Of a stretch of 64,000 nucleotides of DNA, positions 1-64,000 are shown in pieces; within the stretch, counting starts at the first letter, position 1, and each line of letters starts with the position of its first letter. The stretch covers positions 868,001 through 932,000 of the forward strand of contig NZ_WJIE01000002.1 of the NCBI RefSeq assembly GCF_009649845.1, read 5' to 3'. The position numbers and the translations under genes are program-made. A model generated the notes under the pieces. That model saw only the letters and a program-made list of their open reading frames with translations, searched no databases and was not told the origin of the DNA. Source of the stretch: Polyangium spumosum. Lineage in GTDB: Bacteria; Myxococcota_A; Polyangia; Polyangiales; Polyangiaceae.

Positions 1-747
1 GACATGAACTACATCATCCTCGACGCGAAATACGAGAACGTGCACAACGACTCGTGGCGCACCGTCGGCGTGAACCACGACCTCACGATCCACGCCTCGC
101 TCGACGAGCGCGTGATCGGCGATCAGACGATCTCGATCGGCGGGAACGAGACCCTCACCGTCTCCGGCCAGCGCATCAAGACCGTGTCGGGCAACGAGAC
201 GGAGACGGTGGGCGGCTCGCGGAACATCCGCATCGGCGACGCGCACCGCACCTCCGTGCGGGGAGATCGCACGCTCTCGGTGGGCGGATCGATGATCGAG
301 ATCACGCCGAACAGCATCAACCAGACGGCGCGCGACGTGGTGACGGTCGTGGGCGGCAGCGTCGTGAAGATCGCGGGCGAGGACGTCTCGGAGGCGGCGC
401 GCAAGGACTCGACGCAGGTGATCTCGGGCTCGAAGATCGAGGTCGCGAAGAAGGATCGGGCGCTCGACGTGGACACCGAGTGGACCGAGGAGGTGGCGAG
501 CTCCATCGTCTGCGTGTCGAACGAGAAGTACCTCGACAACGCCGACACCACCGCGACGTGGATCGTCGCCGACTCGGTCCTCGGCAGCGCGCCCGTCGTG
601 CACATCGAGGCGATCGACTCGATCCGGCTCACCTGCGGGAGCAGCGTGCTCACGCTGACGCCGGAGGCGATCACGATCACGACCCAGAACCTCGATCTGT
701 CCGGCGCGACGCTCGACGCCGACAGCGAGCTTGTCGAGCACAACTGA
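1..747 (+). CDS. vgrG: VgrG tip protein, C-terminal part (5' cut by window edge)
   Basis: The frame is open to the left edge, so the gene almost certainly starts outside the window; the ATG at 4 is an internal Met. The visible 248 residues are a run of short repeats of the type SIGGNETLTVSG, SGNETETVGGS and RTLSVGGS. These make the triangular beta-helix needle in the C-terminal half of VgrG, the trimeric spike of the type VI secretion tail. The same repeat style is seen in the complete VgrG immediately downstream. The protein ends soon after the helix (LSGATLDADSELVEHN), so no C-terminal effector domain is fused. Whether the missing 5' part has the gp27/gp5 base cannot be seen. Stop codon and the next gene's ribosome site overlap. 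Confidence 0.8.
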   Translation, partial: DMNYIILDAKYENVHNDSWRTVGVNHDLTIHASLDERVIGDQTISIGGNETLTVSGQRIKTVSGNETETVGGSRNIRIGDAHRTSVRGDRTLSVGGSMIEITPNSINQTARDVVTVVGGSVVKIAGEDVSEAARKDSTQVISGSKIEVAKKDRALDVDTEWTEEVASSIVCVSNEKYLDNADTTATWIVADSVLGSAPVVHIEAIDSIRLTCGSSVLTLTPEAITITTQNLDLSGATLDADSELVEHN

Positions 748-757
748 GGAGGACGCC

Positions 758-2968
758 GTGGCAACCGAGGATCCGGTCCTTTATTTCATCGAGCTCGGCG
801 GCACGACCTACCGGGTGACGACGGTCTCGGGCGAAGAGGCGCTCTCGCGGACGTACCGCTTCGAGATCACGCTGCACGTCGAGCCCACCGATCCGCTCGA
901 CCCCGACGCGCTCGTCTTCTCCGACGCGACGCTCGAGCTCGCGCGCGAGGGCACGCTCCGGCGCATCCAGGGCGTCGTGACCCGGATCAAGCGCGCCGCC
1001 ACGCGCAAGGGCAACGCGGGCACGGGCCAAGTCACGCTCGTCCTCGAGCCGCGCCTCGCGACGGCCCGGCACCGCATGGACATCCGCATCTTCCGCGACA
1101 AATCGGCCCCCGAGATCGTGGCCGAGGTGATCGGGGCGCACGGCGTCGCGGTCGAACAGCGCCTCGTCGGCTCGTACGTCAAGCGCCCCTACTGCGTGCA
1201 GATGCGCGAGTCGGACCTCGATTTCGCGGCGCGCCTCTGCGAGGACGAGGGGATCTTCTACGTCGTCGACGACGAGGGCCGCATGGTGCTCGGCGACTTC
1301 ACGAGCGCCTACGTCGACGGCCCGGGCGCGCTCGCCTTCCACCACGACTCGGGTTTGCACGGGCAACGCGACGCCGTCTACGAGGTCGGCTGGGCCGGGC
1401 GCGCGACGGCGGGCAAGGTCTCGCTGCGTGATTTCAACCCCGAGCGCCCGCGCCTCGACATGGACGTCTCCGCGAAGGGCCCGACGGCGTGGGGGCCCGA
1501 GTGGTACGACTATCCGGGCGAATACGAGCTGCCCGCGCAGGGCCAGGCCAAGGCGAACCTGCGCGCCCAGGCGCTCGCCTGCGCGAAAAAACGTCTGGCC
1601 GGACGGACCACGGCGCCGCGCACGATCACGGGCGGGCTCTTCACGCTCGTCGACGCGCCGCCGGGCGTGGAGGACGGCGAGTACGTCGTGACGAAGATCG
1701 TGCACGCCTGGGATCGCGCCACGAGCGCGTTTTCGCTCGGCTTCGAGGCGCTGCCCGGGAGCACGGTGTACCGGCCGCCGGTCGAGACCTACGTCCCGAC
1801 CCTGCCGAACCCGCTCACGGGCTTCGTGACGGGGCCCGAGGGCGCCGACATCCACACGGACCCGTGGGGCCGCGTGAAGGTGCATTTCCCCTGGGATCGG
1901 CTGCAGCCGAAGGACGACACCTGCTCGCACTGGATCCCGATCCTGCAGGACAACACGGGCCGCTCGTCGGCGATGCCGCGTATCGGCTGGGAGGTGCTCT
2001 GCCAGTTCCTCGAGGGGGATCCGGACAGGCCCGTCGTGCTCGGTCGTGTCTTCAACGCGGCCGATCCCTTCATGGAGGAGCTGCCGATCCGCAAGATGCG
2101 CACCTCGCTCCAGTCGCTGACCTCGCCCCGCCGGAAGGACGGACCTTCGGGCTACAACATGATCCGCTTCGACGACCTCGCGGGCGCGCAGGAGATCCAC
2201 CTCCACGCCCAGAAGGACCAGAACATCGTCGTCGCGAACGACCAGGACGAGAAGGTCGGCGCCGCCGAGGCGAAGCTCGTCAAGGGGCACGAGCAGATCC
2301 GCGTCGGCGCGAACGAGACCATCGACGTGACCGTCGACAGCTCGTCGAAGGTGGACAGCAACCAGCGCGTGACGATCGGCGGGAATCGCACGGCGAAGAT
2401 CACGGGCCACCAGACCGACTCGGTCGAGAAGGATCACAGGATCGGGATCGGCGGCTCGCACCTGCGCGACATGCACACCGACGACAACGTCGCGGTCGAG
2501 CAGAACATGACGGAGCTCATCGCGGGCCACGTCTTCGAGCAGTCCGGCCAGACGAACGCGGTCACGGGCGGCAACTCCTCGGTGCTCGTCGTGGGCGGCT
2601 CGATCGTGGAGGTCGCCAAGCGCAACAAGAGCGAGACCACGGAGAAGAACCGCACCGAGACCGTGAGCGGCCTCGTCTTCCAGATGGCCGACGAGAGACA
2701 CGCGTCGCGCGCCGAGGAGTCACGCACGACGACCGTCGCGGGCAGCTACGTGGTCTCCTCGCTGAAGGAGCTGCTGCTCGCGGGGCTCGACGAGCTCCGG
2801 ATCGAGTCGACCGACACGGCCCTCTCGGCCCCCGAGATCACGCTGAAGGTCGGCGAGACCGAGATCCACCTGAAGGGCGGCACGATCGACATGAAGGCGC
2901 CGAGCGAGATCACGGTCGACACGCAGCAGGCGAACAACCTCGGATCGTCGACGTCGTCGCAGAACTGA
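758..2968 (+). CDS. vgrG: VgrG, type VI secretion tail-spike protein (complete)
   Basis: A full-length VgrG of 736 residues. The N-terminal gp27-like half begins LYFIELGGTTYRVTTVSGEE. The OB-fold junction carries the family signature IHTDPWGRVKVHFPWD near residues 365-380, followed by a GARIGWEVLCQFLEGDPDRP-like gp5 segment. A beta-helix of Gly-Gly repeats then runs to the C terminus. No extra catalytic domain follows, so it is a structural spike that should carry cargo through the PAAR-like protein encoded downstream. GTG at 758 is preferred because GAGGAGG lies 5 nt upstream and overlaps the previous stop; the in-frame TTG at 731 would lie inside the previous gene. It is the second VgrG in tandem, and the first gene is translationally linked to it. 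Confidence 0.93.
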   Translation: MATEDPVLYFIELGGTTYRVTTVSGEEALSRTYRFEITLHVEPTDPLDPDALVFSDATLELAREGTLRRIQGVVTRIKRAATRKGNAGTGQVTLVLEPRLATARHRMDIRIFRDKSAPEIVAEVIGAHGVAVEQRLVGSYVKRPYCVQMRESDLDFAARLCEDEGIFYVVDDEGRMVLGDFTSAYVDGPGALAFHHDSGLHGQRDAVYEVGWAGRATAGKVSLRDFNPERPRLDMDVSAKGPTAWGPEWYDYPGEYELPAQGQAKANLRAQALACAKKRLAGRTTAPRTITGGLFTLVDAPPGVEDGEYVVTKIVHAWDRATSAFSLGFEALPGSTVYRPPVETYVPTLPNPLTGFVTGPEGADIHTDPWGRVKVHFPWDRLQPKDDTCSHWIPILQDNTGRSSAMPRIGWEVLCQFLEGDPDRPVVLGRVFNAADPFMEELPIRKMRTSLQSLTSPRRKDGPSGYNMIRFDDLAGAQEIHLHAQKDQNIVVANDQDEKVGAAEAKLVKGHEQIRVGANETIDVTVDSSSKVDSNQRVTIGGNRTAKITGHQTDSVEKDHRIGIGGSHLRDMHTDDNVAVEQNMTELIAGHVFEQSGQTNAVTGGNSSVLVVGGSIVEVAKRNKSETTEKNRTETVSGLVFQMADERHASRAEESRTTTVAGSYVVSSLKELLLAGLDELRIESTDTALSAPEITLKVGETEIHLKGGTIDMKAPSEITVDTQQANNLGSSTSSQN

Positions 2969-2977
2969 GGCAGGACG

Positions 2978-3739
2978 ATGGCCCACGCGAACTACATCTA
3001 TCGAATCCTCCACCGGCCAGCGTCGCGCGCCCGCGCCCTCGTGAACGGCATTCCGATCTACCAGCGCACGCCGACGGCGAACGTCACGCCGGTCGGACCG
3101 CTGACGCACTGGCTCGTCTCGGGCGAGAACACGATCACGGTCGAGCTCTTCCCGGCCCCGCCCTCGCCGCTCACACCCTACCTCGGGCCGCATTTCGCGA
3201 TCTTCGTGCTCGACGCGGAGGACCAGGACACGCCCCTCTTCTCGTGGGAATACCCCACGAGCGTCGCGAGCCTCGGCCTGCCGATCGAGCTGCCGCTCGT
3301 GGGCGGCGGCGCGCTCCACATCCCGGGCGAGTTGCCCGAGCCCGTCTATCGGCGCGGCTCGCGCGAGGATTTTCCGGTGGAGGGCACGCGCGAGCAGATC
3401 GACGCCGTGCGCGAGCTCTACGACGCGTTCGCCACGCGCGACGCGGCGCGCTTCGAGGCCGCGATGGAGCTCAAGGTCACGACGTTCGAGCGATATTACG
3501 GGCCGCAGCCGCTCTCGCGCGTCGAGGCCTTGCAGAAGATCAACCAGCCCTGGGTGATGGAGCCCTTCGACGCGCACGACCTGCGCTTCGACCGCCACGC
3601 GGACGGCCGCGTGGCCTACGTGCGCCGCGAGTCCGGCAAACCCGCCGTGCGCGCGGTTCATCGGGACCAACCGTATTTCGGCTGGGGCTCCGATTTCTAC
3701 ATGACCCGGCTCGACGGGCGCTGGCGCATTTTCGTGTGA
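2978..3739 (+). CDS. VgrG-associated protein of unknown family
   Basis: A 253-residue soluble protein, 9 nt downstream of vgrG and before the DUF4150 gene, with GCAGGA before its ATG. I do not recognise the family. The first ~115 residues look like a beta-rich domain (VNGIPIYQRTP..VTPVGPLTHWLVSGENTITVELFP). The second half (about 135-253) begins with a helix (IDAVRELYDAFATRDAARFEA) and ends with beta strands closing in RLDGRWRIFV, which resembles an NTF2/SnoaL-like cone fold. No signal peptide or membrane segment is present. Its position between spike and PAAR-like genes suggests an adaptor, chaperone or cargo-related role in type VI secretion. This is inference from context only. Confidence 0.6.
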   Translation: MAHANYIYRILHRPASRARALVNGIPIYQRTPTANVTPVGPLTHWLVSGENTITVELFPAPPSPLTPYLGPHFAIFVLDAEDQDTPLFSWEYPTSVASLGLPIELPLVGGGALHIPGELPEPVYRRGSREDFPVEGTREQIDAVRELYDAFATRDAARFEAAMELKVTTFERYYGPQPLSRVEALQKINQPWVMEPFDAHDLRFDRHADGRVAYVRRESGKPAVRAVHRDQPYFGWGSDFYMTRLDGRWRIFV

Positions 3740-3772
3740 AGAACCCGCGGTGAGGCGACGGAGGGACGAGCG

Positions 3773-5569
3773 ATGGGCGCGACCGTAACGAACGAGGACC
3801 TCGGGATCACCACGAAGACCAGCGACCACACGGCGGCGACCGTGGGGCCGACGGACGTCTGCTACGACCCGCCGAAGCAAGTGCCCGTCCCGCACCCGAA
3901 TCACGTCACGACGGACAAGGCGGTCGAGCATACGAGCGGCAAGACGCTCTTTCAGAATGGCAACGTCGTGCGCGTCGGCGAGGCGATCACGCCGAGCGAC
4001 CCGGCGCACGCGGACACGGGCGGCGGCGTGGTGAGCGGCACGTACCGCGAGGAGGCGCGGGCGACGAGCGGCTCGCCGAACGTCCGCGTCGAGGGCAAGC
4101 CGCCCGCGCGGACCGACGACCCCACGACGCAGAACCATTCGAATACGACGGGCAAGATCTTCCAGGTCGTGCCGCCGGGGCTGCTCGACGACAACCCCGA
4201 GGAGTTCTTCAAGCGCTGCTCCTACGACACGTCGAAGATCAAGGCCGGCGACGACAAGGCCCCGTTCGTCGACAACATGCCGCAGATCGACACGAAGCGC
4301 GGCGAGACGATCACGATCGAGGCGACGCGCAAGAACGCGAAGGTGCAGAACGCGCCGCCGGAGTGTGTCCAGCCGACGCACATGAAATGGCTGGTGAGCC
4401 GATCGGGCGGCCTGACGAAGCTCGGCGCCGCGGTCCCGGAGCGGTCGGAGGAGCTCTCGGGCGACACGATCACCCTCGACGATGGCTGGAACGTGCCTTA
4501 TGGCGGGCCGATCGATTTCTCGGGCGAGTTCAAGGCCAACGAATCCGACGTGGCCAAGCGGTCGGCCATCCAGCAAAAGAACACCTACGCGCAAGAGAAC
4601 GCGGCGGCGCGTGGCTCGTCGCGGGTCGAGAATCAGGACGGGCGCCAGGCGTATCAGCAGGTCAACCAGGATCGGGACGACGCGAAGCAGATCGCGCGCA
4701 TCGCGAACACGCTGCGCACGTTCGCCGAGTTCTTGTGGGCGTGGCGCGCCTATCAGGATCCCCTGCGGATCCTGATCACCGGCCGCGCGTGCAGCGGCTC
4801 GGTCAGCTACGAGGTGCATTGTTATCCCGAGGGGGAGTACAGCTTCGATCTCCCGCTCGACGGCCTCGTCAACGCGGTGCAATGGCTCAGCCGCGCGCTC
4901 ACGGTCGTGCGGCAGGTCGGCCAGCTCGCGAACGTCCAGGTCGAGAACAGCCTCGTGGCCCCTGGCTCGGACGTGAAGATCTCCGTCAAGTTCGCCTGGA
5001 AGATCGGCGAAGAGGAGGAGATTTACCGCGCGATCCGGGAGGCGGAGCTCACGCTCACCGGGACGCTGCTCGAATGGAAGTTCGAGGTGAGCTGCCCGCT
5101 CACGAATTTCCTCTCGATCATCCCCTGGGGCGGCCGCCTCCTGGCCGAGGCCATCGGCTGGCTCATCCAGCGCATGGGCATCGAGGCGAGCGTCGGCTTC
5201 ACCGTCGAGGTGAAGCTCTCCGCGCAGGCGTTCGTGTCGTTCAAATGGACGAAGGCCAAGGGCTGGCACTGGGACTCGGCGGGGATCCGGCTCCCGATCG
5301 AGTTCAAGTTCTACTTCTTCCTCCGCGTCCAGGTGCGCGACTCGCTGCACTGCGAGGGCCGCGCCCAGGTCGAGGCCAACCCCGCGGCGGAAATCTCCCC
5401 CGGTGACGCGGGCCTCATGCTCAAATCCGCGAAGTTCGACATCAAGGTCAGCCTCAACGGCCTGATACGTGTCGACGTCTGGTTCTATTCGTACGAACAG
5501 ACGGGCTCGTGGGAGATCTGGAAAACCGAGGTTCAGGAGACCGATCTCTGCACCCTCATCTCGAATTGA
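3773..5569 (+). CDS. DUF4150 (PAAR-like) type VI secretion protein with unknown C-terminal extension
   Basis: 598 residues. Residues 1-130 match the PAAR-like DUF4150 domain, recognisable by PTDVCYDPPKQVPVPHPNH and by the later NVRVEGKPPARTDD and HSNTTGKIFQ segments. Such domains cap the VgrG spike and carry effectors. The rest is a candidate cargo domain. About 165-240 holds a small beta region with IDTKRGETITIEATRK. About 300-330 is helical (DAKQIARIANTLRTFAEFLWAW). The C terminus is a long beta-rich region with alternating hydrophobic strands (VGFTVEVKLSAQAFVSFKW, FKFYFFLRVQVRD, SAKFDIKVSLNGLIRVDVWF). I see no known toxin motif. GGAGGG lies 8 nt before the ATG. The stop codon shares one base with the ATG of the next gene. 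Confidence 0.85.
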   Translation: MGATVTNEDLGITTKTSDHTAATVGPTDVCYDPPKQVPVPHPNHVTTDKAVEHTSGKTLFQNGNVVRVGEAITPSDPAHADTGGGVVSGTYREEARATSGSPNVRVEGKPPARTDDPTTQNHSNTTGKIFQVVPPGLLDDNPEEFFKRCSYDTSKIKAGDDKAPFVDNMPQIDTKRGETITIEATRKNAKVQNAPPECVQPTHMKWLVSRSGGLTKLGAAVPERSEELSGDTITLDDGWNVPYGGPIDFSGEFKANESDVAKRSAIQQKNTYAQENAAARGSSRVENQDGRQAYQQVNQDRDDAKQIARIANTLRTFAEFLWAWRAYQDPLRILITGRACSGSVSYEVHCYPEGEYSFDLPLDGLVNAVQWLSRALTVVRQVGQLANVQVENSLVAPGSDVKISVKFAWKIGEEEEIYRAIREAELTLTGTLLEWKFEVSCPLTNFLSIIPWGGRLLAEAIGWLIQRMGIEASVGFTVEVKLSAQAFVSFKWTKAKGWHWDSAGIRLPIEFKFYFFLRVQVRDSLHCEGRAQVEANPAAEISPGDAGLMLKSAKFDIKVSLNGLIRVDVWFYSYEQTGSWEIWKTEVQETDLCTLISN

Positions 5570-7083
5570 TGTATCCGGAAAAAATACCCTTCCGCCGCAT
5601 CCTCGTCGCGGAGTCGCCCGTGCGCCCGCCCGGCGAGCGTCACGCCAAACCTTTACCTTGCCAGGTCGGCCTCCTGCCCTGGGTCGTCGATCGGAACTGG
5701 CTCACGATCTGCGTCCTCGCGACGTTTCGCTTCGACCCGAGCTCCTCGCTCTCGCCGATCCCGCTCGAGCCCGCGCCGCCGCGGCGCCTCCACGCGGGCC
5801 CGAGCGAGCCCGGCGAGCCCGCGCGTTTCGACGATTTCGTCCCCATGCGCCTGGCCGTCGATCTCACGCTGACCGGGCACGTGGAGATCCTCCCCATGCC
5901 CTCGGGGACGCTCGGGCCTCGCCTGCCGGCGCGGCACGCCGAGGTGGGCCTCGGGGATCGGCGGCTCCGGTTCGAGGTGCAGGCGGACGAACCCGGTCGA
6001 ATCCCGCTCCGGCCGCCGTACACGCGGGCGCTGCACGGCCGCGCGATCGACCTCGGCCCCGCGCCGTGCCACGACGGATCGAGGCACCATTTCCAGCACC
6101 CGGAGGACTTCGATCTCCGGGCCTACCAGGCGGGGACGTTCGAGATCGCCTACGAGCCCGACGAGGTGAAATCGATTTACATCGCGGGGCTCGGGCCGGA
6201 TCCGGCCGGCGCGATGGAGATCGCCTTGCCGGCATACGCGCCGCGCGCGCTCGTCGATTACATGCAGCCCCGCGTGCGCCGCGGGGACGTGCGGCTCTTC
6301 CTCGACGGCGTCGCGATCGACCTCGACCAGTCTACGGTCGACGTGACCTGGCGCGGGCTCGTGGAGACCACGGACAAACCACACCTCGACGTGGATCGGA
6401 TCGTCCTCGGCTGGGCGCCGCCCGCGCGCTGGACCGAGGATCCACAAGGCGCGTGGGACGACAACCTGCGCGAGCTGCCGCGCGGGAGGTTTCGTTACGC
6501 GGTCACGCGCGAGGACGCGCGCAAGGGCGAGGACCCGCCCGCGCTGCGGGAAGAAGAGCTCTTGATGGCGCGGTACGAGACGTGGGGACACCCGAACGCA
6601 GCCGAGCCGGAGATGCCGCCGCACGAGGCGGCCCAGGTCGCGGCGGAGCTCTCCGAGGGCCGGTGGACACGCGCCGAGGTGCTCGCGCGCCACGGGATCG
6701 ACGAGTACACGTGGGGGATCGAGGAGCGCGCGTGGGCGCAGAGGCTCGCGAGCGTGCGCGAGGAGCCCGACGGCGGGCCGAGCGCGGAGTACGTCCGGGC
6801 CTTCCAGCGCGCCTCGCAGGAGCTCGCGACGCCGCGGGAGGCCGAGATCACGCCGGAGGAGTTCGTGGAGATCGCGGCGAAGATGAGGCGCGAGGATCCG
6901 ACGAAGGTGCTCGCGAAGGCGGGGCTCGGGATCGCGGCGTTCGGGCGAATCGAGCGGCGGTTCCGGGAGAAGGCTGCCGAGGACAAGGCGTTCGCCGCGG
7001 AGCTCGCGCGCCTCGTGGAAGGCGAAGAGACGCGGTACGAAGGGCCGAAGGGCGGCGAGACGAGCGAGGAGGGCCGCGGATGA
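5569..7083 (+). CDS. DUF2169 type VI accessory protein
   Basis: 504 residues starting MYPEKIPFRRILVAES; the ATG at 5569 overlaps the previous stop (TGATG), which fixes the start and implies coupling. The N-terminal ~330 residues match DUF2169, a family repeatedly encoded beside VgrG and DUF4150 genes and thought to act as an adaptor for loading PAAR-like cargo (PCQVGLLPWVVDRNWLTICV, then FDLRAYQAGTFEIAYEPDEV and DSTVDVTWRGLVE-like strands). The last ~150 residues are helical and hold two copies of a motif of the form LAxxGIxxxxWxxxER (LARHGIDEYTWGIEER and LAKAGLGIAAFGRIER). A third copy is in the DUF2169 protein at 10417-12378. The stop overlaps the next ATG by 4 nt. Confidence 0.85.
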   Translation: MYPEKIPFRRILVAESPVRPPGERHAKPLPCQVGLLPWVVDRNWLTICVLATFRFDPSSSLSPIPLEPAPPRRLHAGPSEPGEPARFDDFVPMRLAVDLTLTGHVEILPMPSGTLGPRLPARHAEVGLGDRRLRFEVQADEPGRIPLRPPYTRALHGRAIDLGPAPCHDGSRHHFQHPEDFDLRAYQAGTFEIAYEPDEVKSIYIAGLGPDPAGAMEIALPAYAPRALVDYMQPRVRRGDVRLFLDGVAIDLDQSTVDVTWRGLVETTDKPHLDVDRIVLGWAPPARWTEDPQGAWDDNLRELPRGRFRYAVTREDARKGEDPPALREEELLMARYETWGHPNAAEPEMPPHEAAQVAAELSEGRWTRAEVLARHGIDEYTWGIEERAWAQRLASVREEPDGGPSAEYVRAFQRASQELATPREAEITPEEFVEIAAKMRREDPTKVLAKAGLGIAAFGRIERRFREKAAEDKAFAAELARLVEGEETRYEGPKGGETSEEGRG

Positions 7084-8081
7084 CGATGGGGTTCGTCGCG
7101 GGCGTGGGGATGTCGTCGCCGCTCGGGCTCGACGCGCGGCAATCGGCGCTCGTCTTGCGCGCGCGAAAGATGTCGCCGGGCAGGACCGGGCACAAGGATC
7201 GGCGCGGCGGCTTCGCGGGGGACGTGCGCTCGCTGCGCCTCGACGACGCGCTCACGGGCCGCGAGCGGCTGATCGAGCTGGCCAGGCCGGCGCTCGCGGA
7301 GGCCGTGCGCGGGCTCGGCGCGGCGAAGGGTCCGATCCCGCTCTTCGTGTCGCTGCCGCCGCGGCGCGCGGAGGCGGAAGAGCCACTCGGCCCGGATTTC
7401 CTCGACGTGCTCGGCAAACGCGCGGGCGTCGACGTCGCGCTCGCGGCGTCGGAGGCCGTGGTGCTGGGGCACGCGGGGTTCGCGGCGGCGCTCGCGAAGG
7501 GCCTCGCGGCGCTCGCCGCGCCCGGGGCGGGCCCGTGCGTGGTCGTGGGCGGCGTGGACAGCCATCACGATCCGGCGGTGCTCGCGGCGCTGGACGAGGA
7601 GCGGCGCTTGCACGCCGAGGGGGCGTGGAACGGGTTCATCCCGTCGGAGGCGGCGGCGTTCGTGGTGCTCGCGCGGCAGGGCGCGGCGCCGCCGCTCGCG
7701 CGGCTGCTCGCGGTCGCGACGGGGATGGAGCGCGAGGACGGGACCGAGATCGGCGAGGCCGCGACGGAGGTCGCGCGAAACGTGGCGGGGGTGATGCGCG
7801 CGCCCGTGCCCTGGGTCTTGCCGGACGTGAACGGGGAGCGGCACCGCGTGAAGGAGTGGAGCTTCGTGCGTATCCGGAACCGGGAGGCCTTCGACGAGGC
7901 CAGGACCGTCGAGACGCGCCTCTACGACGAGCTCGGCGACGTGGGCGCGGCGAGCGGCGCGGTGCACGCCGCGTACGCCTGTTTGGCCTTCCGGCTCGGG
8001 TTCGCCCCCGCGCCGGAGGTGCTCGTCACGCTCGCCTCGGAAGGCCCCGCGCGCGGCGCGTTTGCCCTGGGGGCCGCATGA
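7080..8081 (+). CDS. Ketosynthase/thiolase-fold protein without catalytic residues, type VI island
   Basis: 333 residues, starting in ATGA overlap with the preceding DUF2169 gene. The layout is that of beta-ketoacyl synthases: VAGVGMSSPLG at the N terminus, PCVVVGGVDSHHDP and GFIPSEAAAFVVLAR in the middle, and LGDVGAASGAVHAAYACLAF near the end, which corresponds to the GHxxGAAG block. The nucleophile region reads ALAASEAVVLGHAGFAAAL and has no Cys, and the final His of GHxxGAAG is replaced by Ala. It is therefore unlikely to condense acyl groups. Ketosynthase-like proteins of this kind occur in DUF2169/DUF4150 type VI islands with no known role. A scaffold or effector-handling function is my inference. 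Confidence 0.75.
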   Translation: MTMGFVAGVGMSSPLGLDARQSALVLRARKMSPGRTGHKDRRGGFAGDVRSLRLDDALTGRERLIELARPALAEAVRGLGAAKGPIPLFVSLPPRRAEAEEPLGPDFLDVLGKRAGVDVALAASEAVVLGHAGFAAALAKGLAALAAPGAGPCVVVGGVDSHHDPAVLAALDEERRLHAEGAWNGFIPSEAAAFVVLARQGAAPPLARLLAVATGMEREDGTEIGEAATEVARNVAGVMRAPVPWVLPDVNGERHRVKEWSFVRIRNREAFDEARTVETRLYDELGDVGAASGAVHAAYACLAFRLGFAPAPEVLVTLASEGPARGAFALGAA

Positions 8082-9847
8082 TGCTCTCGAGCGCGTCTCT
8101 CACGACGTCGACGCGGCCGCTGCTCGAAGGCGTCCGCTCCGCGCTGGAAGAGAGCCTGCTCGCGATCGCCGATCGGGCCGATACGGTCGAGGTCGCAGGC
8201 ACCCTCCGCGAGGGCATCGCCCTCCTGAGCCGCCTCGTCGAGGCCGACGCGCAGGACGGCGACGCCCTCGAAGCCCTCTCGCGCACCTCGGCCGCGCTCC
8301 AGGCGGCTTGCGACAAGCTCACGAACGACGAGGTGGTCCGAAAACGCGTCGAGGGCGCGGCGCGCTGGCTCTCGGACGCGAGCGAGCGCCTGCGTGGGCG
8401 TTTGCCCGTCAGGGCCCTGGGGGCGGCCGCGGACGCGAAGACGGACGAGCTCGTCGCGAGTATCGGCGTGCCACGCGCGCATGTGGTCTTCGTGCCGCCA
8501 CCGCGGGTGCTCACGCGGGAAGAGGCGATGAACGCGGAGGGCGCGCGCGGCCGGGCCCTGCTCGAATCGTCGCGCAGCGCCGCGGGGGATCTCGCGCAGA
8601 TCCGCGCCATCGCCCGTGATTGTTTCGAGGACATCGCGAGCCTCGGCAGCCTGCGCAGGCTCTACGATCACGAGCCCTGGGTCGACGCCGGCCCCTTCGA
8701 GCAGCGCCTGCTCGACAGCCTCGACGCGCTCGTCGCGCTCGAACGGCCGCTCGACCCGGCCGCGCCCTCGCTCGGGCTCGTCGAGTCACTCTTCGCGTAC
8801 GCGATCGAGTGGGTCGTGCCCGATTTCGGGCGGACCTTCGCGCTCGCCTTCACGCTCTGCTGCCTCGACGCGGAGACGGCGATGCGCTGGGTCGTCCTGG
8901 CGCTGCGCCGCTCGCATCCGCGGACGTATCCGGCCTTCGTCGACGCGTTCGCGCTCGGCTCGAACGAGGCGATCGATCGCACGCTCGTCGAGCTCTGCCG
9001 CGAGGACGATCCGGCGCTCGTCGAGGTCGCGCTCGAGGCGATGGCCCGGCGCGGCCGCGTGGACATGGCGAGCGCGGTGCTCCTGCTCATGCGGCCCTCT
9101 TCGCCTGCGGTCCTCGAGAAGGCGATCGACCTCGCGGCGCGCCTTCCCGCGCAGGCAGCCACGCCGCTGCTCTCGCGCCTCGTCTCCGGCGCCGACCCCG
9201 ACGCCGCCGCGAGCGCCGCCGCGGCCCTCACGACGCTCGGCGACGCGAGCGGCCCGAAGCACCTGCGCGCCGTGCTCCAGCGGCCCCGCGTGGACGACGC
9301 CGCCTCCCTGCGCGCGCGCCGCGTCGCCCTCGAGGCGCTCTGCCTGCTCGGCAGCCCCTTCGATCGGAACCTCGTCGGCACGGAGGCGAGCCTCGATCGT
9401 GGGGGTTTGCCCCTGCTCGGCTGGCACGGGCACCCCGATCACGTGCCCGTGCTGATCGAGGGCATCCGCCGCGCGGCGGCGGACGGCATGTTCGAAGAGG
9501 CCGATCGGATCGCGCGGGCCCTCGAGCGGATCGGCGGCGGCACGGCGCCGCGACCGGGCGCGATGGAGGGCGGCGACTTCGAGCAGCGGCTCGCGGCGTG
9601 GTTACGCGTGTTCGAGGAGCGCAGGCCCACGGGCAACCCTCGTCTGCGCTTCGGCCAGGTCTTCTCGCCGGGCCAGATCCTCAGCGAGCTCTCGGCGCGG
9701 ACCACGCGGCAGGGCGAGCGGCCGATGCTCGCGCGTGAGCTCGCGCTCGTGACGCGCCGGGCCGTTCACCTCGACGTCGCGGGCTGGGTCGCCGTGCAGG
9801 AGCGCGCGCTCGCCGCGGCGCGTGAGCTCTTGCCCCGACAGACCTGA
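8078..9847 (+). CDS. HEAT-repeat protein, TIGR02270-like, type VI island
   Basis: 589 residues, almost entirely alpha-helical. The ATG at 8078 overlaps the previous stop (ATGATG, with an alternative Met at 8081). From about residue 280 there are repeated HEAT-like helical pairs (LVEVALEAMARRGRVDMASAV, SPAVLEKAIDLAARLPAQA, and DPDAAASAAAALTTLGDAS). The end of the protein (LGWHGHPDHVPVLIEGIRR, RLRFGQVFSPGQILSEL-like, VHLDVAGWVAVQERAL) resembles the TIGR02270 family, which occurs in type VI secretion regions of myxobacteria and pseudomonads. The N-terminal ~200 residues are also helical but not assigned. Probably a scaffold or chaperone for the spike or its cargo. Its stop codon directly abuts the stop of the convergent gene at 9848. 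Confidence 0.8.
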   Translation: MMLSSASLTTSTRPLLEGVRSALEESLLAIADRADTVEVAGTLREGIALLSRLVEADAQDGDALEALSRTSAALQAACDKLTNDEVVRKRVEGAARWLSDASERLRGRLPVRALGAAADAKTDELVASIGVPRAHVVFVPPPRVLTREEAMNAEGARGRALLESSRSAAGDLAQIRAIARDCFEDIASLGSLRRLYDHEPWVDAGPFEQRLLDSLDALVALERPLDPAAPSLGLVESLFAYAIEWVVPDFGRTFALAFTLCCLDAETAMRWVVLALRRSHPRTYPAFVDAFALGSNEAIDRTLVELCREDDPALVEVALEAMARRGRVDMASAVLLLMRPSSPAVLEKAIDLAARLPAQAATPLLSRLVSGADPDAAASAAAALTTLGDASGPKHLRAVLQRPRVDDAASLRARRVALEALCLLGSPFDRNLVGTEASLDRGGLPLLGWHGHPDHVPVLIEGIRRAAADGMFEEADRIARALERIGGGTAPRPGAMEGGDFEQRLAAWLRVFEERRPTGNPRLRFGQVFSPGQILSELSARTTRQGERPMLARELALVTRRAVHLDVAGWVAVQERALAAARELLPRQT

Positions 9848-10345
9848 TCAGTTCAGCCGCAACATCCGCCCGACGATCTTGTGCACGCCCTCCGCGCGCG
9901 ACAGGATCCGCTCGGCGTACGTCTCGACCTCGCCGATCGCACGCAGCACCACGGCGGCCGTCTGCGCCGAGAGCGAGAGCTCCTCGCCGGCCTCGAGCGT
10001 GATGCGCTTGGCCTGGATGGTGTACGTCTCGGCCGCGTCCACGCCGGGCGTGGGCTGCGTGCGCAGCGCGCCGAGGACGACCAGCGCGCCGCCCTCGCCT
10101 TCCTCGACGAGCACGCGTTCGTGCCTCGCGCGGGCGCCTTCCACGACGGCCTTGTGAACCGACGGATGCAACTTCGCCCGCTCGAGCGTGAGGCCGATCC
10201 CGAGCGTCACGCCGTCGTCGTGGATCTCGTGGATCTCGGCCGTGAACAGCGCGGGCCGCGGGGCCGGCTTCGGCACGGGCTGGAGCCGCACCCTACGTTT
10301 CTCCGCCGCTGCTTCGATCCCACGCACGATGGTGGCACGCTTCAT
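9848..10345 (-). CDS. DUF6484/DUF3540-like small type VI protein
   Basis: 165 residues, ATG at 10345 with GGAGGAG 4 nt upstream. The centre (FTAEIHEIHDDGVTLGIG then GGALVVLGALRTQP) is a small beta-barrel-like segment. The C terminus runs YTIQAKRITLEAGEELSLSA and AERILSRAEGVHKIVGRMLRLN. This is the arrangement of DUF6484/DUF3540 proteins, which have a VgrG-like OB fold and a short beta-helix and are encoded with DUF2169 and DUF4150 genes. It lies 71 nt downstream of the second DUF2169 gene and is probably co-transcribed with it on the minus strand. It may be a mini-spike adaptor. Assignment between the two families is not certain. Confidence 0.65.
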   Translation of the reverse strand: MKRATIVRGIEAAAEKRRVRLQPVPKPAPRPALFTAEIHEIHDDGVTLGIGLTLERAKLHPSVHKAVVEGARARHERVLVEEGEGGALVVLGALRTQPTPGVDAAETYTIQAKRITLEAGEELSLSAQTAAVVLRAIGEVETYAERILSRAEGVHKIVGRMLRLN

Positions 10346-10416
10346 GGCTCCTCCAGAGATTGCGGATTCTATACGAACGGGCGGGGCGATCGGAGCCCTT
10401 CCTCGAGTTCACGGGT

Positions 10417-12378
10417 TCAAGCGAGCCCGCCGAGGGGCGGCGGCGCGACGCCCGGGGCCTTCGCGGCCTCGAACGCGGCGCAGAGCGCGAGGGCGAGATC
10501 ACACCGCCCCTCGCGCGCCTCCCCCGCGAGCGCCTCCGCTTGCTGCCGCTCGTGCACGCGCCAGGCGACCTCGTCGACCCCGTACCTCGCGAGCACCTCG
10601 TGCAGCGCGGCGCGTGCGCCCCAGAGATCGACCTTGATGCGCGCGTATCGCTCGATCGAGAGCTCGCCGGGCGAGGGCACGACGTCTCCCGCCAACGGCA
10701 CCGTGTCTCCCGCCAACGGCACCGTGTCTCCCGCCAACGGCACCATGGCTCCCGCCGAGGGCACCATGGCTCCCGCCGAGGGCACCATGGCTCCCGCCAA
10801 CGGCACCACGTCTCCCGACAACGGCACCACGGCTCCCGCCGAGGGCACCATGGCTCCCGCCAACGGCACCACGGCTCCCTCCGAGGGCACGACGTCTCCC
10901 GCCAACGGCACCACGGCTCCCGCCAACGGCACCACGGCTCCCGCCAACGGCACCACGGCTCCCGTCGAGGGCACCACGCTTCCCGGCGCCGACAGCACGA
11001 ACAGCGGCGACGCCGCGGCGCTCGGCTTCGCGAACGGCAGGGCCGCGTCGGGCTGGATCACCGGCTTCCGTTCCGTCTCCGGCTCCGGCTCCTCCTCGAC
11101 GACCGGCTCCGGCGCCCGGAAGGGCAACGCCGACGGCGGACGGAAAGGCAACACCGACGGCGCTCTGGCTTCTGCCCGCGGGACGAGCGTCTCCGTCCCG
11201 TCATCGTCCGGAGCGATCGCGCCCGCCGCGACGAAGGGCAGCACCGGCGCGGCCGCCGGTTGCAGGCTGCTCACCGGGATCTGACGCGTCGGCGTGCGCT
11301 GAAACGGCGTCGGCGCGAACGGGAGCGCGGCGGCGGGCTTTGGGGTCGACGCCTCGATCGACGGCGGGATCGGCACCGTGCGTGCGGGCGGGGGCCGTTC
11401 GGGCATCGGCGCCGGGATCCCCCGTGTCGGCGCGACGACCACGATCCCCTCCTCCTTCGGGTGCCGGAGCGGCACGGCCGCGCGCCACGTCACGCTGCAG
11501 ACCCCTCGATCCGCGTCGACGAGCAACGTATCGGCGCGCAGCCAGACCTCCTGCGGGTTGCCCCCGCTCCTCGTCACCATCGCGCGGGGCCGCACGTCCT
11601 CGATCACCGCGATCATCCGCGGCAGCTCGGGGTGCAGGTGCTCGAGGAGGAGCTGCGCCTGGGCCGGGAGCTCGGTGATCTGCTGGTCCGTCGGGGCCGC
11701 GTTGAAGTACGACGCGTCCACGCCCGCGGGCAGCGGCTGCTCGTGCCACGCCTCGTGCGACCACGCGCTCCGATGCGCGAGCAGGTGCTCCACGCGCGAG
11801 GGCCAGCGCGGCGCGATCGGGCCGAACCCGACGGGCGGGATCTCCTGCGTCGGGCTCCGCAGCACGAAGCCGAGCGGCTCGAAGTTCGGCGGAGGCGCCG
11901 GCGTCGTCACGTCCACGCTCGGCGCGATCCCCACCGGGTTCCACGACCGCGGGCCCCCGGCCGCGCGCATCCAGCGCAGCGGCATCCGCGTGAACGGCGC
12001 CGGCTCCGAGAGCCTGCCGTCGGGCATCCAGAACCGGTCGCCGTGTACGGCGATCGCCTTGTCGAGTGGCCCCACCACGAGGCGCGCGACGAGCGACGCC
12101 ACGGCTTGCCCGTGCGGCGCCCACGCGTGCCCCACGACCATCACGTCCACGCGCCGCTTGAAGGGCGCGAGGTCCGTCGGCAAGCGGACGCTGCGCGGCG
12201 CGCCGTCTTGCCAGTACATGTCCGCCGCCTGGGGTGCGTCCGGCGTGCCCACGAGCTCGCACGGGCCGTTCCGCAGCGCGTAGGTCGCCTTGCAGACGAC
12301 CGTCATCACGAAGGCATCGGGGCGTGGCTGCCAGACGAGCTTCGCCACGACGAGCGGGGAGGTCGCGGAGACGTGCAC
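10417..12378 (-). CDS. DUF2169 protein with 15 tandem heptapeptide repeats
   Basis: 653 residues from a GTG at 12378. Residues 1-340 are a DUF2169 domain (VAKLVWQPRPDAFVMTVVCK at the start, RFWMPDGRLSEPAPFTRMPL and CSVTWRAAVPLRHPKEEG further on). After a Pro/Ala-rich linker come fifteen 7-residue repeats, mostly GAVVPLA, GAMVPSA or GDVVPLA. A C-terminal helical stretch contains LARYGVDEVAWRVHER, the same module found twice in the DUF2169 protein at 5569-7083. It probably acts as the adaptor for another DUF4150 cargo, and the repeat could be a flexible or beta-solenoid spacer. The closest relatives of the domain lack this spacer as far as I recall, but that needs a search. It is divergent from kamD. 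Confidence 0.85.
   Translation of the reverse strand: MHVSATSPLVVAKLVWQPRPDAFVMTVVCKATYALRNGPCELVGTPDAPQAADMYWQDGAPRSVRLPTDLAPFKRRVDVMVVGHAWAPHGQAVASLVARLVVGPLDKAIAVHGDRFWMPDGRLSEPAPFTRMPLRWMRAAGGPRSWNPVGIAPSVDVTTPAPPPNFEPLGFVLRSPTQEIPPVGFGPIAPRWPSRVEHLLAHRSAWSHEAWHEQPLPAGVDASYFNAAPTDQQITELPAQAQLLLEHLHPELPRMIAVIEDVRPRAMVTRSGGNPQEVWLRADTLLVDADRGVCSVTWRAAVPLRHPKEEGIVVVAPTRGIPAPMPERPPPARTVPIPPSIEASTPKPAAALPFAPTPFQRTPTRQIPVSSLQPAAAPVLPFVAAGAIAPDDDGTETLVPRAEARAPSVLPFRPPSALPFRAPEPVVEEEPEPETERKPVIQPDAALPFAKPSAAASPLFVLSAPGSVVPSTGAVVPLAGAVVPLAGAVVPLAGDVVPSEGAVVPLAGAMVPSAGAVVPLSGDVVPLAGAMVPSAGAMVPSAGAMVPLAGDTVPLAGDTVPLAGDVVPSPGELSIERYARIKVDLWGARAALHEVLARYGVDEVAWRVHERQQAEALAGEAREGRCDLALALCAAFEAAKAPGVAPPPLGGLA
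10669..10983 (-). repeat. 15 x 21-bp in-frame tandem repeat (heptapeptide GAVVPLA type)
   Basis: Fifteen consecutive 21-bp units lie inside the DUF2169 gene. Each encodes seven residues beginning G(A/D/S)(V/M/T)VP and ending L/S-A/E/S/P/T. On the plus strand the unit reads close to TCTCCCGCCAACGGCACCGTG; several neighbouring units are identical at the DNA level, which points to recent expansion by slippage or unequal crossing-over. Length polymorphism between strains is expected. Confidence 0.95.
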
Positions 12379-12451
12379 GCGCCGAGCTTACCATCGCGCC
12401 GCTCGCTCGAAGAGCCTCGGATCACGCGCCTCCGGCGCGGGGCGCGGCACA

Positions 12452-12480
12452 TTGACAATCGGGCCCATCCGCGGCATTCC
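12452..12480 (+). promoter_or_regulatory. Possible promoter of kamDE (weak)
   Basis: A consensus TTGACA is at 12452-12457, but the hexamer 17 nt further on (CATTCC, 12475-12480) is poor and sits only about 8 nt before the kamD ATG. The 109-bp divergent interval between the DUF2169 gene and kamD has no room for a cobalamin riboswitch. Low confidence. Confidence 0.25.
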
Positions 12481-12487
12481 GAGCCCC

Positions 12488-14038
12488 ATGGCCAAGGTCC
12501 CCCTCGATCACGCCACGGTCGACGCGTGCCGCGCCGCGGCGGCTGCGATCGCCGACGACGTCCAGCGCTTCATCGATCGCCACACGACCGTGGGCATCGA
12601 GCGCACCGTCGCGCGCGCCTACGGCGTCACGGGCGCGGATCCCGAGGGCACGCCGCTCGCGAACGCGCTCGTCGACCGCATCCACAAGGCGGGCCTCGCG
12701 GGCCGCGGCGTCGCCTACTTCCTCGGCCGCGCGCTGCTCGACGGGGCGAGCTCCGCGCAGGAGGCCGCCGAGCAGATCGCCTACGGCGGCGCCTCGCTCG
12801 AGGTGGAGGGAGGCCCGACGACGAACGAATGCCGCGGCGCGCTCGAAGCGGAGACCCGCAAGGCCATCACCCGCATCGACGAGGCGCGTGGCGCGCGCGA
12901 GCGGTTCAAGGCGCGCTTCCCCGCCGCCGAGATGCCGCTCAAATACGTGATCGTCGCGACGGGCAACATCTACGACGACGCGGTGCAGGCCAAGGCGGCG
13001 CGCTTCGCGGGGGCGGACATCGTCGCCGTCATCCGCGCGACGGCGCAATCGCTGCTCGATTACGTGCCCGAGGGCCCGACGACCGAGGGGTATGGCGGGA
13101 CGTACGCCACGCAGGAGAACTTCCGCATCATCCGCAAGGCCGCCGACGAGGCGAGTGAAGAGACCGGAAGGTACCTCGCCCAGACGAACTATTCGTCGGG
13201 CCTGTGCATGAGCGAGATCGCGTGGATGGGGGCGGTCGAGCGGCTCGACATGCTGCTCAACGACGCGATGTACGGCATCCTCTTCCGCGACATCAACATG
13301 GAGCGGACGTTCGTCGATCAATACTTCTCGCGCCGCATCGTGGCGCGCAGCGGGCTCGTCATCAACACGGGCGAGGACAACTACCTCACGACGGCCGACG
13401 CGGTGGAGAAGGCGCACACCGTGCTCGCCTCGCAGTTCATCAACGAGGCGTTCGCGCGGCGCGCGGGGCTCTCGGACGAGCAGATGGGCCTCGGCCACGC
13501 CTTCGAGATCGACCCCTGGCTCGAGGACTCGTTCCTCTTCGAGCTCGCGCAGGCGCAGCTCATCCGGCAGATCTTCGACAAGCACCCCATCAAATGGATG
13601 CCGCCCACGAAATTCAAGACGGGCGACGTCTTCCACAGCCACGTGCACGACGCCATGTTCAACCTCGCGGGCGTCATGACGCACCAATCGATCGCGCTGC
13701 TCGGCATGTTCAGCGAGGCGATCCACACGCCGCTCTTGATGGACCGCTACCTCTCGCTGAAGAGCGCGAAATACGTCTTCGGCACGGCGCGGCACCTCGG
13801 CGACGAGATCCAGTGGAAGCCCGGCGGCGTCGTGGAGCAGCGCGCCAAGGAGGTGCTGCTGAAGGCGCACGAGCTTTTGGTGCAGGTGAAGGGCGACAGC
13901 ATCTGGGACGCGATCGGCTGGGGCGCGTTCGGCGACGTGAAGCGCAAGCGCACGGGCGGCAAGGGGCACGCCGGCGTGGTGGCGCGTGACCCCGAGTATC
14001 TGAACCCGATCCTCGACGAGCTCGAAGGAGGCCGCTGA
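12488..14038 (+). CDS. kamD: Lysine 5,6-aminomutase alpha subunit
   Basis: 516 residues, the usual length for the alpha subunit of D-lysine/L-beta-lysine 5,6-aminomutase. This enzyme uses adenosylcobalamin and PLP to move the terminal amino group. The alpha chain forms the TIM barrel that holds substrate and cofactors; recognisable stretches are VIVATGNIYDDAVQAKAARF, GADIVAVIRATAQSLLDYVP, GYGGTYATQENFRIIRKAAD and the Met/His-rich HPIKWMPPTKFKTGDVFHSH. The ATG at 12488 is the last start before the conserved N terminus. kamE follows after 2 nt. The other lysine-fermentation genes (kamA, kdd, kce, kal) are not in this window, so the pathway context is missing. Confidence 0.93.
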   Translation: MAKVPLDHATVDACRAAAAAIADDVQRFIDRHTTVGIERTVARAYGVTGADPEGTPLANALVDRIHKAGLAGRGVAYFLGRALLDGASSAQEAAEQIAYGGASLEVEGGPTTNECRGALEAETRKAITRIDEARGARERFKARFPAAEMPLKYVIVATGNIYDDAVQAKAARFAGADIVAVIRATAQSLLDYVPEGPTTEGYGGTYATQENFRIIRKAADEASEETGRYLAQTNYSSGLCMSEIAWMGAVERLDMLLNDAMYGILFRDINMERTFVDQYFSRRIVARSGLVINTGEDNYLTTADAVEKAHTVLASQFINEAFARRAGLSDEQMGLGHAFEIDPWLEDSFLFELAQAQLIRQIFDKHPIKWMPPTKFKTGDVFHSHVHDAMFNLAGVMTHQSIALLGMFSEAIHTPLLMDRYLSLKSAKYVFGTARHLGDEIQWKPGGVVEQRAKEVLLKAHELLVQVKGDSIWDAIGWGAFGDVKRKRTGGKGHAGVVARDPEYLNPILDELEGGR

Positions 14039-14040
14039 CC

Positions 14041-14796
14041 ATGGCGAAATGGCTACGCGCTTACGGCGACCGTGAAGGCGACGGGATGGTGCAGATGACC
14101 TTCACGCTCGCGATCCTGCCCGGGGACCGCGCGCGGGAAGGGGCGAAGCGCTTCGCCGAGGCCCACGGCCTGAAGGAGCCGCTCGTCACCACGATGGAGC
14201 AATGCTCCCAGGCGCACACGTATTTCGTGGTGTACGGGCATTCGGCGCACCAGGTCGACGTCGATTCGATCGACGTCGCCGAGCTCGCCGCGAAGCCACT
14301 CGCGCGCGAGCAGATCGAGGCCATGGGCAAGGAGCTCGGCCGCAAGATCGTGGTCGTCGGCGCCTGCACGGGCTCGGACGCGCACACGGTCGGGATCGAC
14401 GCGATCCTCAACTACAAGGGCTTCGCCGGGGAGAAGGGGCTCGAGAGTTACAAGTGCTTCGACGCGCACAACCTCGGCGCGCAGGTCGAGAACGTCGAGC
14501 TCGCCGAGCGCGCCAAGGCGCTCGGGGCGGACGCGATCCTCGTCTCGCAGGTGATCACGCAGCGCAATTGCCACAAGGAGAACGCGGCGGCGCTCATCGA
14601 TCTCCTGCAGAAGGAGGGCGTGCGGGACAAATTCTTGCTCCTGCTCGGCGGCCCGCGTATCGACAACAAGCTCGCGCTGGAGCTCGGGTATGAAGGCGGA
14701 TTCGGCCCGGGCACGAAGCCGTCGACGGTCGCCGCGTTCGTGGCGGAAGAGGTGCTGCGTCGCGCGAAGGGGAAGAGCGTCGATCCGAGGCGCTAA
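14041..14796 (+). CDS. kamE: Lysine 5,6-aminomutase beta subunit (B12-binding)
   Basis: 251 residues, partner of kamD. It has the DxHxxG cobalamin motif as SDAHTVG (His115 would be the lower axial ligand to cobalt) and, exactly 11 residues later, Lys126 in NYKGFAG. The same 11-residue spacing separates the B12 His and the PLP-binding Lys in the clostridial beta subunit (His133 and Lys144). The GG-type nucleotide loop is in LLLLGGPRIDNKLALELGYEGGFGPG. All residues needed for base-off B12 and PLP binding therefore seem intact. The stop overlaps that of the convergent fghA gene by 4 nt. Confidence 0.94.
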   Translation: MAKWLRAYGDREGDGMVQMTFTLAILPGDRAREGAKRFAEAHGLKEPLVTTMEQCSQAHTYFVVYGHSAHQVDVDSIDVAELAAKPLAREQIEAMGKELGRKIVVVGACTGSDAHTVGIDAILNYKGFAGEKGLESYKCFDAHNLGAQVENVELAERAKALGADAILVSQVITQRNCHKENAAALIDLLQKEGVRDKFLLLLGGPRIDNKLALELGYEGGFGPGTKPSTVAAFVAEEVLRRAKGKSVDPRR

Positions 14797-15632
14797 CGTA
14801 ATGCGGCCGCGTGGTGCTCCACGTGGTCGCGCATGAACGTCGCGATGAAATAATAGCTGTGGTCGTACCCCGGCTGCATCCGGAGCGTCAGCGGGTGCCC
14901 CGCGGCCTCACACGCCGCGCGGAGGAGCTCCGGCTGCAATTCACGCGTGAGGAATTGATCCGCGTCGCCCTGATCGATCAAGATCGGCAGCCGCTCCTTC
15001 GCCTCCCGCACGAGCTCCGTCGCGTCCCACGCCTTCCACGCCTCTCGATTCGACCCGAGGTACGCGGAGAACGCTTTTTCGCCCCAGGGCACCCGGCTCG
15101 GCGCCACGATCGGCGAAAATGCCGACACCGAGCGATATCGACCCGGGTGCCGGAGCGCGAGCGTGAGCGCCCCGTGACCGCCCATCGAATGCCCGAAGAT
15201 CCCGCGCCGATCCGGCGAGGCCGGCAGGTGCGCCTCCACGAGCGCGGGCAGCTCCAGCGCCACGTATTCGTGCATGCGGTAATGCCGCGCCCACGGCTCC
15301 GTCGTCGCGTCCACGTAAAACCCGGCCCCTTGCCCGAGGTCGTAGGCCGGATCGTCCGCCACCCCCTCGCCGCGCGGGCTCGTGTCCGGCGCGACCACGA
15401 TGATCCCGTGCCGCGCCGCGTGCTCCTGCGCGCCCGCCTTCGTCACGAAGTTCTGCTCCGTGCACGTGAGACCCGAGAGCCAGTAGAGGACCGGGCAGCG
15501 CCCGGACTCGGCCTGCGGGGGCAGGTACACGCCCACGTTCATGTCGCAGCCGAGCGCGCGCGACGCGTGCCGCAGCACCTTCTGGTGGCCGCCGAAAGAG
15601 CGATTGCTCGATACCTGGGTGAAAGGGTTCAT
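14793..15632 (-). CDS. fghA: S-formylglutathione hydrolase (esterase D family)
   Basis: 279 residues, the normal family length, alpha/beta hydrolase. The nucleophile elbow is GIFGHSMGGHG with Ser149. The acid is probably Asp225 (DQGDADQFL) and the base His258 (QPGYDHSYYF). The N terminus (SNRSFGGHQKVLRHASRALGCDM) and YWLSGLTCTEQNF are typical. It hydrolyses S-formylglutathione to formate and glutathione in formaldehyde detoxification; no formaldehyde dehydrogenase is nearby. The true start is ATG 15632; the frame reads further upstream through the methyltransferase gene. Only 4 nt separate it from the upstream methyltransferase stop, so the two are co-transcribed. Confidence 0.93.
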   Translation of the reverse strand: MNPFTQVSSNRSFGGHQKVLRHASRALGCDMNVGVYLPPQAESGRCPVLYWLSGLTCTEQNFVTKAGAQEHAARHGIIVVAPDTSPRGEGVADDPAYDLGQGAGFYVDATTEPWARHYRMHEYVALELPALVEAHLPASPDRRGIFGHSMGGHGALTLALRHPGRYRSVSAFSPIVAPSRVPWGEKAFSAYLGSNREAWKAWDATELVREAKERLPILIDQGDADQFLTRELQPELLRAACEAAGHPLTLRMQPGYDHSYYFIATFMRDHVEHHAAALR

Positions 15633-15636
15633 CCGA

Positions 15637-16275
15637 TCACCCCGTCCGCTCGATCGACACGAGCCACGCCTCCGCGTATCCCTTGCCGCCGAGCATGTGC
15701 TCGTACCGCGCCGGCCGGAGCTCGTGCACCTTCCAGCCGGCCGCGAAGGCCTTTCGGAGGTCCGCCTCCGCGAGCCGCCGCGGCCCTTCGTTCCCGGGCT
15801 CGCGATCACTCCAGACGAGCGCGTGATACATGCTGCCCGGACGAACCACGTGCGCCAGGCTCTCCACGTATCGCGCCCGCATCTCGCTGCCGAACACGTG
15901 GAGCAGCCCCGAATCGAGCACCGTGTCGAACGTCCGCCCGAGCATGACGAGCTCGAGCGCGTTTCCCTGCACGAATTGCACCGATACGGCCTTTTCCGCG
16001 GCGCGCGCCCGGGCCTTCACGAGCGCGTTCTCCACCATGTCGAGCGCCGTCACCACGTGCCCCCGCGCCGCGAGGAAAATCGCGTTGTCGCCGGGCCCGC
16101 AGCCCACGTCGAGAATATCGCCCCGGAACCCGCCTGCCTCCGCCAGCGCCACGATGTCCGCCTGGGGCCGGCCGATGTCCCAGGGCGCGTGGACGCCCTC
16201 CGCGTAGGCATGCTGAAAAACGCTTGCGTCCGGGGGCGCCGCCGGTTCTTTCGCCTCTTCGCCTTCGATCGCCAT
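15637..16275 (-). CDS. Class I SAM-dependent methyltransferase
   Basis: 212 residues from ATG 16275, which has GGAGG 5 nt upstream. A Rossmann methyltransferase: motif I is DILDVGCGPGDNAIFLA (about 53-69), motif II is VVTALDMVE, and motif IV/post is FDTVLDSGLLHVF. The N-terminal HAPWDIGRPQADIV is typical of thiopurine/tellurite-resistance-like and related small-molecule methyltransferases. The substrate is not evident. It heads a two-gene operon with the formylglutathione hydrolase, so a thiol or aldehyde-stress substrate is possible, but this is only inference. Confidence 0.85.
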   Translation of the reverse strand: MAIEGEEAKEPAAPPDASVFQHAYAEGVHAPWDIGRPQADIVALAEAGGFRGDILDVGCGPGDNAIFLAARGHVVTALDMVENALVKARARAAEKAVSVQFVQGNALELVMLGRTFDTVLDSGLLHVFGSEMRARYVESLAHVVRPGSMYHALVWSDREPGNEGPRRLAEADLRKAFAAGWKVHELRPARYEHMLGGKGYAEAWLVSIERTG

Positions 16276-16447
16276 CACGCCTCCTCGTCTCGTCGAGCTG
16301 GTCGCTCTCCATGTGCCGGAGGCGCGCCGCCTGCAAGCTTTTGCGGCCGCAGTTTCGTGCGCGACCGGCCCCGCCGACCGGGAGCCCTCGACGCCGCGCG
16401 GCGCGAGCGGTAGGAGAGGAGACTCCCGAGGTCGAAACGCCCGCGCC

Positions 16448-17317
16448 ATGCGTCTTCTCCAAGCGCCCCTTTGCCTCCTTGCATTTGCCTTCGTGGCCTC
16501 GCCCGGCGCCGCGGCGGCCGCGCCTCCGGAGGACCTCGCCGCGCAAAAACAGGCCTGCGCCGACGCCTCCGAGCAAGGCCAGGAGCTGCGCGATCAGGGC
16601 AAGCTGCTCGCCGCACGAGAGCGCTTCCTCGCTTGCGCCGCCGAGGCCTGCCCGCCCATCGTCCGCAAGGACTGCGCCGGTTGGCTCGACGACCTCGACG
16701 AGCGCACCCCCTCGATCGTCCTCGATGCCCGTGATCCCGCGGGCAAGGACCTCACCGACGTCCGCGTCCTCGAGGGCGGGCGCGTGCTCGCCGCCTCCCT
16801 CGACGGCAAGGCGATCGCGCTCGATCCCGGCGAGCACCACCTCCGCTACGAATGGAGCGGCGCCCCCGCGATCGAGGAGCACGTCGTCCTCCGCGAGGGC
16901 GAGCGACGCAGGCGCCTCACCGTGCGCTTCGCCGCCCCCGCGCCTCCCGCGCCCGAAATTCCCGCGCCTCTCGCCCCTCCGCCTCGCCCCCTGCCCCTCG
17001 CGCCCCTCGTCCTCGGCGGCGTGGCCCTCGCGGGGGGCGCGGCGTTCGCGGGCCTCGCCGCGAGCGCAAAAGCCGATTACGACGACCTCGACGCGACCTG
17101 CGCGCCGCGCTGCACCTCCGACGTCATCGAGCCCGTCCGCACCAAGCTGATCCTCGCCAACGTCTCGCTCGGCGTGTCCGTCGTCTCCCTCGGCGTGGCC
17201 ACGTTTTTGTGGTTCGATCGGCCGGCCGATCCACGCGCCAAACCCCGGACGACCGCCTTCGCCGTCGCGCCCCTGCCCGGCGGCGCCGCCGCGTTTTTCG
17301 GCGGCCCGCTGCCGTGA
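16448..17317 (+). CDS. Secreted/membrane protein with PEGA-like domain
   Basis: 289 residues. A signal peptide (LLQAPLCLLAFAFVASPGAAAAA) is followed by a helical Cys-containing segment (QKQACADASEQGQELRDQGK) that reads like a single TPR, and then by a PEGA-like beta domain (RTPSIVLDARDPAGKDLTDV, with LDPGEHHLRYEW). A Pro-rich linker leads to two membrane spans near residues 180-205 and 235-255. This organisation is common in Polyangiales, often beside Ser/Thr kinases, and no biochemical role is known. ATG 16448 was chosen because it opens the signal peptide. A perfect hairpin follows the stop. Confidence 0.7.
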   Translation: MRLLQAPLCLLAFAFVASPGAAAAAPPEDLAAQKQACADASEQGQELRDQGKLLAARERFLACAAEACPPIVRKDCAGWLDDLDERTPSIVLDARDPAGKDLTDVRVLEGGRVLAASLDGKAIALDPGEHHLRYEWSGAPAIEEHVVLREGERRRRLTVRFAAPAPPAPEIPAPLAPPPRPLPLAPLVLGGVALAGGAAFAGLAASAKADYDDLDATCAPRCTSDVIEPVRTKLILANVSLGVSVVSLGVATFLWFDRPADPRAKPRTTAFAVAPLPGGAAAFFGGPLP

Positions 17318-17328
17318 TCGACCCGGCC

Positions 17329-17353
17329 GGGGGTGATCTGCGCGATCACCCCC
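17329..17353 (+). terminator. Perfect 10-bp hairpin after the PEGA-like gene
   Basis: GGGGGTGATC and GATCACCCCC flank a 5-nt loop (TGCGC), 11 nt after the stop codon at 17317. There is no T-tract. It may be a Rho-independent-like terminator without a U-run or a dyad operator, since the half-site GATCACCCC recurs downstream (17365, imperfect; 17379). Confidence 0.5.
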
Positions 17354-17461
17354 ATGAACGATCCGATCATCCCACGCGGATCACCCCCCGCCACAACCCT
17401 TCGTTTGAAGGCATTTTCGTGATTGCCGGCGCCGGCACGCTCGTTGCGATGAGGCCGGGCC

Positions 17462-18739
17462 ATGAAGCACCTCCCCCGACGCCGCTTCCTCTCGGGCCTC
17501 GGCGCGGCCCTCGTCGCCGCCCCCGTCCTCGGCCTCCTCGCGCGTGACCTCCGCGCCGAAAACGCGACGCCGGCCCGCCGCCTCGTCGTGTTTTTTTCGC
17601 CCAATGGCACCATCCACAAACACTGGCGCCCGAGCGGCAGCGGGACGAATTTCTCGTTCCCCGCGGGCAGCATCCTCGAGCCCCTCACGCCACACAAGAG
17701 CCGCCTCATCGTGTGCGACGGCCTCGATTTCCACGGCGTCGACAACCACGAGGCGGGCATGGCCGCCATGCTCACGGGCGGCGGCACGCTCGGCACGGAG
17801 ACGGCCGGAAAGAGCCTCGATCAATACGTCGCGAGCCGCATCGGAAAGGACGATCGATTCCCCTCCCTCGAGCTGGGCGTGCAGACGAGCGCCTGGGGCG
17901 GCGGCATCCAGACCCGCATCTCGTATGCCGGCCCCGGGCAATACGTCCCGCCCGACGACAGCCCCAAGAGCGTCTTCACCCGCATGTTCGGCGACGCCGT
18001 CGGCGGCCCGGCCGAGCTCGACGCGGCCCTCGCCCGCAAGAAGGGCATCCTCGACCTCCTCCGCGGCGAGATCGGCGCCCTGCGCGGCCAGGTCGGCTCC
18101 CACGAGCGCGAGAAGCTCGACGAGCACCTCGAATCGTTGAAGAAGCTCGAATCCGGCCTCCAGGGCCCGCTCTGCGCGCCGCCCGCGGCCCCGCCCCAGG
18201 TCGGCACCTACGACAACGACGCGTTCCCCACGATCGGCAAATCCCAGATGGATCTGCTCGTCCTCGCGCTCGCCTGCGACATGACCCGCGTCGCCTCCGT
18301 GCAATGGAACCACACCGTCGGCCCCGTCGTCATGAGCTGGCTCGGCGTCGCCGAGGGCCACCACGGCCTCTCCCACAGCGACGACGGCAATGCCAAAGGC
18401 GTCGCCGAGTTCGTCGCCACCGAGCGCTGGTACGCCGAGCAGTTCGCCTACCTCCTCGGGCGCCTCGCCGAGACGCCCGATCCGCAGGGCGGCATGCTCC
18501 TCGACTCCACCGTCGTCCTCTGGTGCAAGGAGCTCGGCGACAGCCGCCTCCACGATTGCAAATCCGTGCCGTTCGTCCTCGCGGGCGGCGGCGGCCTCGC
18601 CACGGGCCAGTACCTGAAATTCGGCGGCGCGCCGCACAACCGCCTCCTCGTCTCCGTCTGCCACGCCCTCGGCCTCGACAACCAGACCTTCGGCGACCCG
18701 CAAAAAGGCAAGGGCGTCCTGCCGGAGCTCTTCGCGTGA
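17462..18739 (+). CDS. DUF1552 secreted protein (Tat-type signal)
   Basis: 425 residues. The N terminus MKHLPRRRFLSGLGAALVAA is a Tat-like signal. The body matches DUF1552 (RRLVVFFSPNGTIHKHWRPSG; FPSLELGVQTSAWGGGIQTR; RISYAGPGQYVPPDDSP; GHHGLSHSDDGNAKG; VVLWCKELGDSRLHDCKSVP). This family, frequent in planctomycetes and myxobacteria, belongs to the alkaline-phosphatase-like/sulfatase-like DUF1501 superfamily and is always encoded with a DUF1592 partner. Function is unknown. Here it precedes the DUF1592 gene, whose candidate GTG start overlaps its stop. A second pair is at 57967-60977. Confidence 0.9.
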   Translation: MKHLPRRRFLSGLGAALVAAPVLGLLARDLRAENATPARRLVVFFSPNGTIHKHWRPSGSGTNFSFPAGSILEPLTPHKSRLIVCDGLDFHGVDNHEAGMAAMLTGGGTLGTETAGKSLDQYVASRIGKDDRFPSLELGVQTSAWGGGIQTRISYAGPGQYVPPDDSPKSVFTRMFGDAVGGPAELDAALARKKGILDLLRGEIGALRGQVGSHEREKLDEHLESLKKLESGLQGPLCAPPAAPPQVGTYDNDAFPTIGKSQMDLLVLALACDMTRVASVQWNHTVGPVVMSWLGVAEGHHGLSHSDDGNAKGVAEFVATERWYAEQFAYLLGRLAETPDPQGGMLLDSTVVLWCKELGDSRLHDCKSVPFVLAGGGGLATGQYLKFGGAPHNRLLVSVCHALGLDNQTFGDPQKGKGVLPELFA

Positions 18740-18765
18740 AACCCCAATCCAAGAACGTGGGAGCC

Positions 18766-21129
18766 ATGGCCATGCTGCGCAAAGTATTTCGCTCGAATTC
18801 GCTCCGGATCACGGGCGCCCTCGCCCTCACGGCCGCCTTCGCCGGCTGCCTGGGCGAGGAAGACGGGAAGGGAGGCGTCCCCGGCGTCGTCGGTTGTCCA
18901 GACGACCTCGCCTTCTTCCAGAACAACGTCTACGAGCCCCTGCTCGAGAAAAAGTGCTTCGTCTGCCACAGCGAGACGGGCATGGCCGGCGGGAGCCGGC
19001 TCGTCCTCGCGCCGCGCGGCGAGCCCGGCGCCCTCGAAAAGAACCTCGAGGTCGCGCGCGCCCTCGCCGTCGATCAAAAGGGCGGCCTCTCCGCCCTGCT
19101 CTCGCGCCCCTCGGGCCAGCACCCGAATGGCCACCCCGGCGGCACGATCTTCGAGCCGGGCACCCCCGAATACGCGACCCTCTCGCTCTTCGTCACGCGA
19201 ACCACCCGCGGCGAGGGCTGCGCCGCGCCCTCCGCCGCCTGCACCACCGTGCAGCCAGGCCCCCGCGTCCTGCGCCGCCTCACCCGGAGCGAATACGACG
19301 CCACGATCCGCGACCTCGTCGGCATCCCCTCCGAATGGGGCGCCTCCTTCGTGCCCGACATCGTCATCGGCGGCTTCGACAACAACGAGGACGCGCTCCG
19401 CGTGAGCCCCCTCTTCGCCGACCAGGTCCGCCGCGCGGCCGAGGAGATCGCGACGCTCGCCCTGACAAACCCGTCGAGCGTGCTGCCCTGCGACCCGGTC
19501 GCCGACGGCCCCGAGGCCTGCGCGGAGACGTTCATCGAGACCTTCGGCAAGCGCGCCTTCCGCCGCCCGCTCGGCGCGGACGACACCACGCGTTACCTCG
19601 CCCTCTACCAGACCATCGCCACCAAGGAGGGTTTCTCCGAGGGGATCGAGGCCGTGATCGCGGCCATGCTGCAATCGCCGCATTTCCTCTATCGCACCGA
19701 GCTCGGCGACGCGTCCCTCGCGGCCGAAGACGGGCGCGTCCGTTTGACCCCGCACGAGATCGCCACCGAGCTCTCCTACATGCTCTGGGGCACGATGCCC
19801 GACGCCGAGCTCTTCGCCGCCGCCGACGCGAATACGCTCGCGACGCCGGAGCAGATCGAGGCCCAGGCCAAGCGCCTGCTCCAGGATCCCAGGAGCGACG
19901 AGATCCTCGAGCGTTTCGCCGTCGCCTGGCTCGAGCTCGACCGGATCGAGGCCGCGCCGAAGGACGCGGCGACATACCCGCAATGGAACGCCGAGCTCCG
20001 CGCCTCCATGATCGAGGAGACCCGCCTCTTCGTGCGGCACGTGATCCGCAATGGCGAGGGCACGATCGCCGAGCTCCTCGACGCGCCCTACACCTTCACG
20101 AGCCCCAAGCTCGCGGCCTATTATGGTCTGCCCGCGCCCGCGGATGCGCAGGACGAGAACGATTTTGGCCTCGTCGATCTCGCCGGCTCCGGCCGCGCCG
20201 GCATCCTCACGCACGGCAGCGTGCTCGCCACACACGGTAAACCCGCCGGCTCCTCGCCCGTGCACCGCGGCAAGCTCGTGCGCGAGCGCCTGCTCTGCCA
20301 GCCCTTGCCGCCGCCGCCCCCCGGCGTCGTCGCCGAGCCGCCCCCGATCGATCCCACGAAGAGCACGCGCGAGCGATATGCGGCGCACACCACCGTCCCG
20401 CTCTGCAAGAGCTGCCACGACCTCGTCGACCCCATCGGCTTCGCCTTCGAGCATTTCGACGGCATCGGCCGGTATCGCGCCGACGAGGGAGGTTTGCCGA
20501 TCGACGCCTCCGGCGAGATCCTCTCGGCCCCGTCCACCACGGGCACGTTCGAGGGTGCCCCCGCGCTCGCCTCCGTGCTCGCAGGGAGCGCCGACGTCCA
20601 GGGTTGTTATGCGCGCTCGTGGCTCCGGTATGCGTACGGCCAGCTCGACGAGGGGCGCCTCGCTTGCCTCTCGAGCCAGGTCGCGGACGACTTCCAGAAT
20701 GGCAACCTCCGCGTCCTCGACCTCCTCGTCGCGCTCACCCGCACGTCCCATTTCACCGAGCGCGTCGCCGATCCCCCCGAGCCCGGCGTCGATCCCGGCG
20801 CGGGCGCGGGCGGCGCGGGCGGAGACCCCACCGGATCGGGCGGCGCGGGCGCGGGCGGCGGCGATCCCGGCCCCACGCTCCCTTACGCCGTGGCCACCAC
20901 CGTCGACAGCGATTGGGGCGGCGGATATCAGCTCACCGTGCAGGTGACGAACATCGGCAAAGAGCCGCTCACCTGGTCCATCCCGATGAACGTCGACGGC
21001 ACGATCGCGAACATCTGGAATGCCTCCTACACGGTCACGGACGGCACGACCCATTTCGTGGGCGCGGAGCACAACGCCGTCCTCGCGCCAGGCCAGGCCA
21101 CGAGCTTCGGCTTCGTCGCGAATCGCTGA
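18766..21129 (+). CDS. DUF1592-family lipoprotein with haem motifs and C-terminal CBM2-like domain
   Basis: 787 residues from ATG 18766 (GGGAG just upstream; GTG 18736, which overlaps the previous stop, is an alternative). The lipobox is AFAGC. The N-terminal part has a cytochrome-type KKCFVCHSETG. The middle has DUF1587/DUF1595/DUF1592 features (RRLTRSEYDATIRDLVG, FGKRAFRRPLGADDTTRYL, QSPHFLYRTELGD, ELSYMLWGTMPDAELFAAAD). DUF1588 follows with HGSVLATHGKPAGSSPVHRG and a second motif, CKSCHDLVDPIGFAFEHFDG, then DUF1585. A Gly/Pro linker (about 670-705) joins a final ~80-residue domain (TVDSDWGGGYQLTVQVTNIG to LAPGQATSFGFVANR) that reads as a cellulose-binding CBM2 fold. The family role is unknown; redox handling of a polymer is inference. 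Confidence 0.87.
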   Translation: MAMLRKVFRSNSLRITGALALTAAFAGCLGEEDGKGGVPGVVGCPDDLAFFQNNVYEPLLEKKCFVCHSETGMAGGSRLVLAPRGEPGALEKNLEVARALAVDQKGGLSALLSRPSGQHPNGHPGGTIFEPGTPEYATLSLFVTRTTRGEGCAAPSAACTTVQPGPRVLRRLTRSEYDATIRDLVGIPSEWGASFVPDIVIGGFDNNEDALRVSPLFADQVRRAAEEIATLALTNPSSVLPCDPVADGPEACAETFIETFGKRAFRRPLGADDTTRYLALYQTIATKEGFSEGIEAVIAAMLQSPHFLYRTELGDASLAAEDGRVRLTPHEIATELSYMLWGTMPDAELFAAADANTLATPEQIEAQAKRLLQDPRSDEILERFAVAWLELDRIEAAPKDAATYPQWNAELRASMIEETRLFVRHVIRNGEGTIAELLDAPYTFTSPKLAAYYGLPAPADAQDENDFGLVDLAGSGRAGILTHGSVLATHGKPAGSSPVHRGKLVRERLLCQPLPPPPPGVVAEPPPIDPTKSTRERYAAHTTVPLCKSCHDLVDPIGFAFEHFDGIGRYRADEGGLPIDASGEILSAPSTTGTFEGAPALASVLAGSADVQGCYARSWLRYAYGQLDEGRLACLSSQVADDFQNGNLRVLDLLVALTRTSHFTERVADPPEPGVDPGAGAGGAGGDPTGSGGAGAGGGDPGPTLPYAVATTVDSDWGGGYQLTVQVTNIGKEPLTWSIPMNVDGTIANIWNASYTVTDGTTHFVGAEHNAVLAPGQATSFGFVANR

Positions 21130-21179
21130 TCCGGTGTCTCGCGCGATGGGCCGTGGTAAAGCTCGTCGCGGAGGAGACC

Positions 21180-21977
21180 GTGCCCGAAATCCCGCTCTAC
21201 CAGATCGACGCCTTCACGCGCCGCGCCTTCGCCGGCAACCCCGCCGCCGTTTGCCCCCTCGACGCGTGGCTCCCGGACGAGACGCTCCAGGCGATCGCCG
21301 CCGAGAACAACCTCTCGGAGACCGCGTTTTTCGTGGCGCAGGGCGATCGGTACGAGCTGCGCTGGTTCACGCCCGCGGTCGAGGTCGATCTCTGCGGCCA
21401 CGCCACGCTCGCCGCTGGATTCGTGGTCCTCGAGCGGCTCGCGCCGCACCTCGGCTCCGTCTCGTTCCACACCCGGAGCGGCGAGCTCGTCGTGCGGCGC
21501 GCCGAGGGCGGCCTGCTCTCGATCGACCTGCCCGCGCGCCCGCCTGCGCCGCGCGAGGTCACGGACGCGCTCGCCGAGGCGCTCGGCAAGCGGCCGATCG
21601 CGGCTTTTGCCGCGCGGGACCTCGTGGCCCTGTACGAGAGCGCCGAGGACGTGCGCGCGCTCCGGCCCGACATGGCCAGGGTCGCGGCGCTCGATACCTT
21701 CGCGGTGGGCGTCACGGCGAGGGGCACGGGGATCGACGCGGACTTCGATTTCGTATCGCGATTCTTCGCCCCGGCGAAGGGCGTCCCCGAGGATCCCGTG
21801 ACGGGCTCGCTGCATTCGACGCTCGTGCCCCTCTGGGCCTCGCGGCTCGGCCGCGCGCGGCTCCGGGCGCGCCAGGTGAGCGCGCGCGGGGGCGAGCTCG
21901 ACTGCACGCTCGCCGGCGATCGTGTCCTCCTCGCGGGCGGCGCGGTGCTCGTGATCGAGGGCCGGATGCGCTTCTGA
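21180..21977 (+). CDS. PhzF-family isomerase-like protein
   Basis: 265 residues from GTG 21180 (GGAGG 5 nt upstream). Two-domain diaminopimelate-epimerase-like fold of the PhzF family: IPLYQIDAFTRRAFAGNPAAV at the start, Glu47 in NNLSETAFF (the catalytic acid position of PhzF), WFTPAVEVDLCGHATLA, and the second-half hallmark PVTGSLHSTLVPLWA. No phenazine genes are present, so it is more likely a general metabolic isomerase of this widespread family than a phenazine enzyme. It stands alone between the DUF1592 gene and the kinase. Confidence 0.9.
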   Translation: MPEIPLYQIDAFTRRAFAGNPAAVCPLDAWLPDETLQAIAAENNLSETAFFVAQGDRYELRWFTPAVEVDLCGHATLAAGFVVLERLAPHLGSVSFHTRSGELVVRRAEGGLLSIDLPARPPAPREVTDALAEALGKRPIAAFAARDLVALYESAEDVRALRPDMARVAALDTFAVGVTARGTGIDADFDFVSRFFAPAKGVPEDPVTGSLHSTLVPLWASRLGRARLRARQVSARGGELDCTLAGDRVLLAGGAVLVIEGRMRF

Positions 21978-22021
21978 ACCGGCTTCCCTGCCGCCGCGCG
22001 TCAAGGTATCGTGCTGCGCCC

Positions 22022-24151
22022 ATGATTCCCGCTCTCCGGTGCACCGACCTCGAGCTCACCGACCTCGCCGACGACAAACCCGCGCTCGTCGATCCCGAGA
22101 CGGGCGAGCCCTCGGGCCTCTCGCTCGTGCAGTGGCTCGGCTCGGGCGGGATGTCCGCCGTATTCCTCGCCGAGCGTGCGGCGGAGACGGCGGCGCCCGG
22201 GCTCTCGGAGCTCGCCCCCTCGCGCCTCGCCGTGAAGCTCGTCAAGCCCGGGACCGAGCAGGGCCTCGCGCAGATGGGCATGACGAGCCGGGACCTCGCG
22301 CGTCGCGAGATCGAGGCGCTCGAACGGGTGAAGAACCTCGTCCCGCCCAGCGAATTCGTGATCGGTTATTACGGGCACGGCAGCGCCCTCGTCGCCCTCG
22401 AGGGTGAATCGCCCCTCGTATTGCCCTGGATCGCGCTCGAATGGATCGAGGCCTCGAGCGAGGGCGCGACGCTCACCGACCGCGTCGGCAAGGCGCGGGA
22501 GACCGGCGTCGATCCGGTCCGCGCGCACAGGCTCGTGCGCGGCATGATCGAGGGCGTCCGGGTCCTCCACCACCTCGGCATCCTCCACCGCGACCTCAAG
22601 CCCGACAACGTATTCGTCTCCGGCCCCCTCGACGACGAAACGCCGAAGATCGCCGATTGCGGCATCGCGCGGGTCGACGGCCTCCCGCTCGCCACGGTGC
22701 AAGGGATCACGCTCGGTTATGGTGGACCCGAGCAGGCGCTCTCGTCCGTCGCGCCCTCGCGGCGCAACCCGCTCGTCGGACCCTGGACCGACGTGCACGC
22801 GCTCGCCTCGACGATATGGTTCATGCTCACGGGCGAGGAGTGGTGCCGCTCGATGCCCTCCTGGTACGTGGGCGAGCGGCGCAGCCTGCGCACGGCCAGG
22901 AAAATGCACCGCGGCTTCCTGGCCGCGGAGGAGCTCCTCGGGGCCATCGATCTCGCGCTCCGGCAGGGCGCGTCGCCCGTCTTGCCCGAGGGGACCTGGG
23001 ACCTCGAGGGCGCCGAGTTTTACGAGCCACACGCGCGAAAGCTCCTCGGCGCCTCGATGTTCGAGGGCTCGCCGCCCCGGTTTGCCTCGGCCTCTGCCTT
23101 CGCCGAGGCCCTCCTGCCGCCCCTCGAGGCGGCCGCGGCGCGGTGGATCGAGATCGCGGCGCGCGAGCACCAGCCGATGACCTCGTTCCGCAAGACCCGC
23201 ATTTTGCCGTCCGAGGACGAGGTCTTCGCCGCGATGGACGCGCTCGCTCCGCCTCGCACGGTCCATGAAAAGCCGCTCCTCCTGGAGCCGGGCGGGGTGG
23301 TCTTCCTCCCGGGGCCCTGGGGGTTCGCGCGCTCGGGCAGCGAGCTCCATGGTTTGTCCAAAAAGGAGCCCCGCACCTTCTCGATCGACGTCCCCCGGCC
23401 TTATCGCGCGCAGATCGCCGCGTCGCGGTGGCTCGTGCGAGGCCCCGGCGGCGGCATTGCCCTCGTCGGCCCGGCCCACGTCCTCTTGCAGCGGGGCGAA
23501 TCGTTCGTGCAAGGTGTGTTGCCCCGGCGCGTGGACGAGGCTCCGGTCGGTGAAATCGTGGCCGCGCTCGGGGATGGCCGCGCGTTCGGGGTGGTGACGG
23601 CCGACGCGGGCGAGGGTGGGCCGGAACTCTGGTTATCGAATGACGGCGTGCGCTGGGCCGAGCCATTGCTCTTGCCGCTCGGCGGGGAGGTCTCGTCGAT
23701 CACCTCGGGCCCGCTCGGCTTCTTCGTCGCGGGCAGCCTTCGCGGCAAAAAAGCGCGCGCCTTGTGGATTGGATACGATCAGGAGGTCCGCTCCTCGGCG
23801 GCGAGCTTGAACGACAAACCCGCCTTGCTCCTCTGCGTGGCCGGCGCCGAGGGCGAGGCGTGGGCGGCGGGCGTGGGAATCGTGATGCGCTTCGATCGTG
23901 GGGGCTCCGCGGTCGAGCCCTCCGAAGGCGCCGAGGGAATCCCCGTGGCCATGGGCCTCGACGACGAGGGCGCGCCTTGGCTCGTCACCGAACGCGAGGT
24001 GTTTCGGCGGCACGGCGGCGGCGTCGCGCCCGTGTGGAAGCGATATCATACGCAGCCCAAGGGCGCGCCGCGGCTCGTTGCGATCGGTTTTCCGCCGGGT
24101 GGCGTGCGGGTGGTGGACGCGGTCGGAGGTGGGGCCGTCTTGCGGACGTGA
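22022..24151 (+). CDS. Ser/Thr protein kinase with DCG motif and C-terminal sensor-like domain
   Basis: 709 residues. Hanks-type kinase domain: Gly-loop LGSGGMSAVF (39-48), Lys72 in LAVKLVK, catalytic HRDLKPDN (189-196), metal-binding loop ADCGIAR where DFG is replaced by DCG (212-214), activation end GYGGPEQA, and DVHALAS. The catalytic Lys, Asp and Asn are kept, so activity is plausible. From about residue 410 to the end the protein is beta-rich with repeated blades (GGVVFLPGPWGFARSGSELH, GPLGFFVAGSLRGKKARALW, GEAWAAGVGIVMRF, GAPWLVTEREVFRR) like a beta-propeller. No membrane span is seen, so it is probably cytoplasmic. Convergent with the delta-60-repeat gene; their stops are 4 nt apart. 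Confidence 0.88.
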   Translation: MIPALRCTDLELTDLADDKPALVDPETGEPSGLSLVQWLGSGGMSAVFLAERAAETAAPGLSELAPSRLAVKLVKPGTEQGLAQMGMTSRDLARREIEALERVKNLVPPSEFVIGYYGHGSALVALEGESPLVLPWIALEWIEASSEGATLTDRVGKARETGVDPVRAHRLVRGMIEGVRVLHHLGILHRDLKPDNVFVSGPLDDETPKIADCGIARVDGLPLATVQGITLGYGGPEQALSSVAPSRRNPLVGPWTDVHALASTIWFMLTGEEWCRSMPSWYVGERRSLRTARKMHRGFLAAEELLGAIDLALRQGASPVLPEGTWDLEGAEFYEPHARKLLGASMFEGSPPRFASASAFAEALLPPLEAAAARWIEIAAREHQPMTSFRKTRILPSEDEVFAAMDALAPPRTVHEKPLLLEPGGVVFLPGPWGFARSGSELHGLSKKEPRTFSIDVPRPYRAQIAASRWLVRGPGGGIALVGPAHVLLQRGESFVQGVLPRRVDEAPVGEIVAALGDGRAFGVVTADAGEGGPELWLSNDGVRWAEPLLLPLGGEVSSITSGPLGFFVAGSLRGKKARALWIGYDQEVRSSAASLNDKPALLLCVAGAEGEAWAAGVGIVMRFDRGGSAVEPSEGAEGIPVAMGLDDEGAPWLVTEREVFRRHGGGVAPVWKRYHTQPKGAPRLVAIGFPPGGVRVVDAVGGGAVLRT

Positions 24152-24155
24152 ACGC

Positions 24156-25706
24156 TCAGTTCCCGACGGGCAGGATCAGGAGCACGCCGTCGTCGTCCCC
24201 GGGGCCCATGCCCACGGCCTTCGTCCCGACGATCGCGGCGGTCTTCTGATCGGGCGAGAGCGCGACGCCCCAGAACATGTCGGCGGCGCCGCCGAGATCG
24301 TATTGCTTCGTGCCCTTCGGCGCAAACGCCTCGTCGACCGCGCCATTCTCCTGCAGCACGGCGACCATCGCGTCGATGTTGTCGGTCGCGGGCCGGCCGC
24401 CGCCCACGAGGAGCAAGCGGTTGTCGGCGAGCGCCACGAGGGCGCGGCTGTTGTCGTTGTTGCCGAACATGTCGACGCGAACGTACCCATTCTGGCCGTA
24501 CGTCGTGTCGAGCTGACCCGCCGCCGTGATCCGGAGCGAGAGCCAGTCGATGTTGTCGCCGCCGCCGTTCGACCCGTAACCCGCGGTGACGAAGTTCTCT
24601 CCTTGCGGCACGATGTCGTAGGCCTCGGCAACCGAGGCGAGCACGACCTGATTGAAGACGCCGTTCGTGCCGAAGCTCGGATCGAGCTGGCCGGCGCTGT
24701 CGAGCTTGTAAACGACCGGGCTCACGATGTTGTCGCCATCCCGGTTGTACCCGGAGAGGATGACGCTCCCGTTGGCCAGGATCCGGCCCCCTTTCGGGGT
24801 CGCGTTCTGCTGCGCGATGTCGAGAAGCGCGACGCCGTTCATGCCGAACGCGTCGTCGATCACCCCGTCCGCGCTCAGGCGCACGGCCGCGAAATCGGTG
24901 TCCGTGCGGCCGGGCGCCTTCTGCGCGCCGCTCACGAGCAGGCGACCGTCGCTGTAAAGGTTGAGGCCCCACTGCGTATCCGCGACGAACGTATTGCCCA
25001 CGAGCTCGCCCTCGCTCAGGTCGAGCAGCGCGACGCCGTTCGTCCCGAAGGTCGTATCGAGCGAACCGTCGGCGTTGAACCGCGTCACCGCGATATCACG
25101 GTCCCGCGGGTCCGCCGCGCCCGCGTGCTCCACCGTGCCGGCGACGACGATCTTGCCCGTCGATTGCACGACGATGCCGCGCGTGACCTCGCCGTTCGTC
25201 CCCACGCCCACGTTGTGGGTCGCGATGCCGTTTTGCCCGAACGTCGTATCGAGCTCGCCCGTCGGGAGGTATTTCGCGACGACCGTCGCGAAATCGGCGT
25301 CCGCGACCGTGCTCGGCGCCGAGTTCCCCGTCACGTAGATGTTGCCATTCGAATCGAACGCCACGCCGTACAGGCGATCGTGACCCATCTCCGAGAGGGG
25401 CACGGTCATGGGCTTGGCTTCGGCCCCGCCGCCGCCGCCGGCGCCGCCCATTCCGCCCGCGCCGCCCATTCCGCCCGCGCCGCCCGCGCCGCCCATTCCG
25501 CCCGCGCCGCCGGTGCCTCCCGTGCCGCCGGTGCCGCCGGTCCCGCCGGTCGCGCCCTGACCGCCCGTCCCCGAGCCGGTCGGGTTCGTCGGCGCGTCGT
25601 CGCCGCACCCGACCACGAGCGCGCCGAGCAAAAGGCAGCCCGAGAGGGGGGCGAGGAACGTGCGGCGCGCGAGAGCGCGTCGATTGGCACCAGTATTCGC
25701 GTTCAT
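24156..25706 (-). CDS. Lipoprotein with Gly-rich linker and delta-60 repeats
   Basis: 516 residues from ATG 25706 (AAGGAGG upstream). A signal peptide with an LVVGC lipobox is followed by a ~55-residue Gly-rich linker (GGTGG, GGAGGMGG units). Then come about six delta-60-type repeats, each with the core LDTTFGxNGxA (GELDTTFGQNGIATHN, GSLDTTFGTNGVALLD, GQLDPSFGTNGVF, GQLDTTYGQNGYVRVD) and blades such as GRLLVSGAQK. These repeats form beta-propellers in large surface proteins. Function is unknown; it is probably anchored to the outer membrane with the propeller exposed. Its promoter region faces that of the imelysin operon across the Fur-like palindrome (about 73 nt upstream of its ATG), so iron control is likely. 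Confidence 0.85.
   Translation of the reverse strand: MNANTGANRRALARRTFLAPLSGCLLLGALVVGCGDDAPTNPTGSGTGGQGATGGTGGTGGTGGTGGAGGMGGAGGAGGMGGAGGMGGAGGGGGAEAKPMTVPLSEMGHDRLYGVAFDSNGNIYVTGNSAPSTVADADFATVVAKYLPTGELDTTFGQNGIATHNVGVGTNGEVTRGIVVQSTGKIVVAGTVEHAGAADPRDRDIAVTRFNADGSLDTTFGTNGVALLDLSEGELVGNTFVADTQWGLNLYSDGRLLVSGAQKAPGRTDTDFAAVRLSADGVIDDAFGMNGVALLDIAQQNATPKGGRILANGSVILSGYNRDGDNIVSPVVYKLDSAGQLDPSFGTNGVFNQVVLASVAEAYDIVPQGENFVTAGYGSNGGGDNIDWLSLRITAAGQLDTTYGQNGYVRVDMFGNNDNSRALVALADNRLLLVGGGRPATDNIDAMVAVLQENGAVDEAFAPKGTKQYDLGGAADMFWGVALSPDQKTAAIVGTKAVGMGPGDDDGVLLILPVGN
25422..25563 (-). repeat. Low-complexity Gly-rich coding repeat
   Basis: Imperfect short repeats (plus-strand unit close to GCGCCGCCCATTCCGCCC and a GCCGGT-type triplet run) encode the GGTGG/GGAGGMGG linker of the delta-60-repeat lipoprotein. 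Likely to vary in length between strains. Confidence 0.8.
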
Positions 25707-25778
25707 TCTAGGATCCTCCTTACGTTACGTTCGATCGAGTCCGGCTGTGGCGCAGCGAGCCGCGCCCGAAATGAAAAG

Positions 25779-25797
25779 GAAAATGAAAGACATTTTC
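25779..25797. promoter_or_regulatory. Fur-box-like perfect palindrome
   Basis: GAAAATGAAAGACATTTTC is a perfect 7-5-7 inverted repeat and matches the classical 19-bp Fur consensus GATAATGATAATCATTATC at 14 of 19 positions by eye. It lies between a divergent lipoprotein and an imelysin/FecA-like receptor operon, where Fur control makes sense. Not experimentally shown. Confidence 0.6.
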
Positions 25798-25984
25798 AAC
25801 AGCGAGCGCTCCATACTCCATCTCCATGATGGTGTCAACCAGGATCCGCTCCTGGATCACCGTTACCTCCCCCATAACGAGATCCACAGCACAGAAGCAA
25901 CCCGGCGCGAAGTGAATTGTCACACATCATTCACAGCGCGGGCGCCGGCTCCGTCCGAAGTAAACTACGAACCATGAACCTACT

Positions 25985-25999
25985 TGAAAGTAGTTTTCA
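25985..25999. promoter_or_regulatory. Second Fur-like short dyad before the imelysin gene
   Basis: TGAAA-GTAGT-TTTCA is a perfect 5-5-5 inverted repeat, 60 nt upstream of the imelysin ATG, with the same TGAAA/TTTCA half-sites as the longer palindrome at 25779. It overlaps a TTGAAA that could serve as a -35 element; no good -10 at normal spacing is seen. Confidence 0.4.
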
Positions 26000-26059
26000 T
26001 CTTCGACAAGCGTGCTAGCATCCGCGTCCCTGCTCGGGACCAACCTTCGAGAAGAGAGC

Positions 26060-27373
26060 ATGTCCATGCAGAACCATTCGCAGGTGAGCGCTCGGCCGCC
26101 CAGGAGGTGGCTGCGAGGCGGGAGCGTCGCGCGGACGCTCCTCGGGGGACTCTTCGCCATCGGCCTCGTCGCGGGCTGCGAGCGAATCGCGTTTTATTCG
26201 ACGAGCCAGAAAGCGCCGGACTCGAACGCGAGCTCCTCCTCGACCACGACCGGCGGCAGCACCGGCGATCAGGACAGCGGGGCGACGGCCGTGACCCGGG
26301 CGATGCTGCTCGACGCGATTGCCACGTGTAACCTCGACCTCCTCGACGAATTTCAGAAGGCGGCCCAGGAGCTCGACGCCGCCGCGGCCGAGGCCAAGCA
26401 GGACCCCGCCGCCCGCCCGAAGGCCCAGGCCGCCTGGACGAAGGCCATCGATATCTGGCAACGCGCCGAGCCCTTCGCGTTCGGCCCCGCCGGCCCCACG
26501 AACACGCCCGGCAGCCAGGGGCTGCGCGACACCATTTACTCCTGGCCGCTCGTGAGCCGCTGCCTCGTCGAGCAAAACATCGTCTCGAAGGCCTACGAGG
26601 CCCCCACGTTCGGCACGACCGCGCTCATCAACATGCGCGGCCTCGCCGCCGCCGAATACCTCCTCTTCTACACGGGCACCGACAACGCCTGCAGCCCCGC
26701 CAGCGCCATCAATAGCTCCGGCTCGTGGGCCGCCCTGAGCGCGGACGAGCTCGCCGCACGGAAGGCCGCGTATGCCTCGTCCGTCTCGACCGGCGTCGCG
26801 GCGATGGCCGGAAAGCTCCTCGCCGCCTGGCGCCCGGACGAGGGGAATTTCGACGCGCAATTCAGGAACCCGGGCAAGAGCGGCTCGGCGTACACGACCG
26901 AGCAGATGGCCCTCAATGCGGTGAGCGACGCGATGTTCCACATGGAGGTCCACGTGAAGGACCAGAAGCTCGCGCGCCCGCTCGGCATCATGAATTGCGA
27001 GGCCGCGACCTGCCCCGAGGCCGTCGAATCACGCTTCGCCGGCCGGTCGAGGACACACGTGCGCAACAACCTCGTCGGCTTCCGCATGCTGATGAGCGGG
27101 TGCAACGACGGCGAAGGCGTGGGCTTCGACGACGTGCTCGTCTCGCTCGGCGCCACGGCGCTCGCCGAGAAGATGAGCGCCGACGTGAACGGGGCCATCA
27201 CCGCGGCGGACGCGATACCGGTCGAGGATCTCGCTCAGGCCATCGCGCAGAACCCGGAGAGCGTCGAGCAGCTCCACGCCGCGGTGAAACGAATCACCGA
27301 CAGCCTCAAGACCGAGTTCGTCACGGTGCTCGATCTCGAGCTCCCGAAGCTTTTGGAAGGCGACAATGACTGA
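26060..27373 (+). CDS. Imelysin-family lipoprotein (M75-like), putative iron-uptake protein
   Basis: 437 residues from ATG 26060. Long signal peptide with lipobox LVAGC (Cys40), then a Ser/Thr/Gly linker and a helical imelysin domain from about residue 80 (AAWTKAIDIWQRAEPFAFGP; SQGLRDTIYSWPLVSRCLVE; NMRGLAAAEYLLFYTG). Imelysins (EfeO/IrpA relatives) bind periplasmic or surface iron. The usual GxHxxE motif is altered: it reads GLAAAE (194-199), so the His is Ala196 while Glu199 is kept. The protein contains many Cys (for example RCLVEQ, DNACSP, MNCEAATC, SGCNDG). It is the first gene of an operon with a gamma-carboxylase-like membrane protein (8-nt overlap) and a FecA-like receptor, behind Fur-like sites. 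Confidence 0.85.
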   Translation: MSMQNHSQVSARPPRRWLRGGSVARTLLGGLFAIGLVAGCERIAFYSTSQKAPDSNASSSSTTTGGSTGDQDSGATAVTRAMLLDAIATCNLDLLDEFQKAAQELDAAAAEAKQDPAARPKAQAAWTKAIDIWQRAEPFAFGPAGPTNTPGSQGLRDTIYSWPLVSRCLVEQNIVSKAYEAPTFGTTALINMRGLAAAEYLLFYTGTDNACSPASAINSSGSWAALSADELAARKAAYASSVSTGVAAMAGKLLAAWRPDEGNFDAQFRNPGKSGSAYTTEQMALNAVSDAMFHMEVHVKDQKLARPLGIMNCEAATCPEAVESRFAGRSRTHVRNNLVGFRMLMSGCNDGEGVGFDDVLVSLGATALAEKMSADVNGAITAADAIPVEDLAQAIAQNPESVEQLHAAVKRITDSLKTEFVTVLDLELPKLLEGDND

Positions 27374-28793
27374 ACGCGCCGGAGCGGTCCCGTCGGGCCG
27401 CCTCGCGCGGCTCGCCTCCTTGCTCCTTCGGGAGGAGGACGCCGCGGCGCTCGCCGCCTTCCGATTCTGCTTCGGGCTCCTCGGGTGCGTCAGCGCGATC
27501 CGGTTCCTCGCTTATGGCTGGGTGGACGAGTTCTTCGTCACGCCCCGGTTTTTCCTGTCGTATTGGGGCTTCGACTGGCTCACGCCCCTCTCCGCCCGCG
27601 GGATGCACGCGCTCTTCGTGGCGCTCGCCGTCGTGAGCGCGTGTGTCGCGGTGGGATTCCTCTATCGCGCCGCGATCGTCCTCTTTTTCCTCGGCTTCAC
27701 TTACGTCCAGCTCATCGACGTCACGAACTACCTCAACCATTACTACCTCGTCAGCCTGATCGCGCTCCTCCTCTCGCTCATGCCCCTCCACCGCGCGTAT
27801 TCGGTGGACGCGTGGCTCTTCCCGAGGCTCCGGAGCGCGACCTTGCCCGCGTGGTGCACCCATCTGCTCCGCTTCCAGGTCGGCGCCGTGTATTTCTTCG
27901 CGGGCCTCGCGAAGGTGAACAGCGATTGGCTCCTCCACGCCCAGCCGCTCAACATCTGGCTCTCGTCGCGATCCTACCTGCCCGTCGTCGGCCCGCTGCT
28001 CGGCGAGCGCTGGGTCGCCTACGCCATGAGCTGGGCGGGGTGCCTCTTCGACCTCACGATCGTGGCCTTCCTCTTGATGCCGCGCACGCGCGTCGCCGCG
28101 TACGCCGTCGTCCTCTTCTTCCACGCGGTCACGAAGCTCCTCTTCCCGATCGGCATGTTCCCGGCGATCATGGTCGTCGCCGCGCTCGTCTTTTTCTCGC
28201 CGAGCTGGCCCCGGAACCTCGTCGCATTCTTCCGCCGGCGCGCCCCTGCGCCCGCCGCGCCTGCCCTGCCCCGGCCCGCCGACGCGCCCCTCCCCGCGCT
28301 CTTCGGCGCGCGCGTCGTGATCGCCGCGTGTTATTGCGCGTTCCACCTCCTCTGGCCCCTCCGGACGCACCTCTACGGGGGAAACGTCCTCTGGCACGAG
28401 CAGGGAATGCGTTTTTCCTGGCGCGTCATGCTCCGTGAAAAGAACGGGAGCGTCACGTATCTCGTGACGAACCCCCGGACGGGGCGCAAGCAGGAGGTCA
28501 CCCCGCGCAAATACCTGAATGGCCGCCAGGAGCGCGATTTCTCCACGCAGCCCGACCTCATCCTGCGGCTCGCGCACGAGATCGCTCGCGATTTCGAGGC
28601 CCGCGAGGACGTGCGCCCGGTCGTGCGCGCGCACGCGCCCGTGTCGCTCAATGGCCGCCCGGCCGAGCTCCTCATCGATCCGACGGTCGATCTCGCCTCC
28701 ATGTCCGACGGGCTCGCGAAGGCCACCTGGATCCGGCCCGTCCCCGAGACCCCTCCCATTCACCTCGAGTCCCTCGCATGGCATCGCCCTTGA
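27366..28793 (+). CDS. HTTM / vitamin K-dependent gamma-carboxylase-like membrane protein
   Basis: 475 residues, with several membrane spans in the first ~290 and a soluble C-terminal part. It keeps the hallmarks of the gamma-glutamyl carboxylase family, not only of the general HTTM group: NYLNHYYLVSLIALLLSLMP (121-140) and YFFAGLAKVNSDWLLHAQPL (176-195). In the second of these, Lys183 aligns with the catalytic-base Lys218 of human GGCX (AGVKKLDADW). The C-terminal region (GNVLWHEQGMRFSWRVMLREKNG and VTNPRTGRKQEVTPRKYL) also resembles the lumenal part of GGCX. Substrate in bacteria is not established. It overlaps the imelysin gene by 8 nt and the receptor gene by 16 nt, so all three are one transcription and translation unit. 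Confidence 0.85.
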   Translation: MTERAGAVPSGRLARLASLLLREEDAAALAAFRFCFGLLGCVSAIRFLAYGWVDEFFVTPRFFLSYWGFDWLTPLSARGMHALFVALAVVSACVAVGFLYRAAIVLFFLGFTYVQLIDVTNYLNHYYLVSLIALLLSLMPLHRAYSVDAWLFPRLRSATLPAWCTHLLRFQVGAVYFFAGLAKVNSDWLLHAQPLNIWLSSRSYLPVVGPLLGERWVAYAMSWAGCLFDLTIVAFLLMPRTRVAAYAVVLFFHAVTKLLFPIGMFPAIMVVAALVFFSPSWPRNLVAFFRRRAPAPAAPALPRPADAPLPALFGARVVIAACYCAFHLLWPLRTHLYGGNVLWHEQGMRFSWRVMLREKNGSVTYLVTNPRTGRKQEVTPRKYLNGRQERDFSTQPDLILRLAHEIARDFEAREDVRPVVRAHAPVSLNGRPAELLIDPTVDLASMSDGLAKATWIRPVPETPPIHLESLAWHRP

Positions 28794-31066
28794 TTCGACG
28801 CTCGGCGCTCCCCGCGCTCCTCGTGTTCTCATTTTCGCCCGCGGCGGCGCTCGCCCAGGGCGCCGAGCCTGCCCCGCCGCCGGAGGAATCCGCCGCGCCC
28901 GCGAGCGACGCGCCGCCGCCCGCCGCGGAGGCGACGAGCGCCGAGGATCCGAACGCGAAACCCGCGGAGCCGCCGCCGCCCATTGAAATCTCGGTCGTCG
29001 GCACGCGGCTCCAGCAGACGAGCGGATCGGCGCACGTCGTGAGCACGAAGCAGCTCGCGCGCTTCAAGTACGACGACCCCCACAAGGTGCTGCTCGGCGT
29101 GCCCGGCGTCTACATTCGCGAGGAGGACGGCTTCGGCTTGCGCCCGAACATCGGCATTCGTGGCGCCGTCTCCGATCGCAGCAAGAAGGTCACGCTGATG
29201 GAGGACGGCGTCCTCCTCGGGCCGGCGCCCTACTCGGCGCCCGCCGCGTATTATTTCCCGCTCATCGGCCGCATGGATGCGGTGCGCGTGGTGAAGGGCC
29301 CCGCGGCGATCAGTTATGGCCCCCATACCATCGGCGGCGCCATCGATATGACCACGGCCGCCATCCCCTCCGAGCGCCGCGGCATGCTCGACGTCTCGTT
29401 CGGCCAGTACATGTTCCGCAAGGTGCACGCCCGGCAAGGGCTCGCCGACGACAAATACGGCGTCCTCCTCGAGGCCGTGCACGTCGCCAACGACGGGTTC
29501 AAGGAGCTCGACGGCGGCGGCGACACCGGGTTTGCCCGGACCGACGTCATGATGAAGGGACGATACACCTTCGACCCGGTCGACTCGGTGATCAACGAGC
29601 TCGAGCTCAAGGTGGGGTATCAGAACGAGGGCTCCAACGAGACGTACCTCGGCCTCAGCGACGCGGATTTCCGGGCGACGCCTTATCGTCGTTACGGAGC
29701 GAGCCGCCTCGACCGGATGGACTGGAACCGCACGCAGTTCCAGCTCACGCACCGCGTGCGTTTCCGCCCGAACCTGGAGCTCACGACCATCGCCTATCGC
29801 CACGACATGCGCAGGGCCTGGCGCAAGGTGAACGCGTTCCGCGGCACGTCCGTCGCCGACGTGCTGGCGAACCCCGAAGATCCGCGTAATGCCCTCTATT
29901 ACGGCGTCCTCACCGGGGCCATCGCCCCGAGCTCGGCCGGCGAGACGCTCATGATCGGCCCGAACGACCGGTCCTTCGTCTCGCAGGGCCTCCAGTCGAC
30001 GGTCTCGTTCCGCCCGAAAACGGGCCCGATCTCGCACCGGATCGAGTATGGCTTCCGGCTCCATTACGACTCGATCCGCCGCCTGCACACCCAGGACGGC
30101 TTCCTGGTCGAGGAAGACAACCTCACGCCGGAGGGCCGCGCCACGGAGACGACGGCCGACAACGACGCGTGGACCACGGCGCTCTCGATGTATGCGACCG
30201 ACGCCGCGACGTGGGGCCCGGTCACGGTCACGGCGGGCGCGCGCCTCGAGTCGATCCGCAGCGAGCTCGAGAACCACCTCTCGGGCGAGTACAACCTCAC
30301 GATCCAGCAGGTCGTCCTCCCGGGCGCGGGCGTCTTCCTCGCATTGCCGCGCGACTTCGGCCTGCTCGCCGGCGTGCACCAGGGCTTCTCCCCCATCCCG
30401 CCGGGGCAAAACGACCTCGTGCGCCCCGAGAAGAGCTGGAACTACGAGGCCGGCGTGCGCTGGGCACCGAAGCGAATGCGGGCCGAGATCATCGGCTTCT
30501 ACAGCGATTACAAGAACCTCACGAATCTGTGCACGTTCTCCTCGGGTTGCGTGGAGGAGAACCTCGACCAGCAGACGGACGGCGGCAGGGCGCGCGTGCT
30601 CGGCTTCGAGGCGTACGCCGAGAGCGAGATCAAGCTACGGGACGACCTCGCGCTCCCCGGGCGATTGAGCTGGACGTACACGGACGCGCGCTTCACGAAC
30701 ACGTTTCAATCGTCCGATCCGATCTTCGGCGACGTGGAGGAGGGCGACGAGCTGCCGTACGTCCCGCGACATCAGGTCGCGGCGTCGATCGGCGTCGAGA
30801 CGCCGCGGTGGGGCGTGAACGTGGGCTGCACGTACACGAGCCGCATGCGCGAGCTCGCCTCGCAAGGCGAACCCGCGCCCGGGACGGCGACGGACGACTA
30901 TTTCCTCCTCGACGCCTCCGTGAACGTCCGTCCGCTGAAATGGCTGACGATCTACGCGCTCGGGCGAAACCTGCTCGATAACGCCTACATCGCCTCGCGC
31001 CGTCCTTATGGCGCCCGCCCCGGCGCTCCGCGCTGGCTGCAGGCGGGCGCGCGCGTCGACTTCTGA
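28778..31066 (+). CDS. TonB-dependent outer-membrane receptor, FecA-like
   Basis: 762 residues. Signal peptide to about residue 26 (FSFSPAAALAQ), a Pro/Glu/Ala-rich stretch, a TonB-box-like region (IEISVVGTR), then plug and 22-strand barrel, ending in the typical ARVDF with C-terminal Phe. The plug signature EEDGFGLRPNIGIRGAVSDR and SKKVTLMEDGVLLGPAPYSA places it in the ferric-citrate (FecA) branch. It probably imports a ferric chelate. There is no extra N-terminal signalling domain, so no sigma/anti-sigma control is expected; Fur-like sites upstream of the operon are the likely regulator. Its ATG lies 16 nt inside the carboxylase-like gene. A 9-bp hairpin follows 28 nt after the stop. Confidence 0.92.
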   Translation: MASPLIRRSALPALLVFSFSPAAALAQGAEPAPPPEESAAPASDAPPPAAEATSAEDPNAKPAEPPPPIEISVVGTRLQQTSGSAHVVSTKQLARFKYDDPHKVLLGVPGVYIREEDGFGLRPNIGIRGAVSDRSKKVTLMEDGVLLGPAPYSAPAAYYFPLIGRMDAVRVVKGPAAISYGPHTIGGAIDMTTAAIPSERRGMLDVSFGQYMFRKVHARQGLADDKYGVLLEAVHVANDGFKELDGGGDTGFARTDVMMKGRYTFDPVDSVINELELKVGYQNEGSNETYLGLSDADFRATPYRRYGASRLDRMDWNRTQFQLTHRVRFRPNLELTTIAYRHDMRRAWRKVNAFRGTSVADVLANPEDPRNALYYGVLTGAIAPSSAGETLMIGPNDRSFVSQGLQSTVSFRPKTGPISHRIEYGFRLHYDSIRRLHTQDGFLVEEDNLTPEGRATETTADNDAWTTALSMYATDAATWGPVTVTAGARLESIRSELENHLSGEYNLTIQQVVLPGAGVFLALPRDFGLLAGVHQGFSPIPPGQNDLVRPEKSWNYEAGVRWAPKRMRAEIIGFYSDYKNLTNLCTFSSGCVEENLDQQTDGGRARVLGFEAYAESEIKLRDDLALPGRLSWTYTDARFTNTFQSSDPIFGDVEEGDELPYVPRHQVAASIGVETPRWGVNVGCTYTSRMRELASQGEPAPGTATDDYFLLDASVNVRPLKWLTIYALGRNLLDNAYIASRRPYGARPGAPRWLQAGARVDF

Positions 31067-31094
31067 ACGTCCCTGCCGACATCTTGGCCCGCGC

Positions 31095-31118
31095 CCCGGC
31101 TCCCTGCTAGGAGCCGGG
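31095..31118 (+). terminator. Hairpin terminator candidate of the iron operon
   Basis: CCCGGCTCC and GGAGCCGGG form a perfect 9-bp stem with a 6-nt loop (CTGCTA), 28 nt after the receptor stop and 10 nt before the methyltransferase ATG. No T-tract follows, so efficiency as an intrinsic terminator is uncertain; it could also occlude the methyltransferase ribosome site. Confidence 0.5.
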
Positions 31119-31128
31119 ACGCCCCTTC

Positions 31129-32199
31129 ATGTCGAGCCATTCTTCAGCCCTCCCGCCCTCGCGCCGCGGCGCCTATCTCGTCGGCGACAACCTCGACGTG
31201 TTGCGGGACCGTGTCCCGGACGGCTCGATCGATCTGGTCTACCTCGATCCCCCGTTTCAGAGCGGAAGGACGTACCACCTCCACACGGGCGTCACGGCGG
31301 ACGAACCCGGCGCGGTCGCGTTCGACGACACCTGGGCCTGGGGCGAGGCCGCTGCCGGCTCGCTCGCGGCCCTGGTCGCGCGGGGCGAGCCCGTCGGGCG
31401 CGCGCTCGCGGGCCTCTCCGGCTTCCTCGGCCCCTGCGACACGATGGCCTACCTCGCCATGATGGCGCCGCGCCTCGTCGAGATCCGGCGCGTCCTCCGC
31501 CGCACGGGCAGCGTCTTTTTGCATTGCGACCCCACGGCGAGCCATTACCTCAAGATCCTGATGGACGCGGTCTTCGGGCCGGACTGCTTCCGCAACGAGA
31601 TCGTCTGGCGTTACCGCCGCTGGCCCGCCCGCGCGCGGCGCTTCCAGCGCATGCACGACGTGCTCCTCTTCTACACCCGCGAGCCGGGAAACGAGCACAC
31701 CTTCCACGCGCTCTACGGCTACGAGGAGCTCGCCGCGTCCACGAAAAAGACGTTTGGCACGAAAAAGCAGCGGGCGGACTTCTCCGCGGGACACCGGAGG
31801 CCGGGCATCTCGGACGAGGAGACGAAGGGACCGCCGCTCTCCGACGTCTGGGAGATCGGCGTGATCGCGGCGAAGGGCAAGGAGCGGCTCGGTTATCCGA
31901 CGCAGAAGCCCGAGGCGCTGCTCGAGCGGGTCATCCTCTCCGCGAGCAACGAGGGTGACGTCGTGCTCGACCCCTTCTGCGGCTCGGGCACGACGCTCAG
32001 CGTGGCCGCGCGGCTCGGGCGCCGCTTCCTGGGGATCGATCGGAGCCCCGAGTCGAAGCGCGTCGTGGAGGAGCGGATGGGCCGCGCGTTTGGCGGGACG
32101 ATCGACTGGGAGATCGTCGATTGCGCGGAGAGCCGGCCGAAGCCGCTCGCGCGCGCGGACGCGGGAAGGGCCGGGGCGGAGCGGAGCCGCGTGGCCTGA
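31129..32199 (+). CDS. Orphan beta-class DNA adenine/cytosine-N4 methyltransferase
   Basis: 356 residues. Catalytic motif DPPF at 40-43 (DLVYLDPPFQSGRTYH) comes first and the SAM-binding motif DPFCGSGTTLSVAARLGRRF comes near residue 280, the order of beta-class amino-methyltransferases (N6-adenine or N4-cytosine). Intermediate elements (FLHCDPTASHYLKILMDAVFG, RNEIVWRYRRWP, GYPTQKPEALLERVI) are those of type III/orphan enzymes. No restriction endonuclease or specificity gene is adjacent, so it is probably a solitary methyltransferase with a regulatory or anti-restriction role. The target site cannot be predicted. It is convergent with the FabZ-like gene. Confidence 0.88.
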   Translation: MSSHSSALPPSRRGAYLVGDNLDVLRDRVPDGSIDLVYLDPPFQSGRTYHLHTGVTADEPGAVAFDDTWAWGEAAAGSLAALVARGEPVGRALAGLSGFLGPCDTMAYLAMMAPRLVEIRRVLRRTGSVFLHCDPTASHYLKILMDAVFGPDCFRNEIVWRYRRWPARARRFQRMHDVLLFYTREPGNEHTFHALYGYEELAASTKKTFGTKKQRADFSAGHRRPGISDEETKGPPLSDVWEIGVIAAKGKERLGYPTQKPEALLERVILSASNEGDVVLDPFCGSGTTLSVAARLGRRFLGIDRSPESKRVVEERMGRAFGGTIDWEIVDCAESRPKPLARADAGRAGAERSRVA

Positions 32200-32224
32200 A
32201 GGGCGTCGCGCCGTTCGGGCCGTT

Positions 32225-32830
32225 TCAGCGCAGGATCCCCTCCACCTTCGATAACGAGAGCATCCCCTGCGCCACCGTCTGCCCGCGCACCTCGACCTCT
32301 GCCTCGAAATGCTGCACGTCCGCGCCCTCGCGGATGAGCCGCACCTCATAGCTGAGCACGTCCCCCGGGAAAACGTGGCGCAGGAAGCGGAGCTGGCTCG
32401 CGCCGAGCGCGCCCGCGCGCGTGTGACCGGCCATCGTGATCGCGGCCAGGATGTCCTCGCCGAGGCCCGCCGCAAAGCCCGGTTCGAGGCGGTATCCCAC
32501 GTCGGCGTTGCGCAGCGCCGTCACGAGATCGGCCGGGTTTCGACCGATTGCCTCGAGATCGCGCTGCACGGCCACGAAGATCTGCAGGAGGTTCGCCGCT
32601 TGCACGATGCCTTCGAGCACGAGCGCCCGCGGAAGGACGGGCGGCGTCGGCAGCTCTGCCGAGAAAAACGGCTCGTTCACGCTCACCGCGCGCGCCGCGT
32701 GGAGGGTCGGGCGCGGTGCGCGCGAATACGCTTCGATCCGATCCACGAGGAGGAGCGGCGGGCGCTGCGGCAGGAGGAGCAGCACGACAGCCGCGCCGAG
32801 AGGGAGTGCGTCCGTTTTCGTCTGGCTCAT
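32225..32830 (-). CDS. FabZ-like hotdog protein lacking the catalytic His
   Basis: 201 residues from ATG 32830. The order of elements is that of 3-hydroxyacyl-ACP dehydratase FabZ: PPLLLVDRIEAYSRAPRPTL at the start, then the block LPTPPVLPRALVLEGIVQAANLL, and late in the protein GASQLRFLRHVFPGDVLSYE, which is the family's FRxPVxPGD segment. The usual HFPGxPxxPG is not present: the stretch before PTPPV reads FFSAE, so the catalytic His appears replaced while the Glu of LEG is retained. Dehydratase activity is doubtful; an acyl-binding or thioesterase-like role in fatty acid or secondary metabolism is possible. Divergent from bpt. Confidence 0.75.
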   Translation of the reverse strand: MSQTKTDALPLGAAVVLLLLPQRPPLLLVDRIEAYSRAPRPTLHAARAVSVNEPFFSAELPTPPVLPRALVLEGIVQAANLLQIFVAVQRDLEAIGRNPADLVTALRNADVGYRLEPGFAAGLGEDILAAITMAGHTRAGALGASQLRFLRHVFPGDVLSYEVRLIREGADVQHFEAEVEVRGQTVAQGMLSLSKVEGILR

Positions 32831-33056
32831 GCTCTTCGCGACTATCGCACTTTTTCTCCCCGGGCAAAAGCCTCGAACACGCGCCGGGAAAGCTCGTCGA
32901 GGTCGTCGCCGCGGCCGGGCGGAGCGGGGTCGACGAGGCTCGTGGTGCGGTGGAGCCCCGCCGAGGCGAGATCGCTGGGCGGGCGGGCTCGTGTGCCGCG
33001 CCTCTGGTGAAGCGCTCGCCATCCGTGCGAGACTGCCGCGGAACCCGACTGCGTCC

Positions 33057-33800
33057 ATGGCTCGCCTCATCCAGCACATCGTCGAACCGCCGCGCGCTTG
33101 CTCGTACATCCCGCCGGAGCGCGCATCGCTCGAACACCACATCCTGCTCGACGTCGACGCCGACGAGCTCGAGGCGCTGCTCGAGCGTGGCTTCCGCCGC
33201 TTCGGCCCCGATTACTTCCGACCCGTCTGCCCGTCCTGCACGGCGTGCGTGCCCACGCGTATCCTCACGAGCGAGTTCAAGCCGAGCCGCAGCCAGCGCC
33301 GCGCCCGCAACCGCGGCGCCGAGCTGCGCGTCGTCGTGGGGCCGCCGCGCGTGGACGAGGACAGGCTCGCGCTTTATCACGCCTGGCACGGCGATCGGGA
33401 GCGCGCGCGGGAATGGACGCCGGGCAAGCTGAACTCGCGCGACTATTTCTATCAATTCGCCTTCCCGCACCCGTCCGCGCGCGAGGTCGCGTATTACGAC
33501 GACGAGGCGGGCGGGAGGCTCGTGGCGATCGGCATCTGCGACGAGACGCCGCGCGCCTGGAGCGCGGTGTATTGTTTTTACGATCCCGCGTATGCCTGGC
33601 GCTCGCCCGGCGTGGGCAACGTGCTCACGGTCGTGGACATCGCCCGCGCGCAGGGCAAACCGTACGTCTACCTCGGGTATCGCGTCGCGGCTTGCCCGTC
33701 CTTGCGTTACAAGTCGACCTTCCATCCGCAGGAGATCCTGCCCCGATTGCCCGAGGATGGAGAGCCGCCGCGCTGGGTCCGGGTGGACGATCAGGGATAG
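33057..33800 (+). CDS. bpt: Aspartate/glutamate leucyltransferase (N-end rule)
   Basis: 247 residues, the usual size for Bpt. It moves Leu from leucyl-tRNA to N-terminal Asp or Glu and so marks proteins for ClpAP/ClpS. Family features: the N-terminal Cys-rich block CSYIPPERASLEHHI and FRPVCPSCTACVPTRI (Cys15, 58, 61, 64), then QRRARNRGAELRVVVGPPRV, the acyltransferase core YCFYDPAYAWRSPGVGNVL, and the end YLGYRVAACPSLRYKSTFHP. ATG 33057 directly opens MARLIQHIVEPPRACSY. Its last 10 nt overlap the end of the convergent ctaF gene. Confidence 0.93.
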   Translation: MARLIQHIVEPPRACSYIPPERASLEHHILLDVDADELEALLERGFRRFGPDYFRPVCPSCTACVPTRILTSEFKPSRSQRRARNRGAELRVVVGPPRVDEDRLALYHAWHGDRERAREWTPGKLNSRDYFYQFAFPHPSAREVAYYDDEAGGRLVAIGICDETPRAWSAVYCFYDPAYAWRSPGVGNVLTVVDIARAQGKPYVYLGYRVAACPSLRYKSTFHPQEILPRLPEDGEPPRWVRVDDQG

Positions 33801-34111
33801 GGGCGCGCGGCGGGATCGGGCCGCATCGGGAACGTCTTGCGCGTCATGGGATCGGCCACCGTGAGCGTGACGAGCAGGACGATGAACAGGAACGTCAGAA
33901 TGACGATGAGCCTGTTCGCGAAGCGCTGCTCGACGAGGTGCATGAAGATGAACAGCACGACGAACGTCTTCACGACCGAGATCCCGAGCGCGATGACGAG
34001 CTCGGCTTCGCCGAGGCCCACGCGCGAGATCCCGAAGGACAGGAACGTGAGCACGAGCAGGGCGACCCACGAGACGACGAGCTTGGGTGTGGTGACGTGC
34101 GCGCGGATCAT
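33791..34111 (-). CDS. ctaF: Cytochrome c oxidase subunit IV (caa3 type)
   Basis: 106 residues with three membrane spans (VVSWVALLVLTFLSFGI, LVIALGISVVKTFVVLFIFM, IVILTFLFIVLLVTLTV). The central VKTFVVLFIFMHL is the signature of the small CtaF/CyoD-like subunit of caa3 oxidases. Last gene of the act-cta operon, 6 nt after ctaE. It probably stabilises subunits I and III. Confidence 0.88.
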   Translation of the reverse strand: MIRAHVTTPKLVVSWVALLVLTFLSFGISRVGLGEAELVIALGISVVKTFVVLFIFMHLVEQRFANRLIVILTFLFIVLLVTLTVADPMTRKTFPMRPDPAARPYP

Positions 34112-34117
34112 GTCGCC

Positions 34118-34727
34118 TCAATCCGTGAGGTAAAAGAGGGGCCAGAGGAAAATCCAGACGACGTCGACGAGGTGCCAGTAAAGGCCGACATTCTCGACGG
34201 CGACGTTGCGATGGGCGCCGTATCTGCCCTTCCAGCAGAGCACGCCCACCGCGGCGAGCATGATCATGCCGGCGATCACGTGCAGGCCGTGCAAGCCGGT
34301 CATGAACCAGTAGAGCGTGTAACCCATGACCACGCCGCCCGGCGGCTGATCGAGGAACGAATATGCCCCGGCGGGGAGCGCGTTCTCGTGGATGTGATGG
34401 GTGTACTCGATCCCCTTGACCACGAGGAAGACGGCGCCGAACAGGGTCGACACGGCGAGCAGCCCGGCGGCGAGGCGGGATTTGCCTTCGCGGACGAAAT
34501 GGACCGCGAGGGCCACCGTGAAGCTCGAGGTGATGAGCACGACCGTGTTCGTCGTCCCGAGCGCCACGCTGTTGTGGTGGAGCGCCTGGACAAACTCCTC
34601 CGGGTAGATCCCGCGGTAATACGCGTACGCCGCGAAGAGGGCCCCGAAGAGCAGCGTCTCGCTGCCCAGGAACATCCACATCCCGAGCCGCGCGGCGTGG
34701 TCCTGCTTCTCGAGGGTCTCGAATTGC

Positions 34728-34750
<23 letters not shown>
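34118..34750 (-). CDS. ctaE: Cytochrome c oxidase subunit III
   Basis: 210 residues, five membrane spans, the short form of subunit III found in bacterial caa3 oxidases. Typical stretches: RLGMWMFLGSETLLFGALFA, NTVVLITSSFTVALAV, YTLYWFMTGLHGLHVIAGM and VGLYWHLVDVVWIFLWPLFY. Its ATG lies 23 nt inside the end of ctaD, so the two are translationally linked. Confidence 0.93.
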
Positions 34751-36391
<1,641 letters not shown>

Positions 36392-36395
<4 letters not shown>

Positions 36396-37483
36396 TGCCT
36401 TCCCTCCCGCGTCTCCGGAACGTCGACCGTGCCCCAGGGCGCCTCGGCGCCGGGCTTCGGGCGCACGTCACGCAGGCTCTTCATGAGCTCGATGATGGCG
36501 CTCGTCTCGGCCGGTCGAATCTGGCCGAGGTAACTCGGCATGATGCGCTGATACCCCGCGTGAATCCGGGCGAGCGGATCCATCATCGACTCGGTGATGT
36601 ACGCCTCGTCGACCCTCGTGTTGCCCCCGCCCTCGAGCGGGATCGTGGTGCCATAGAGGCCCGCCCAGGTGGGCCCGAGGTGCGGCGTGCCGTCGAGGGT
36701 ATGGCACCGCAGGCAGCCGTGCTGCGCCGCGGCGAGTTCGCCCTGACGAACCATACTCACAGGCTCCGCGGGCGCGTAGTCGAGGACGGCGGACGGGCGC
36801 AGGTCGACGGGGCCCGCCACGTCCGGCCCCGGCGCCTCGCCTTGCAGCCACCGCTCGTACTCCTCCGGGGGCAGCGCGATGACCTCGCCCCACATGGTCG
36901 AATGGCTGACGCCGCAATACTCCGTGCACAGGATGTCGTACCGGCCCGGCTCCTTGACCTCGAACCAGAGCGTGCTCAGGCGTCCCGGGAGGGCGTCCTG
37001 CTTCAGCCGGAAATCCGGGACGTAGAAGCTGTGAATGACGTCACGCGAGGTCAGGATCAGCTTCACGGGCCGCCCCGCGGGAACGTAGAGCGTCGAGATG
37101 GTGCTCGCGCCCTGCGGATAGGCGAATTTCCACATCCATTGTTTGCCCGTGACGTAGATCTCGAGCGCGTTCTCCGGCGGGACGCGGATGGCCATGAATT
37201 GCCAGAAGCCGATCACCCACCAGCTGATGAACATGCCGAAGAGGGCGACCACGACCACGGCCTCGAGCCATATCGCGTGCGTCGCCCCGAGGACACGCCG
37301 CGAGGGATCCTTCTGGACGGCCGTGCGACGATAGCGGAACAGGAAAAACCCGCCGACGAGGGTCACCAGCAAGGCGCCCCCCATCGTCGCGATGATGACG
37401 AAATAGTGGAGCTTGTCGATGTCGTCGGCGATGGTGGAGGCCTGCCGCGGCAAGAACAGGATGGTACGGAGCAGCTCGTTCAT
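36392..37483 (-). CDS. ctaC: Cytochrome c oxidase subunit II fused to cytochrome c (caa3)
   Basis: 363 residues from ATG 37483, which overlaps the sco stop (ATGA). Two N-terminal spans (about 28-50 and 72-92) are followed by the CuA domain: His151 (VIHSFYVPDF), then CTEYCGVSHSTM with Cys186, Cys190, His194 and Met197. A covalent haem domain follows (GCLRCHTLDGTPHLGPTWAG, haem Cys257/Cys260/His261, and a late RIMPSYLGQI Met ligand). The fused cytochrome accepts electrons, here most likely from ActE or directly from alternative complex III. No lipobox is seen. Confidence 0.95.
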
Positions 37484-38298
37484 CGGGGCCCACCCCCTCG
37501 TCCCCGGCGCCGATCGCGGCGCCACAACATGCCCAGGGTCGTTCCGACCGTGCAGAGAATCAGGAGCGATCCAATGCGGAGAAACCCGCTGATGTACGGC
37601 CCGTACCGACGGGTGGCCGGGTCGTAGCGATAACAGGTGACGAGCACGCGATCGACGATCGTGCCGACCTTGCCCGCCGCGGCCTCGACGATGGCGAGCC
37701 GGAGATCCCTCGAGGAGGGCTCGAGCCCGTAGAGGTACCGCGAAATGCGCCCGTCCGGCGCGAGCACCGTGACAACCGCCGGATGCGCATACTGGTCGGT
37801 CGAAGAATCGTACCCATAACGGAAGCCCACGGCGTCCGCCACGGCGCGCGTCGCTTCGGCCGTCCCGACGAGGAACCGGAGGCTCCCCGGGCTCGCGCCG
37901 AGCTTATGGGCGAGCGCGTCCCTGCGCTTCGCGGCGTCGGTCTCGGTGTCCTCGGGGTCGATGCTGACCGTGACGAGCCGATAATCCTGCCCGGGCGTAT
38001 ACCCCGCCTCCTCGAGGCCCTTCGCCACGCCCGTGAGCAGGAGCGGGCACAACATCGGGCAACGGTAATACGCGAGCACGAGGATCACGGGCACGTCCCC
38101 CGCGAGGAGCTCGCCCGTCGTCACCGATTCCCCGCGCTCGCCGCGCAGGACGATATCACGCGGGACGAAGCCTCCGAGGCGCTCGTCGACGTCCGCCTCG
38201 CGCGCGGCCATGGGGAGAGCGCGCGTCTCCTCCGCGGCGACAGCCGGCGCGAGCGAGAGCGTCATGGAGAGGGCGAGGGCCCAGGCCAATCGCCTCAC
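37480..38298 (-). CDS. sco: SCO1/SenC copper chaperone for the oxidase
   Basis: 272 residues from GTG 38298, which overlaps the preceding gene's stop (GTGA). N-terminal signal/anchor (LAWALALSMTLSLAPAVAA), thioredoxin fold with CPMLC (Cys81, Cys85) in LAYYRCPMLCPLLL, and His173 (YAHPAVVTVLAPDG). These are the three copper ligands of Sco proteins that assemble CuA in subunit II. Unlike many Sco proteins it has a C-terminal membrane span (FLRIGSLLILCTVGTTLGML). It sits directly upstream of ctaC, its target. Confidence 0.93.
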   Translation of the reverse strand: MRRLAWALALSMTLSLAPAVAAEETRALPMAAREADVDERLGGFVPRDIVLRGERGESVTTGELLAGDVPVILVLAYYRCPMLCPLLLTGVAKGLEEAGYTPGQDYRLVTVSIDPEDTETDAAKRRDALAHKLGASPGSLRFLVGTAEATRAVADAVGFRYGYDSSTDQYAHPAVVTVLAPDGRISRYLYGLEPSSRDLRLAIVEAAAGKVGTIVDRVLVTCYRYDPATRRYGPYISGFLRIGSLLILCTVGTTLGMLWRRDRRRGRGGGPR

Positions 38299-38684
38299 CG
38301 GCCACCCCCTGCCGCGCCATTCACGACGAGATCCATGGCCACGTCGATCGGGACCCGCACCTTCGCGCGGTCCTCGCCCACCCATCCAAACTGCTCCATG
38401 GATTGACGTTTCTCGAGGTGGACGATCTGCCCACGGCCGAGGTTCGTGAAGAGCTCCTCGTGCACGTTCGAGCGCTCCTGGATGGGACCGAGGTTTTTCT
38501 CGGGATAAACCCCGGACGGCCGGAGGGCGGCCTCGCGCGAGCGCTGAATGCCATAGGAGACCCCCGAGAGCACGAGGGAGAACACGATGGAGCCGACGAG
38601 GGCGAACATGATCAGGCGCGGCGGGAGGACGTCCTCCTCCTGCTTGACGGATCCATGGCGCTCGGTCTTGTCGGGGTGGCTCAT
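38295..38684 (-). CDS. Small one-span membrane protein of the act-cta operon, uncharacterised
   Basis: 129 residues from ATG 38684, 1 nt after actF and overlapping sco by 4 nt. A charged N terminus (HPDKTERHGSVKQEEDVLPP) is followed by a single membrane span (LIMFALVGSIVFSLVLSGVSYGI) and a periplasmic tail ending VRVPIDVAMDLVVNGAAGG. I do not recognise a named family, although a short span protein with a VPIDxAMDLL-type end is often seen at this place in such clusters. It may be a linker or assembly subunit between alternative complex III and the oxidase. Function is inferred from position only. Confidence 0.7.
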   Translation of the reverse strand: MSHPDKTERHGSVKQEEDVLPPRLIMFALVGSIVFSLVLSGVSYGIQRSREAALRPSGVYPEKNLGPIQERSNVHEELFTNLGRGQIVHLEKRQSMEQFGWVGEDRAKVRVPIDVAMDLVVNGAAGGGR

Positions 38685-38685
38685 G

Positions 38686-39870
38686 TCAAATGCTCCCGTA
38701 CCGGAATGCCGCATCGAGGGACGGGTCGTTTTTCGGGACGATCGATCGGCCGCGCAGGCGGAACGTGCCGAAGGCGAGCGCCGCCCCGCCGACGCAGACG
38801 AGCGCAGCCACGTCGAGCCAATGCACGACGGGCCCCTCGGCGCGCACGGAGGGCATGACGAGCCATTCCATGTCGACCCAGTGCGTGATCAGGATCCACG
38901 CCGCGATCGGCGCGAGGGTGCTCGGCTGCTGCTTCAAGCGATAGGGCAAGAGCGCGAAGAACGGGATCACGAAGCGGCCGGCCGCGAGGAAGATGCTCAT
39001 GGGGGCGAACTCGCCCGCCATGCGCGGCGCATAGAAGCTCGCCTCGTGGGGCTTGTCCGTGATCCAGATCAAAAAGAACTGGAAGAACGCGATGTAGGCC
39101 CAGAAGATGGTGAACGCGAGCATGAGCCGCCCGAGCGCGTAATAATGCGAGCTGCCGATCCGGGTGAGCATGCCCGAGCGCTGCAGTCCATACGTGAGGA
39201 GCACGACGAGCGAGATCGCCCCCACGAAGCCGCCGGCGAACCAGTACACCCCGAACATGGTCGAATACCAGGTGGGGGTCAGGGACATGAGCCAGTCGAA
39301 GCTCGCGAACGTGAACGCGAGCGCGACCGGCGGGAGCCCGAGCGCCGAGAGGGCGCGGAACCGGGTCTTGTCCGTGGCCGCGGGGGCCACGTCCCCGCGC
39401 AGCGACCAGCGCCGGAGGAAATACGAGACGCCCAGCCAGATGCCGAAATACACGAACGCGCGTACGAAAAACGACGGCGTATTGAGGTAGGGCAGCTTGT
39501 GCTGGACGAGCCTCTGGGCCTCGTGCTCGGCGAGGGTGTCGGGGGACGTCCAGGGGTAAATCGCGCCGACGCCGACGGCGATGGGGATGAACCCGATGAC
39601 GGCGAGCGGCAGGACGCCAGTGATGCCCTCGATGACGCGGCGGAGGGCGACGGGCCATTTCGCGTCCATCGCGTGGACGATCATCAGGAAGATAAGCGCG
39701 CCGATCACGAGGGAGACGAGCCACGCATAGGCCGAGAGGTACGCGTAGAATGCGTCCCGCCCATGGGCGGCGCCGCCCACGAGCAGCGCAATGGCGCCCA
39801 CGGCGAAGGCGATGGCGCCCCCCACGATGAGCCGACCTCCGCCGGTGAACACGCTGGGTTCGGAATTCAT
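38686..39870 (-). CDS. actF: Alternative complex III subunit F (NrfD/PsrC-like quinol oxidoreductase)
   Basis: 394 residues, about ten membrane spans. Similar to ActC in fold but shorter; typical stretches are FASFDWLMSLTPTWYSTMFG, LGRLMLAFTIFWAYIAFFQF, LIWITDKPHEASFY and THWVDMEWLVMPSV. It is the second large membrane subunit of alternative complex III, which oxidises menaquinol or ubiquinol and passes electrons to cytochrome c. ATGA overlap with actE. The usual quinone site of ACIII lies in ActC, and ActF probably helps in proton movement. Confidence 0.92.
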   Translation of the reverse strand: MNSEPSVFTGGGRLIVGGAIAFAVGAIALLVGGAAHGRDAFYAYLSAYAWLVSLVIGALIFLMIVHAMDAKWPVALRRVIEGITGVLPLAVIGFIPIAVGVGAIYPWTSPDTLAEHEAQRLVQHKLPYLNTPSFFVRAFVYFGIWLGVSYFLRRWSLRGDVAPAATDKTRFRALSALGLPPVALAFTFASFDWLMSLTPTWYSTMFGVYWFAGGFVGAISLVVLLTYGLQRSGMLTRIGSSHYYALGRLMLAFTIFWAYIAFFQFFLIWITDKPHEASFYAPRMAGEFAPMSIFLAAGRFVIPFFALLPYRLKQQPSTLAPIAAWILITHWVDMEWLVMPSVRAEGPVVHWLDVAALVCVGGAALAFGTFRLRGRSIVPKNDPSLDAAFRYGSI

Positions 39871-40481
39871 CGAAGCTCCTTTTGCATCCGCGCGCGGACG
39901 GGCTCGGGCAAGGTGTCGACGGCGACGCCGTTCGCCTGGAGTTGGAGCGCGCGCACGTAGGCGACGACGGACCAGCGGTCCTCGACCCCGAGCTCCTGCG
40001 AATAGGTGGGCATGAGCCCATAGCCCTGGGCGATCGCCTGGTAGATTCGACCCACGGGGAAATCGAGGACGGGCGCCGCGACCAGGCTCGGCGGCTTGCG
40101 GAGCTCCATGTTGTGCGCGACGACGCTCACGCCGTCCCCGCCCACGCCGTGGCAGGGCGCGCAGAAGACCTCGAAGCGCTTTCGGCCGACCTCCAGCATG
40201 GGCTTCGAAAGCGGGACGGGGATGGCCTCGACATACTTGCCGTCCACCATTCCGGTCCTGAGCTCGGGCGGGCCGAGCACGCGCTCGCGCGGGACGGTCC
40301 CCGGGGGAGGCTCACGCATGACGCGTCGATCCTCGAAGAACGGAGCCTCCTCGTAGTACTCGTAATGCGCCTGGTTCACCATGCGCTCGAAATCGCGCTC
40401 GGTGCCCGAGTTGTTGCAGCTCGCGAGGGCCGGCAACGCCGCGAGGACGGACAAGGGAGCGAGGACGGGAATGGATTTCAC
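39867..40481 (-). CDS. actE: Alternative complex III subunit E, monohaem cytochrome c lipoprotein
   Basis: 204 residues from GTG 40481 (GAGAGGAG upstream; overlap GTGA with actD). Lipobox ALASC with Cys22. Haem motif CAPCH (Cys107, Cys110, His111) in FEVFCAPCHGVGGDG and probable axial Met157 in QGYGLMPTYSQEL. The C terminus VAYVRALQLQANGVAV is typical. It is the likely exit cytochrome of ACIII toward the caa3 oxidase. Confidence 0.93.
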   Translation of the reverse strand: MKSIPVLAPLSVLAALPALASCNNSGTERDFERMVNQAHYEYYEEAPFFEDRRVMREPPPGTVPRERVLGPPELRTGMVDGKYVEAIPVPLSKPMLEVGRKRFEVFCAPCHGVGGDGVSVVAHNMELRKPPSLVAAPVLDFPVGRIYQAIAQGYGLMPTYSQELGVEDRWSVVAYVRALQLQANGVAVDTLPEPVRARMQKELR

Positions 40482-41074
40482 GGCTCCTCTCCCTCCATGC
40501 GATGCTCTCGCCCGTACATCTCGGCCTCGGTCGCCGGACGCGCCCCGAATGCGTCGACGTGGCTCGCGCCGAGCTCCGTGAGCTTGCGCGCGGTCGCCTC
40601 GCGGTCGAAGGCGGGATCGAGGTCCGATATGGCCAGGAAAAACTTGTCGATGCTGGCGCGCTCGAAGCCGTGCACCTCGAAGATGGGCTGCCAGAGGGCC
40701 GGCAGGCCCGACCAGACGGCGAGGATGACGCACGCCGAGAGCGCCGAGAGGAGCACGGCCATCTCGAAGGTCGCGGGGACGAACGCGGGCGCCGCGTGCG
40801 CAGGCCTGCCGCCCGAATTCAGGGGGTAATCGACGGCGTTCGTCCACCATTGCACGAGGTAGGCCGCCGCCGCCCCCGCGATGGCGAAGGGGAAGACCAC
40901 GAATGCGATGCGGGAGCGGCCCTGTCCGATCGCCCTCTCGAGCTCGAGCAGCGGGTACGGCGTATACCCTTCGAGCCTGCGGTACCCCGCCTTGCGGAGC
41001 TCGTGGGCCGCCCGGATGACCTCTTCGGGCGTGTCGAACGCGCCCACGATCCCGCCCTGTAGCGTCCTCCTCAT
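40478..41074 (-). CDS. actD: Alternative complex III subunit D (DUF3341)
   Basis: 198 residues. The N-terminal soluble part has GGIVGAFDTPEEVIRAAHEL and GYRRLEGYTPYPL, the DUF3341 signature. Two membrane spans follow (IAFVVFPFAIAGAAAAYLV and FEMAVLLSALSACVILAVWS), then a soluble tail with FERASIDKFFLAISDLDPAF. Structural subunit of ACIII linking the peripheral and membrane parts. One nt separates it from actC. Confidence 0.93.
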   Translation of the reverse strand: MRRTLQGGIVGAFDTPEEVIRAAHELRKAGYRRLEGYTPYPLLELERAIGQGRSRIAFVVFPFAIAGAAAAYLVQWWTNAVDYPLNSGGRPAHAAPAFVPATFEMAVLLSALSACVILAVWSGLPALWQPIFEVHGFERASIDKFFLAISDLDPAFDREATARKLTELGASHVDAFGARPATEAEMYGREHRMEGEEP

Positions 41075-41075
41075 T

Positions 41076-42425
41076 TCAATGTCCCTCCTCGTGCGAGAGC
41101 TCGTGCTTGAGCTCCTTCACCTCGGCGAGCGGAATGAAGGGGACGAACCGCAAGAAGAGCAGGAAGAGCAGCAGGAAGAACCCCATGGTGCCGAGGAAAA
41201 TGGCCCAGTCGACCGGGCTCGGGACGAACACGTCCCAGGCCGAGGGCAGGTAATCGCGCTGCAGGCCCATGACGATGATCACGAAGCGCTCGGCCCACAT
41301 GCCGACGTTGACGAGGAGCGAGACGAACCAGAGGACGGCGAGGCTGCTCCGCGCCTTGCTGGACCAGAAGACCTGCGGGATGACCGAATTGCAGATCATC
41401 ATCGTCCAGAAGATCCAGGCCCAGGGCCCGAAGGGGCGCGCCTCGAAGAACTGGTAGATCTCGTATTCGTCGCCGCTGTACCACGCCATGAAGAACTCGA
41501 GGATGTACGAGTACGTGACGACCCAGCTCGTCACGAGGACCATCTTGGCGAGGTTGTCGAGGTGCCTCTTCGTGATGACGTTCTCCAGGCGGAACAGGCT
41601 CCTGACGGGGATCACCAGGGTGAGCACCATGGCGAACCCGGAGAAGATCGCGCCCGCGACGAAGAACGGCGGGAAAATGGTGGAGTGCCAGCCGGGCACG
41701 AGCGTGATCGCGAAGTCCGAGCTCACGATCGAGTGCACGGAGAGCACGAGCGGCGTCGATAAACCCGCGAGCAGGCCATAAACCACACGGTAATGGCGGT
41801 AGGAGCTCGACGCGCCGGTGAAGCCGAGCGCGAAGATGCCATAGATCATCCGCTTCGCCCGGGTCGGAGCGCGATCCCGCATGGCCGCGAGGTCGGGGAT
41901 GAGGCCCGTGTACCAGAAGACGAGCGAGACCGTGAAATAGGTCGAGATGGCCGCAGCGTCCCAGGGGAGCGCGCTCTTGAATTGCGGCCACACGTCCATC
42001 GTGGAGGGATACGGGAAAATCCAGTAGGCGAGCCAGGGCCGCCCGAGGTGCAGGACCGGGAACAGGGCGGCCTGGAGGACGGCGAAGAGCGTCATCGCCT
42101 CGGCGAACCGGTTGATGCTGGTGCGCCATTTCTGCTCGAAGAGCAGGAGCACGGCCGAGATGAAGGTGCCCGCGTGGCCGATACCGACCCACCAGACGAA
42201 ATTGATGATGCCGAACCCCCAGCCGACCGGGATGTTGTTCCCCCACATCCCGATGCCGTACATCACGGTGAGCGTGATCCCGGCGAACAACGACAACGTG
42301 CCGAGGATGGCGACGAGGAAGCCGATTTTCCCGAGCTTTCTCCACGGCCGCCAGGCGGTCGAGAGGAGCTGGTCGGAGAGCTCGGCGTCCGTGGGGCGCC
42401 CGATGAGGACCGGCTCCGTGGCCAT
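41076..42425 (-). CDS. actC: Alternative complex III subunit C (NrfD-like quinol-binding membrane subunit)
   Basis: 449 residues, about ten membrane spans of the NrfD/PolysulfREDuctase family. Characteristic stretches: [53 protein letters not shown] and [20 protein letters not shown]. This subunit carries the quinol site next to the 3Fe-4S cluster of ActB. Co-encoded with 1-nt gaps on both sides. Confidence 0.94.
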
Positions 42426-42426
42426 T

Positions 42427-45471
<3,045 letters not shown>

Positions 45472-45481
45472 AGGTGCTCTC

Positions 45482-46129
45482 CTATCGATGGCAGGCGGTG
45501 CAGGTGGTGATGCTTCGAACGCCGTATTCGCGTACCAGGTACGGCCCGAGGGCAGATTGATCGGCGGACACCCAGGTCATGTCGGTGATGCGGTCGAGCG
45601 GCCGGACGAACCTCTCCGGCTGCCTGTGGCATTCGAGGCACCACTGCATGCTCAGATCGGCGACCTGGTAGACGCGGCCCATCTCGTCGACGCGGCCATG
45701 GCAAGTGACGCACCCGACGCCCTTGTTCACGTGGATCGCGTGATTGAAATAGACGTAGTCGGGGACGTCGTGGACACGGTTCCACGGGATGGGCATGCCG
45801 GAGAAGTAGCTCCGCCGGACGGGCTCGAGCATGGGGCTCTGGTTCCAGACCTGGTTGTGACAACCCATGCAGAGGTCGGTCGAGGGGATGCCGGCCGTGG
45901 CGGATACGGTCGCCTCTTTATGGCAGTAGAGGCAATCGATACCGTCGTCCTGTACGTGGTGCCGGTGGTCGAACTCGACGGGCTGATCGATCTGATCGAG
46001 CTGCCGCCTCCAGTTCGGCGTGCGCACCCAGATCATGGGCGCGGCGACGAGCGCGCCCACGCCGCCGACGAGGCCGAGGAGCGCGATCCGGAAGGCCGTA
46101 TTGGTCCAGGGACGAAAGAGTGCCGCCAT
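45482..46129 (-). CDS. actA: Alternative complex III subunit A, pentahaem cytochrome c
   Basis: 215 residues from ATG 46129. One N-terminal span (about 11-31) and five CxxCH sites: CLYCH (66-70), CMGCH (87-91), CVTCH (140-144), CLECH (164-168) and CTACH (210-214). Typical stretches are FDHRHHVQDDGIDCLYCHKE and FNHAIHVNKGVGC. First gene of the 12-gene act-cta operon; 10 nt precede actB. The ~197-bp interval upstream (46130-46326) must hold the operon promoter, but I see no clear sigma-70 elements in it. Confidence 0.95.
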   Translation of the reverse strand: MAALFRPWTNTAFRIALLGLVGGVGALVAAPMIWVRTPNWRRQLDQIDQPVEFDHRHHVQDDGIDCLYCHKEATVSATAGIPSTDLCMGCHNQVWNQSPMLEPVRRSYFSGMPIPWNRVHDVPDYVYFNHAIHVNKGVGCVTCHGRVDEMGRVYQVADLSMQWCLECHRQPERFVRPLDRITDMTWVSADQSALGPYLVREYGVRSITTCTACHR

Positions 46130-46326
46130 CTCGTGCCTTCTCGGACGTCCGCACGGCGTGTGCGCCGCGGGCCCATCCAGCAGCATTCGATGCAAGCCGC
46201 GTGGCAGCGTTGCTGGCCCGGGCAAACAGCCGGCCGCCAGGGAGCCGGAAAGCAGGCGAGCGGAGATGAGCGGAGATGCGGGCGGGTGGGGCGAACGGAG
46301 CCCCCGAGGGAAAAGCCCTAATGCAC

Positions 46327-47760
46327 TCAGCCGACGAGCGAGGGCCAGTCGGTGTGCACGGCGCCGAGCTCCGGTTTGTCCACGCGCTCGTAGGTGTGGG
46401 CGCCGAAGTAATCGCGCTGGGCCTGGGTCAGGTTCTGCGGCAGGCGCGCCGAGCGATGGCTGTCGTAATAGGCGAGGCTCGACGAGAACGCGAGGCACGG
46501 AATGCCGAGTCCCTGCGCGAACGCGACGGCCTTGCGGAAGCCGGGCTGCGATCGGGCCATCGCCTCGCGAAAACGATCGTCGAGGAGCAGGCTCGGGAGA
46601 TCGGCGCGCTTCGAATACGCCTCCCGGATGCCGCCGAGGAGCTCGGCGCGGATGATGCACCCGCCCCTCCAGATGCCCGCGATCTCGCCGAGCGGCAGAT
46701 CCCAGCGGAACGTGTCCGAGGCGGCGCGGAGGAGGGCCATGCCCTGGGTGTAGGAGCAGATCTTGGCGGCATACAGGGCGTCGTGCACGGCCGCGACGAT
46801 CTCGGCCTCGTCGCCCTGAAAGCCCCCCGCCTTCGGCCCTTCGAGGACCCGCGCGGCCTCGATACGCTCGTTTTTCCGGCCCGAGAGGAGGCGCGCCATG
46901 ATGGCGGCGTCGATCGTGGGAATGGCGACGCCGAGGTCGAGCGCGACCTTCGACGTCCAGAGGCCCGTGCCCTTCTGACCCGCCTTGTCGAGGATGAGAT
47001 CGACGAGCGGCGCGCCCGTCTCGGCGTCCTTCGCGCGGAAGATCTTGGCCGTGATCTCGATGAGGAACGAGGAGAGGACGCCCTCGTTCCAGCGCGCGAA
47101 GACCTCGGCGAGGCGATCGGCGGAGAAGCCGAGGCCGCGGTGGAGGATGTCGTAGGCCTCGGCGATGAGCTGCATGTCGCCGTACTCGATGCCGTTATGG
47201 ACCATTTTCACGAAATGGCCCGACCCGCCGGGGCCGATGTACGTGACGCAGGGGCCGTCGTCGACCTTCGCGGCAATGGCCTCCCAGACGGGGCGGATCT
47301 CCTCGTACGCGTCACGCTCGCCGCCGGGCATGAGCGAGGGGCCCCAGAGCGCGCCCTCCTCGCCGCCCGAGACGCCGGAGCCGACGAATCGAATGCCAGA
47401 CGCGGCGAGCTCCTTCTGGCGGCGCTCGGTGTCCTCGTACCAGGAATTGCCGCCGTCGACGATGATATCGCCGGGCTCGAGGTGCGGGCGGATCTGCTCG
47501 ATCGTCCAATCGACGGGCTGGCCTGCTTTCACGAGCAGGATGATCTTGCGCGGACGTTCGAGGAGCCGCGCGAGCTCGGCGGGGCTGTGCGCCCCGAAGA
47601 AACGCAGCCCCTTCGCGCGCGTGGCGAGCAGGTGGTCGACCTTTTCGGGTTCGCGGTTGTAGACGGCGATGGGAAAACCATGCCGCTCGATGTTGAGGGC
47701 GAGGTTCTCTCCCATCACCCCGAGGCCGACGAGGCCGATCTTCGCTCGAGCCGCTTCCAT
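46327..47760 (-). CDS. gnd: 6-phosphogluconate dehydrogenase (decarboxylating)
   Basis: 477 residues, full-length homodimeric type. NADP-binding start IGLVGLGVMGENLALNIERHG, then GGNSWYEDTERRQKELA, the substrate loop FVGSGVSGGEEGALWGPSLM, the catalytic stretch GPGGSGHFVKMVHNGIEYGD (Lys and Glu conserved), and the C-terminal AQRDYFGAHTYERVD. Converts 6-phosphogluconate to ribulose 5-phosphate, CO2 and NADPH in the pentose phosphate pathway. No zwf nearby; transcribed alone between two hairpin/intergenic intervals. Confidence 0.97.
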   Translation of the reverse strand: MEAARAKIGLVGLGVMGENLALNIERHGFPIAVYNREPEKVDHLLATRAKGLRFFGAHSPAELARLLERPRKIILLVKAGQPVDWTIEQIRPHLEPGDIIVDGGNSWYEDTERRQKELAASGIRFVGSGVSGGEEGALWGPSLMPGGERDAYEEIRPVWEAIAAKVDDGPCVTYIGPGGSGHFVKMVHNGIEYGDMQLIAEAYDILHRGLGFSADRLAEVFARWNEGVLSSFLIEITAKIFRAKDAETGAPLVDLILDKAGQKGTGLWTSKVALDLGVAIPTIDAAIMARLLSGRKNERIEAARVLEGPKAGGFQGDEAEIVAAVHDALYAAKICSYTQGMALLRAASDTFRWDLPLGEIAGIWRGGCIIRAELLGGIREAYSKRADLPSLLLDDRFREAMARSQPGFRKAVAFAQGLGIPCLAFSSSLAYYDSHRSARLPQNLTQAQRDYFGAHTYERVDKPELGAVHTDWPSLVG

Positions 47761-47783
47761 GTCCTCCTCCGGTTCCCCAGGTC

Positions 47784-47822
47784 CCTCCCGGGCGGCGCTA
47801 CTCTAGCAGCTCGCCCGGGAGG
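47784..47822 (-). terminator. 11-bp hairpin between the Cys-rich lipoprotein gene and gnd
   Basis: CCTCCCGGGCG and CGCCCGGGAGG form a perfect 11-bp stem; the 17-nt loop has an inner GCT/AGC pair. It is 40 nt downstream of the lipoprotein stop on the minus strand and ends 24 nt before the gnd ATG, so it can separate the two transcripts. No T-tract. Confidence 0.55.
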
Positions 47823-47861
47823 TGTCTTCGACGGAGAAGGACACGGAGCGCCGTTGCGACG

Positions 47862-48659
47862 TCACATCCCGTCGCAGATCGGGGCGGGCTCGGGGGCGCA
47901 GGTCTTCGCCATCGCGTCGCAGTTGCCGCTCTGGCACTCGTCGAAGAACGTGCAGGCCTCGCCGTCGGCCTTGCGGGCCGTGCAGACGCTGGCCATGAAG
48001 TCGCAATACGAGTCCTTGCAGCCGCCCCCGCTGCACGCCTCGCCGAGGGCCTTCTTCTCCTCGCACATGTTGGACGAGAAGCTGCAGTAACCCGTGGCGC
48101 ATTCGTCGTCGAACGAGCACGCCGCGCCGACAGCGCCGGGCGCCCCGCATTTACCGTCCTGCATGCTGGAATCGCCCAGGCACACGGAGGTCGCGCCCGC
48201 ACACTCGGTGTCATTGGCGCAATCGCCGCCGTCGGCCACCTTGCCCGCGAAGACGTTCTCGCATTCGGGGTCGGGCGCGGCGCCGAGCGTGCCACAATCC
48301 ACCTTGGCGAAGCAGGACGCCGCCAGCGCCCCGTCGTATTCGAGCCGGCCAGCCGCCACGGCCGCCTTGAGGTCCGCGAGCACGCTCATGTCGTAGAAGG
48401 CCTTGAAGCTCTGCACGCACTCGGCCTCGTTCGTGGGCTTGGGCATGAGGTTCGCGAACACGGTATCCATCTCGGCCATGGTGCAGCAGGAGTAGACCTG
48501 CTCGCAGAATGCCTCGGCCGTCCTGGTGCCGAGGTCGTCGAGGGCGACGGGGGGCGTGTTATTGCCGCCAGTCGTATTGTTCGTGTCGTCGCCGCAACCG
48601 ACGAGAGAAGCAGCCCCGACGAGGGCCAGCGCAAACAAGGAAGTCACGATTCGGTTCAT
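47862..48659 (-). CDS. Cys-rich lipoprotein, uncharacterised
   Basis: 265 residues. Signal peptide with lipobox LVGC, a Thr/Asn/Gly linker, a helical domain with a CC pair (FCEQVYSCCTMAEMD), then from about residue 130 four Cys modules of about 25-30 residues each of the form GxxCxxxxxCxxxxCxxxxxxC (DCANDTECAGATSVCLG, ACSFDDECATGYCSFSSNMC, ACSGGGCKDSYCDFMASVC, ACTFFDECQSGNCDAMAKTC). Such modules resemble the Dickkopf-type small disulfide repeats common in myxobacterial surface lipoproteins. Function unknown. Confidence 0.75.
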   Translation of the reverse strand: MNRIVTSLFALALVGAASLVGCGDDTNNTTGGNNTPPVALDDLGTRTAEAFCEQVYSCCTMAEMDTVFANLMPKPTNEAECVQSFKAFYDMSVLADLKAAVAAGRLEYDGALAASCFAKVDCGTLGAAPDPECENVFAGKVADGGDCANDTECAGATSVCLGDSSMQDGKCGAPGAVGAACSFDDECATGYCSFSSNMCEEKKALGEACSGGGCKDSYCDFMASVCTARKADGEACTFFDECQSGNCDAMAKTCAPEPAPICDGM

Positions 48660-48778
48660 GGTTCGTCTCCTGCCCGGGCGCCTCGTCCTTCGGAGCAGGC
48701 GCGCGGTCGTATCGGGCTAGCACGCGCGAGGCGAGATGGAAAGGCGGAGCAAGAACCCGGGCGTGCTAAGCTCCAGAG

Positions 48779-49525
48779 GTGAACTTTCTCCTGCACAGGC
48801 ACCTCGCGGAGGCGCATACGGGATCCCGCGCGGCCGGCGCGGGCGCGATGCTGCCGGACCTGTGGCGAATGGCGGACAGGCGCGTCCGGCCGCGTGATTC
48901 CGTCGAGGTCGGAGCCTCGCTCGAAGGGCGGCTCCCGGAGGTGCTCGCGGGGATCCGCCACCACGTCGCGGTCGACCATTGGTTCCATCACCACCGGGTC
49001 TTCCTCGAAGGAGAGAAGCTCGTCGCGGCGCGAATGCGCGAGGCCGAGCTCGAGGCGAAACGAATGGGGCTCCTCGCGCACGTCACCTGGGAGATGTGCC
49101 TCGACGGCGCGCTCCTGCGCAAGGCGGGCTTCGAGGTGACACGCGCGGCCCTCGCCGAAGGGTTCTCGGCGATCGAAGGCGAGCTCGAGCGCGCGGCGTC
49201 GATCCACCATTGGGGCGCGATCGAGCGGACGCCGGAGGAGCGCGCCGCCTTCGAGGCGCGCATGAAGAGGATCCGCGCGGAGCTCGAGCGGGGCCCGTGG
49301 ATCGAGGGTTATCAATGGGGCGAGGGGATCGCGCTCCGCGTCTCCGGGGTGCGGGCGCGGCTCGGGCTGCCCCCGCTCGACGCGCCCGATCACGCGCGGC
49401 TCGGGCAGGCGCTCGACGGCGTGGCGCGCGAGGCGGACGCGACCCTGGAGGAGATCTTGCGGGCGCCACCTCCGCTCGGCGACCCGCGTCCCATCGATTC
49501 AGCGTTTCTTCCGCCTCGAGCGTGA
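48779..49525 (+). CDS. ACP phosphodiesterase-like (AcpH) protein
   Basis: 248 residues from GTG 48779. Starts NFLLHRHLAEAHTG and continues AGAMLPDLWRMADRRVRP, with GIRHHVAVDHWFHHHRVF: this is the order of the conserved His/Asp elements of AcpH, an HD-like phosphodiesterase that removes 4'-phosphopantetheine from acyl carrier protein. It is longer than E. coli AcpH (~190 residues) because of a C-terminal helical extension. The identification is on motif similarity alone. Its last 27 nt overlap the convergent gene. Confidence 0.6.
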   Translation: MNFLLHRHLAEAHTGSRAAGAGAMLPDLWRMADRRVRPRDSVEVGASLEGRLPEVLAGIRHHVAVDHWFHHHRVFLEGEKLVAARMREAELEAKRMGLLAHVTWEMCLDGALLRKAGFEVTRAALAEGFSAIEGELERAASIHHWGAIERTPEERAAFEARMKRIRAELERGPWIEGYQWGEGIALRVSGVRARLGLPPLDAPDHARLGQALDGVAREADATLEEILRAPPPLGDPRPIDSAFLPPRA

Positions 49526-50149
49526 GCTCCGGAAGGGAAAACGAAATCGCGGTTTTTGATCGATCCGTTCTCCCTCGCGGAGCCACGAGGAGGGATCGGC
49601 GAAGCCGGCCATCCAGGGCAAACGCTTGTAGGCGAGGAAGACGAGCTCGCCGCCGCGGATGCCCGCGTCGAGGCGATCCTGCCAGGCGCCGAGGAGCCGC
49701 GGATCGAGCTCGGGGTTCGTGGAGAAAAACGTCCCCTCCTCGATTCGCTCCGGGAAACGGAAACACGCGCCGCCCGAGACGCAGACGGGGTGGAAGAGCG
49801 CCTTTGCGATGCGCGCGATGGCGGGGGCGCGCTCCTCTTCGGGGAGCGCGAGGACGTCGAGGCTCGCGCGCGCCACGACGACGAGCGCGAACGAGCGGCC
49901 CTCGACGATCGAGAGGTGCAGATCGTCCACGTCGTATTCGTGACGCAAGAGGTCCGGCGCGGCCTTCGTGGCGCGGTGGACGGCGCGCCGGACGGGGCGG
50001 CCGGCGTCGTAGGGGCTCATTCCCTGGGCAAACAGGGTGCGGGCCCAGTGCCTCGACTCGGCGAGGGCCTGGCCGGGCACGTCGGCCCGCCCTTCGAGAT
50101 CGTCGAACCCCTCGGATTTCGCCTGTTCGATGTCGTCGAGCCATTTCAT
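49499..50149 (-). CDS. Hypothetical protein, partner of the upstream gene
   Basis: 216 residues from ATG 50149 in ATGA overlap with the upstream gene. No signal peptide or membrane span. Recognisable only as an alpha/beta protein with a long helix early (WARTLFAQGMSPYDAGRPVR), a central hydrophobic strand pair (VVVARASLDVLALP), GGACFRFPERIEEGTFFST, and a very basic tail (RFPFRSSRSRRKKR). I do not recognise the family. Translational coupling to the possible transglutaminase-like gene suggests a partner or immunity role, but no direct evidence exists. Confidence 0.6.
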   Translation of the reverse strand: MKWLDDIEQAKSEGFDDLEGRADVPGQALAESRHWARTLFAQGMSPYDAGRPVRRAVHRATKAAPDLLRHEYDVDDLHLSIVEGRSFALVVVARASLDVLALPEEERAPAIARIAKALFHPVCVSGGACFRFPERIEEGTFFSTNPELDPRLLGAWQDRLDAGIRGGELVFLAYKRLPWMAGFADPSSWLREGERIDQKPRFRFPFRSSRSRRKKR

Positions 50150-51414
50150 TGAAATCGCCTCGCGAAACGACGGAAAAATGAGCGGACACGATCGCGCCCG
50201 GGCTCCTGCCTCCGGGGAGGCTCGCCGCCCCGGTAGCGCTGCACGATCTTCTCGACCCGAAACCCCTCGTCCGGGAGGAATTCGACCCAGACGAGGCCCC
50301 AGAAGACCTTGAGGATGTCGTGCCTGGAGGAGAGCACGCCGACGCCGCCACAATAATAGCGGGTCAAGCCGCCGTGGGAGAACTCGAGGCACGCCTCGTA
50401 CCGATTGAGGCCGGGGCTCGACCGCCCGTCAGGCAGGCGGGTATGGGAGGGCGGATAGGTTTTTCCTTCCACGACCGGCCCGTCCACGAGCGCGGCGCTG
50501 AGGCGCTTGCCGCCGACATGGATCGTCTTTGACAAACCCGCGCGGGGGTTCTTCTCCCAGTCGGCGACGAGGGGTTTGGCGCCGCCGCCCTCGTCCGGAT
50601 CGGCCCAGACGACGAGGATACGCGCCTCGCCCGGCGCGCCGATCTGCGCCAGCATGCCCCGCACGAGGCGCACGATGGCCTGGCATTCGCCGGAGGCCGC
50701 GACGTGGTCGACCATCGGCCAGGCGCCGCCGACGTCGTTGAAATACCGCGGGTGGTCGTACTCCGCCGGCACGTCGGGGTTCGGGAGGAGGGCGTAATGC
50801 GGGAATCGGCGCAGGAAGCCCTCGACGATGGCGTGTGGATCCAGGCTGTTCGCTCTCTTCGCCCATTCCACGGCCTTCGCCACGCGCCGCGGGGTGGCTC
50901 CGTCCTCCTTGTAGGGCGCCGTGGGCTCGGACCTCGGCGGCCCCATCGTGACGAGCATGGGAATGGAGGTGACGGCGGGCGCGACGGCCATCGCGGGAGG
51001 CGCGGACCAGCGCACGTCGAACGAGAGATCCTCGATCCTGCGCGCGAGCGGACGCTCGGAGACGAGGGAGACCGAGGACCTCCCGGGAGAGACGGGCATG
51101 GTTTGTCGAAACAGGATCTCGCCCGGGCCCTCGCCTTCGAGCGTGAAGGGGCCCGGCGGCGCCGCGCCGGCGTCGAGGGTCACCTCGAGGCGAACCTTTT
51201 CGCCGAGGGTATGGCTCACGGGGACGCGGGCCTCGGGGGTCCACTCGGGCTCGGCGCAGGGCCTGTCGGACCACCGCCAGCCGCTCGGCTCGTCGCAGCC
51301 GCGCAGCGCGCCGTGATCGGAGTCGACGCGGATCGACTCGATTCGAATGGTGCTCTCCGGCCTCGGCGCGGACGTATCCCCTCCGCGCGGCGGCGCGCCG
51401 CTCGGCTCCCCCAC
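50146..51414 (-). CDS. Hypothetical protein, possible transglutaminase-like Cys protein
   Basis: 422 residues. No signal peptide. The first ~190 residues are beta-rich and resemble Ig-like domains (GEKVRLEVTLDAGAAPPGPF). The second half contains ASGECQAIVRLVRGMLAQIG followed by EARILVVWADPDEGG, which recalls the Cys-containing helix of transglutaminase-like folds (GxCxxxAxLxxxLLRxxG). A later EACLEFSHGGLTRYYCGG could supply the His. Assignment is tentative. The start is uncertain: the frame has no strong ribosome site near 51414. A 9-bp hairpin lies 26-53 nt upstream. Coupled to the next gene. Confidence 0.55.
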   Translation of the reverse strand: MGEPSGAPPRGGDTSAPRPESTIRIESIRVDSDHGALRGCDEPSGWRWSDRPCAEPEWTPEARVPVSHTLGEKVRLEVTLDAGAAPPGPFTLEGEGPGEILFRQTMPVSPGRSSVSLVSERPLARRIEDLSFDVRWSAPPAMAVAPAVTSIPMLVTMGPPRSEPTAPYKEDGATPRRVAKAVEWAKRANSLDPHAIVEGFLRRFPHYALLPNPDVPAEYDHPRYFNDVGGAWPMVDHVAASGECQAIVRLVRGMLAQIGAPGEARILVVWADPDEGGGAKPLVADWEKNPRAGLSKTIHVGGKRLSAALVDGPVVEGKTYPPSHTRLPDGRSSPGLNRYEACLEFSHGGLTRYYCGGVGVLSSRHDILKVFWGLVWVEFLPDEGFRVEKIVQRYRGGEPPRRQEPGRDRVRSFFRRFARRFQ

Positions 51415-51439
51415 GATGGCCTCCCGGGGCGCGACGCGA

Positions 51440-51467
51440 GGCCTGGAGGAGCCATGCTCTCCAGGCC
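51440..51467 (-). terminator. 9-bp hairpin between the SpoIIAA-like gene and the next gene
   Basis: GGCCTGGAG and CTCCAGGCC flank a 10-nt loop. On the minus strand it follows the SpoIIAA-like gene (stop at 51570) by about 100 nt and precedes the next start by about 25 nt. It could be a terminator or a leader structure. Confidence 0.45.
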
Positions 51468-51569
51468 GCTACGGCGCCCTCACGGGAAACCTCCGGTCGA
51501 GCCCCCCCGGTCGTCAATGGGGCGGCGGAGCGGGCAGAGCCGCGCGCGCGGGGCGCGGAGAACATGAAT

Positions 51570-52025
51570 TCAGCGGGGGGCTTCGTGCCTCGCCCGCTCG
51601 GATTCCAGGTAGTCGCGCCCTTCCTCTGGCGTGTCGAAGAAACGAAGCGGAATGCCGTGCCGCAGGAGCGCGTCCGTGGCGCGGTTCAGCATCGTGCCGA
51701 GGACACGCACCGCGAACGAGGCGCCGACGACGGCGATGCCGCGGATCGCCCTGGCGCCCTGGGCCTCGCGGACGGCCCAGACGCGCGCGTCGCGGGCGAC
51801 GGAGACGGAGTGCGCGCTGTCGAAGAGGCAATAGACCCCGGGCACCTCGCGCCCCATCTCGTCGATGCGATCGTAGAGCGCCTTCATGTCGTCGAGCGAG
51901 ACGTCGCCGCTCCAGCGCACGACGAGGATCGACCCCTCGCGCTTGGCCCAGTGCGCCCCCATCCTCGCGAAGCCGGCATCCATGGTCGACACGTGGAACG
52001 AGGATACACGCTCGCGCGTGGTCAT
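51570..52025 (-). CDS. SpoIIAA/STAS-like small protein
   Basis: 151 residues. The core, SILVVRWSGDVSLDDMKALYD, GVYCLFDSAHSVSVARDARV and IRGIAVVGASFAVRVLGTML, fits the SpoIIAA-like fold (beta-alpha STAS-type domains of about 120 residues). Such proteins in myxobacteria are numerous and their partners are unknown. No conserved phospho-Ser of anti-anti-sigma factors is evident. Divergent from the first XRE gene, with an operator-like dyad in between. Confidence 0.65.
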   Translation of the reverse strand: MTTRERVSSFHVSTMDAGFARMGAHWAKREGSILVVRWSGDVSLDDMKALYDRIDEMGREVPGVYCLFDSAHSVSVARDARVWAVREAQGARAIRGIAVVGASFAVRVLGTMLNRATDALLRHGIPLRFFDTPEEGRDYLESERARHEAPR

Positions 52026-52042
52026 GGAAGGAGGCGCGAACC

Positions 52043-52061
52043 CATGACGAACAATGTCCTA
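52043..52061. promoter_or_regulatory. Operator-like half-conserved dyad upstream of XRE gene 1
   Basis: CATGAC-N7-GTCCTA, a degenerate copy of the TAGGAC-N7-GTCCTA dyads at 52072+500 (52572) and 52640, with the same spacing. Located between the divergent SpoIIAA-like and XRE genes. Confidence 0.3.
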
Positions 52062-52229
52062 CCACCTGCAATTCGCGCGTGACGAGTTCGTCCAATGGAT
52101 GCAAGATGGACTCGTTGGTTGGGCGCGGCGCGACGGGGAGCGTCGCCGGGCGCCCGAACCCTGAGAGATCCCGGCACAGGAGGGCCGGTCGGGGATCCTT
52201 TGTCCGGATCGCCCGAGAACCACATCATC

Positions 52230-52574
52230 ATGCCGCGACGAACCGTTCCCGAGCCGTTTGCACTCAAGGTGGGCACCCGTATCCGCGAGCTGCGCAAGGA
52301 GCGCGGATTGTCGCTCGGAAAGCTCGCCGACGCCTGTTATCTGTCGAAGGGGCACCTCTCGAGCGTCGAGCACGGGCTCGCCGCCATCACGATCCAGACG
52401 ATCGAGCGCCTCGCCTTCGGCTTCGGCGTGCCCCCGCTCTACCTGCTCACGTTCGCCGCGGACGACGAGCGCGCCAAGACGGCGGAGCTGCTCCGCGGGA
52501 TGTCGAACGCCGAGGTGCGCAAGATCCGCCGCCGGATCCAGGAGGAGACCGGCGCCCGCGTCAAGCGCGGGTAG
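52230..52574 (+). CDS. XRE-family transcription regulator 1
   Basis: 114 residues. A single helix-turn-helix domain (GTRIRELRKERGLSLGKLAD, then LSKGHLSSVEHGLAAITI and TIERLAFGFGVPPLYLLTFA) is followed by a short helix (NAEVRKIRRRIQEE). Very close to the paralog at 52823 across the full length, with the LSKGHLSSVEHGLAAITIQT recognition-helix region identical, so both should bind the same DNA. Two TAGGAC-N7-GTCCTA-type dyads lie directly after it and before gene 2. No ligand domain, so control is probably through dosage or a partner. Confidence 0.85.
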   Translation: MPRRTVPEPFALKVGTRIRELRKERGLSLGKLADACYLSKGHLSSVEHGLAAITIQTIERLAFGFGVPPLYLLTFAADDERAKTAELLRGMSNAEVRKIRRRIQEETGARVKRG

Positions 52575-52590
52575 GACCGAAATCGTCCTA
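52572..52590. promoter_or_regulatory. Operator-like perfect dyad (site 1)
   Basis: TAGGAC-CGAAATC-GTCCTA, a perfect 6-7-6 inverted repeat overlapping the stop of XRE gene 1 and 233 nt before XRE gene 2. Confidence 0.5.
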
Positions 52591-52639
52591 TCTTGCCCGG
52601 CGCGTCCTGCCACGGCGCGTCACGGCGCGCCGGGCAGGC

Positions 52640-52658
52640 TAGGACGAATTACGTCCGA
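52640..52658. promoter_or_regulatory. Operator-like dyad (site 2)
   Basis: TAGGAC-GAATTAC-GTCCGA, the same dyad with one mismatch in the last half-site, 68 nt after site 1 in the leader of XRE gene 2. Confidence 0.5.
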
Positions 52659-52822
52659 TCGAGGAGCCTTTTTCAGTTCTCCGTGCGTCCGAGGACGTGC
52701 ATAGTAGCTGGCCCGTGTGATCCGGTCGAGAGACACGGGCGACGATTACGACGAACCTTACGACTTACCGGCCCATTTCGCCGGTCGGGCCGCCTTTTTT
52801 TGGCCCGAGAAAGACGAGGACC

Positions 52823-53164
52823 ATGCCCCGACGATCCGTTCCCGATCCGTTCGCGATGCAGGTGGGCGCCCGTATCCGTGAGCTGCGCCTCGAGCGAAAC
52901 CTGTCCCTCGCCGCGCTCGCCGACGCGAGCGGGCTGTCGAAAGGCCACCTCTCGAGCGTGGAGCACGGGCTCGCCGCCATCACGATCCAGACGATCGAGC
53001 GACTCGCGATCGGCTTCGATCTGCCGCCGCTCTACATCCTGACCTTCGCGGCCGAGGACGAGCGCGCCCACGCGACGGAGCTGCTCCGCGACCTCTCGAA
53101 CGCCGAGGTGAAAAAGATCCGCCGGCAGCTCCAGGTGGATCTCGGCCTCAAGAAGGCGCGCTGA
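52823..53164 (+). CDS. XRE-family transcription regulator 2 (paralog)
   Basis: 113 residues, a close copy of the regulator at 52230 (PDPFAMQVGARIRELRLERN; identical recognition region; NAEVKKIRRQLQVD end). ATG 52823 has GAGGA 5 nt upstream. The leaders of both genes also match: GCCGGTCGGG, then a T-rich segment and GCCCGAGAA 19-20 nt before each ATG. This suggests a duplication that included the upstream control sequence. Probably self- or cross-regulating. Confidence 0.87.
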   Translation: MPRRSVPDPFAMQVGARIRELRLERNLSLAALADASGLSKGHLSSVEHGLAAITIQTIERLAIGFDLPPLYILTFAAEDERAHATELLRDLSNAEVKKIRRQLQVDLGLKKAR

Positions 53165-53191
53165 GCGAGCGCCCCCAGGCGTTGAAACAAG

Positions 53192-54106
53192 GTGACGATC
53201 CCGTGTACGCTCGAAGGCGTGCACGGGACGCGCTTTTTGCTTCGAGCTTTGCTTTTCACCACTTCCTTCGGGCTCTTGGCCTGCGGTCCCGCGGATCCGG
53301 CGAACCCGGACCCGGGGCCCGGCGAGCCCCCGCCGCCCTCCGAATGTAATGGCCGCAGAGAGCTCTGCGACCGGCCCTTCGACACGGTGTCGTTCCCCGC
53401 GACGCACAACGCCATGTCGTCGTTCGAGCTCGGCTGGGCCGCGCCGAACCAGAACTTCGGCATGAAACGGCAGCTCGAGGACGGCATCCGCGCGATGCTG
53501 ATCGATACCCACCGCTGGAACGACGATCTCTACCTCTGCCACTCGATCTGCCAGCTCGGGAGTACCCCGCTCGCGACCGCCCTCGCCGAAATGCGCGCCT
53601 TCCTCGACGAGCACCCGCACGAGGTCGTGACGCTCATCATCCAGGACGGGATCACGCCCGAGGAGACGGCCGGCGTGTTCGAGGCGAGCGGCCTCTCGGG
53701 GCGCGTCTACACGCACGAGGAGGCCGCGCCGTGGCCGACGCTGCGGGAGCTCTTGCTCGACGGAAAACAGCTCGTCGTGGGCGCCGAATCCGAGGGCCCG
53801 CCGCCCGCGTGGTATCACCACTTCTGGGACCTCGCCTGGGACACGCCGTATTCGTTCGAGAGCGTGGAGGACATGAGCTGCGCGCCGAACCGGGGGACCC
53901 AAGGGAACGATCTGTTCCTCCTGAACCACTGGATCGGCCCGATCCCGACGCCCGAGCGAGGCGAGGCGGCGAATGCGTACGAGGTGCTGTCGACGCGCGC
54001 GAAAAAATGCCAGATGGAGGGCGGGCAGATCCCGAATTTCGTCGCGGTGGACTTTTACGATCTGGGTTCGCTCTTCCAGGTGGTGGACGAGCTGAACGGG
54101 TTTTGA
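53192..54106 (+). CDS. Secreted phosphatidylinositol-specific phospholipase C (X domain) lipoprotein
   Basis: 304 residues from GTG 53192; a second GTG at 53219 would give a shorter and more typical signal peptide (ending LLACG, lipobox), and neither has a strong ribosome site. After a Pro/Gly linker the domain starts FDTVSFPATHNAMSS with the first catalytic His, followed by LEDGIRAMLIDTHRWND with the second. HPHEVVTLIIQDGITPEETA and AVDFYDLGSLFQVVDEL complete the PLC-X barrel. It probably cleaves phosphoinositides or GPI anchors outside the cell; a predatory or saprophytic use is possible. Confidence 0.8.
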   Translation: MTIPCTLEGVHGTRFLLRALLFTTSFGLLACGPADPANPDPGPGEPPPPSECNGRRELCDRPFDTVSFPATHNAMSSFELGWAAPNQNFGMKRQLEDGIRAMLIDTHRWNDDLYLCHSICQLGSTPLATALAEMRAFLDEHPHEVVTLIIQDGITPEETAGVFEASGLSGRVYTHEEAAPWPTLRELLLDGKQLVVGAESEGPPPAWYHHFWDLAWDTPYSFESVEDMSCAPNRGTQGNDLFLLNHWIGPIPTPERGEAANAYEVLSTRAKKCQMEGGQIPNFVAVDFYDLGSLFQVVDELNGF

Positions 54107-54119
54107 TGCCCCGCCTCCC

Positions 54120-55391
54120 CTACCCCCGCTCCGAAGCCGGCGCCGCCTGCCTTTGCAACAGGAGCGCGACGCCGAGCAACATCGCCGCCCCGGCGGCCGC
54201 GCCGAGGAACGGGGAGACCGGCCCCACGCGGTTGTACATGAAGCCCCACGTGGCAGGCCACACCGTCCGCGCCCAGCTCCCGGTCGATTGCGCATAACCG
54301 AGCACCGTGCCCCGCTGATCCTCACGCGCATACAGCGACGCCAGGGACGAAATGGAGGGGTTGTTGATCGCCACCCCCACCCCGATGAGGACGTTCGCGA
54401 GGACCATCATCCACGGCTGCATCGAGAACGCAGCGCAGAGCATCCCGGCGAGCATGAGCGCGCCGGCGGCCTCGATCAGCGTGAGCTCGCTGAAGCGGGC
54501 CGAGAGGCGCTTGATCAGAAAACCCTGAATCACGACCGCGGACACGCCGAAGATCGCGAACATGTACCCGACCTCCACCCCCGTCCATCCGAATCGATCG
54601 TGCGAGAGCAGCGGGAACGCGACGTTCAGGACCGTCATCGCCATGAACGTGTAGAAATACATCTGGAGGACCGCCGCGATCCGTTTGTCGGCGACGATCT
54701 CCGAGAAGGTCGCCTCCTTTCGCGGCTCGTCCCGCGTGGGGCCGCGATAGGCGGCGCCCCCCGCGCGCTCGGGCTCACGGACGGGCCGCGTCTCCGGCAT
54801 GAGCGCGGCGGCGAGGAGGAGGTCGACGAAGGCCATCAACGCCGCCGCGATCGGCGGCGCCCAGAGCGCGATCTTCTCCGTCATGCCGCCGATCACCGGG
54901 CCCATGATCATCCCGAGCCCGATCCCCGCCCCGAGCCGCCCCATGGCCGCCGCCCGCTCGTGTTTTTCGGTCACGTCCGCGATGGCCGCCTGACACGCGG
55001 CGAGGTTGCCCGCCGTCGCCCCCGCGAGCAGCCGCGACACGAAGAGGAGCCAGAGCACCTGGAAGTGCACCGCCGCCGCGAAGAGCACCATGCTCAGGGC
55101 ATTGCCGAAGAGGCTCAGCACGATCACCCGCCGGCGGCCGAACCGATCGGACAAACGCCCGAGGTGGGGCGTCGCGAGCGCCTGCGCGAATGAATAACTG
55201 CTTATGAGCAATCCCGTGACGGTGCCCGACCAGGCCTCGGACACCAGCGGCTTCACGTAAAACGGGAGCAGCGGAATCGTGATCCCGAACCCGACGAGGT
55301 CGAGGAACACGGTCACGATGACGACGAACAGGACGCGGTCGCGCACCTTCTCGCGCGCGGCCGCTTCGGCGGTGGGCATGGCTGTCAGCAT
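54120..55391 (-). CDS. MFS drug/metabolite exporter, TetA-like
   Basis: 423 residues, twelve spans. The first-loop motif is GRLSDRFGRRRVIVLSL and the export motif C region is GRLGAGIGLGMIMGPVIGG, typical of the 12-span DHA1/TetA-type drug:H+ antiporters. N terminus VVIVTVFLDLVGFGITIPLL. A central cytoplasmic loop separates spans 6 and 7 (RPVREPERAGGAAYRGPTRD). Substrate not predictable; no repressor beside it. ATG 55379 is an alternative start. Convergent with the PLC gene. Confidence 0.88.
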   Translation of the reverse strand: MLTAMPTAEAAAREKVRDRVLFVVIVTVFLDLVGFGITIPLLPFYVKPLVSEAWSGTVTGLLISSYSFAQALATPHLGRLSDRFGRRRVIVLSLFGNALSMVLFAAAVHFQVLWLLFVSRLLAGATAGNLAACQAAIADVTEKHERAAAMGRLGAGIGLGMIMGPVIGGMTEKIALWAPPIAAALMAFVDLLLAAALMPETRPVREPERAGGAAYRGPTRDEPRKEATFSEIVADKRIAAVLQMYFYTFMAMTVLNVAFPLLSHDRFGWTGVEVGYMFAIFGVSAVVIQGFLIKRLSARFSELTLIEAAGALMLAGMLCAAFSMQPWMMVLANVLIGVGVAINNPSISSLASLYAREDQRGTVLGYAQSTGSWARTVWPATWGFMYNRVGPVSPFLGAAAGAAMLLGVALLLQRQAAPASERG

Positions 55392-55475
55392 CGGGAGGGA
55401 CGTGGGGGGGCGTCCTATCCATGCCAGAAAGCCGCGCTCCTGTAAAGCGCGCTCAGGACGCCCGGCGAGGGAGGC

Positions 55476-56093
55476 TCAATCGCAGTGTCCGGCGCCGTCT
55501 GCGTTCAGAATACCAGCACGCAAGAACACTTCCAGGCGGCCCCGCTCGCCCATACCGAGCAGACGAGCCCCGCGCGGGGAGACGATGACCGGGATTCGCC
55601 GGTCGAAGGCCCCCTGCTCCCATTCTTTTTGCCAGCTCTCCAGGGTCCGTTTGTCGGCCTCCCCCACGACGAGCTCGGGCAAACCCGCGACGCGGCACAG
55701 CTCGTCGAGCACGTCTTTTTCGGAGATGTCACGGGCGTGCACCCACAGGGCGCGATAAAGGAGCGTCTTCAGCCCCTCCGCGCGCGCCGGGTCGTGCCTG
55801 CGCGCCGCCGCGATGAGCAGCGTCGCCCGCTCGGTGTTGGGCCGGGCCGGCGGGGTGCTGATGCTCATGACCGGCTCGCGTTGCCGCACGGATTGGACCT
55901 CGCGTTGCAGCTCCTCGCGCTCGGGGGTCGTGTTCTTCGCGGGGACGGGCAGGTTCGGCATGTGCCGGACGCCGCGCCATTCGACCCTGCGCTCCGCGCC
56001 GAGCTCGATCAGGCGCTCGTTCTGCGCGTGGCAAAAAGGGCAATTGAGGTCGCCGTAAAAGATGTAGGGCGCGGATTCGGCTGGCTCATTCAT
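55476..56093 (-). CDS. DsbA/2-hydroxychromene-isomerase-like thioredoxin-fold protein
   Basis: 205 residues, starting 8 nt inside the L,D-transpeptidase gene. Thioredoxin fold with the redox motif CPFC in FYGDLNCPFCHAQNERL, a long helical insertion (YRALWVHARDISEKDVLDEL) and a late cis-Pro strand (DRRIPVIVSPRGARLLGMGE). This is the layout of the FrnE/DsbA branch. No signal peptide is visible, so it is probably cytoplasmic, unlike classical DsbA. Last gene of the DUF1592-DUF1552-L,D-transpeptidase operon. Confidence 0.82.
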   Translation of the reverse strand: MNEPAESAPYIFYGDLNCPFCHAQNERLIELGAERRVEWRGVRHMPNLPVPAKNTTPEREELQREVQSVRQREPVMSISTPPARPNTERATLLIAAARRHDPARAEGLKTLLYRALWVHARDISEKDVLDELCRVAGLPELVVGEADKRTLESWQKEWEQGAFDRRIPVIVSPRGARLLGMGERGRLEVFLRAGILNADGAGHCD

Positions 56094-57963
56094 GGATGAT
56101 CACCGTCGTCCCCTCCCCGAAATCCTCGCCCGCGTTCACCGCGTGCCACCCCTCGGGGACGGGCGGGTCGGTCCAGAGGAACACGCGGTGCGCGTCCACG
56201 GGGGAGAGGTTGATGCAGCCGTGGCTGCGCGGCGTGCCGAAGACGTCGTGCCAGTACGCCGCGTGTAATGCGTACCCGCTCTCGAAATACTGGATGTACG
56301 GGACGTCCCGGAGCTGGAACGTACCCTCGCCGCGGCGCCGCGTGACGCCGTATTCGCCGTCGCCCTTGCGCGGGATCTTCTCGTCGCCCCCGGCCGCGGG
56401 CTTGCCCTTCGGGGCCGCCGACTTCGCCGCGGGTTTTCCGCCCTTCGGGGCCTTGGGATCGGCCTTGCCGCCTTTCCCTTTGCCGCCGGCCTTCGGCGTC
56501 GTGGACTTGCCGCCGCCGGCGGGCGAATGCGACGCCGCGACGGTCGAGACCTTGGCGCCGCCGACGCTCGATCCCTCATTGGAATCCATGGTGGCCGTGA
56601 TGTGCTTGTTGCGGATCTTGAACATGCCGCGCACCGTGGCCGTGGTCTTCTTCGGATCGTCGAGCCCGGCCTTGCCCGTGGAGACGAGCGTCGCATAAAT
56701 GGGGCGCTTGCCCTCCCACATCACGAAGGTCTGGTTCGTGATGGAGATCTCGATCCATTTCTTGCCCTTCTCGGCGTCGTCGGGGAACGAGGCGGGCGGG
56801 ACGGCGAGGCCGACGTCGAGCTGGCTGAGCCAGCGTTTGTCCTTCGTCCGGTAATACTTGACGCCCTCGACGATCTTCATCGTGCCGACGAGCGGGTGGA
56901 TGCTGCGCCATTCGACGTCGTCCGCGGCAATGGCCTTGCCCTTGGAAATGCGGTACGTCTTGGCGCCCTGCGTGCGGATGAACGCGAGCGGGAGCGAGAA
57001 CTCGTCCGTGAGCTCGACCCCGTGCCAGGGCGAGCCGAGGTCGGGCTTGACCTTGGTGTGGGGCGCGAGGCGCAGATCCGTGGTGATCACGAAGCGCCGA
57101 TTCAGGCCCTCCTCGCCCGTGGGGAACGAGCCGATGAGCGAGAGGCCCGTGAAGCGGCGCGCCCGGTCGGCGAAGATCGCGAATTCCGGGACCTTGAAAT
57201 CGCTGATGTTGGGGATGAGGCGCTTGCCGCCCTCGAGCCAGAACGGAATGGGATCCGCGTCCGTCTCGCCGCCGAGGAGCTGGCCGAGGGCGAGCTCCTG
57301 CGAGTTCTTGCCGAGCCCCATCTCGCCGATACGTTTCCCCGGAATGGGTACGCCCCGCTCGTCGATCGGGATGTCCGGCGCGCCGAGGACGACCTTGTTG
57401 ATCGTGGCCTCGTTCTGCTGGTACCACTCGAGGTGCTCCTTGAGCTTGAACTCGGACTTGAACTGCTGCTCCGCCGTGGGGACACGGAGGTAGAGCGGGA
57501 GCACGGCCCGGACGAACCCATAACGATACGGCAGGGCCGCCTTGAGGTCCGGGCGCCTCGCGGCGGCCTTCAGGATCGGGCTCTCGAGGTCGGTCGTGGC
57601 GTCTTCCCCGGCGCACACGAAGCCCTTCGGGTGAATCTCGTACCAGCCGCCGGGACAACCGGCCTTGCCGACGGGCTCCTCCGAGCGGGCGACCTTGGCG
57701 CCGACGCGCAGGTAGCCGAGCTTCTTCGAGGTGTCGCGCGGCTCGGCGTAGACGGTCGTGACGAACGCGGTGATGCCGAGCAGCGGCTTGTCCGGGGGCG
57801 CCGGCGGCTCCGGGACCGAGTTCTGGCCTTGCGTGGCCTGCGGCGTGACGGCCGCGTCGTCAGCGACGCCGCCGTCGGTCGAGCCAGCCGCGCCGGGGCG
57901 CTTGCAGCCGAGGGCCGCGAGGCAGGCGAGGCCGGCCATGGTGAAGAGGGAATAACAGCGCAT
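56086..57963 (-). CDS. L,D-transpeptidase (YkuD) lipoprotein with intradomain linker
   Basis: 625 residues. Signal peptide with lipobox AALGC. An SH3-like region (TVYAEPRDTSKKLGYLRVGA) near residues 65-85 and a large central domain of unknown fold follow. The YkuD catalytic domain begins KKWIEISITNQTFVMWEGKR (about 400-420) and ends with the active-site block YALHAAYWHDVFGTPRSHGC (Cys in SHGCINLS). Between the two halves is a ~75-residue Gly/Lys/Pro/Ala linker (464-537; units like KAGGKGKGG). It should make 3-3 peptidoglycan cross-links or anchor proteins. Starts 3 nt after the DUF1552 stop. Confidence 0.87.
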   Translation of the reverse strand: MRCYSLFTMAGLACLAALGCKRPGAAGSTDGGVADDAAVTPQATQGQNSVPEPPAPPDKPLLGITAFVTTVYAEPRDTSKKLGYLRVGAKVARSEEPVGKAGCPGGWYEIHPKGFVCAGEDATTDLESPILKAAARRPDLKAALPYRYGFVRAVLPLYLRVPTAEQQFKSEFKLKEHLEWYQQNEATINKVVLGAPDIPIDERGVPIPGKRIGEMGLGKNSQELALGQLLGGETDADPIPFWLEGGKRLIPNISDFKVPEFAIFADRARRFTGLSLIGSFPTGEEGLNRRFVITTDLRLAPHTKVKPDLGSPWHGVELTDEFSLPLAFIRTQGAKTYRISKGKAIAADDVEWRSIHPLVGTMKIVEGVKYYRTKDKRWLSQLDVGLAVPPASFPDDAEKGKKWIEISITNQTFVMWEGKRPIYATLVSTGKAGLDDPKKTTATVRGMFKIRNKHITATMDSNEGSSVGGAKVSTVAASHSPAGGGKSTTPKAGGKGKGGKADPKAPKGGKPAAKSAAPKGKPAAGGDEKIPRKGDGEYGVTRRRGEGTFQLRDVPYIQYFESGYALHAAYWHDVFGTPRSHGCINLSPVDAHRVFLWTDPPVPEGWHAVNAGEDFGEGTTVIIHE

Positions 57964-57966
57964 CCT

Positions 57967-59307
57967 TCAGACGAGCAGACCCGGTAATGGGCCATTACAA
58001 TAGGCAGGGTTGCCGAACGTCGCGACGGGCACGCCCATCGCGTGGGCGAGGGTGATCAAGAGATCGTTGTGGTAGGCGCCTTCGAACTTGCGCCATCGGC
58101 CTGTGTTCAGCGCGCCGCCCGCGCCGCCGACGAGCAGGAGCGGGACGTCGCGGCGCGCGTGGGTGTTGCCCTGGGCGATGTCGGTGCACCAGAGGATGAC
58201 GGTGTTGTCGAGGACCGTGCCGTCGCCCTCGGGCACGCTGTCGAGCTTCGCGCAGAGGTACGCGAGCTGCTGGGCATGCCAGTGGCCGATGTCGATGAGC
58301 ATCTGCTGGCGCTTCGTGTCCCCGTCGCTCGAATGCGAGAGCGTGTGGTGCGGCTCGTCCTGGCCGAGCCACGTGAAGACCTTGCCCGTCTGCACCGTGG
58401 TCCACTGGATGCTCGCCACGCGCGTGAGGTCGCAGATGAGCGACATCGCGAGCAGGTCGAGCTGGACCTTGGCGATGGCCGGGTAGTTGTCGTTCTCCAG
58501 GGGCTCGACGGGGGCGCCGAGGACGGGCGGGTTGCAGGCGCCGCCGATGACCCCGGGCGCGTCGAGGCGCTTCTCGATCTCGCGAACGGCCTCGAGGTGC
58601 GCGTCGACCTTCATGCGGTCGCTCGCGCCGAGCCGCGTCGAGAGGCGCTGGTAGTCGCCGGTCACGGCGTCGAGCACGGTCCTCCTCTGCGCCCGGAGCT
58701 TGGCGAGGGCCTCGGGATCGGTGCCGAGGTCCGAGAAGATACGCTTGTAGGCCTCGTACGGGTCGTCCTCGGGCGGCACGGGTTGCCCGGGGCCGCGGTA
58801 GGAGATGCGGGCCGAGACGTTGGCGTACTGGACCTGCACGCCGAACTCGAGCGAGGGGAAACGTGTGGTCTGGCCGATCTGGTCCGCGAGGAACTGATCG
58901 AGCGAGATGCCCCCGCCCCAGCCGACCATCTTGCCCGGGTTGCAGGCGTACGGAAAGAGCGAGCCCTCCTGGAGCTCGGTGCCCGTCAGCGCGTGGCCGA
59001 TGCCCTGCTGGTGCGGGTCGCCGGGGCCGTGGTAGGCCGACTCGTAGTCGACGCCTTCGAGCAGGATCGCCTTCTTCTTGAAGGGCTCGAGCGGCGCGAG
59101 GATGGGGCCGAAGCTGAAGTCGGTCCCGCTGCCCGTGGGGGTCCACGCGGGTTTGACCGTGCCGAGGCCCGTAAAAAACACGACAAAACGCTTCGGGAAG
59201 GCGGCCCCGCGGGCCGAATCGGCCATGGCCCCGAGGAACGGCAGGCCGACGGCCACGCCGCCGAGGCCGCGGAGGAGCGTGCGACGGCTCAGGGTGAGCT
59301 TTTTCAT
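57967..59307 (-). CDS. DUF1552 secreted protein (second copy)
   Basis: 446 residues from ATG 59307, overlapping the DUF1592 stop (ATGA). Tat-like signal KLTLSRRTLLRGLGGVAVGL. Conserved DUF1552 stretches: RFVVFFTGLGTVKPAWTPTG, FPSLEFGVQVQYANVSARIS, SYRGPGQPVPPEDDPYEAYK, EPHHTLSHSSDGDTKRQQML, NTVILWCTDIAQGNTHARRD. Same domain as the protein at 17462 but only moderately similar, so the pairs are old paralogs. Here the order is DUF1592 then DUF1552, the reverse of the first pair. Function unknown. Confidence 0.9.
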   Translation of the reverse strand: MKKLTLSRRTLLRGLGGVAVGLPFLGAMADSARGAAFPKRFVVFFTGLGTVKPAWTPTGSGTDFSFGPILAPLEPFKKKAILLEGVDYESAYHGPGDPHQQGIGHALTGTELQEGSLFPYACNPGKMVGWGGGISLDQFLADQIGQTTRFPSLEFGVQVQYANVSARISYRGPGQPVPPEDDPYEAYKRIFSDLGTDPEALAKLRAQRRTVLDAVTGDYQRLSTRLGASDRMKVDAHLEAVREIEKRLDAPGVIGGACNPPVLGAPVEPLENDNYPAIAKVQLDLLAMSLICDLTRVASIQWTTVQTGKVFTWLGQDEPHHTLSHSSDGDTKRQQMLIDIGHWHAQQLAYLCAKLDSVPEGDGTVLDNTVILWCTDIAQGNTHARRDVPLLLVGGAGGALNTGRWRKFEGAYHNDLLITLAHAMGVPVATFGNPAYCNGPLPGLLV

Positions 59308-60977
59308 GGCGCCTGCGTCACGACGGCCCGGCGGTACCGGAACGCGTCGGTCTGGGTGAGGGCGACGAGCAGCTCCTTCACGTTGAAGCCGCTCGCCTCG
59401 AAGGCCTTCTGGAGCTCGTTCATCGAGCAACGATCGTCCTCGCCTTCGACGCGGCCGTAGGCGAAGCGGAACCACTGGGTGGCGACACACTGGCGGGCCT
59501 CCTCGCTCTGCGCGAGGCGCTGCCCGAGCTCGACGACCCCGTGGAAGGGCCCGTCGATGTTGCGGGTGTCGACGAGCTCGCCCGAGTCGTCGACGGGCAA
59601 GCCCTGGTCGGTGTCGCGGTAGAGGCCGATGCCGTCGTAGTGCTCGAAGCCGAAGCCGACGGGGTCCATCTTGACGTGGCAACCCGCGCAGGCGTCGTTC
59701 TCCGAGTGCTCGGCGAAGCGCTCGCGCGTCGTGGCGTCGGGCCGGACCTCGGGCGCGTTGAAGGCGGCGTTGTTCGGCGGCGGCGGCAGGATCTGGCAGA
59801 GCAGGCGCTCGCGGACGAACTTGCCGCGGTGCACGGGCGAGGTCTGGTTCGGCTTGCCCGTGGCGGCGAGCACGCTCGCGTGCGTGAGGATGCCCGAGGC
59901 CCTCGTGGGATCGAGCTCCACGCGCTCGAAGCTCTGCGTCGCCGGGGCATCCTCGACGCCGTAAAACGAGGCGAGCTCCGCGTTCAGCATCGAGTAGCTG
60001 GCGGTGAAGACGCTGCCGATGTCGCCCTCGCCCTCGAAGATGACGTCCTCGAGGAAGGCCAAGGTCTCGGCCCGCCAGAGCGGGCGCAGGCCCTCGTAGT
60101 ACTTGGGGTACGCGGAGGCGTCCTTCTTGATGTTGTCGATGTGATTGAGGCCGAGCCACTGGGCATTGAAATTCGCCACGGCCTCGCGCGCCCGCGGATC
60201 GTCAAGCATGCGGCGCGCCTCCGCCTCGACCTCCTCCTTCGTGCCGAGGCGCCCCTCGTCCGCGGCGGCGAAGAGGGCCTCGTCCGGCATCGTGCCCCAG
60301 AGCATGTACGAGAGGCGCGAGGCGACCTCGTGGTGCGTGAGGGGCACGACGTCGGCCTCGACAGGGTCGGGCATTCCGAACTCGACGCGGTAGAGGAAGT
60401 GCGGCGACTGGAGCAACACCTGGAGGACGAGCTCGATCCCCTTCACGAACCCGCCCTCGCCGAGCCCCCACGAGAACACGCCCTGAAGGCGCGTGACCTC
60501 GTCGTCGGTGAGGGGCCTGCGGTAGGCGCGGCGGCCGAAGGTCTGGATGAACGTGGTGGCGCACGCCTGGTCCCCCATCGTCCCGGGGTCACAGGGCACC
60601 AGGGCGCCGAGGTCTTGCACGGCGCGGGCGGCGATCTGTTCGGCCGCGACCATGTACTGCTCGGCGAGGATCTGCGTGACGCCGAGGGCCGTGGCCTGGT
60701 TGTCGAAGCCCATGGCCTCCTCTTCGGGCACGAAGCTCGAAGCGGGCTGGGTGTCGTCGCCGACGAGGTCGCGGACGGTGTTGTTGTACTCGAACCGGGT
60801 CATGCGCCGGATGGGCGATTTGCCCGGGATCGTGCCGATGCACTGGAAGGCGGGCGCCTCCGCGGTGTGCTCGCCCGGCGGGTCGCCGATGTGGCCCGAG
60901 CAGGCCGCGAGCGACGCCGCCCCGCCGAGGGCGAGGGCGCCACCGAGGAGCCATGGCAAGCGCGCAGCGTAGGTCAT
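59304..60977 (-). CDS. DUF1592-family lipoprotein (second copy, short)
   Basis: 557 residues from ATG 60977. Lipobox SLAAC. Conserved: RRMTRFEYNNTVRDLVGDDT (DUF1587), FGRRAYRRPLTDDEVTRL (DUF1595), QSPHFLYRVEFGMPD and RLSYMLWGTMPDEALFAAAD (DUF1592), HASVLAATGKPNQTSPVHRG and a CAGCHVKMDPVGFGFEHYDG haem-type motif (DUF1588), then DUF1585. It lacks both the N-terminal haem motif and the CBM2-like tail of the first copy. A separate haem-motif lipoprotein encoded at 61919 on the other strand may replace the N-terminal motif. Heads the four-gene operon running to 55476. Confidence 0.9.
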   Translation of the reverse strand: MTYAARLPWLLGGALALGGAASLAACSGHIGDPPGEHTAEAPAFQCIGTIPGKSPIRRMTRFEYNNTVRDLVGDDTQPASSFVPEEEAMGFDNQATALGVTQILAEQYMVAAEQIAARAVQDLGALVPCDPGTMGDQACATTFIQTFGRRAYRRPLTDDEVTRLQGVFSWGLGEGGFVKGIELVLQVLLQSPHFLYRVEFGMPDPVEADVVPLTHHEVASRLSYMLWGTMPDEALFAAADEGRLGTKEEVEAEARRMLDDPRAREAVANFNAQWLGLNHIDNIKKDASAYPKYYEGLRPLWRAETLAFLEDVIFEGEGDIGSVFTASYSMLNAELASFYGVEDAPATQSFERVELDPTRASGILTHASVLAATGKPNQTSPVHRGKFVRERLLCQILPPPPNNAAFNAPEVRPDATTRERFAEHSENDACAGCHVKMDPVGFGFEHYDGIGLYRDTDQGLPVDDSGELVDTRNIDGPFHGVVELGQRLAQSEEARQCVATQWFRFAYGRVEGEDDRCSMNELQKAFEASGFNVKELLVALTQTDAFRYRRAVVTQAP

Positions 60978-61110
60978 GGGCGAAGGATCCGCGGGGGCTT
61001 GGCCGCGGCCTCCGGAGAGTAGAAGAAGGTGGGCTTCGCGTCGATATTTTCCTGATGCCGATCGCGTGCTTCGCCTCGACGAAGAAGGAGAGATCGCTAC
61101 CCTGCGGCCC

Positions 61111-61929
61111 GTGCCCTCCCGGGGAAAACACCGCGTCGCCGTGGCGCTCGCGACCGCAGCCGCGGTCGCCGCGGCCAGCGCCTCCGCAGCCGCCGCCGAT
61201 CCCGCCTCGCCGGTCGGGGGCACGTTGCGCTTCGGGGTCGAGGTCGCGGGGCGCTCCTTCGCCTACTCCGACCCGCTGAAGGTCGCCACGAACCTCAGGC
61301 CCTACGACGTCGCCGGCGTGCCGCTGCTCCGCCTCGGCGGCGAGCTCAGGCCCCTGCAGTGGACGCGCGTGTCCGTGCTCGAAGACGTGGGGATCACGGG
61401 CGAGTACACGTTCGCGCCGTACCTCTCGTCCTCCGTGACGGCGGGCGCCGACATCCGGACGAGCTGGGATCGTGGGAGCGTCGGGCTGCGGGTGCCGATC
61501 CGGCTCGGGCGCGGCGAGCACGCGGCGGTGGTCGCGCCGGTCGTCGGGTACGGCTGGCTCGACTTTTCGTTCCAGGAGACCGGGCCCCTCGCGGCGGAGA
61601 TCCCGACCGTGGGCTACCGGATGCTGCGCGTGGGCGTCGACGGGCGCCTGCGGCTGAAGGGGCCGGTGACGCTCCTGGGCGCGTTCGAGTACCTGGAGCC
61701 CGTCTCCGGCGGCGCGCTCTACGAGCGGTTCCGCGACGCGACGATCGGGGGGATCGACACGAGCCTCGGCCTCGCGCTCGCCGTCACGAAGGGGGCGGAG
61801 GTCTCGCTCTCGGTCGCCTACACGCGCTTCTTCTCGACGTTCGTGCCTGTGCCCGGCGACGCCTACGTGGCCGGCGGGGCGCTCGATCAATTCGTCAGCG
61901 TGAAGCTTGGGATCGACTATGCCCCGTGA
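61111..61929 (+). CDS. Secreted barrel-like protein, hypothetical
   Basis: 272 residues from GTG 61111. A signal peptide (VAVALATAAAVAAASASAAAAD) is followed by alternating hydrophobic beta strands (GTLRFGVEVAGRSFAYSD, ITGEYTFAPYLSSSVTAGAD, SVGLRVPIRLGRGEHAAVVA, AEVSLSVAYTRFFSTF, FVSVKLGIDYAP). This resembles a small outer-membrane barrel. Its end overlaps the next gene by 11 nt, so the two are co-expressed. Function unknown. Confidence 0.6.
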   Translation: MPSRGKHRVAVALATAAAVAAASASAAAADPASPVGGTLRFGVEVAGRSFAYSDPLKVATNLRPYDVAGVPLLRLGGELRPLQWTRVSVLEDVGITGEYTFAPYLSSSVTAGADIRTSWDRGSVGLRVPIRLGRGEHAAVVAPVVGYGWLDFSFQETGPLAAEIPTVGYRMLRVGVDGRLRLKGPVTLLGAFEYLEPVSGGALYERFRDATIGGIDTSLGLALAVTKGAEVSLSVAYTRFFSTFVPVPGDAYVAGGALDQFVSVKLGIDYAP

Positions 61930-62356
61930 CGTCCGTGCCCGAAGGCGCGCGCTCGGCTCCGCGCTCGTGCTGCTCGTGATCACGCTCCTCGCCTCCGGCT
62001 GCCCCGGCCGGCTGGAAGACCCGGACCGCTTCCTCGACGGCGGCGGGTTCACCTGCCCGGACGTCGTGACGGAGCTCTTCCCGCAGCGCTGCGGCGGCTC
62101 GATCTGTCACGAAGGCGCGGAGCCGGCGGCGGGGCTCGATCTGGTCGCGGAGGGCGTCGTCGAGCGGCTCGTCGACAAGATGGGGCGCGACTGTCCGGGC
62201 ATCCTCGTCGACCCGGTGGTGCCGGAGTCGAGCTTGCTCTACGAGAAGCTCTTGCCCTTGCCGAGCTGCGGATCGCCGATGCCGATCGGAAAGCCGACGC
62301 TGACGGCCGAGGAGCTCGCCTGTGTGCGGGACTGGATCTCGGCGCAGACCCCGTAG
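61919..62356 (+). CDS. Small lipoprotein with CX4CH haem-like motif
   Basis: 145 residues from ATG 61919 (in-frame TTG 61907 is an alternative). Lipobox LASGC. The sequence FPQRCGGSICHEGAEPAAGL holds a Cys-X4-Cys-His motif, wider than the usual CX2CH. The later SCGSPMPIGKPTLTAEELACVRDWI supplies a Met-Pro and the helix typical of cytochrome c-like domains in planctomycete-type PSCyt1/DUF1592 proteins. A redox partner for the neighbouring DUF1592/DUF1552 proteins is plausible. Haem attachment is not certain. Confidence 0.65.
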   Translation: MPRDVRARRRALGSALVLLVITLLASGCPGRLEDPDRFLDGGGFTCPDVVTELFPQRCGGSICHEGAEPAAGLDLVAEGVVERLVDKMGRDCPGILVDPVVPESSLLYEKLLPLPSCGSPMPIGKPTLTAEELACVRDWISAQTP

Positions 62357-62392
62357 GCCGGGCGGCCGATCAGAGGTATACGACCAGGATCT

Positions 62393-63496
62393 ATGTCCTC
62401 GACATCCCTCACGGATCGCCTGCGTGGCGTGGAGCGGCTCAGCTTCCCGGTGTGGGTCTTCGACGTGGAGCGGGGCCGCATGGCCTGGGGCAACCGCGCG
62501 GCGCTCGAGCTCTGGCGGTCGCCGAGCCTCGAGGAGTTCCTCTCGCGCGACTACTCGGACATGTCCCCGGCGACCCGCACCCGCAACGAGGGGTTCCTCC
62601 GCGCCCTCGGCGAGGACCGGAGCGCGCACGTCGAGCACGGCTTCACGTTTTATCCACGAGGAGAGCCCCTGCACCTCACCTGCGTCATGTCGGGCATGGA
62701 CCTCGACGACGGCCGGCTGGCCCTGCTCATCGAGGGCCACGTGCGGACCGAGCCGCAGGACCCGCGGATGTTACGAAGCCACGAGGCCATGCGGCACGTC
62801 TCGGCGATGGTCGCGCTCCTCGACACGGCAGGCGCGGTGCTCGTGATGAACCCGGCGGCGCTGCGCGCGTTCGGCGAGTCGAGCGCGCCCGCGGACTGGT
62901 TCGACGACACGAGCGCGGCGGCGCGGATCCTCGAGGTGGCGGAGACGAACGAGGTCTTCGACGAGGAGCTCGCGGCGCGGACGAGCGAGGGGCCGCGGTG
63001 GCACGCCGTGGAGGCGCGGCGGACGAGTGATCCGGCGACCGGGAAACACGCGGTCGTCGTGCACCAGGTCGACGTGACGGAGCGGCGGGAGCGCGAGGCG
63101 CTGATCGAGGCGCAGCGGCGCGAGATCCTGGAGCTGTCGGCGCCGCTGCTCGACGTGGCCGACGGGGTGGTCGCGGTGCCGATCGTCGCGGCCTTGACCG
63201 AGGCGCGTTGCGCGGAGCTCGAGCGGAGGCTGCTCGCCGGAGTGGCGGCGCGGGGCGCGCGGGTGGTGGTGTTCGATTTGACGGGCGCGACCGCCGCGGA
63301 CGGCGCCGGGCTCTCGCAGCTCCTGCGCTTGATCAGCGCGGTGCGGCTCCTCGGCGCGCGGGCGACGGTGACGGGCGTGCGGCCGGCGATGGCGACCGAG
63401 CTCGTACGGAGCGGCGCGGAGATCGCGGGCGTCGCGATGATGCGCTCGCTCCGGGACGCGCTCGTGGCCGCCGGGCGCGGCTCGCCCCGGCGCTGA
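62393..63496 (+). CDS. PAS-STAS signalling protein
   Basis: 367 residues. Residues ~10-110 form a PAS-like domain (LSFPVWVFDVERGRMAWGNR; FTFYPRGEPLHLTCVMSG). About 130-235 is a second PAS domain (LRSHEAMRHVSAMVALLDTA; VVVHQVDVTERRERE). From about 245 a STAS domain follows (ILELSAPLLDVADGVVAVPI; VVVFDLTGATAADGAGLSQL; RVLGARATVTGVRP-like). This is the RsbR-type arrangement used in stressosome or anti-anti-sigma pathways. No kinase or phosphatase is encoded beside it except the kinase start downstream. Cytoplasmic. Confidence 0.82.
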   Translation: MSSTSLTDRLRGVERLSFPVWVFDVERGRMAWGNRAALELWRSPSLEEFLSRDYSDMSPATRTRNEGFLRALGEDRSAHVEHGFTFYPRGEPLHLTCVMSGMDLDDGRLALLIEGHVRTEPQDPRMLRSHEAMRHVSAMVALLDTAGAVLVMNPAALRAFGESSAPADWFDDTSAAARILEVAETNEVFDEELAARTSEGPRWHAVEARRTSDPATGKHAVVVHQVDVTERREREALIEAQRREILELSAPLLDVADGVVAVPIVAALTEARCAELERRLLAGVAARGARVVVFDLTGATAADGAGLSQLLRLISAVRLLGARATVTGVRPAMATELVRSGAEIAGVAMMRSLRDALVAAGRGSPRR

Positions 63497-63575
63497 GGCC
63501 CGCGCCCGGGGCATTTTCGCGTCCACGACGGCACGATTCGAAGGAAAAACGTCCCGGTCGCCCTGGCGCGCCCGT

Positions 63576-63591
63576 CCGGCGCGAAAGCCGG
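63576..63591 (+). terminator. Short hairpin after the PAS-STAS gene
   Basis: CCGGC and GCCGG around the loop GCGAAA, 80 nt after the stop codon, with an outer partly paired CGCCCG/CGGGCG. Weak terminator candidate without T-tract. Confidence 0.3.
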
Positions 63592-63613
63592 GCGGATCCG
63601 GGGAAGCACGTTT

Positions 63614-63641
63614 TTGAATATCGTGGAGTTCGTGCCATACT
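63614..63641 (+). promoter_or_regulatory. Sigma-70-type promoter upstream of the kinase gene
   Basis: TTGAAT (63614-63619), 16-nt spacer, CATACT (63636-63641) with TGC just before, an extended -10. It lies about 83 nt upstream of the kinase ATG at 63724. The best-looking promoter in the window. Confidence 0.45.
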
Positions 63642-63723
63642 GGCCCTCGGGTTTTGCGTCGACGGAGGGGCCGGACGGGGCGAAATCGGCCCAGGGCGGT
63701 GGGTCGACGCGAGGGGGCGCGCC

Positions 63724-64000
63724 ATGAGCATGCCGATCGCAATCGGGGACGTGATCGCGGACAAATACCGCGTCGATCGCCTCCTCGGCTCCGGCGGAAT
63801 GGGCGTCGTCGTGGCGGCCACGCACCTCGAGCTGCGCACGCGCCGCGCGATCAAGGTGATGTTGTCCCACGTGGTCGCCTCGCCCCTCTGCGTCGAGCGC
63901 TTCCTGCGCGAGGCGCGGACCCTCTCCGAGCTCCGCAGCGCGCACGTCGCGCGCGTCTACGACGTCGGGCGCCTGCCGAACGACGCGCCCTTCATGGTCA
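63724..64000 (+). CDS. Ser/Thr protein kinase, N-terminal part (cut by window edge)
   Basis: 92 residues visible. MPIAIGDVIADKYRVDRLLG is the standard start of a Hanks-type bacterial kinase, with Gly-loop LLGSGGMGVVVAATH and the ATP-binding Lys in RRAIKVML. RFLREARTLSELRSAHVARV follows as the alpha-C helix with its Glu. The catalytic loop lies outside the window. Member of the large eukaryote-like kinase set of myxobacteria. Confidence 0.9.
   Translation, partial: MSMPIAIGDVIADKYRVDRLLGSGGMGVVVAATHLELRTRRAIKVMLSHVVASPLCVERFLREARTLSELRSAHVARVYDVGRLPNDAPFMV

Follow-up and report, generated by a model that had tools for sequence, protein, structure and literature searches.

Cbp2D-type proteins and the gene pair of Polyangium

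So far, the closest described counterpart of the locus considered here is Cbp2D of Cellvibrio, a protein with the domain order CBM2-YceI/X158-FN3-X183-DUF1587-X132. In the available part of PMC8981238 the C-terminal portion of C. japonicus Cbp2D is annotated as DUF1587 plus X132, and, since the annotation ends in this way, we infer that X132 corresponds to a DUF1592-type core. According to the accessible portion of PMC12542752, cbp2D and cbp2E are among six genes that deletion experiments in C. japonicus proved essential on insoluble cellulose, and on cellodextrins the single mutants in either gene matched the wild type; a direct cutting of the polymer is proposed by the authors. As to the relatives from Teredinibacter, the part of PMC10916295 at hand presents results which its authors judged inconsistent with electron donation to LPMOs, and a straw-degrading metasecretome (PMC6004670, available excerpt) lists a CBM2-bearing "DUF1592 domain-containing protein" assigned to Cellvibrio. 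The other group of relatives comprises the PSCyt3/PSD proteins of Planctomycetes, Acidobacteria and Verrucomicrobia, which have the same Pfam series as the protein described below and a DUF1552 neighbor; unlike that protein, those examined are devoid of CBM2. CBMs of other families were reported on PSCyt proteins in Verrucomicrobia (PMC5615132, available part).

The window, i.e., the whole stretch of 64,000 nucleotides of Polyangium spumosum DNA that was analyzed, carries on its forward strand a DUF1552 (HXXSHH) gene (17462-18739, 425 aa, Pfam PF07586, E 7.1e-80) followed by a DUF1592 gene with a C-terminal CBM2 (18766-21129, 787 aa). The N-terminus of the DUF1552 protein reads MKHLPRRRFLSGLGAA, which we take to be a twin-arginine-like motif, and the start of the DUF1592 protein is lipoprotein-like (LTAAFAGC). 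An in-frame GTG at 18736, upstream of 18766, overlaps the stop of the DUF1552 gene and may be the true start of the second gene. The DUF1592 protein has two c-type heme motifs, CFVCH (18955-18969, residues 64-68) and, within PSCyt3, CKSCH (20404-20418, residues 547-551), of which the latter shows no variation in C547, C550 and H551 across 40 aligned proteins. Its core (19273-20754, residues 170-663 of 787 according to Pfam) consists of PSD3 (DUF1587), PSD5 (DUF1595), PSD4 (DUF1592), PSCyt3 (DUF1588) and PSD2 (DUF1585), in this order, so that both features defining a DUF1592/DUF1552 pair, the domain order and an adjoining HXXSHH gene, are present. A linker rich in Gly, Asp and Pro follows (20770-20871; AF2 pLDDT <50 at residues 672-703). 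Among the 48 tailed proteins compared, 42 have two CXXCH motifs and six, some of them cut by contig ends, have one, and a lipobox was recognized by a crude home-made pattern in 31. The DUF1592 product is probably a secreted heme protein. The structure matches listed for it by Foldseek and VIA cover the tail rather than the core. As for the DUF1552 partner, its AF2 model (mean pLDDT 84.8) matches 5g2t in Foldseek (E 6.6e-6) and aligns with 5fql (VIA-align, Z 16.8, 265 residues aligned, rmsd 3.7), and its predicted fold is of the sulfatase/alkaline-phosphatase type.

The relation to Cbp2D was analyzed via Cellvibrio-type relatives of it. Two such proteins (L102 and L110) combine CBM2, YceI and cytochrome matches with the DUF1587/1595/1592/1588/1585 series, the PSD2 score of L102 being under its cut-off. 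L102 matches PDB 7b21, "cbp2D," at E 2e-8, and also X158 (2x34); its core is 38% identical to that of the window protein over 511 residues (E 4e-100). Its gene row consists of a CBM2-YceI gene (Cbp2E-like), the Cbp2D-type gene and a DUF1552 gene. In Cellvibrio sp. 79 (L110:929-10751, forward strand) the row is DUF1552, CBM2-GH5 cellulase-YceI, the Cbp2D-type DUF1592 gene and again DUF1552, the GH5 cellulase being fused with CBM2 and a Cbp2E-like YceI domain in one chain.

Thus, the window protein shares with the Cbp2D type the core series, a CBM2 on one polypeptide with it, CXXCH motifs and, at the Cellvibrio-type loci, a DUF1552 gene alongside. The differences are as follows. The CBM2 of the window protein is C-terminal and short, whereas that of Cbp2D is N-terminal and of full length; the window protein has a lipoprotein-like start, no YceI domain and no recurring Cbp2E-like neighbor; and DUF1552 lies upstream at the window locus but downstream of the gene encoding L102. 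YceI (X158) gave no Pfam match in the window protein and is present in L102, L110 and 4 of 33 untailed proteins. As to X183, the window protein has a CXXCH motif at residues 64-68, and phmmer found no match between it and 7b21 at E 1. The Cellvibrio proteins fall in a 100/98 clade apart from the tailed group instead of joining it, as orthologs of the window protein should. In view of its separate clade and the lack of YceI, we do not assign the window protein to Cbp2D as an ortholog. Nevertheless, the view of the sequence-only reading that this is a family with no known role does not hold, as the same core series occurs in Cbp2D-type proteins and a phenotype of the cbp2D deletion has been published (PMC12542752, accessible portion).

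The short CBM2 domain

The final 85 residues of the DUF1592 protein (20872-21126, forward strand) form a short CBM2 domain, an identification certain for practical purposes. Pfam CBM_2 (PF00553) matches the tail alone with E 3.4e-13 and 50.2 bits (gathering cut-off 24) and, exceeding the gathering score as well, the entire protein with E 2.4e-11; CBM49 also matches the tail, more weakly and under its own cut-off. The PDB sequences matched by the tail are 6f7e, the CBM2 of ScLPMO10C (E 1.4e-10), and 3ndy_E (E 2.1e-6). In the AF2 model, strands run from residue 707 to 786; the block pLDDT is 72 for residues 701-710 and 89-96 from there on. The best fold match of this predicted model is 3ndy_E, the CBM2 of Clostridium cellulovorans EngD (Z 11.8, rmsd 1.6, 83 residues), the next is 6qfs, the CBM2 of Cellulomonas fimi Cex (Z 11.2), and chitinase-borne relatives come then. 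All 40 tailed proteins that were aligned match Pfam CBM_2 at E 0.001. The sequence-only reading had proposed a CBM2 pattern in the last ~80 residues, behind a Gly-rich linker, of a DUF1592 protein. In this it proved right: the residues it quoted are present, in frame and where it placed them, the linker begins near 20770, the profile score passes the cut-off, the predicted fold is the CBM2 sandwich, and the fusion recurs across the phylum. A chance match to CBM2 is ruled out by the E-value of the tail together with this recurrence in other genomes.

The typical form of CBM2 is full-length, with a last strand and a disulfide joining its N- and C-terminal parts. The window tail differs from this form. 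It aligns to positions 4-83 of the 101 positions of the CBM_2 profile, and, because the match ends about 18 positions early, the last strand is missing; nor does the tail contain any Cys. For the residue counts that follow, 43 DUF1592 tails were used, namely the rows of a 44-row alignment without L019, the one entry that does not belong to the DUF1592 proteins. Forty of the 43 end three residues past the second Cys column. The Cys pair, situated at positions other than in the typical form, is all-or-none: 39/43 tails have both residues and 4/43 neither, the latter being those of the window, of two congeners and of a Byssovorax relative.

A triad of surface aromatic residues for crystalline cellulose is typical of CBM2a; in Cex, these are W17, W54 and W72. 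In the window tail the corresponding residues are Trp (codon at 20914), Trp (21016) and His (21070), by which the original description of the aromatic residues is corrected. Across the 43 tails the first position is W in 42 and Y in one, the second likewise W in 42 and Y in one, and the third W in 26, F in six, Y in six, His in three, Gly in one and Thr in one. The third-position His is found in the window protein and two congeners, and, by sequence alignment with 6f7e, it is shared with the CBM2 of ScLPMO10C, a protein that loses cellulose binding when deprived of its CBM2 (PMC10154629, available part). In total, the window tail resembles CBM family 2 in its above-cut-off score, predicted sandwich fold and two of three surface Trp positions, and departs from it in its shortness and in His at the third aromatic position.

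As to selection, comparison of the window protein with those of four congeners gives dN/dS of 0.20-0.23 in the tail and of 0.20-0.26 in the core; among the four congeners themselves it is 0.18-0.55 for the tail and 0.15-0.25 for the core. Since the tail values are mostly the higher ones among the congeners, the tail should be regarded as under constraint, though a somewhat looser one than that on the core. These tail values, the absent last strand, the His at the third position in the window and two congeners, and the absence of the Cys pair from the four tails named above would suit a relic or structural tail, a short sandwich that no longer binds carbohydrate and is used instead in assembly or in contacts with proteins. 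We consider such a fate highly improbable: the two Trp positions are occupied by Trp in 42/43 tails, dN/dS of the tail is below 0.6 in 10/10 pairs, and the same short form terminates other proteins (L019, L179 and L180). Binding of insoluble glycan by the window tail is judged likely.

One of those other proteins, L019 (L019:328-1740, forward strand, same locus as L176), is a probably exported Polyangium protein with this short CBM2 at its C-terminus; in Pfam, it has CBM matches only.

Distribution of the fusion and phylogeny of the core

In a genome-wide search, the window tail was the only CBM_2 match found in the 10.8 Mb genome. Within the order, 115 genomes were searched and 17 of them yielded CBM_2 matches, 25 in all; 13 of these 25, according to the frames read, are C-terminal tails on DUF1592 proteins. 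A tail profile built from 13 DUF1592 tails and L019 matches 55/377 Myxococcota genomes. The C-terminal CBM2-DUF1592 fusion, counted where the tail ends an open frame holding the core (with a core HMM built from tailed proteins), occurs in 41 of the 377. In two of the cases counted (L147 and L158) the core is incomplete, and one genome (G386), where by reading the tail follows PSD2-like residues in a broken frame, was left out. The fusion was not found in the other 336/377 Myxococcota genomes, its distribution being patchy. The remaining tail-profile matches include LPMO_10 frames (by shared coordinates), a match beside a GH9 gene, one on a DPBB-domain protein, one after a legume-lectin-type match and one on a short protein. 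Tandem pairs of short CBM2 tails on DUF1592 proteins were observed in two genomes (L138/L145 in G325 and L151 in G254).

The genome of the window has eight PSD4 matches, its own (L027) included. The C-termini were read for four of the others (L028, L029, L030 and L031), where they are visible and without CBM2; the remaining three (L026, L032 and L033) were covered by the genome-wide CBM_2 search. A tail common to all DUF1592 proteins of this genome is ruled out by these four C-termini and by the single genome-wide match. L026 and L028-L032 lie outside the tailed clade, and L033 is absent from the tree. The window itself holds, ~37 kb away on the reverse strand (57967-60977), an untailed DUF1592/DUF1552 pair with DUF1552 downstream, as in most untailed pairs.

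Gene order was compared in named records for 80 loci, those that scored highest among 248 relatives when these were ordered by similarity to the window protein. These include 47 tailed and 33 untailed loci, a proportion that, because of the ranking, is not a frequency, for which 41/377 is the better estimate. DUF1552 lies directly upstream on the same strand in 44/47 tailed loci; of the remaining three, two are without upstream sequence and in one (L052) no DUF1552 was found. In the 33 untailed loci, DUF1552 is downstream in 27 (counting L110-L112, which have DUF1552-like matches on both sides), upstream in two and without a match in four, three of which have <150 bases of downstream sequence. 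In the two untailed loci with upstream DUF1552 (L049 and L065) the contig ends before the position of the tail. No third recurring neighbor was found: among neighbor clusters derived from base-composition-filtered frames, by which genes may be missed, none beyond the pair occurs in more than 6 of 42 Myxococcota loci.

In a tree of 87 cores, midpoint-rooted for drawing, a 100/100 branch sets the 48 tailed proteins, that of the window included, apart from the rest, the sole other members of their side being L049 and L065; to call this side a clade presumes that the root lies outside the tailed group. Recurrence across Myxococcota and this grouping rule out an isolated fusion confined to one genome. 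Proteins with N-terminal CBM2 (four Cellvibrio-type ones and L089 of the MAG SZUA-336) belong to another clade (100/98), as do L082 and L105 of Thiothrix, also with N-terminal CBM2; by Pfam, this arrangement is found in 7/33 untailed proteins. The Thiothrix protein (L105:3445-7518, forward strand) carries, besides its DUF1592 part, three CBM2 domains at the N-terminus and has several matches to cytochromes.

Possible role of the pair at insoluble polysaccharides

Action of the pair at an insoluble polysaccharide, as the sequence-only reading had suggested, is the best reading of these data. In the mechanism which we propose by analogy with Cbp2D, the DUF1552-DUF1592 pair would encode an exported redox machine, whose DUF1592 subunit, putatively a lipid-anchored, heme-loaded c-type protein, would be docked by the short CBM2 on its flexible linker onto an insoluble beta-1,4-linked polysaccharide, presumably cellulose in the first place or, alternatively, chitin. 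The heme core might then help to loosen or cut the polymer by oxidation, as was proposed for Cbp2D of Cellvibrio, with the DUF1552 partner of predicted sulfatase fold acting together with it. We put the probability that the pair works like Cbp2D, by CBM2-docked redox attack on insoluble glycan, at roughly 0.55. This reading is favored by the recurrence and conservation of the tail, the gene pair, the homology of the core to Cbp2D-type proteins with their cellulose-related gene surroundings and published phenotype, and the joining of CBM2 to DUF1592 at the opposite end in another clade; the third-position His, the absent last strand and the absence of YceI in the window protein count against it, as do the mostly higher dN/dS of the tail among the congeners, the patchy distribution, the lack of a recurring third neighbor and of an association with AA10, the fading of the GH9 association described below, and the Teredinibacter results.

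That CBM2 is joined to one and the same core at its N-terminal end in one clade and at its C-terminal end in the other also bears on the view that the CBM2 is only an anchor, keeping on plant debris, on the wall of prey or on the matrix of the cell itself an enzyme that acts on another substrate, e.g., a sulfated or phosphorylated glycan. CBM2 domains occur also on enzymes whose substrate is not cellulose. The sulfatase/alkaline-phosphatase-type predicted fold of the partner would agree with the anchoring role, and so would the other carbohydrate-binding families on the 33 untailed DUF1592 proteins (CBM_6 and CBM_35_2 on one each, Malectin on one, AMPK1_CBM on two). Yet this joining of CBM2 in two clades, the cellulase and CBM2-YceI genes at Cellvibrio-type loci and the appearance of the Cbp2D deletion phenotype on insoluble cellulose (PMC12542752, accessible portion) make mere anchoring unlikely.

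It might further be asked whether the CBM2-docked heme protein is no more than an electron donor for another, LPMO-like enzyme, e.g., the monooxygenase-like SCE4755-family protein of this genome. In vitro, X183 of Cbp2D reduces LPMOs (PMC8981238, available part). The genome of the window encodes one SCE4755 protein (NF043005, 141.4 bits) and one GH9 match. In association tests of the 41 fusion genomes against the 336 other Myxococcota genomes, uncorrected for ancestry, completeness and genome size, SCE4755 is somewhat commoner with the fusion (15/41 vs. 52/336, p 0.002). This link, still uncorrected for ancestry, falls to p 0.037 without the genus of the window, and no SCE4755 match was found in 26/41 fusion genomes. 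AA10 LPMOs are not associated with the fusion (3/41 vs. 24/336, p 1.0). Considering also that no third gene recurs beside the pair and that in C. japonicus the single deletion of lpmo10B was milder, this mutant growing better than the cbp2D or cbp2E deletions (PMC12542752, accessible part), we regard a purely electron-donating role as improbable. AA10 was dropped as an obligate partner, being present in only 3/41 fusion genomes. GH9 is likewise commoner with the fusion, with ancestry uncorrected (12/41 vs. 38/336, p 0.005); without the genus of the window the counts are 8/37 vs. 38/336 (p 0.11), and the association with this cellulase family was judged not robust. The SCE4755-family polysaccharide monooxygenase-like protein of the window genome (L177:871-1638, reverse strand, contig C7) has a His immediately after the apparent signal peptide.

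Going beyond the Cbp2D-like reading, one may suppose, with considerable doubt, that the DUF1592-DUF1552 pair attacks polysaccharides by itself, in a heme-dependent way and with no need of an LPMO; CBM2 would then have been captured at opposite ends in two bacterial groups because the core works on crystalline beta-glycans. If so, Cbp2D would be one branch of a system spread across Myxococcota, Pseudomonadota, Acidobacteriota and Planctomycetota, its catalytic subunit would have been overlooked, and the sulfatase-fold DUF1552 would be an unrecognized essential partner in Cellvibrio too.

The fusion is of value mainly because it connects an orphan gene pair with a phenotype that can be tested. 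As the core is related to proteins needed on solid cellulose, the role of the window protein is now testable; the orphan "Planctomycete-specific" DUF1592/DUF1552 pairs become linked to Cbp2D and Cbp2E of growth on solid cellulose, and the C-terminal X132 of Cbp2D, so far without an assigned role, gains a concrete test alongside them. DUF1552 is a candidate partner beside cbp2D-type genes, of which no mention was found in the available parts of the Cbp2D literature. Our literature search found no publication connecting DUF1592/DUF1552 pairs with Cbp2D/Cbp2E and none describing the myxobacterial CBM2-DUF1592 fusion, although CAZy or the supplement of PMC8981238 may list X132-CBM2 proteins; in the available part of PMC12093494 the mentions of CBM2 are tied to GH18 and GH19.

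One more group of genes in the window (26012-31066, forward strand) includes an imelysin (peptidase M75) gene, the end of which overlaps the next gene, HTTM/vitamin-K-dependent gamma-carboxylase-like, and a TonB-dependent receptor gene; possibly, this is a peptide-modifying or metal-uptake cluster.
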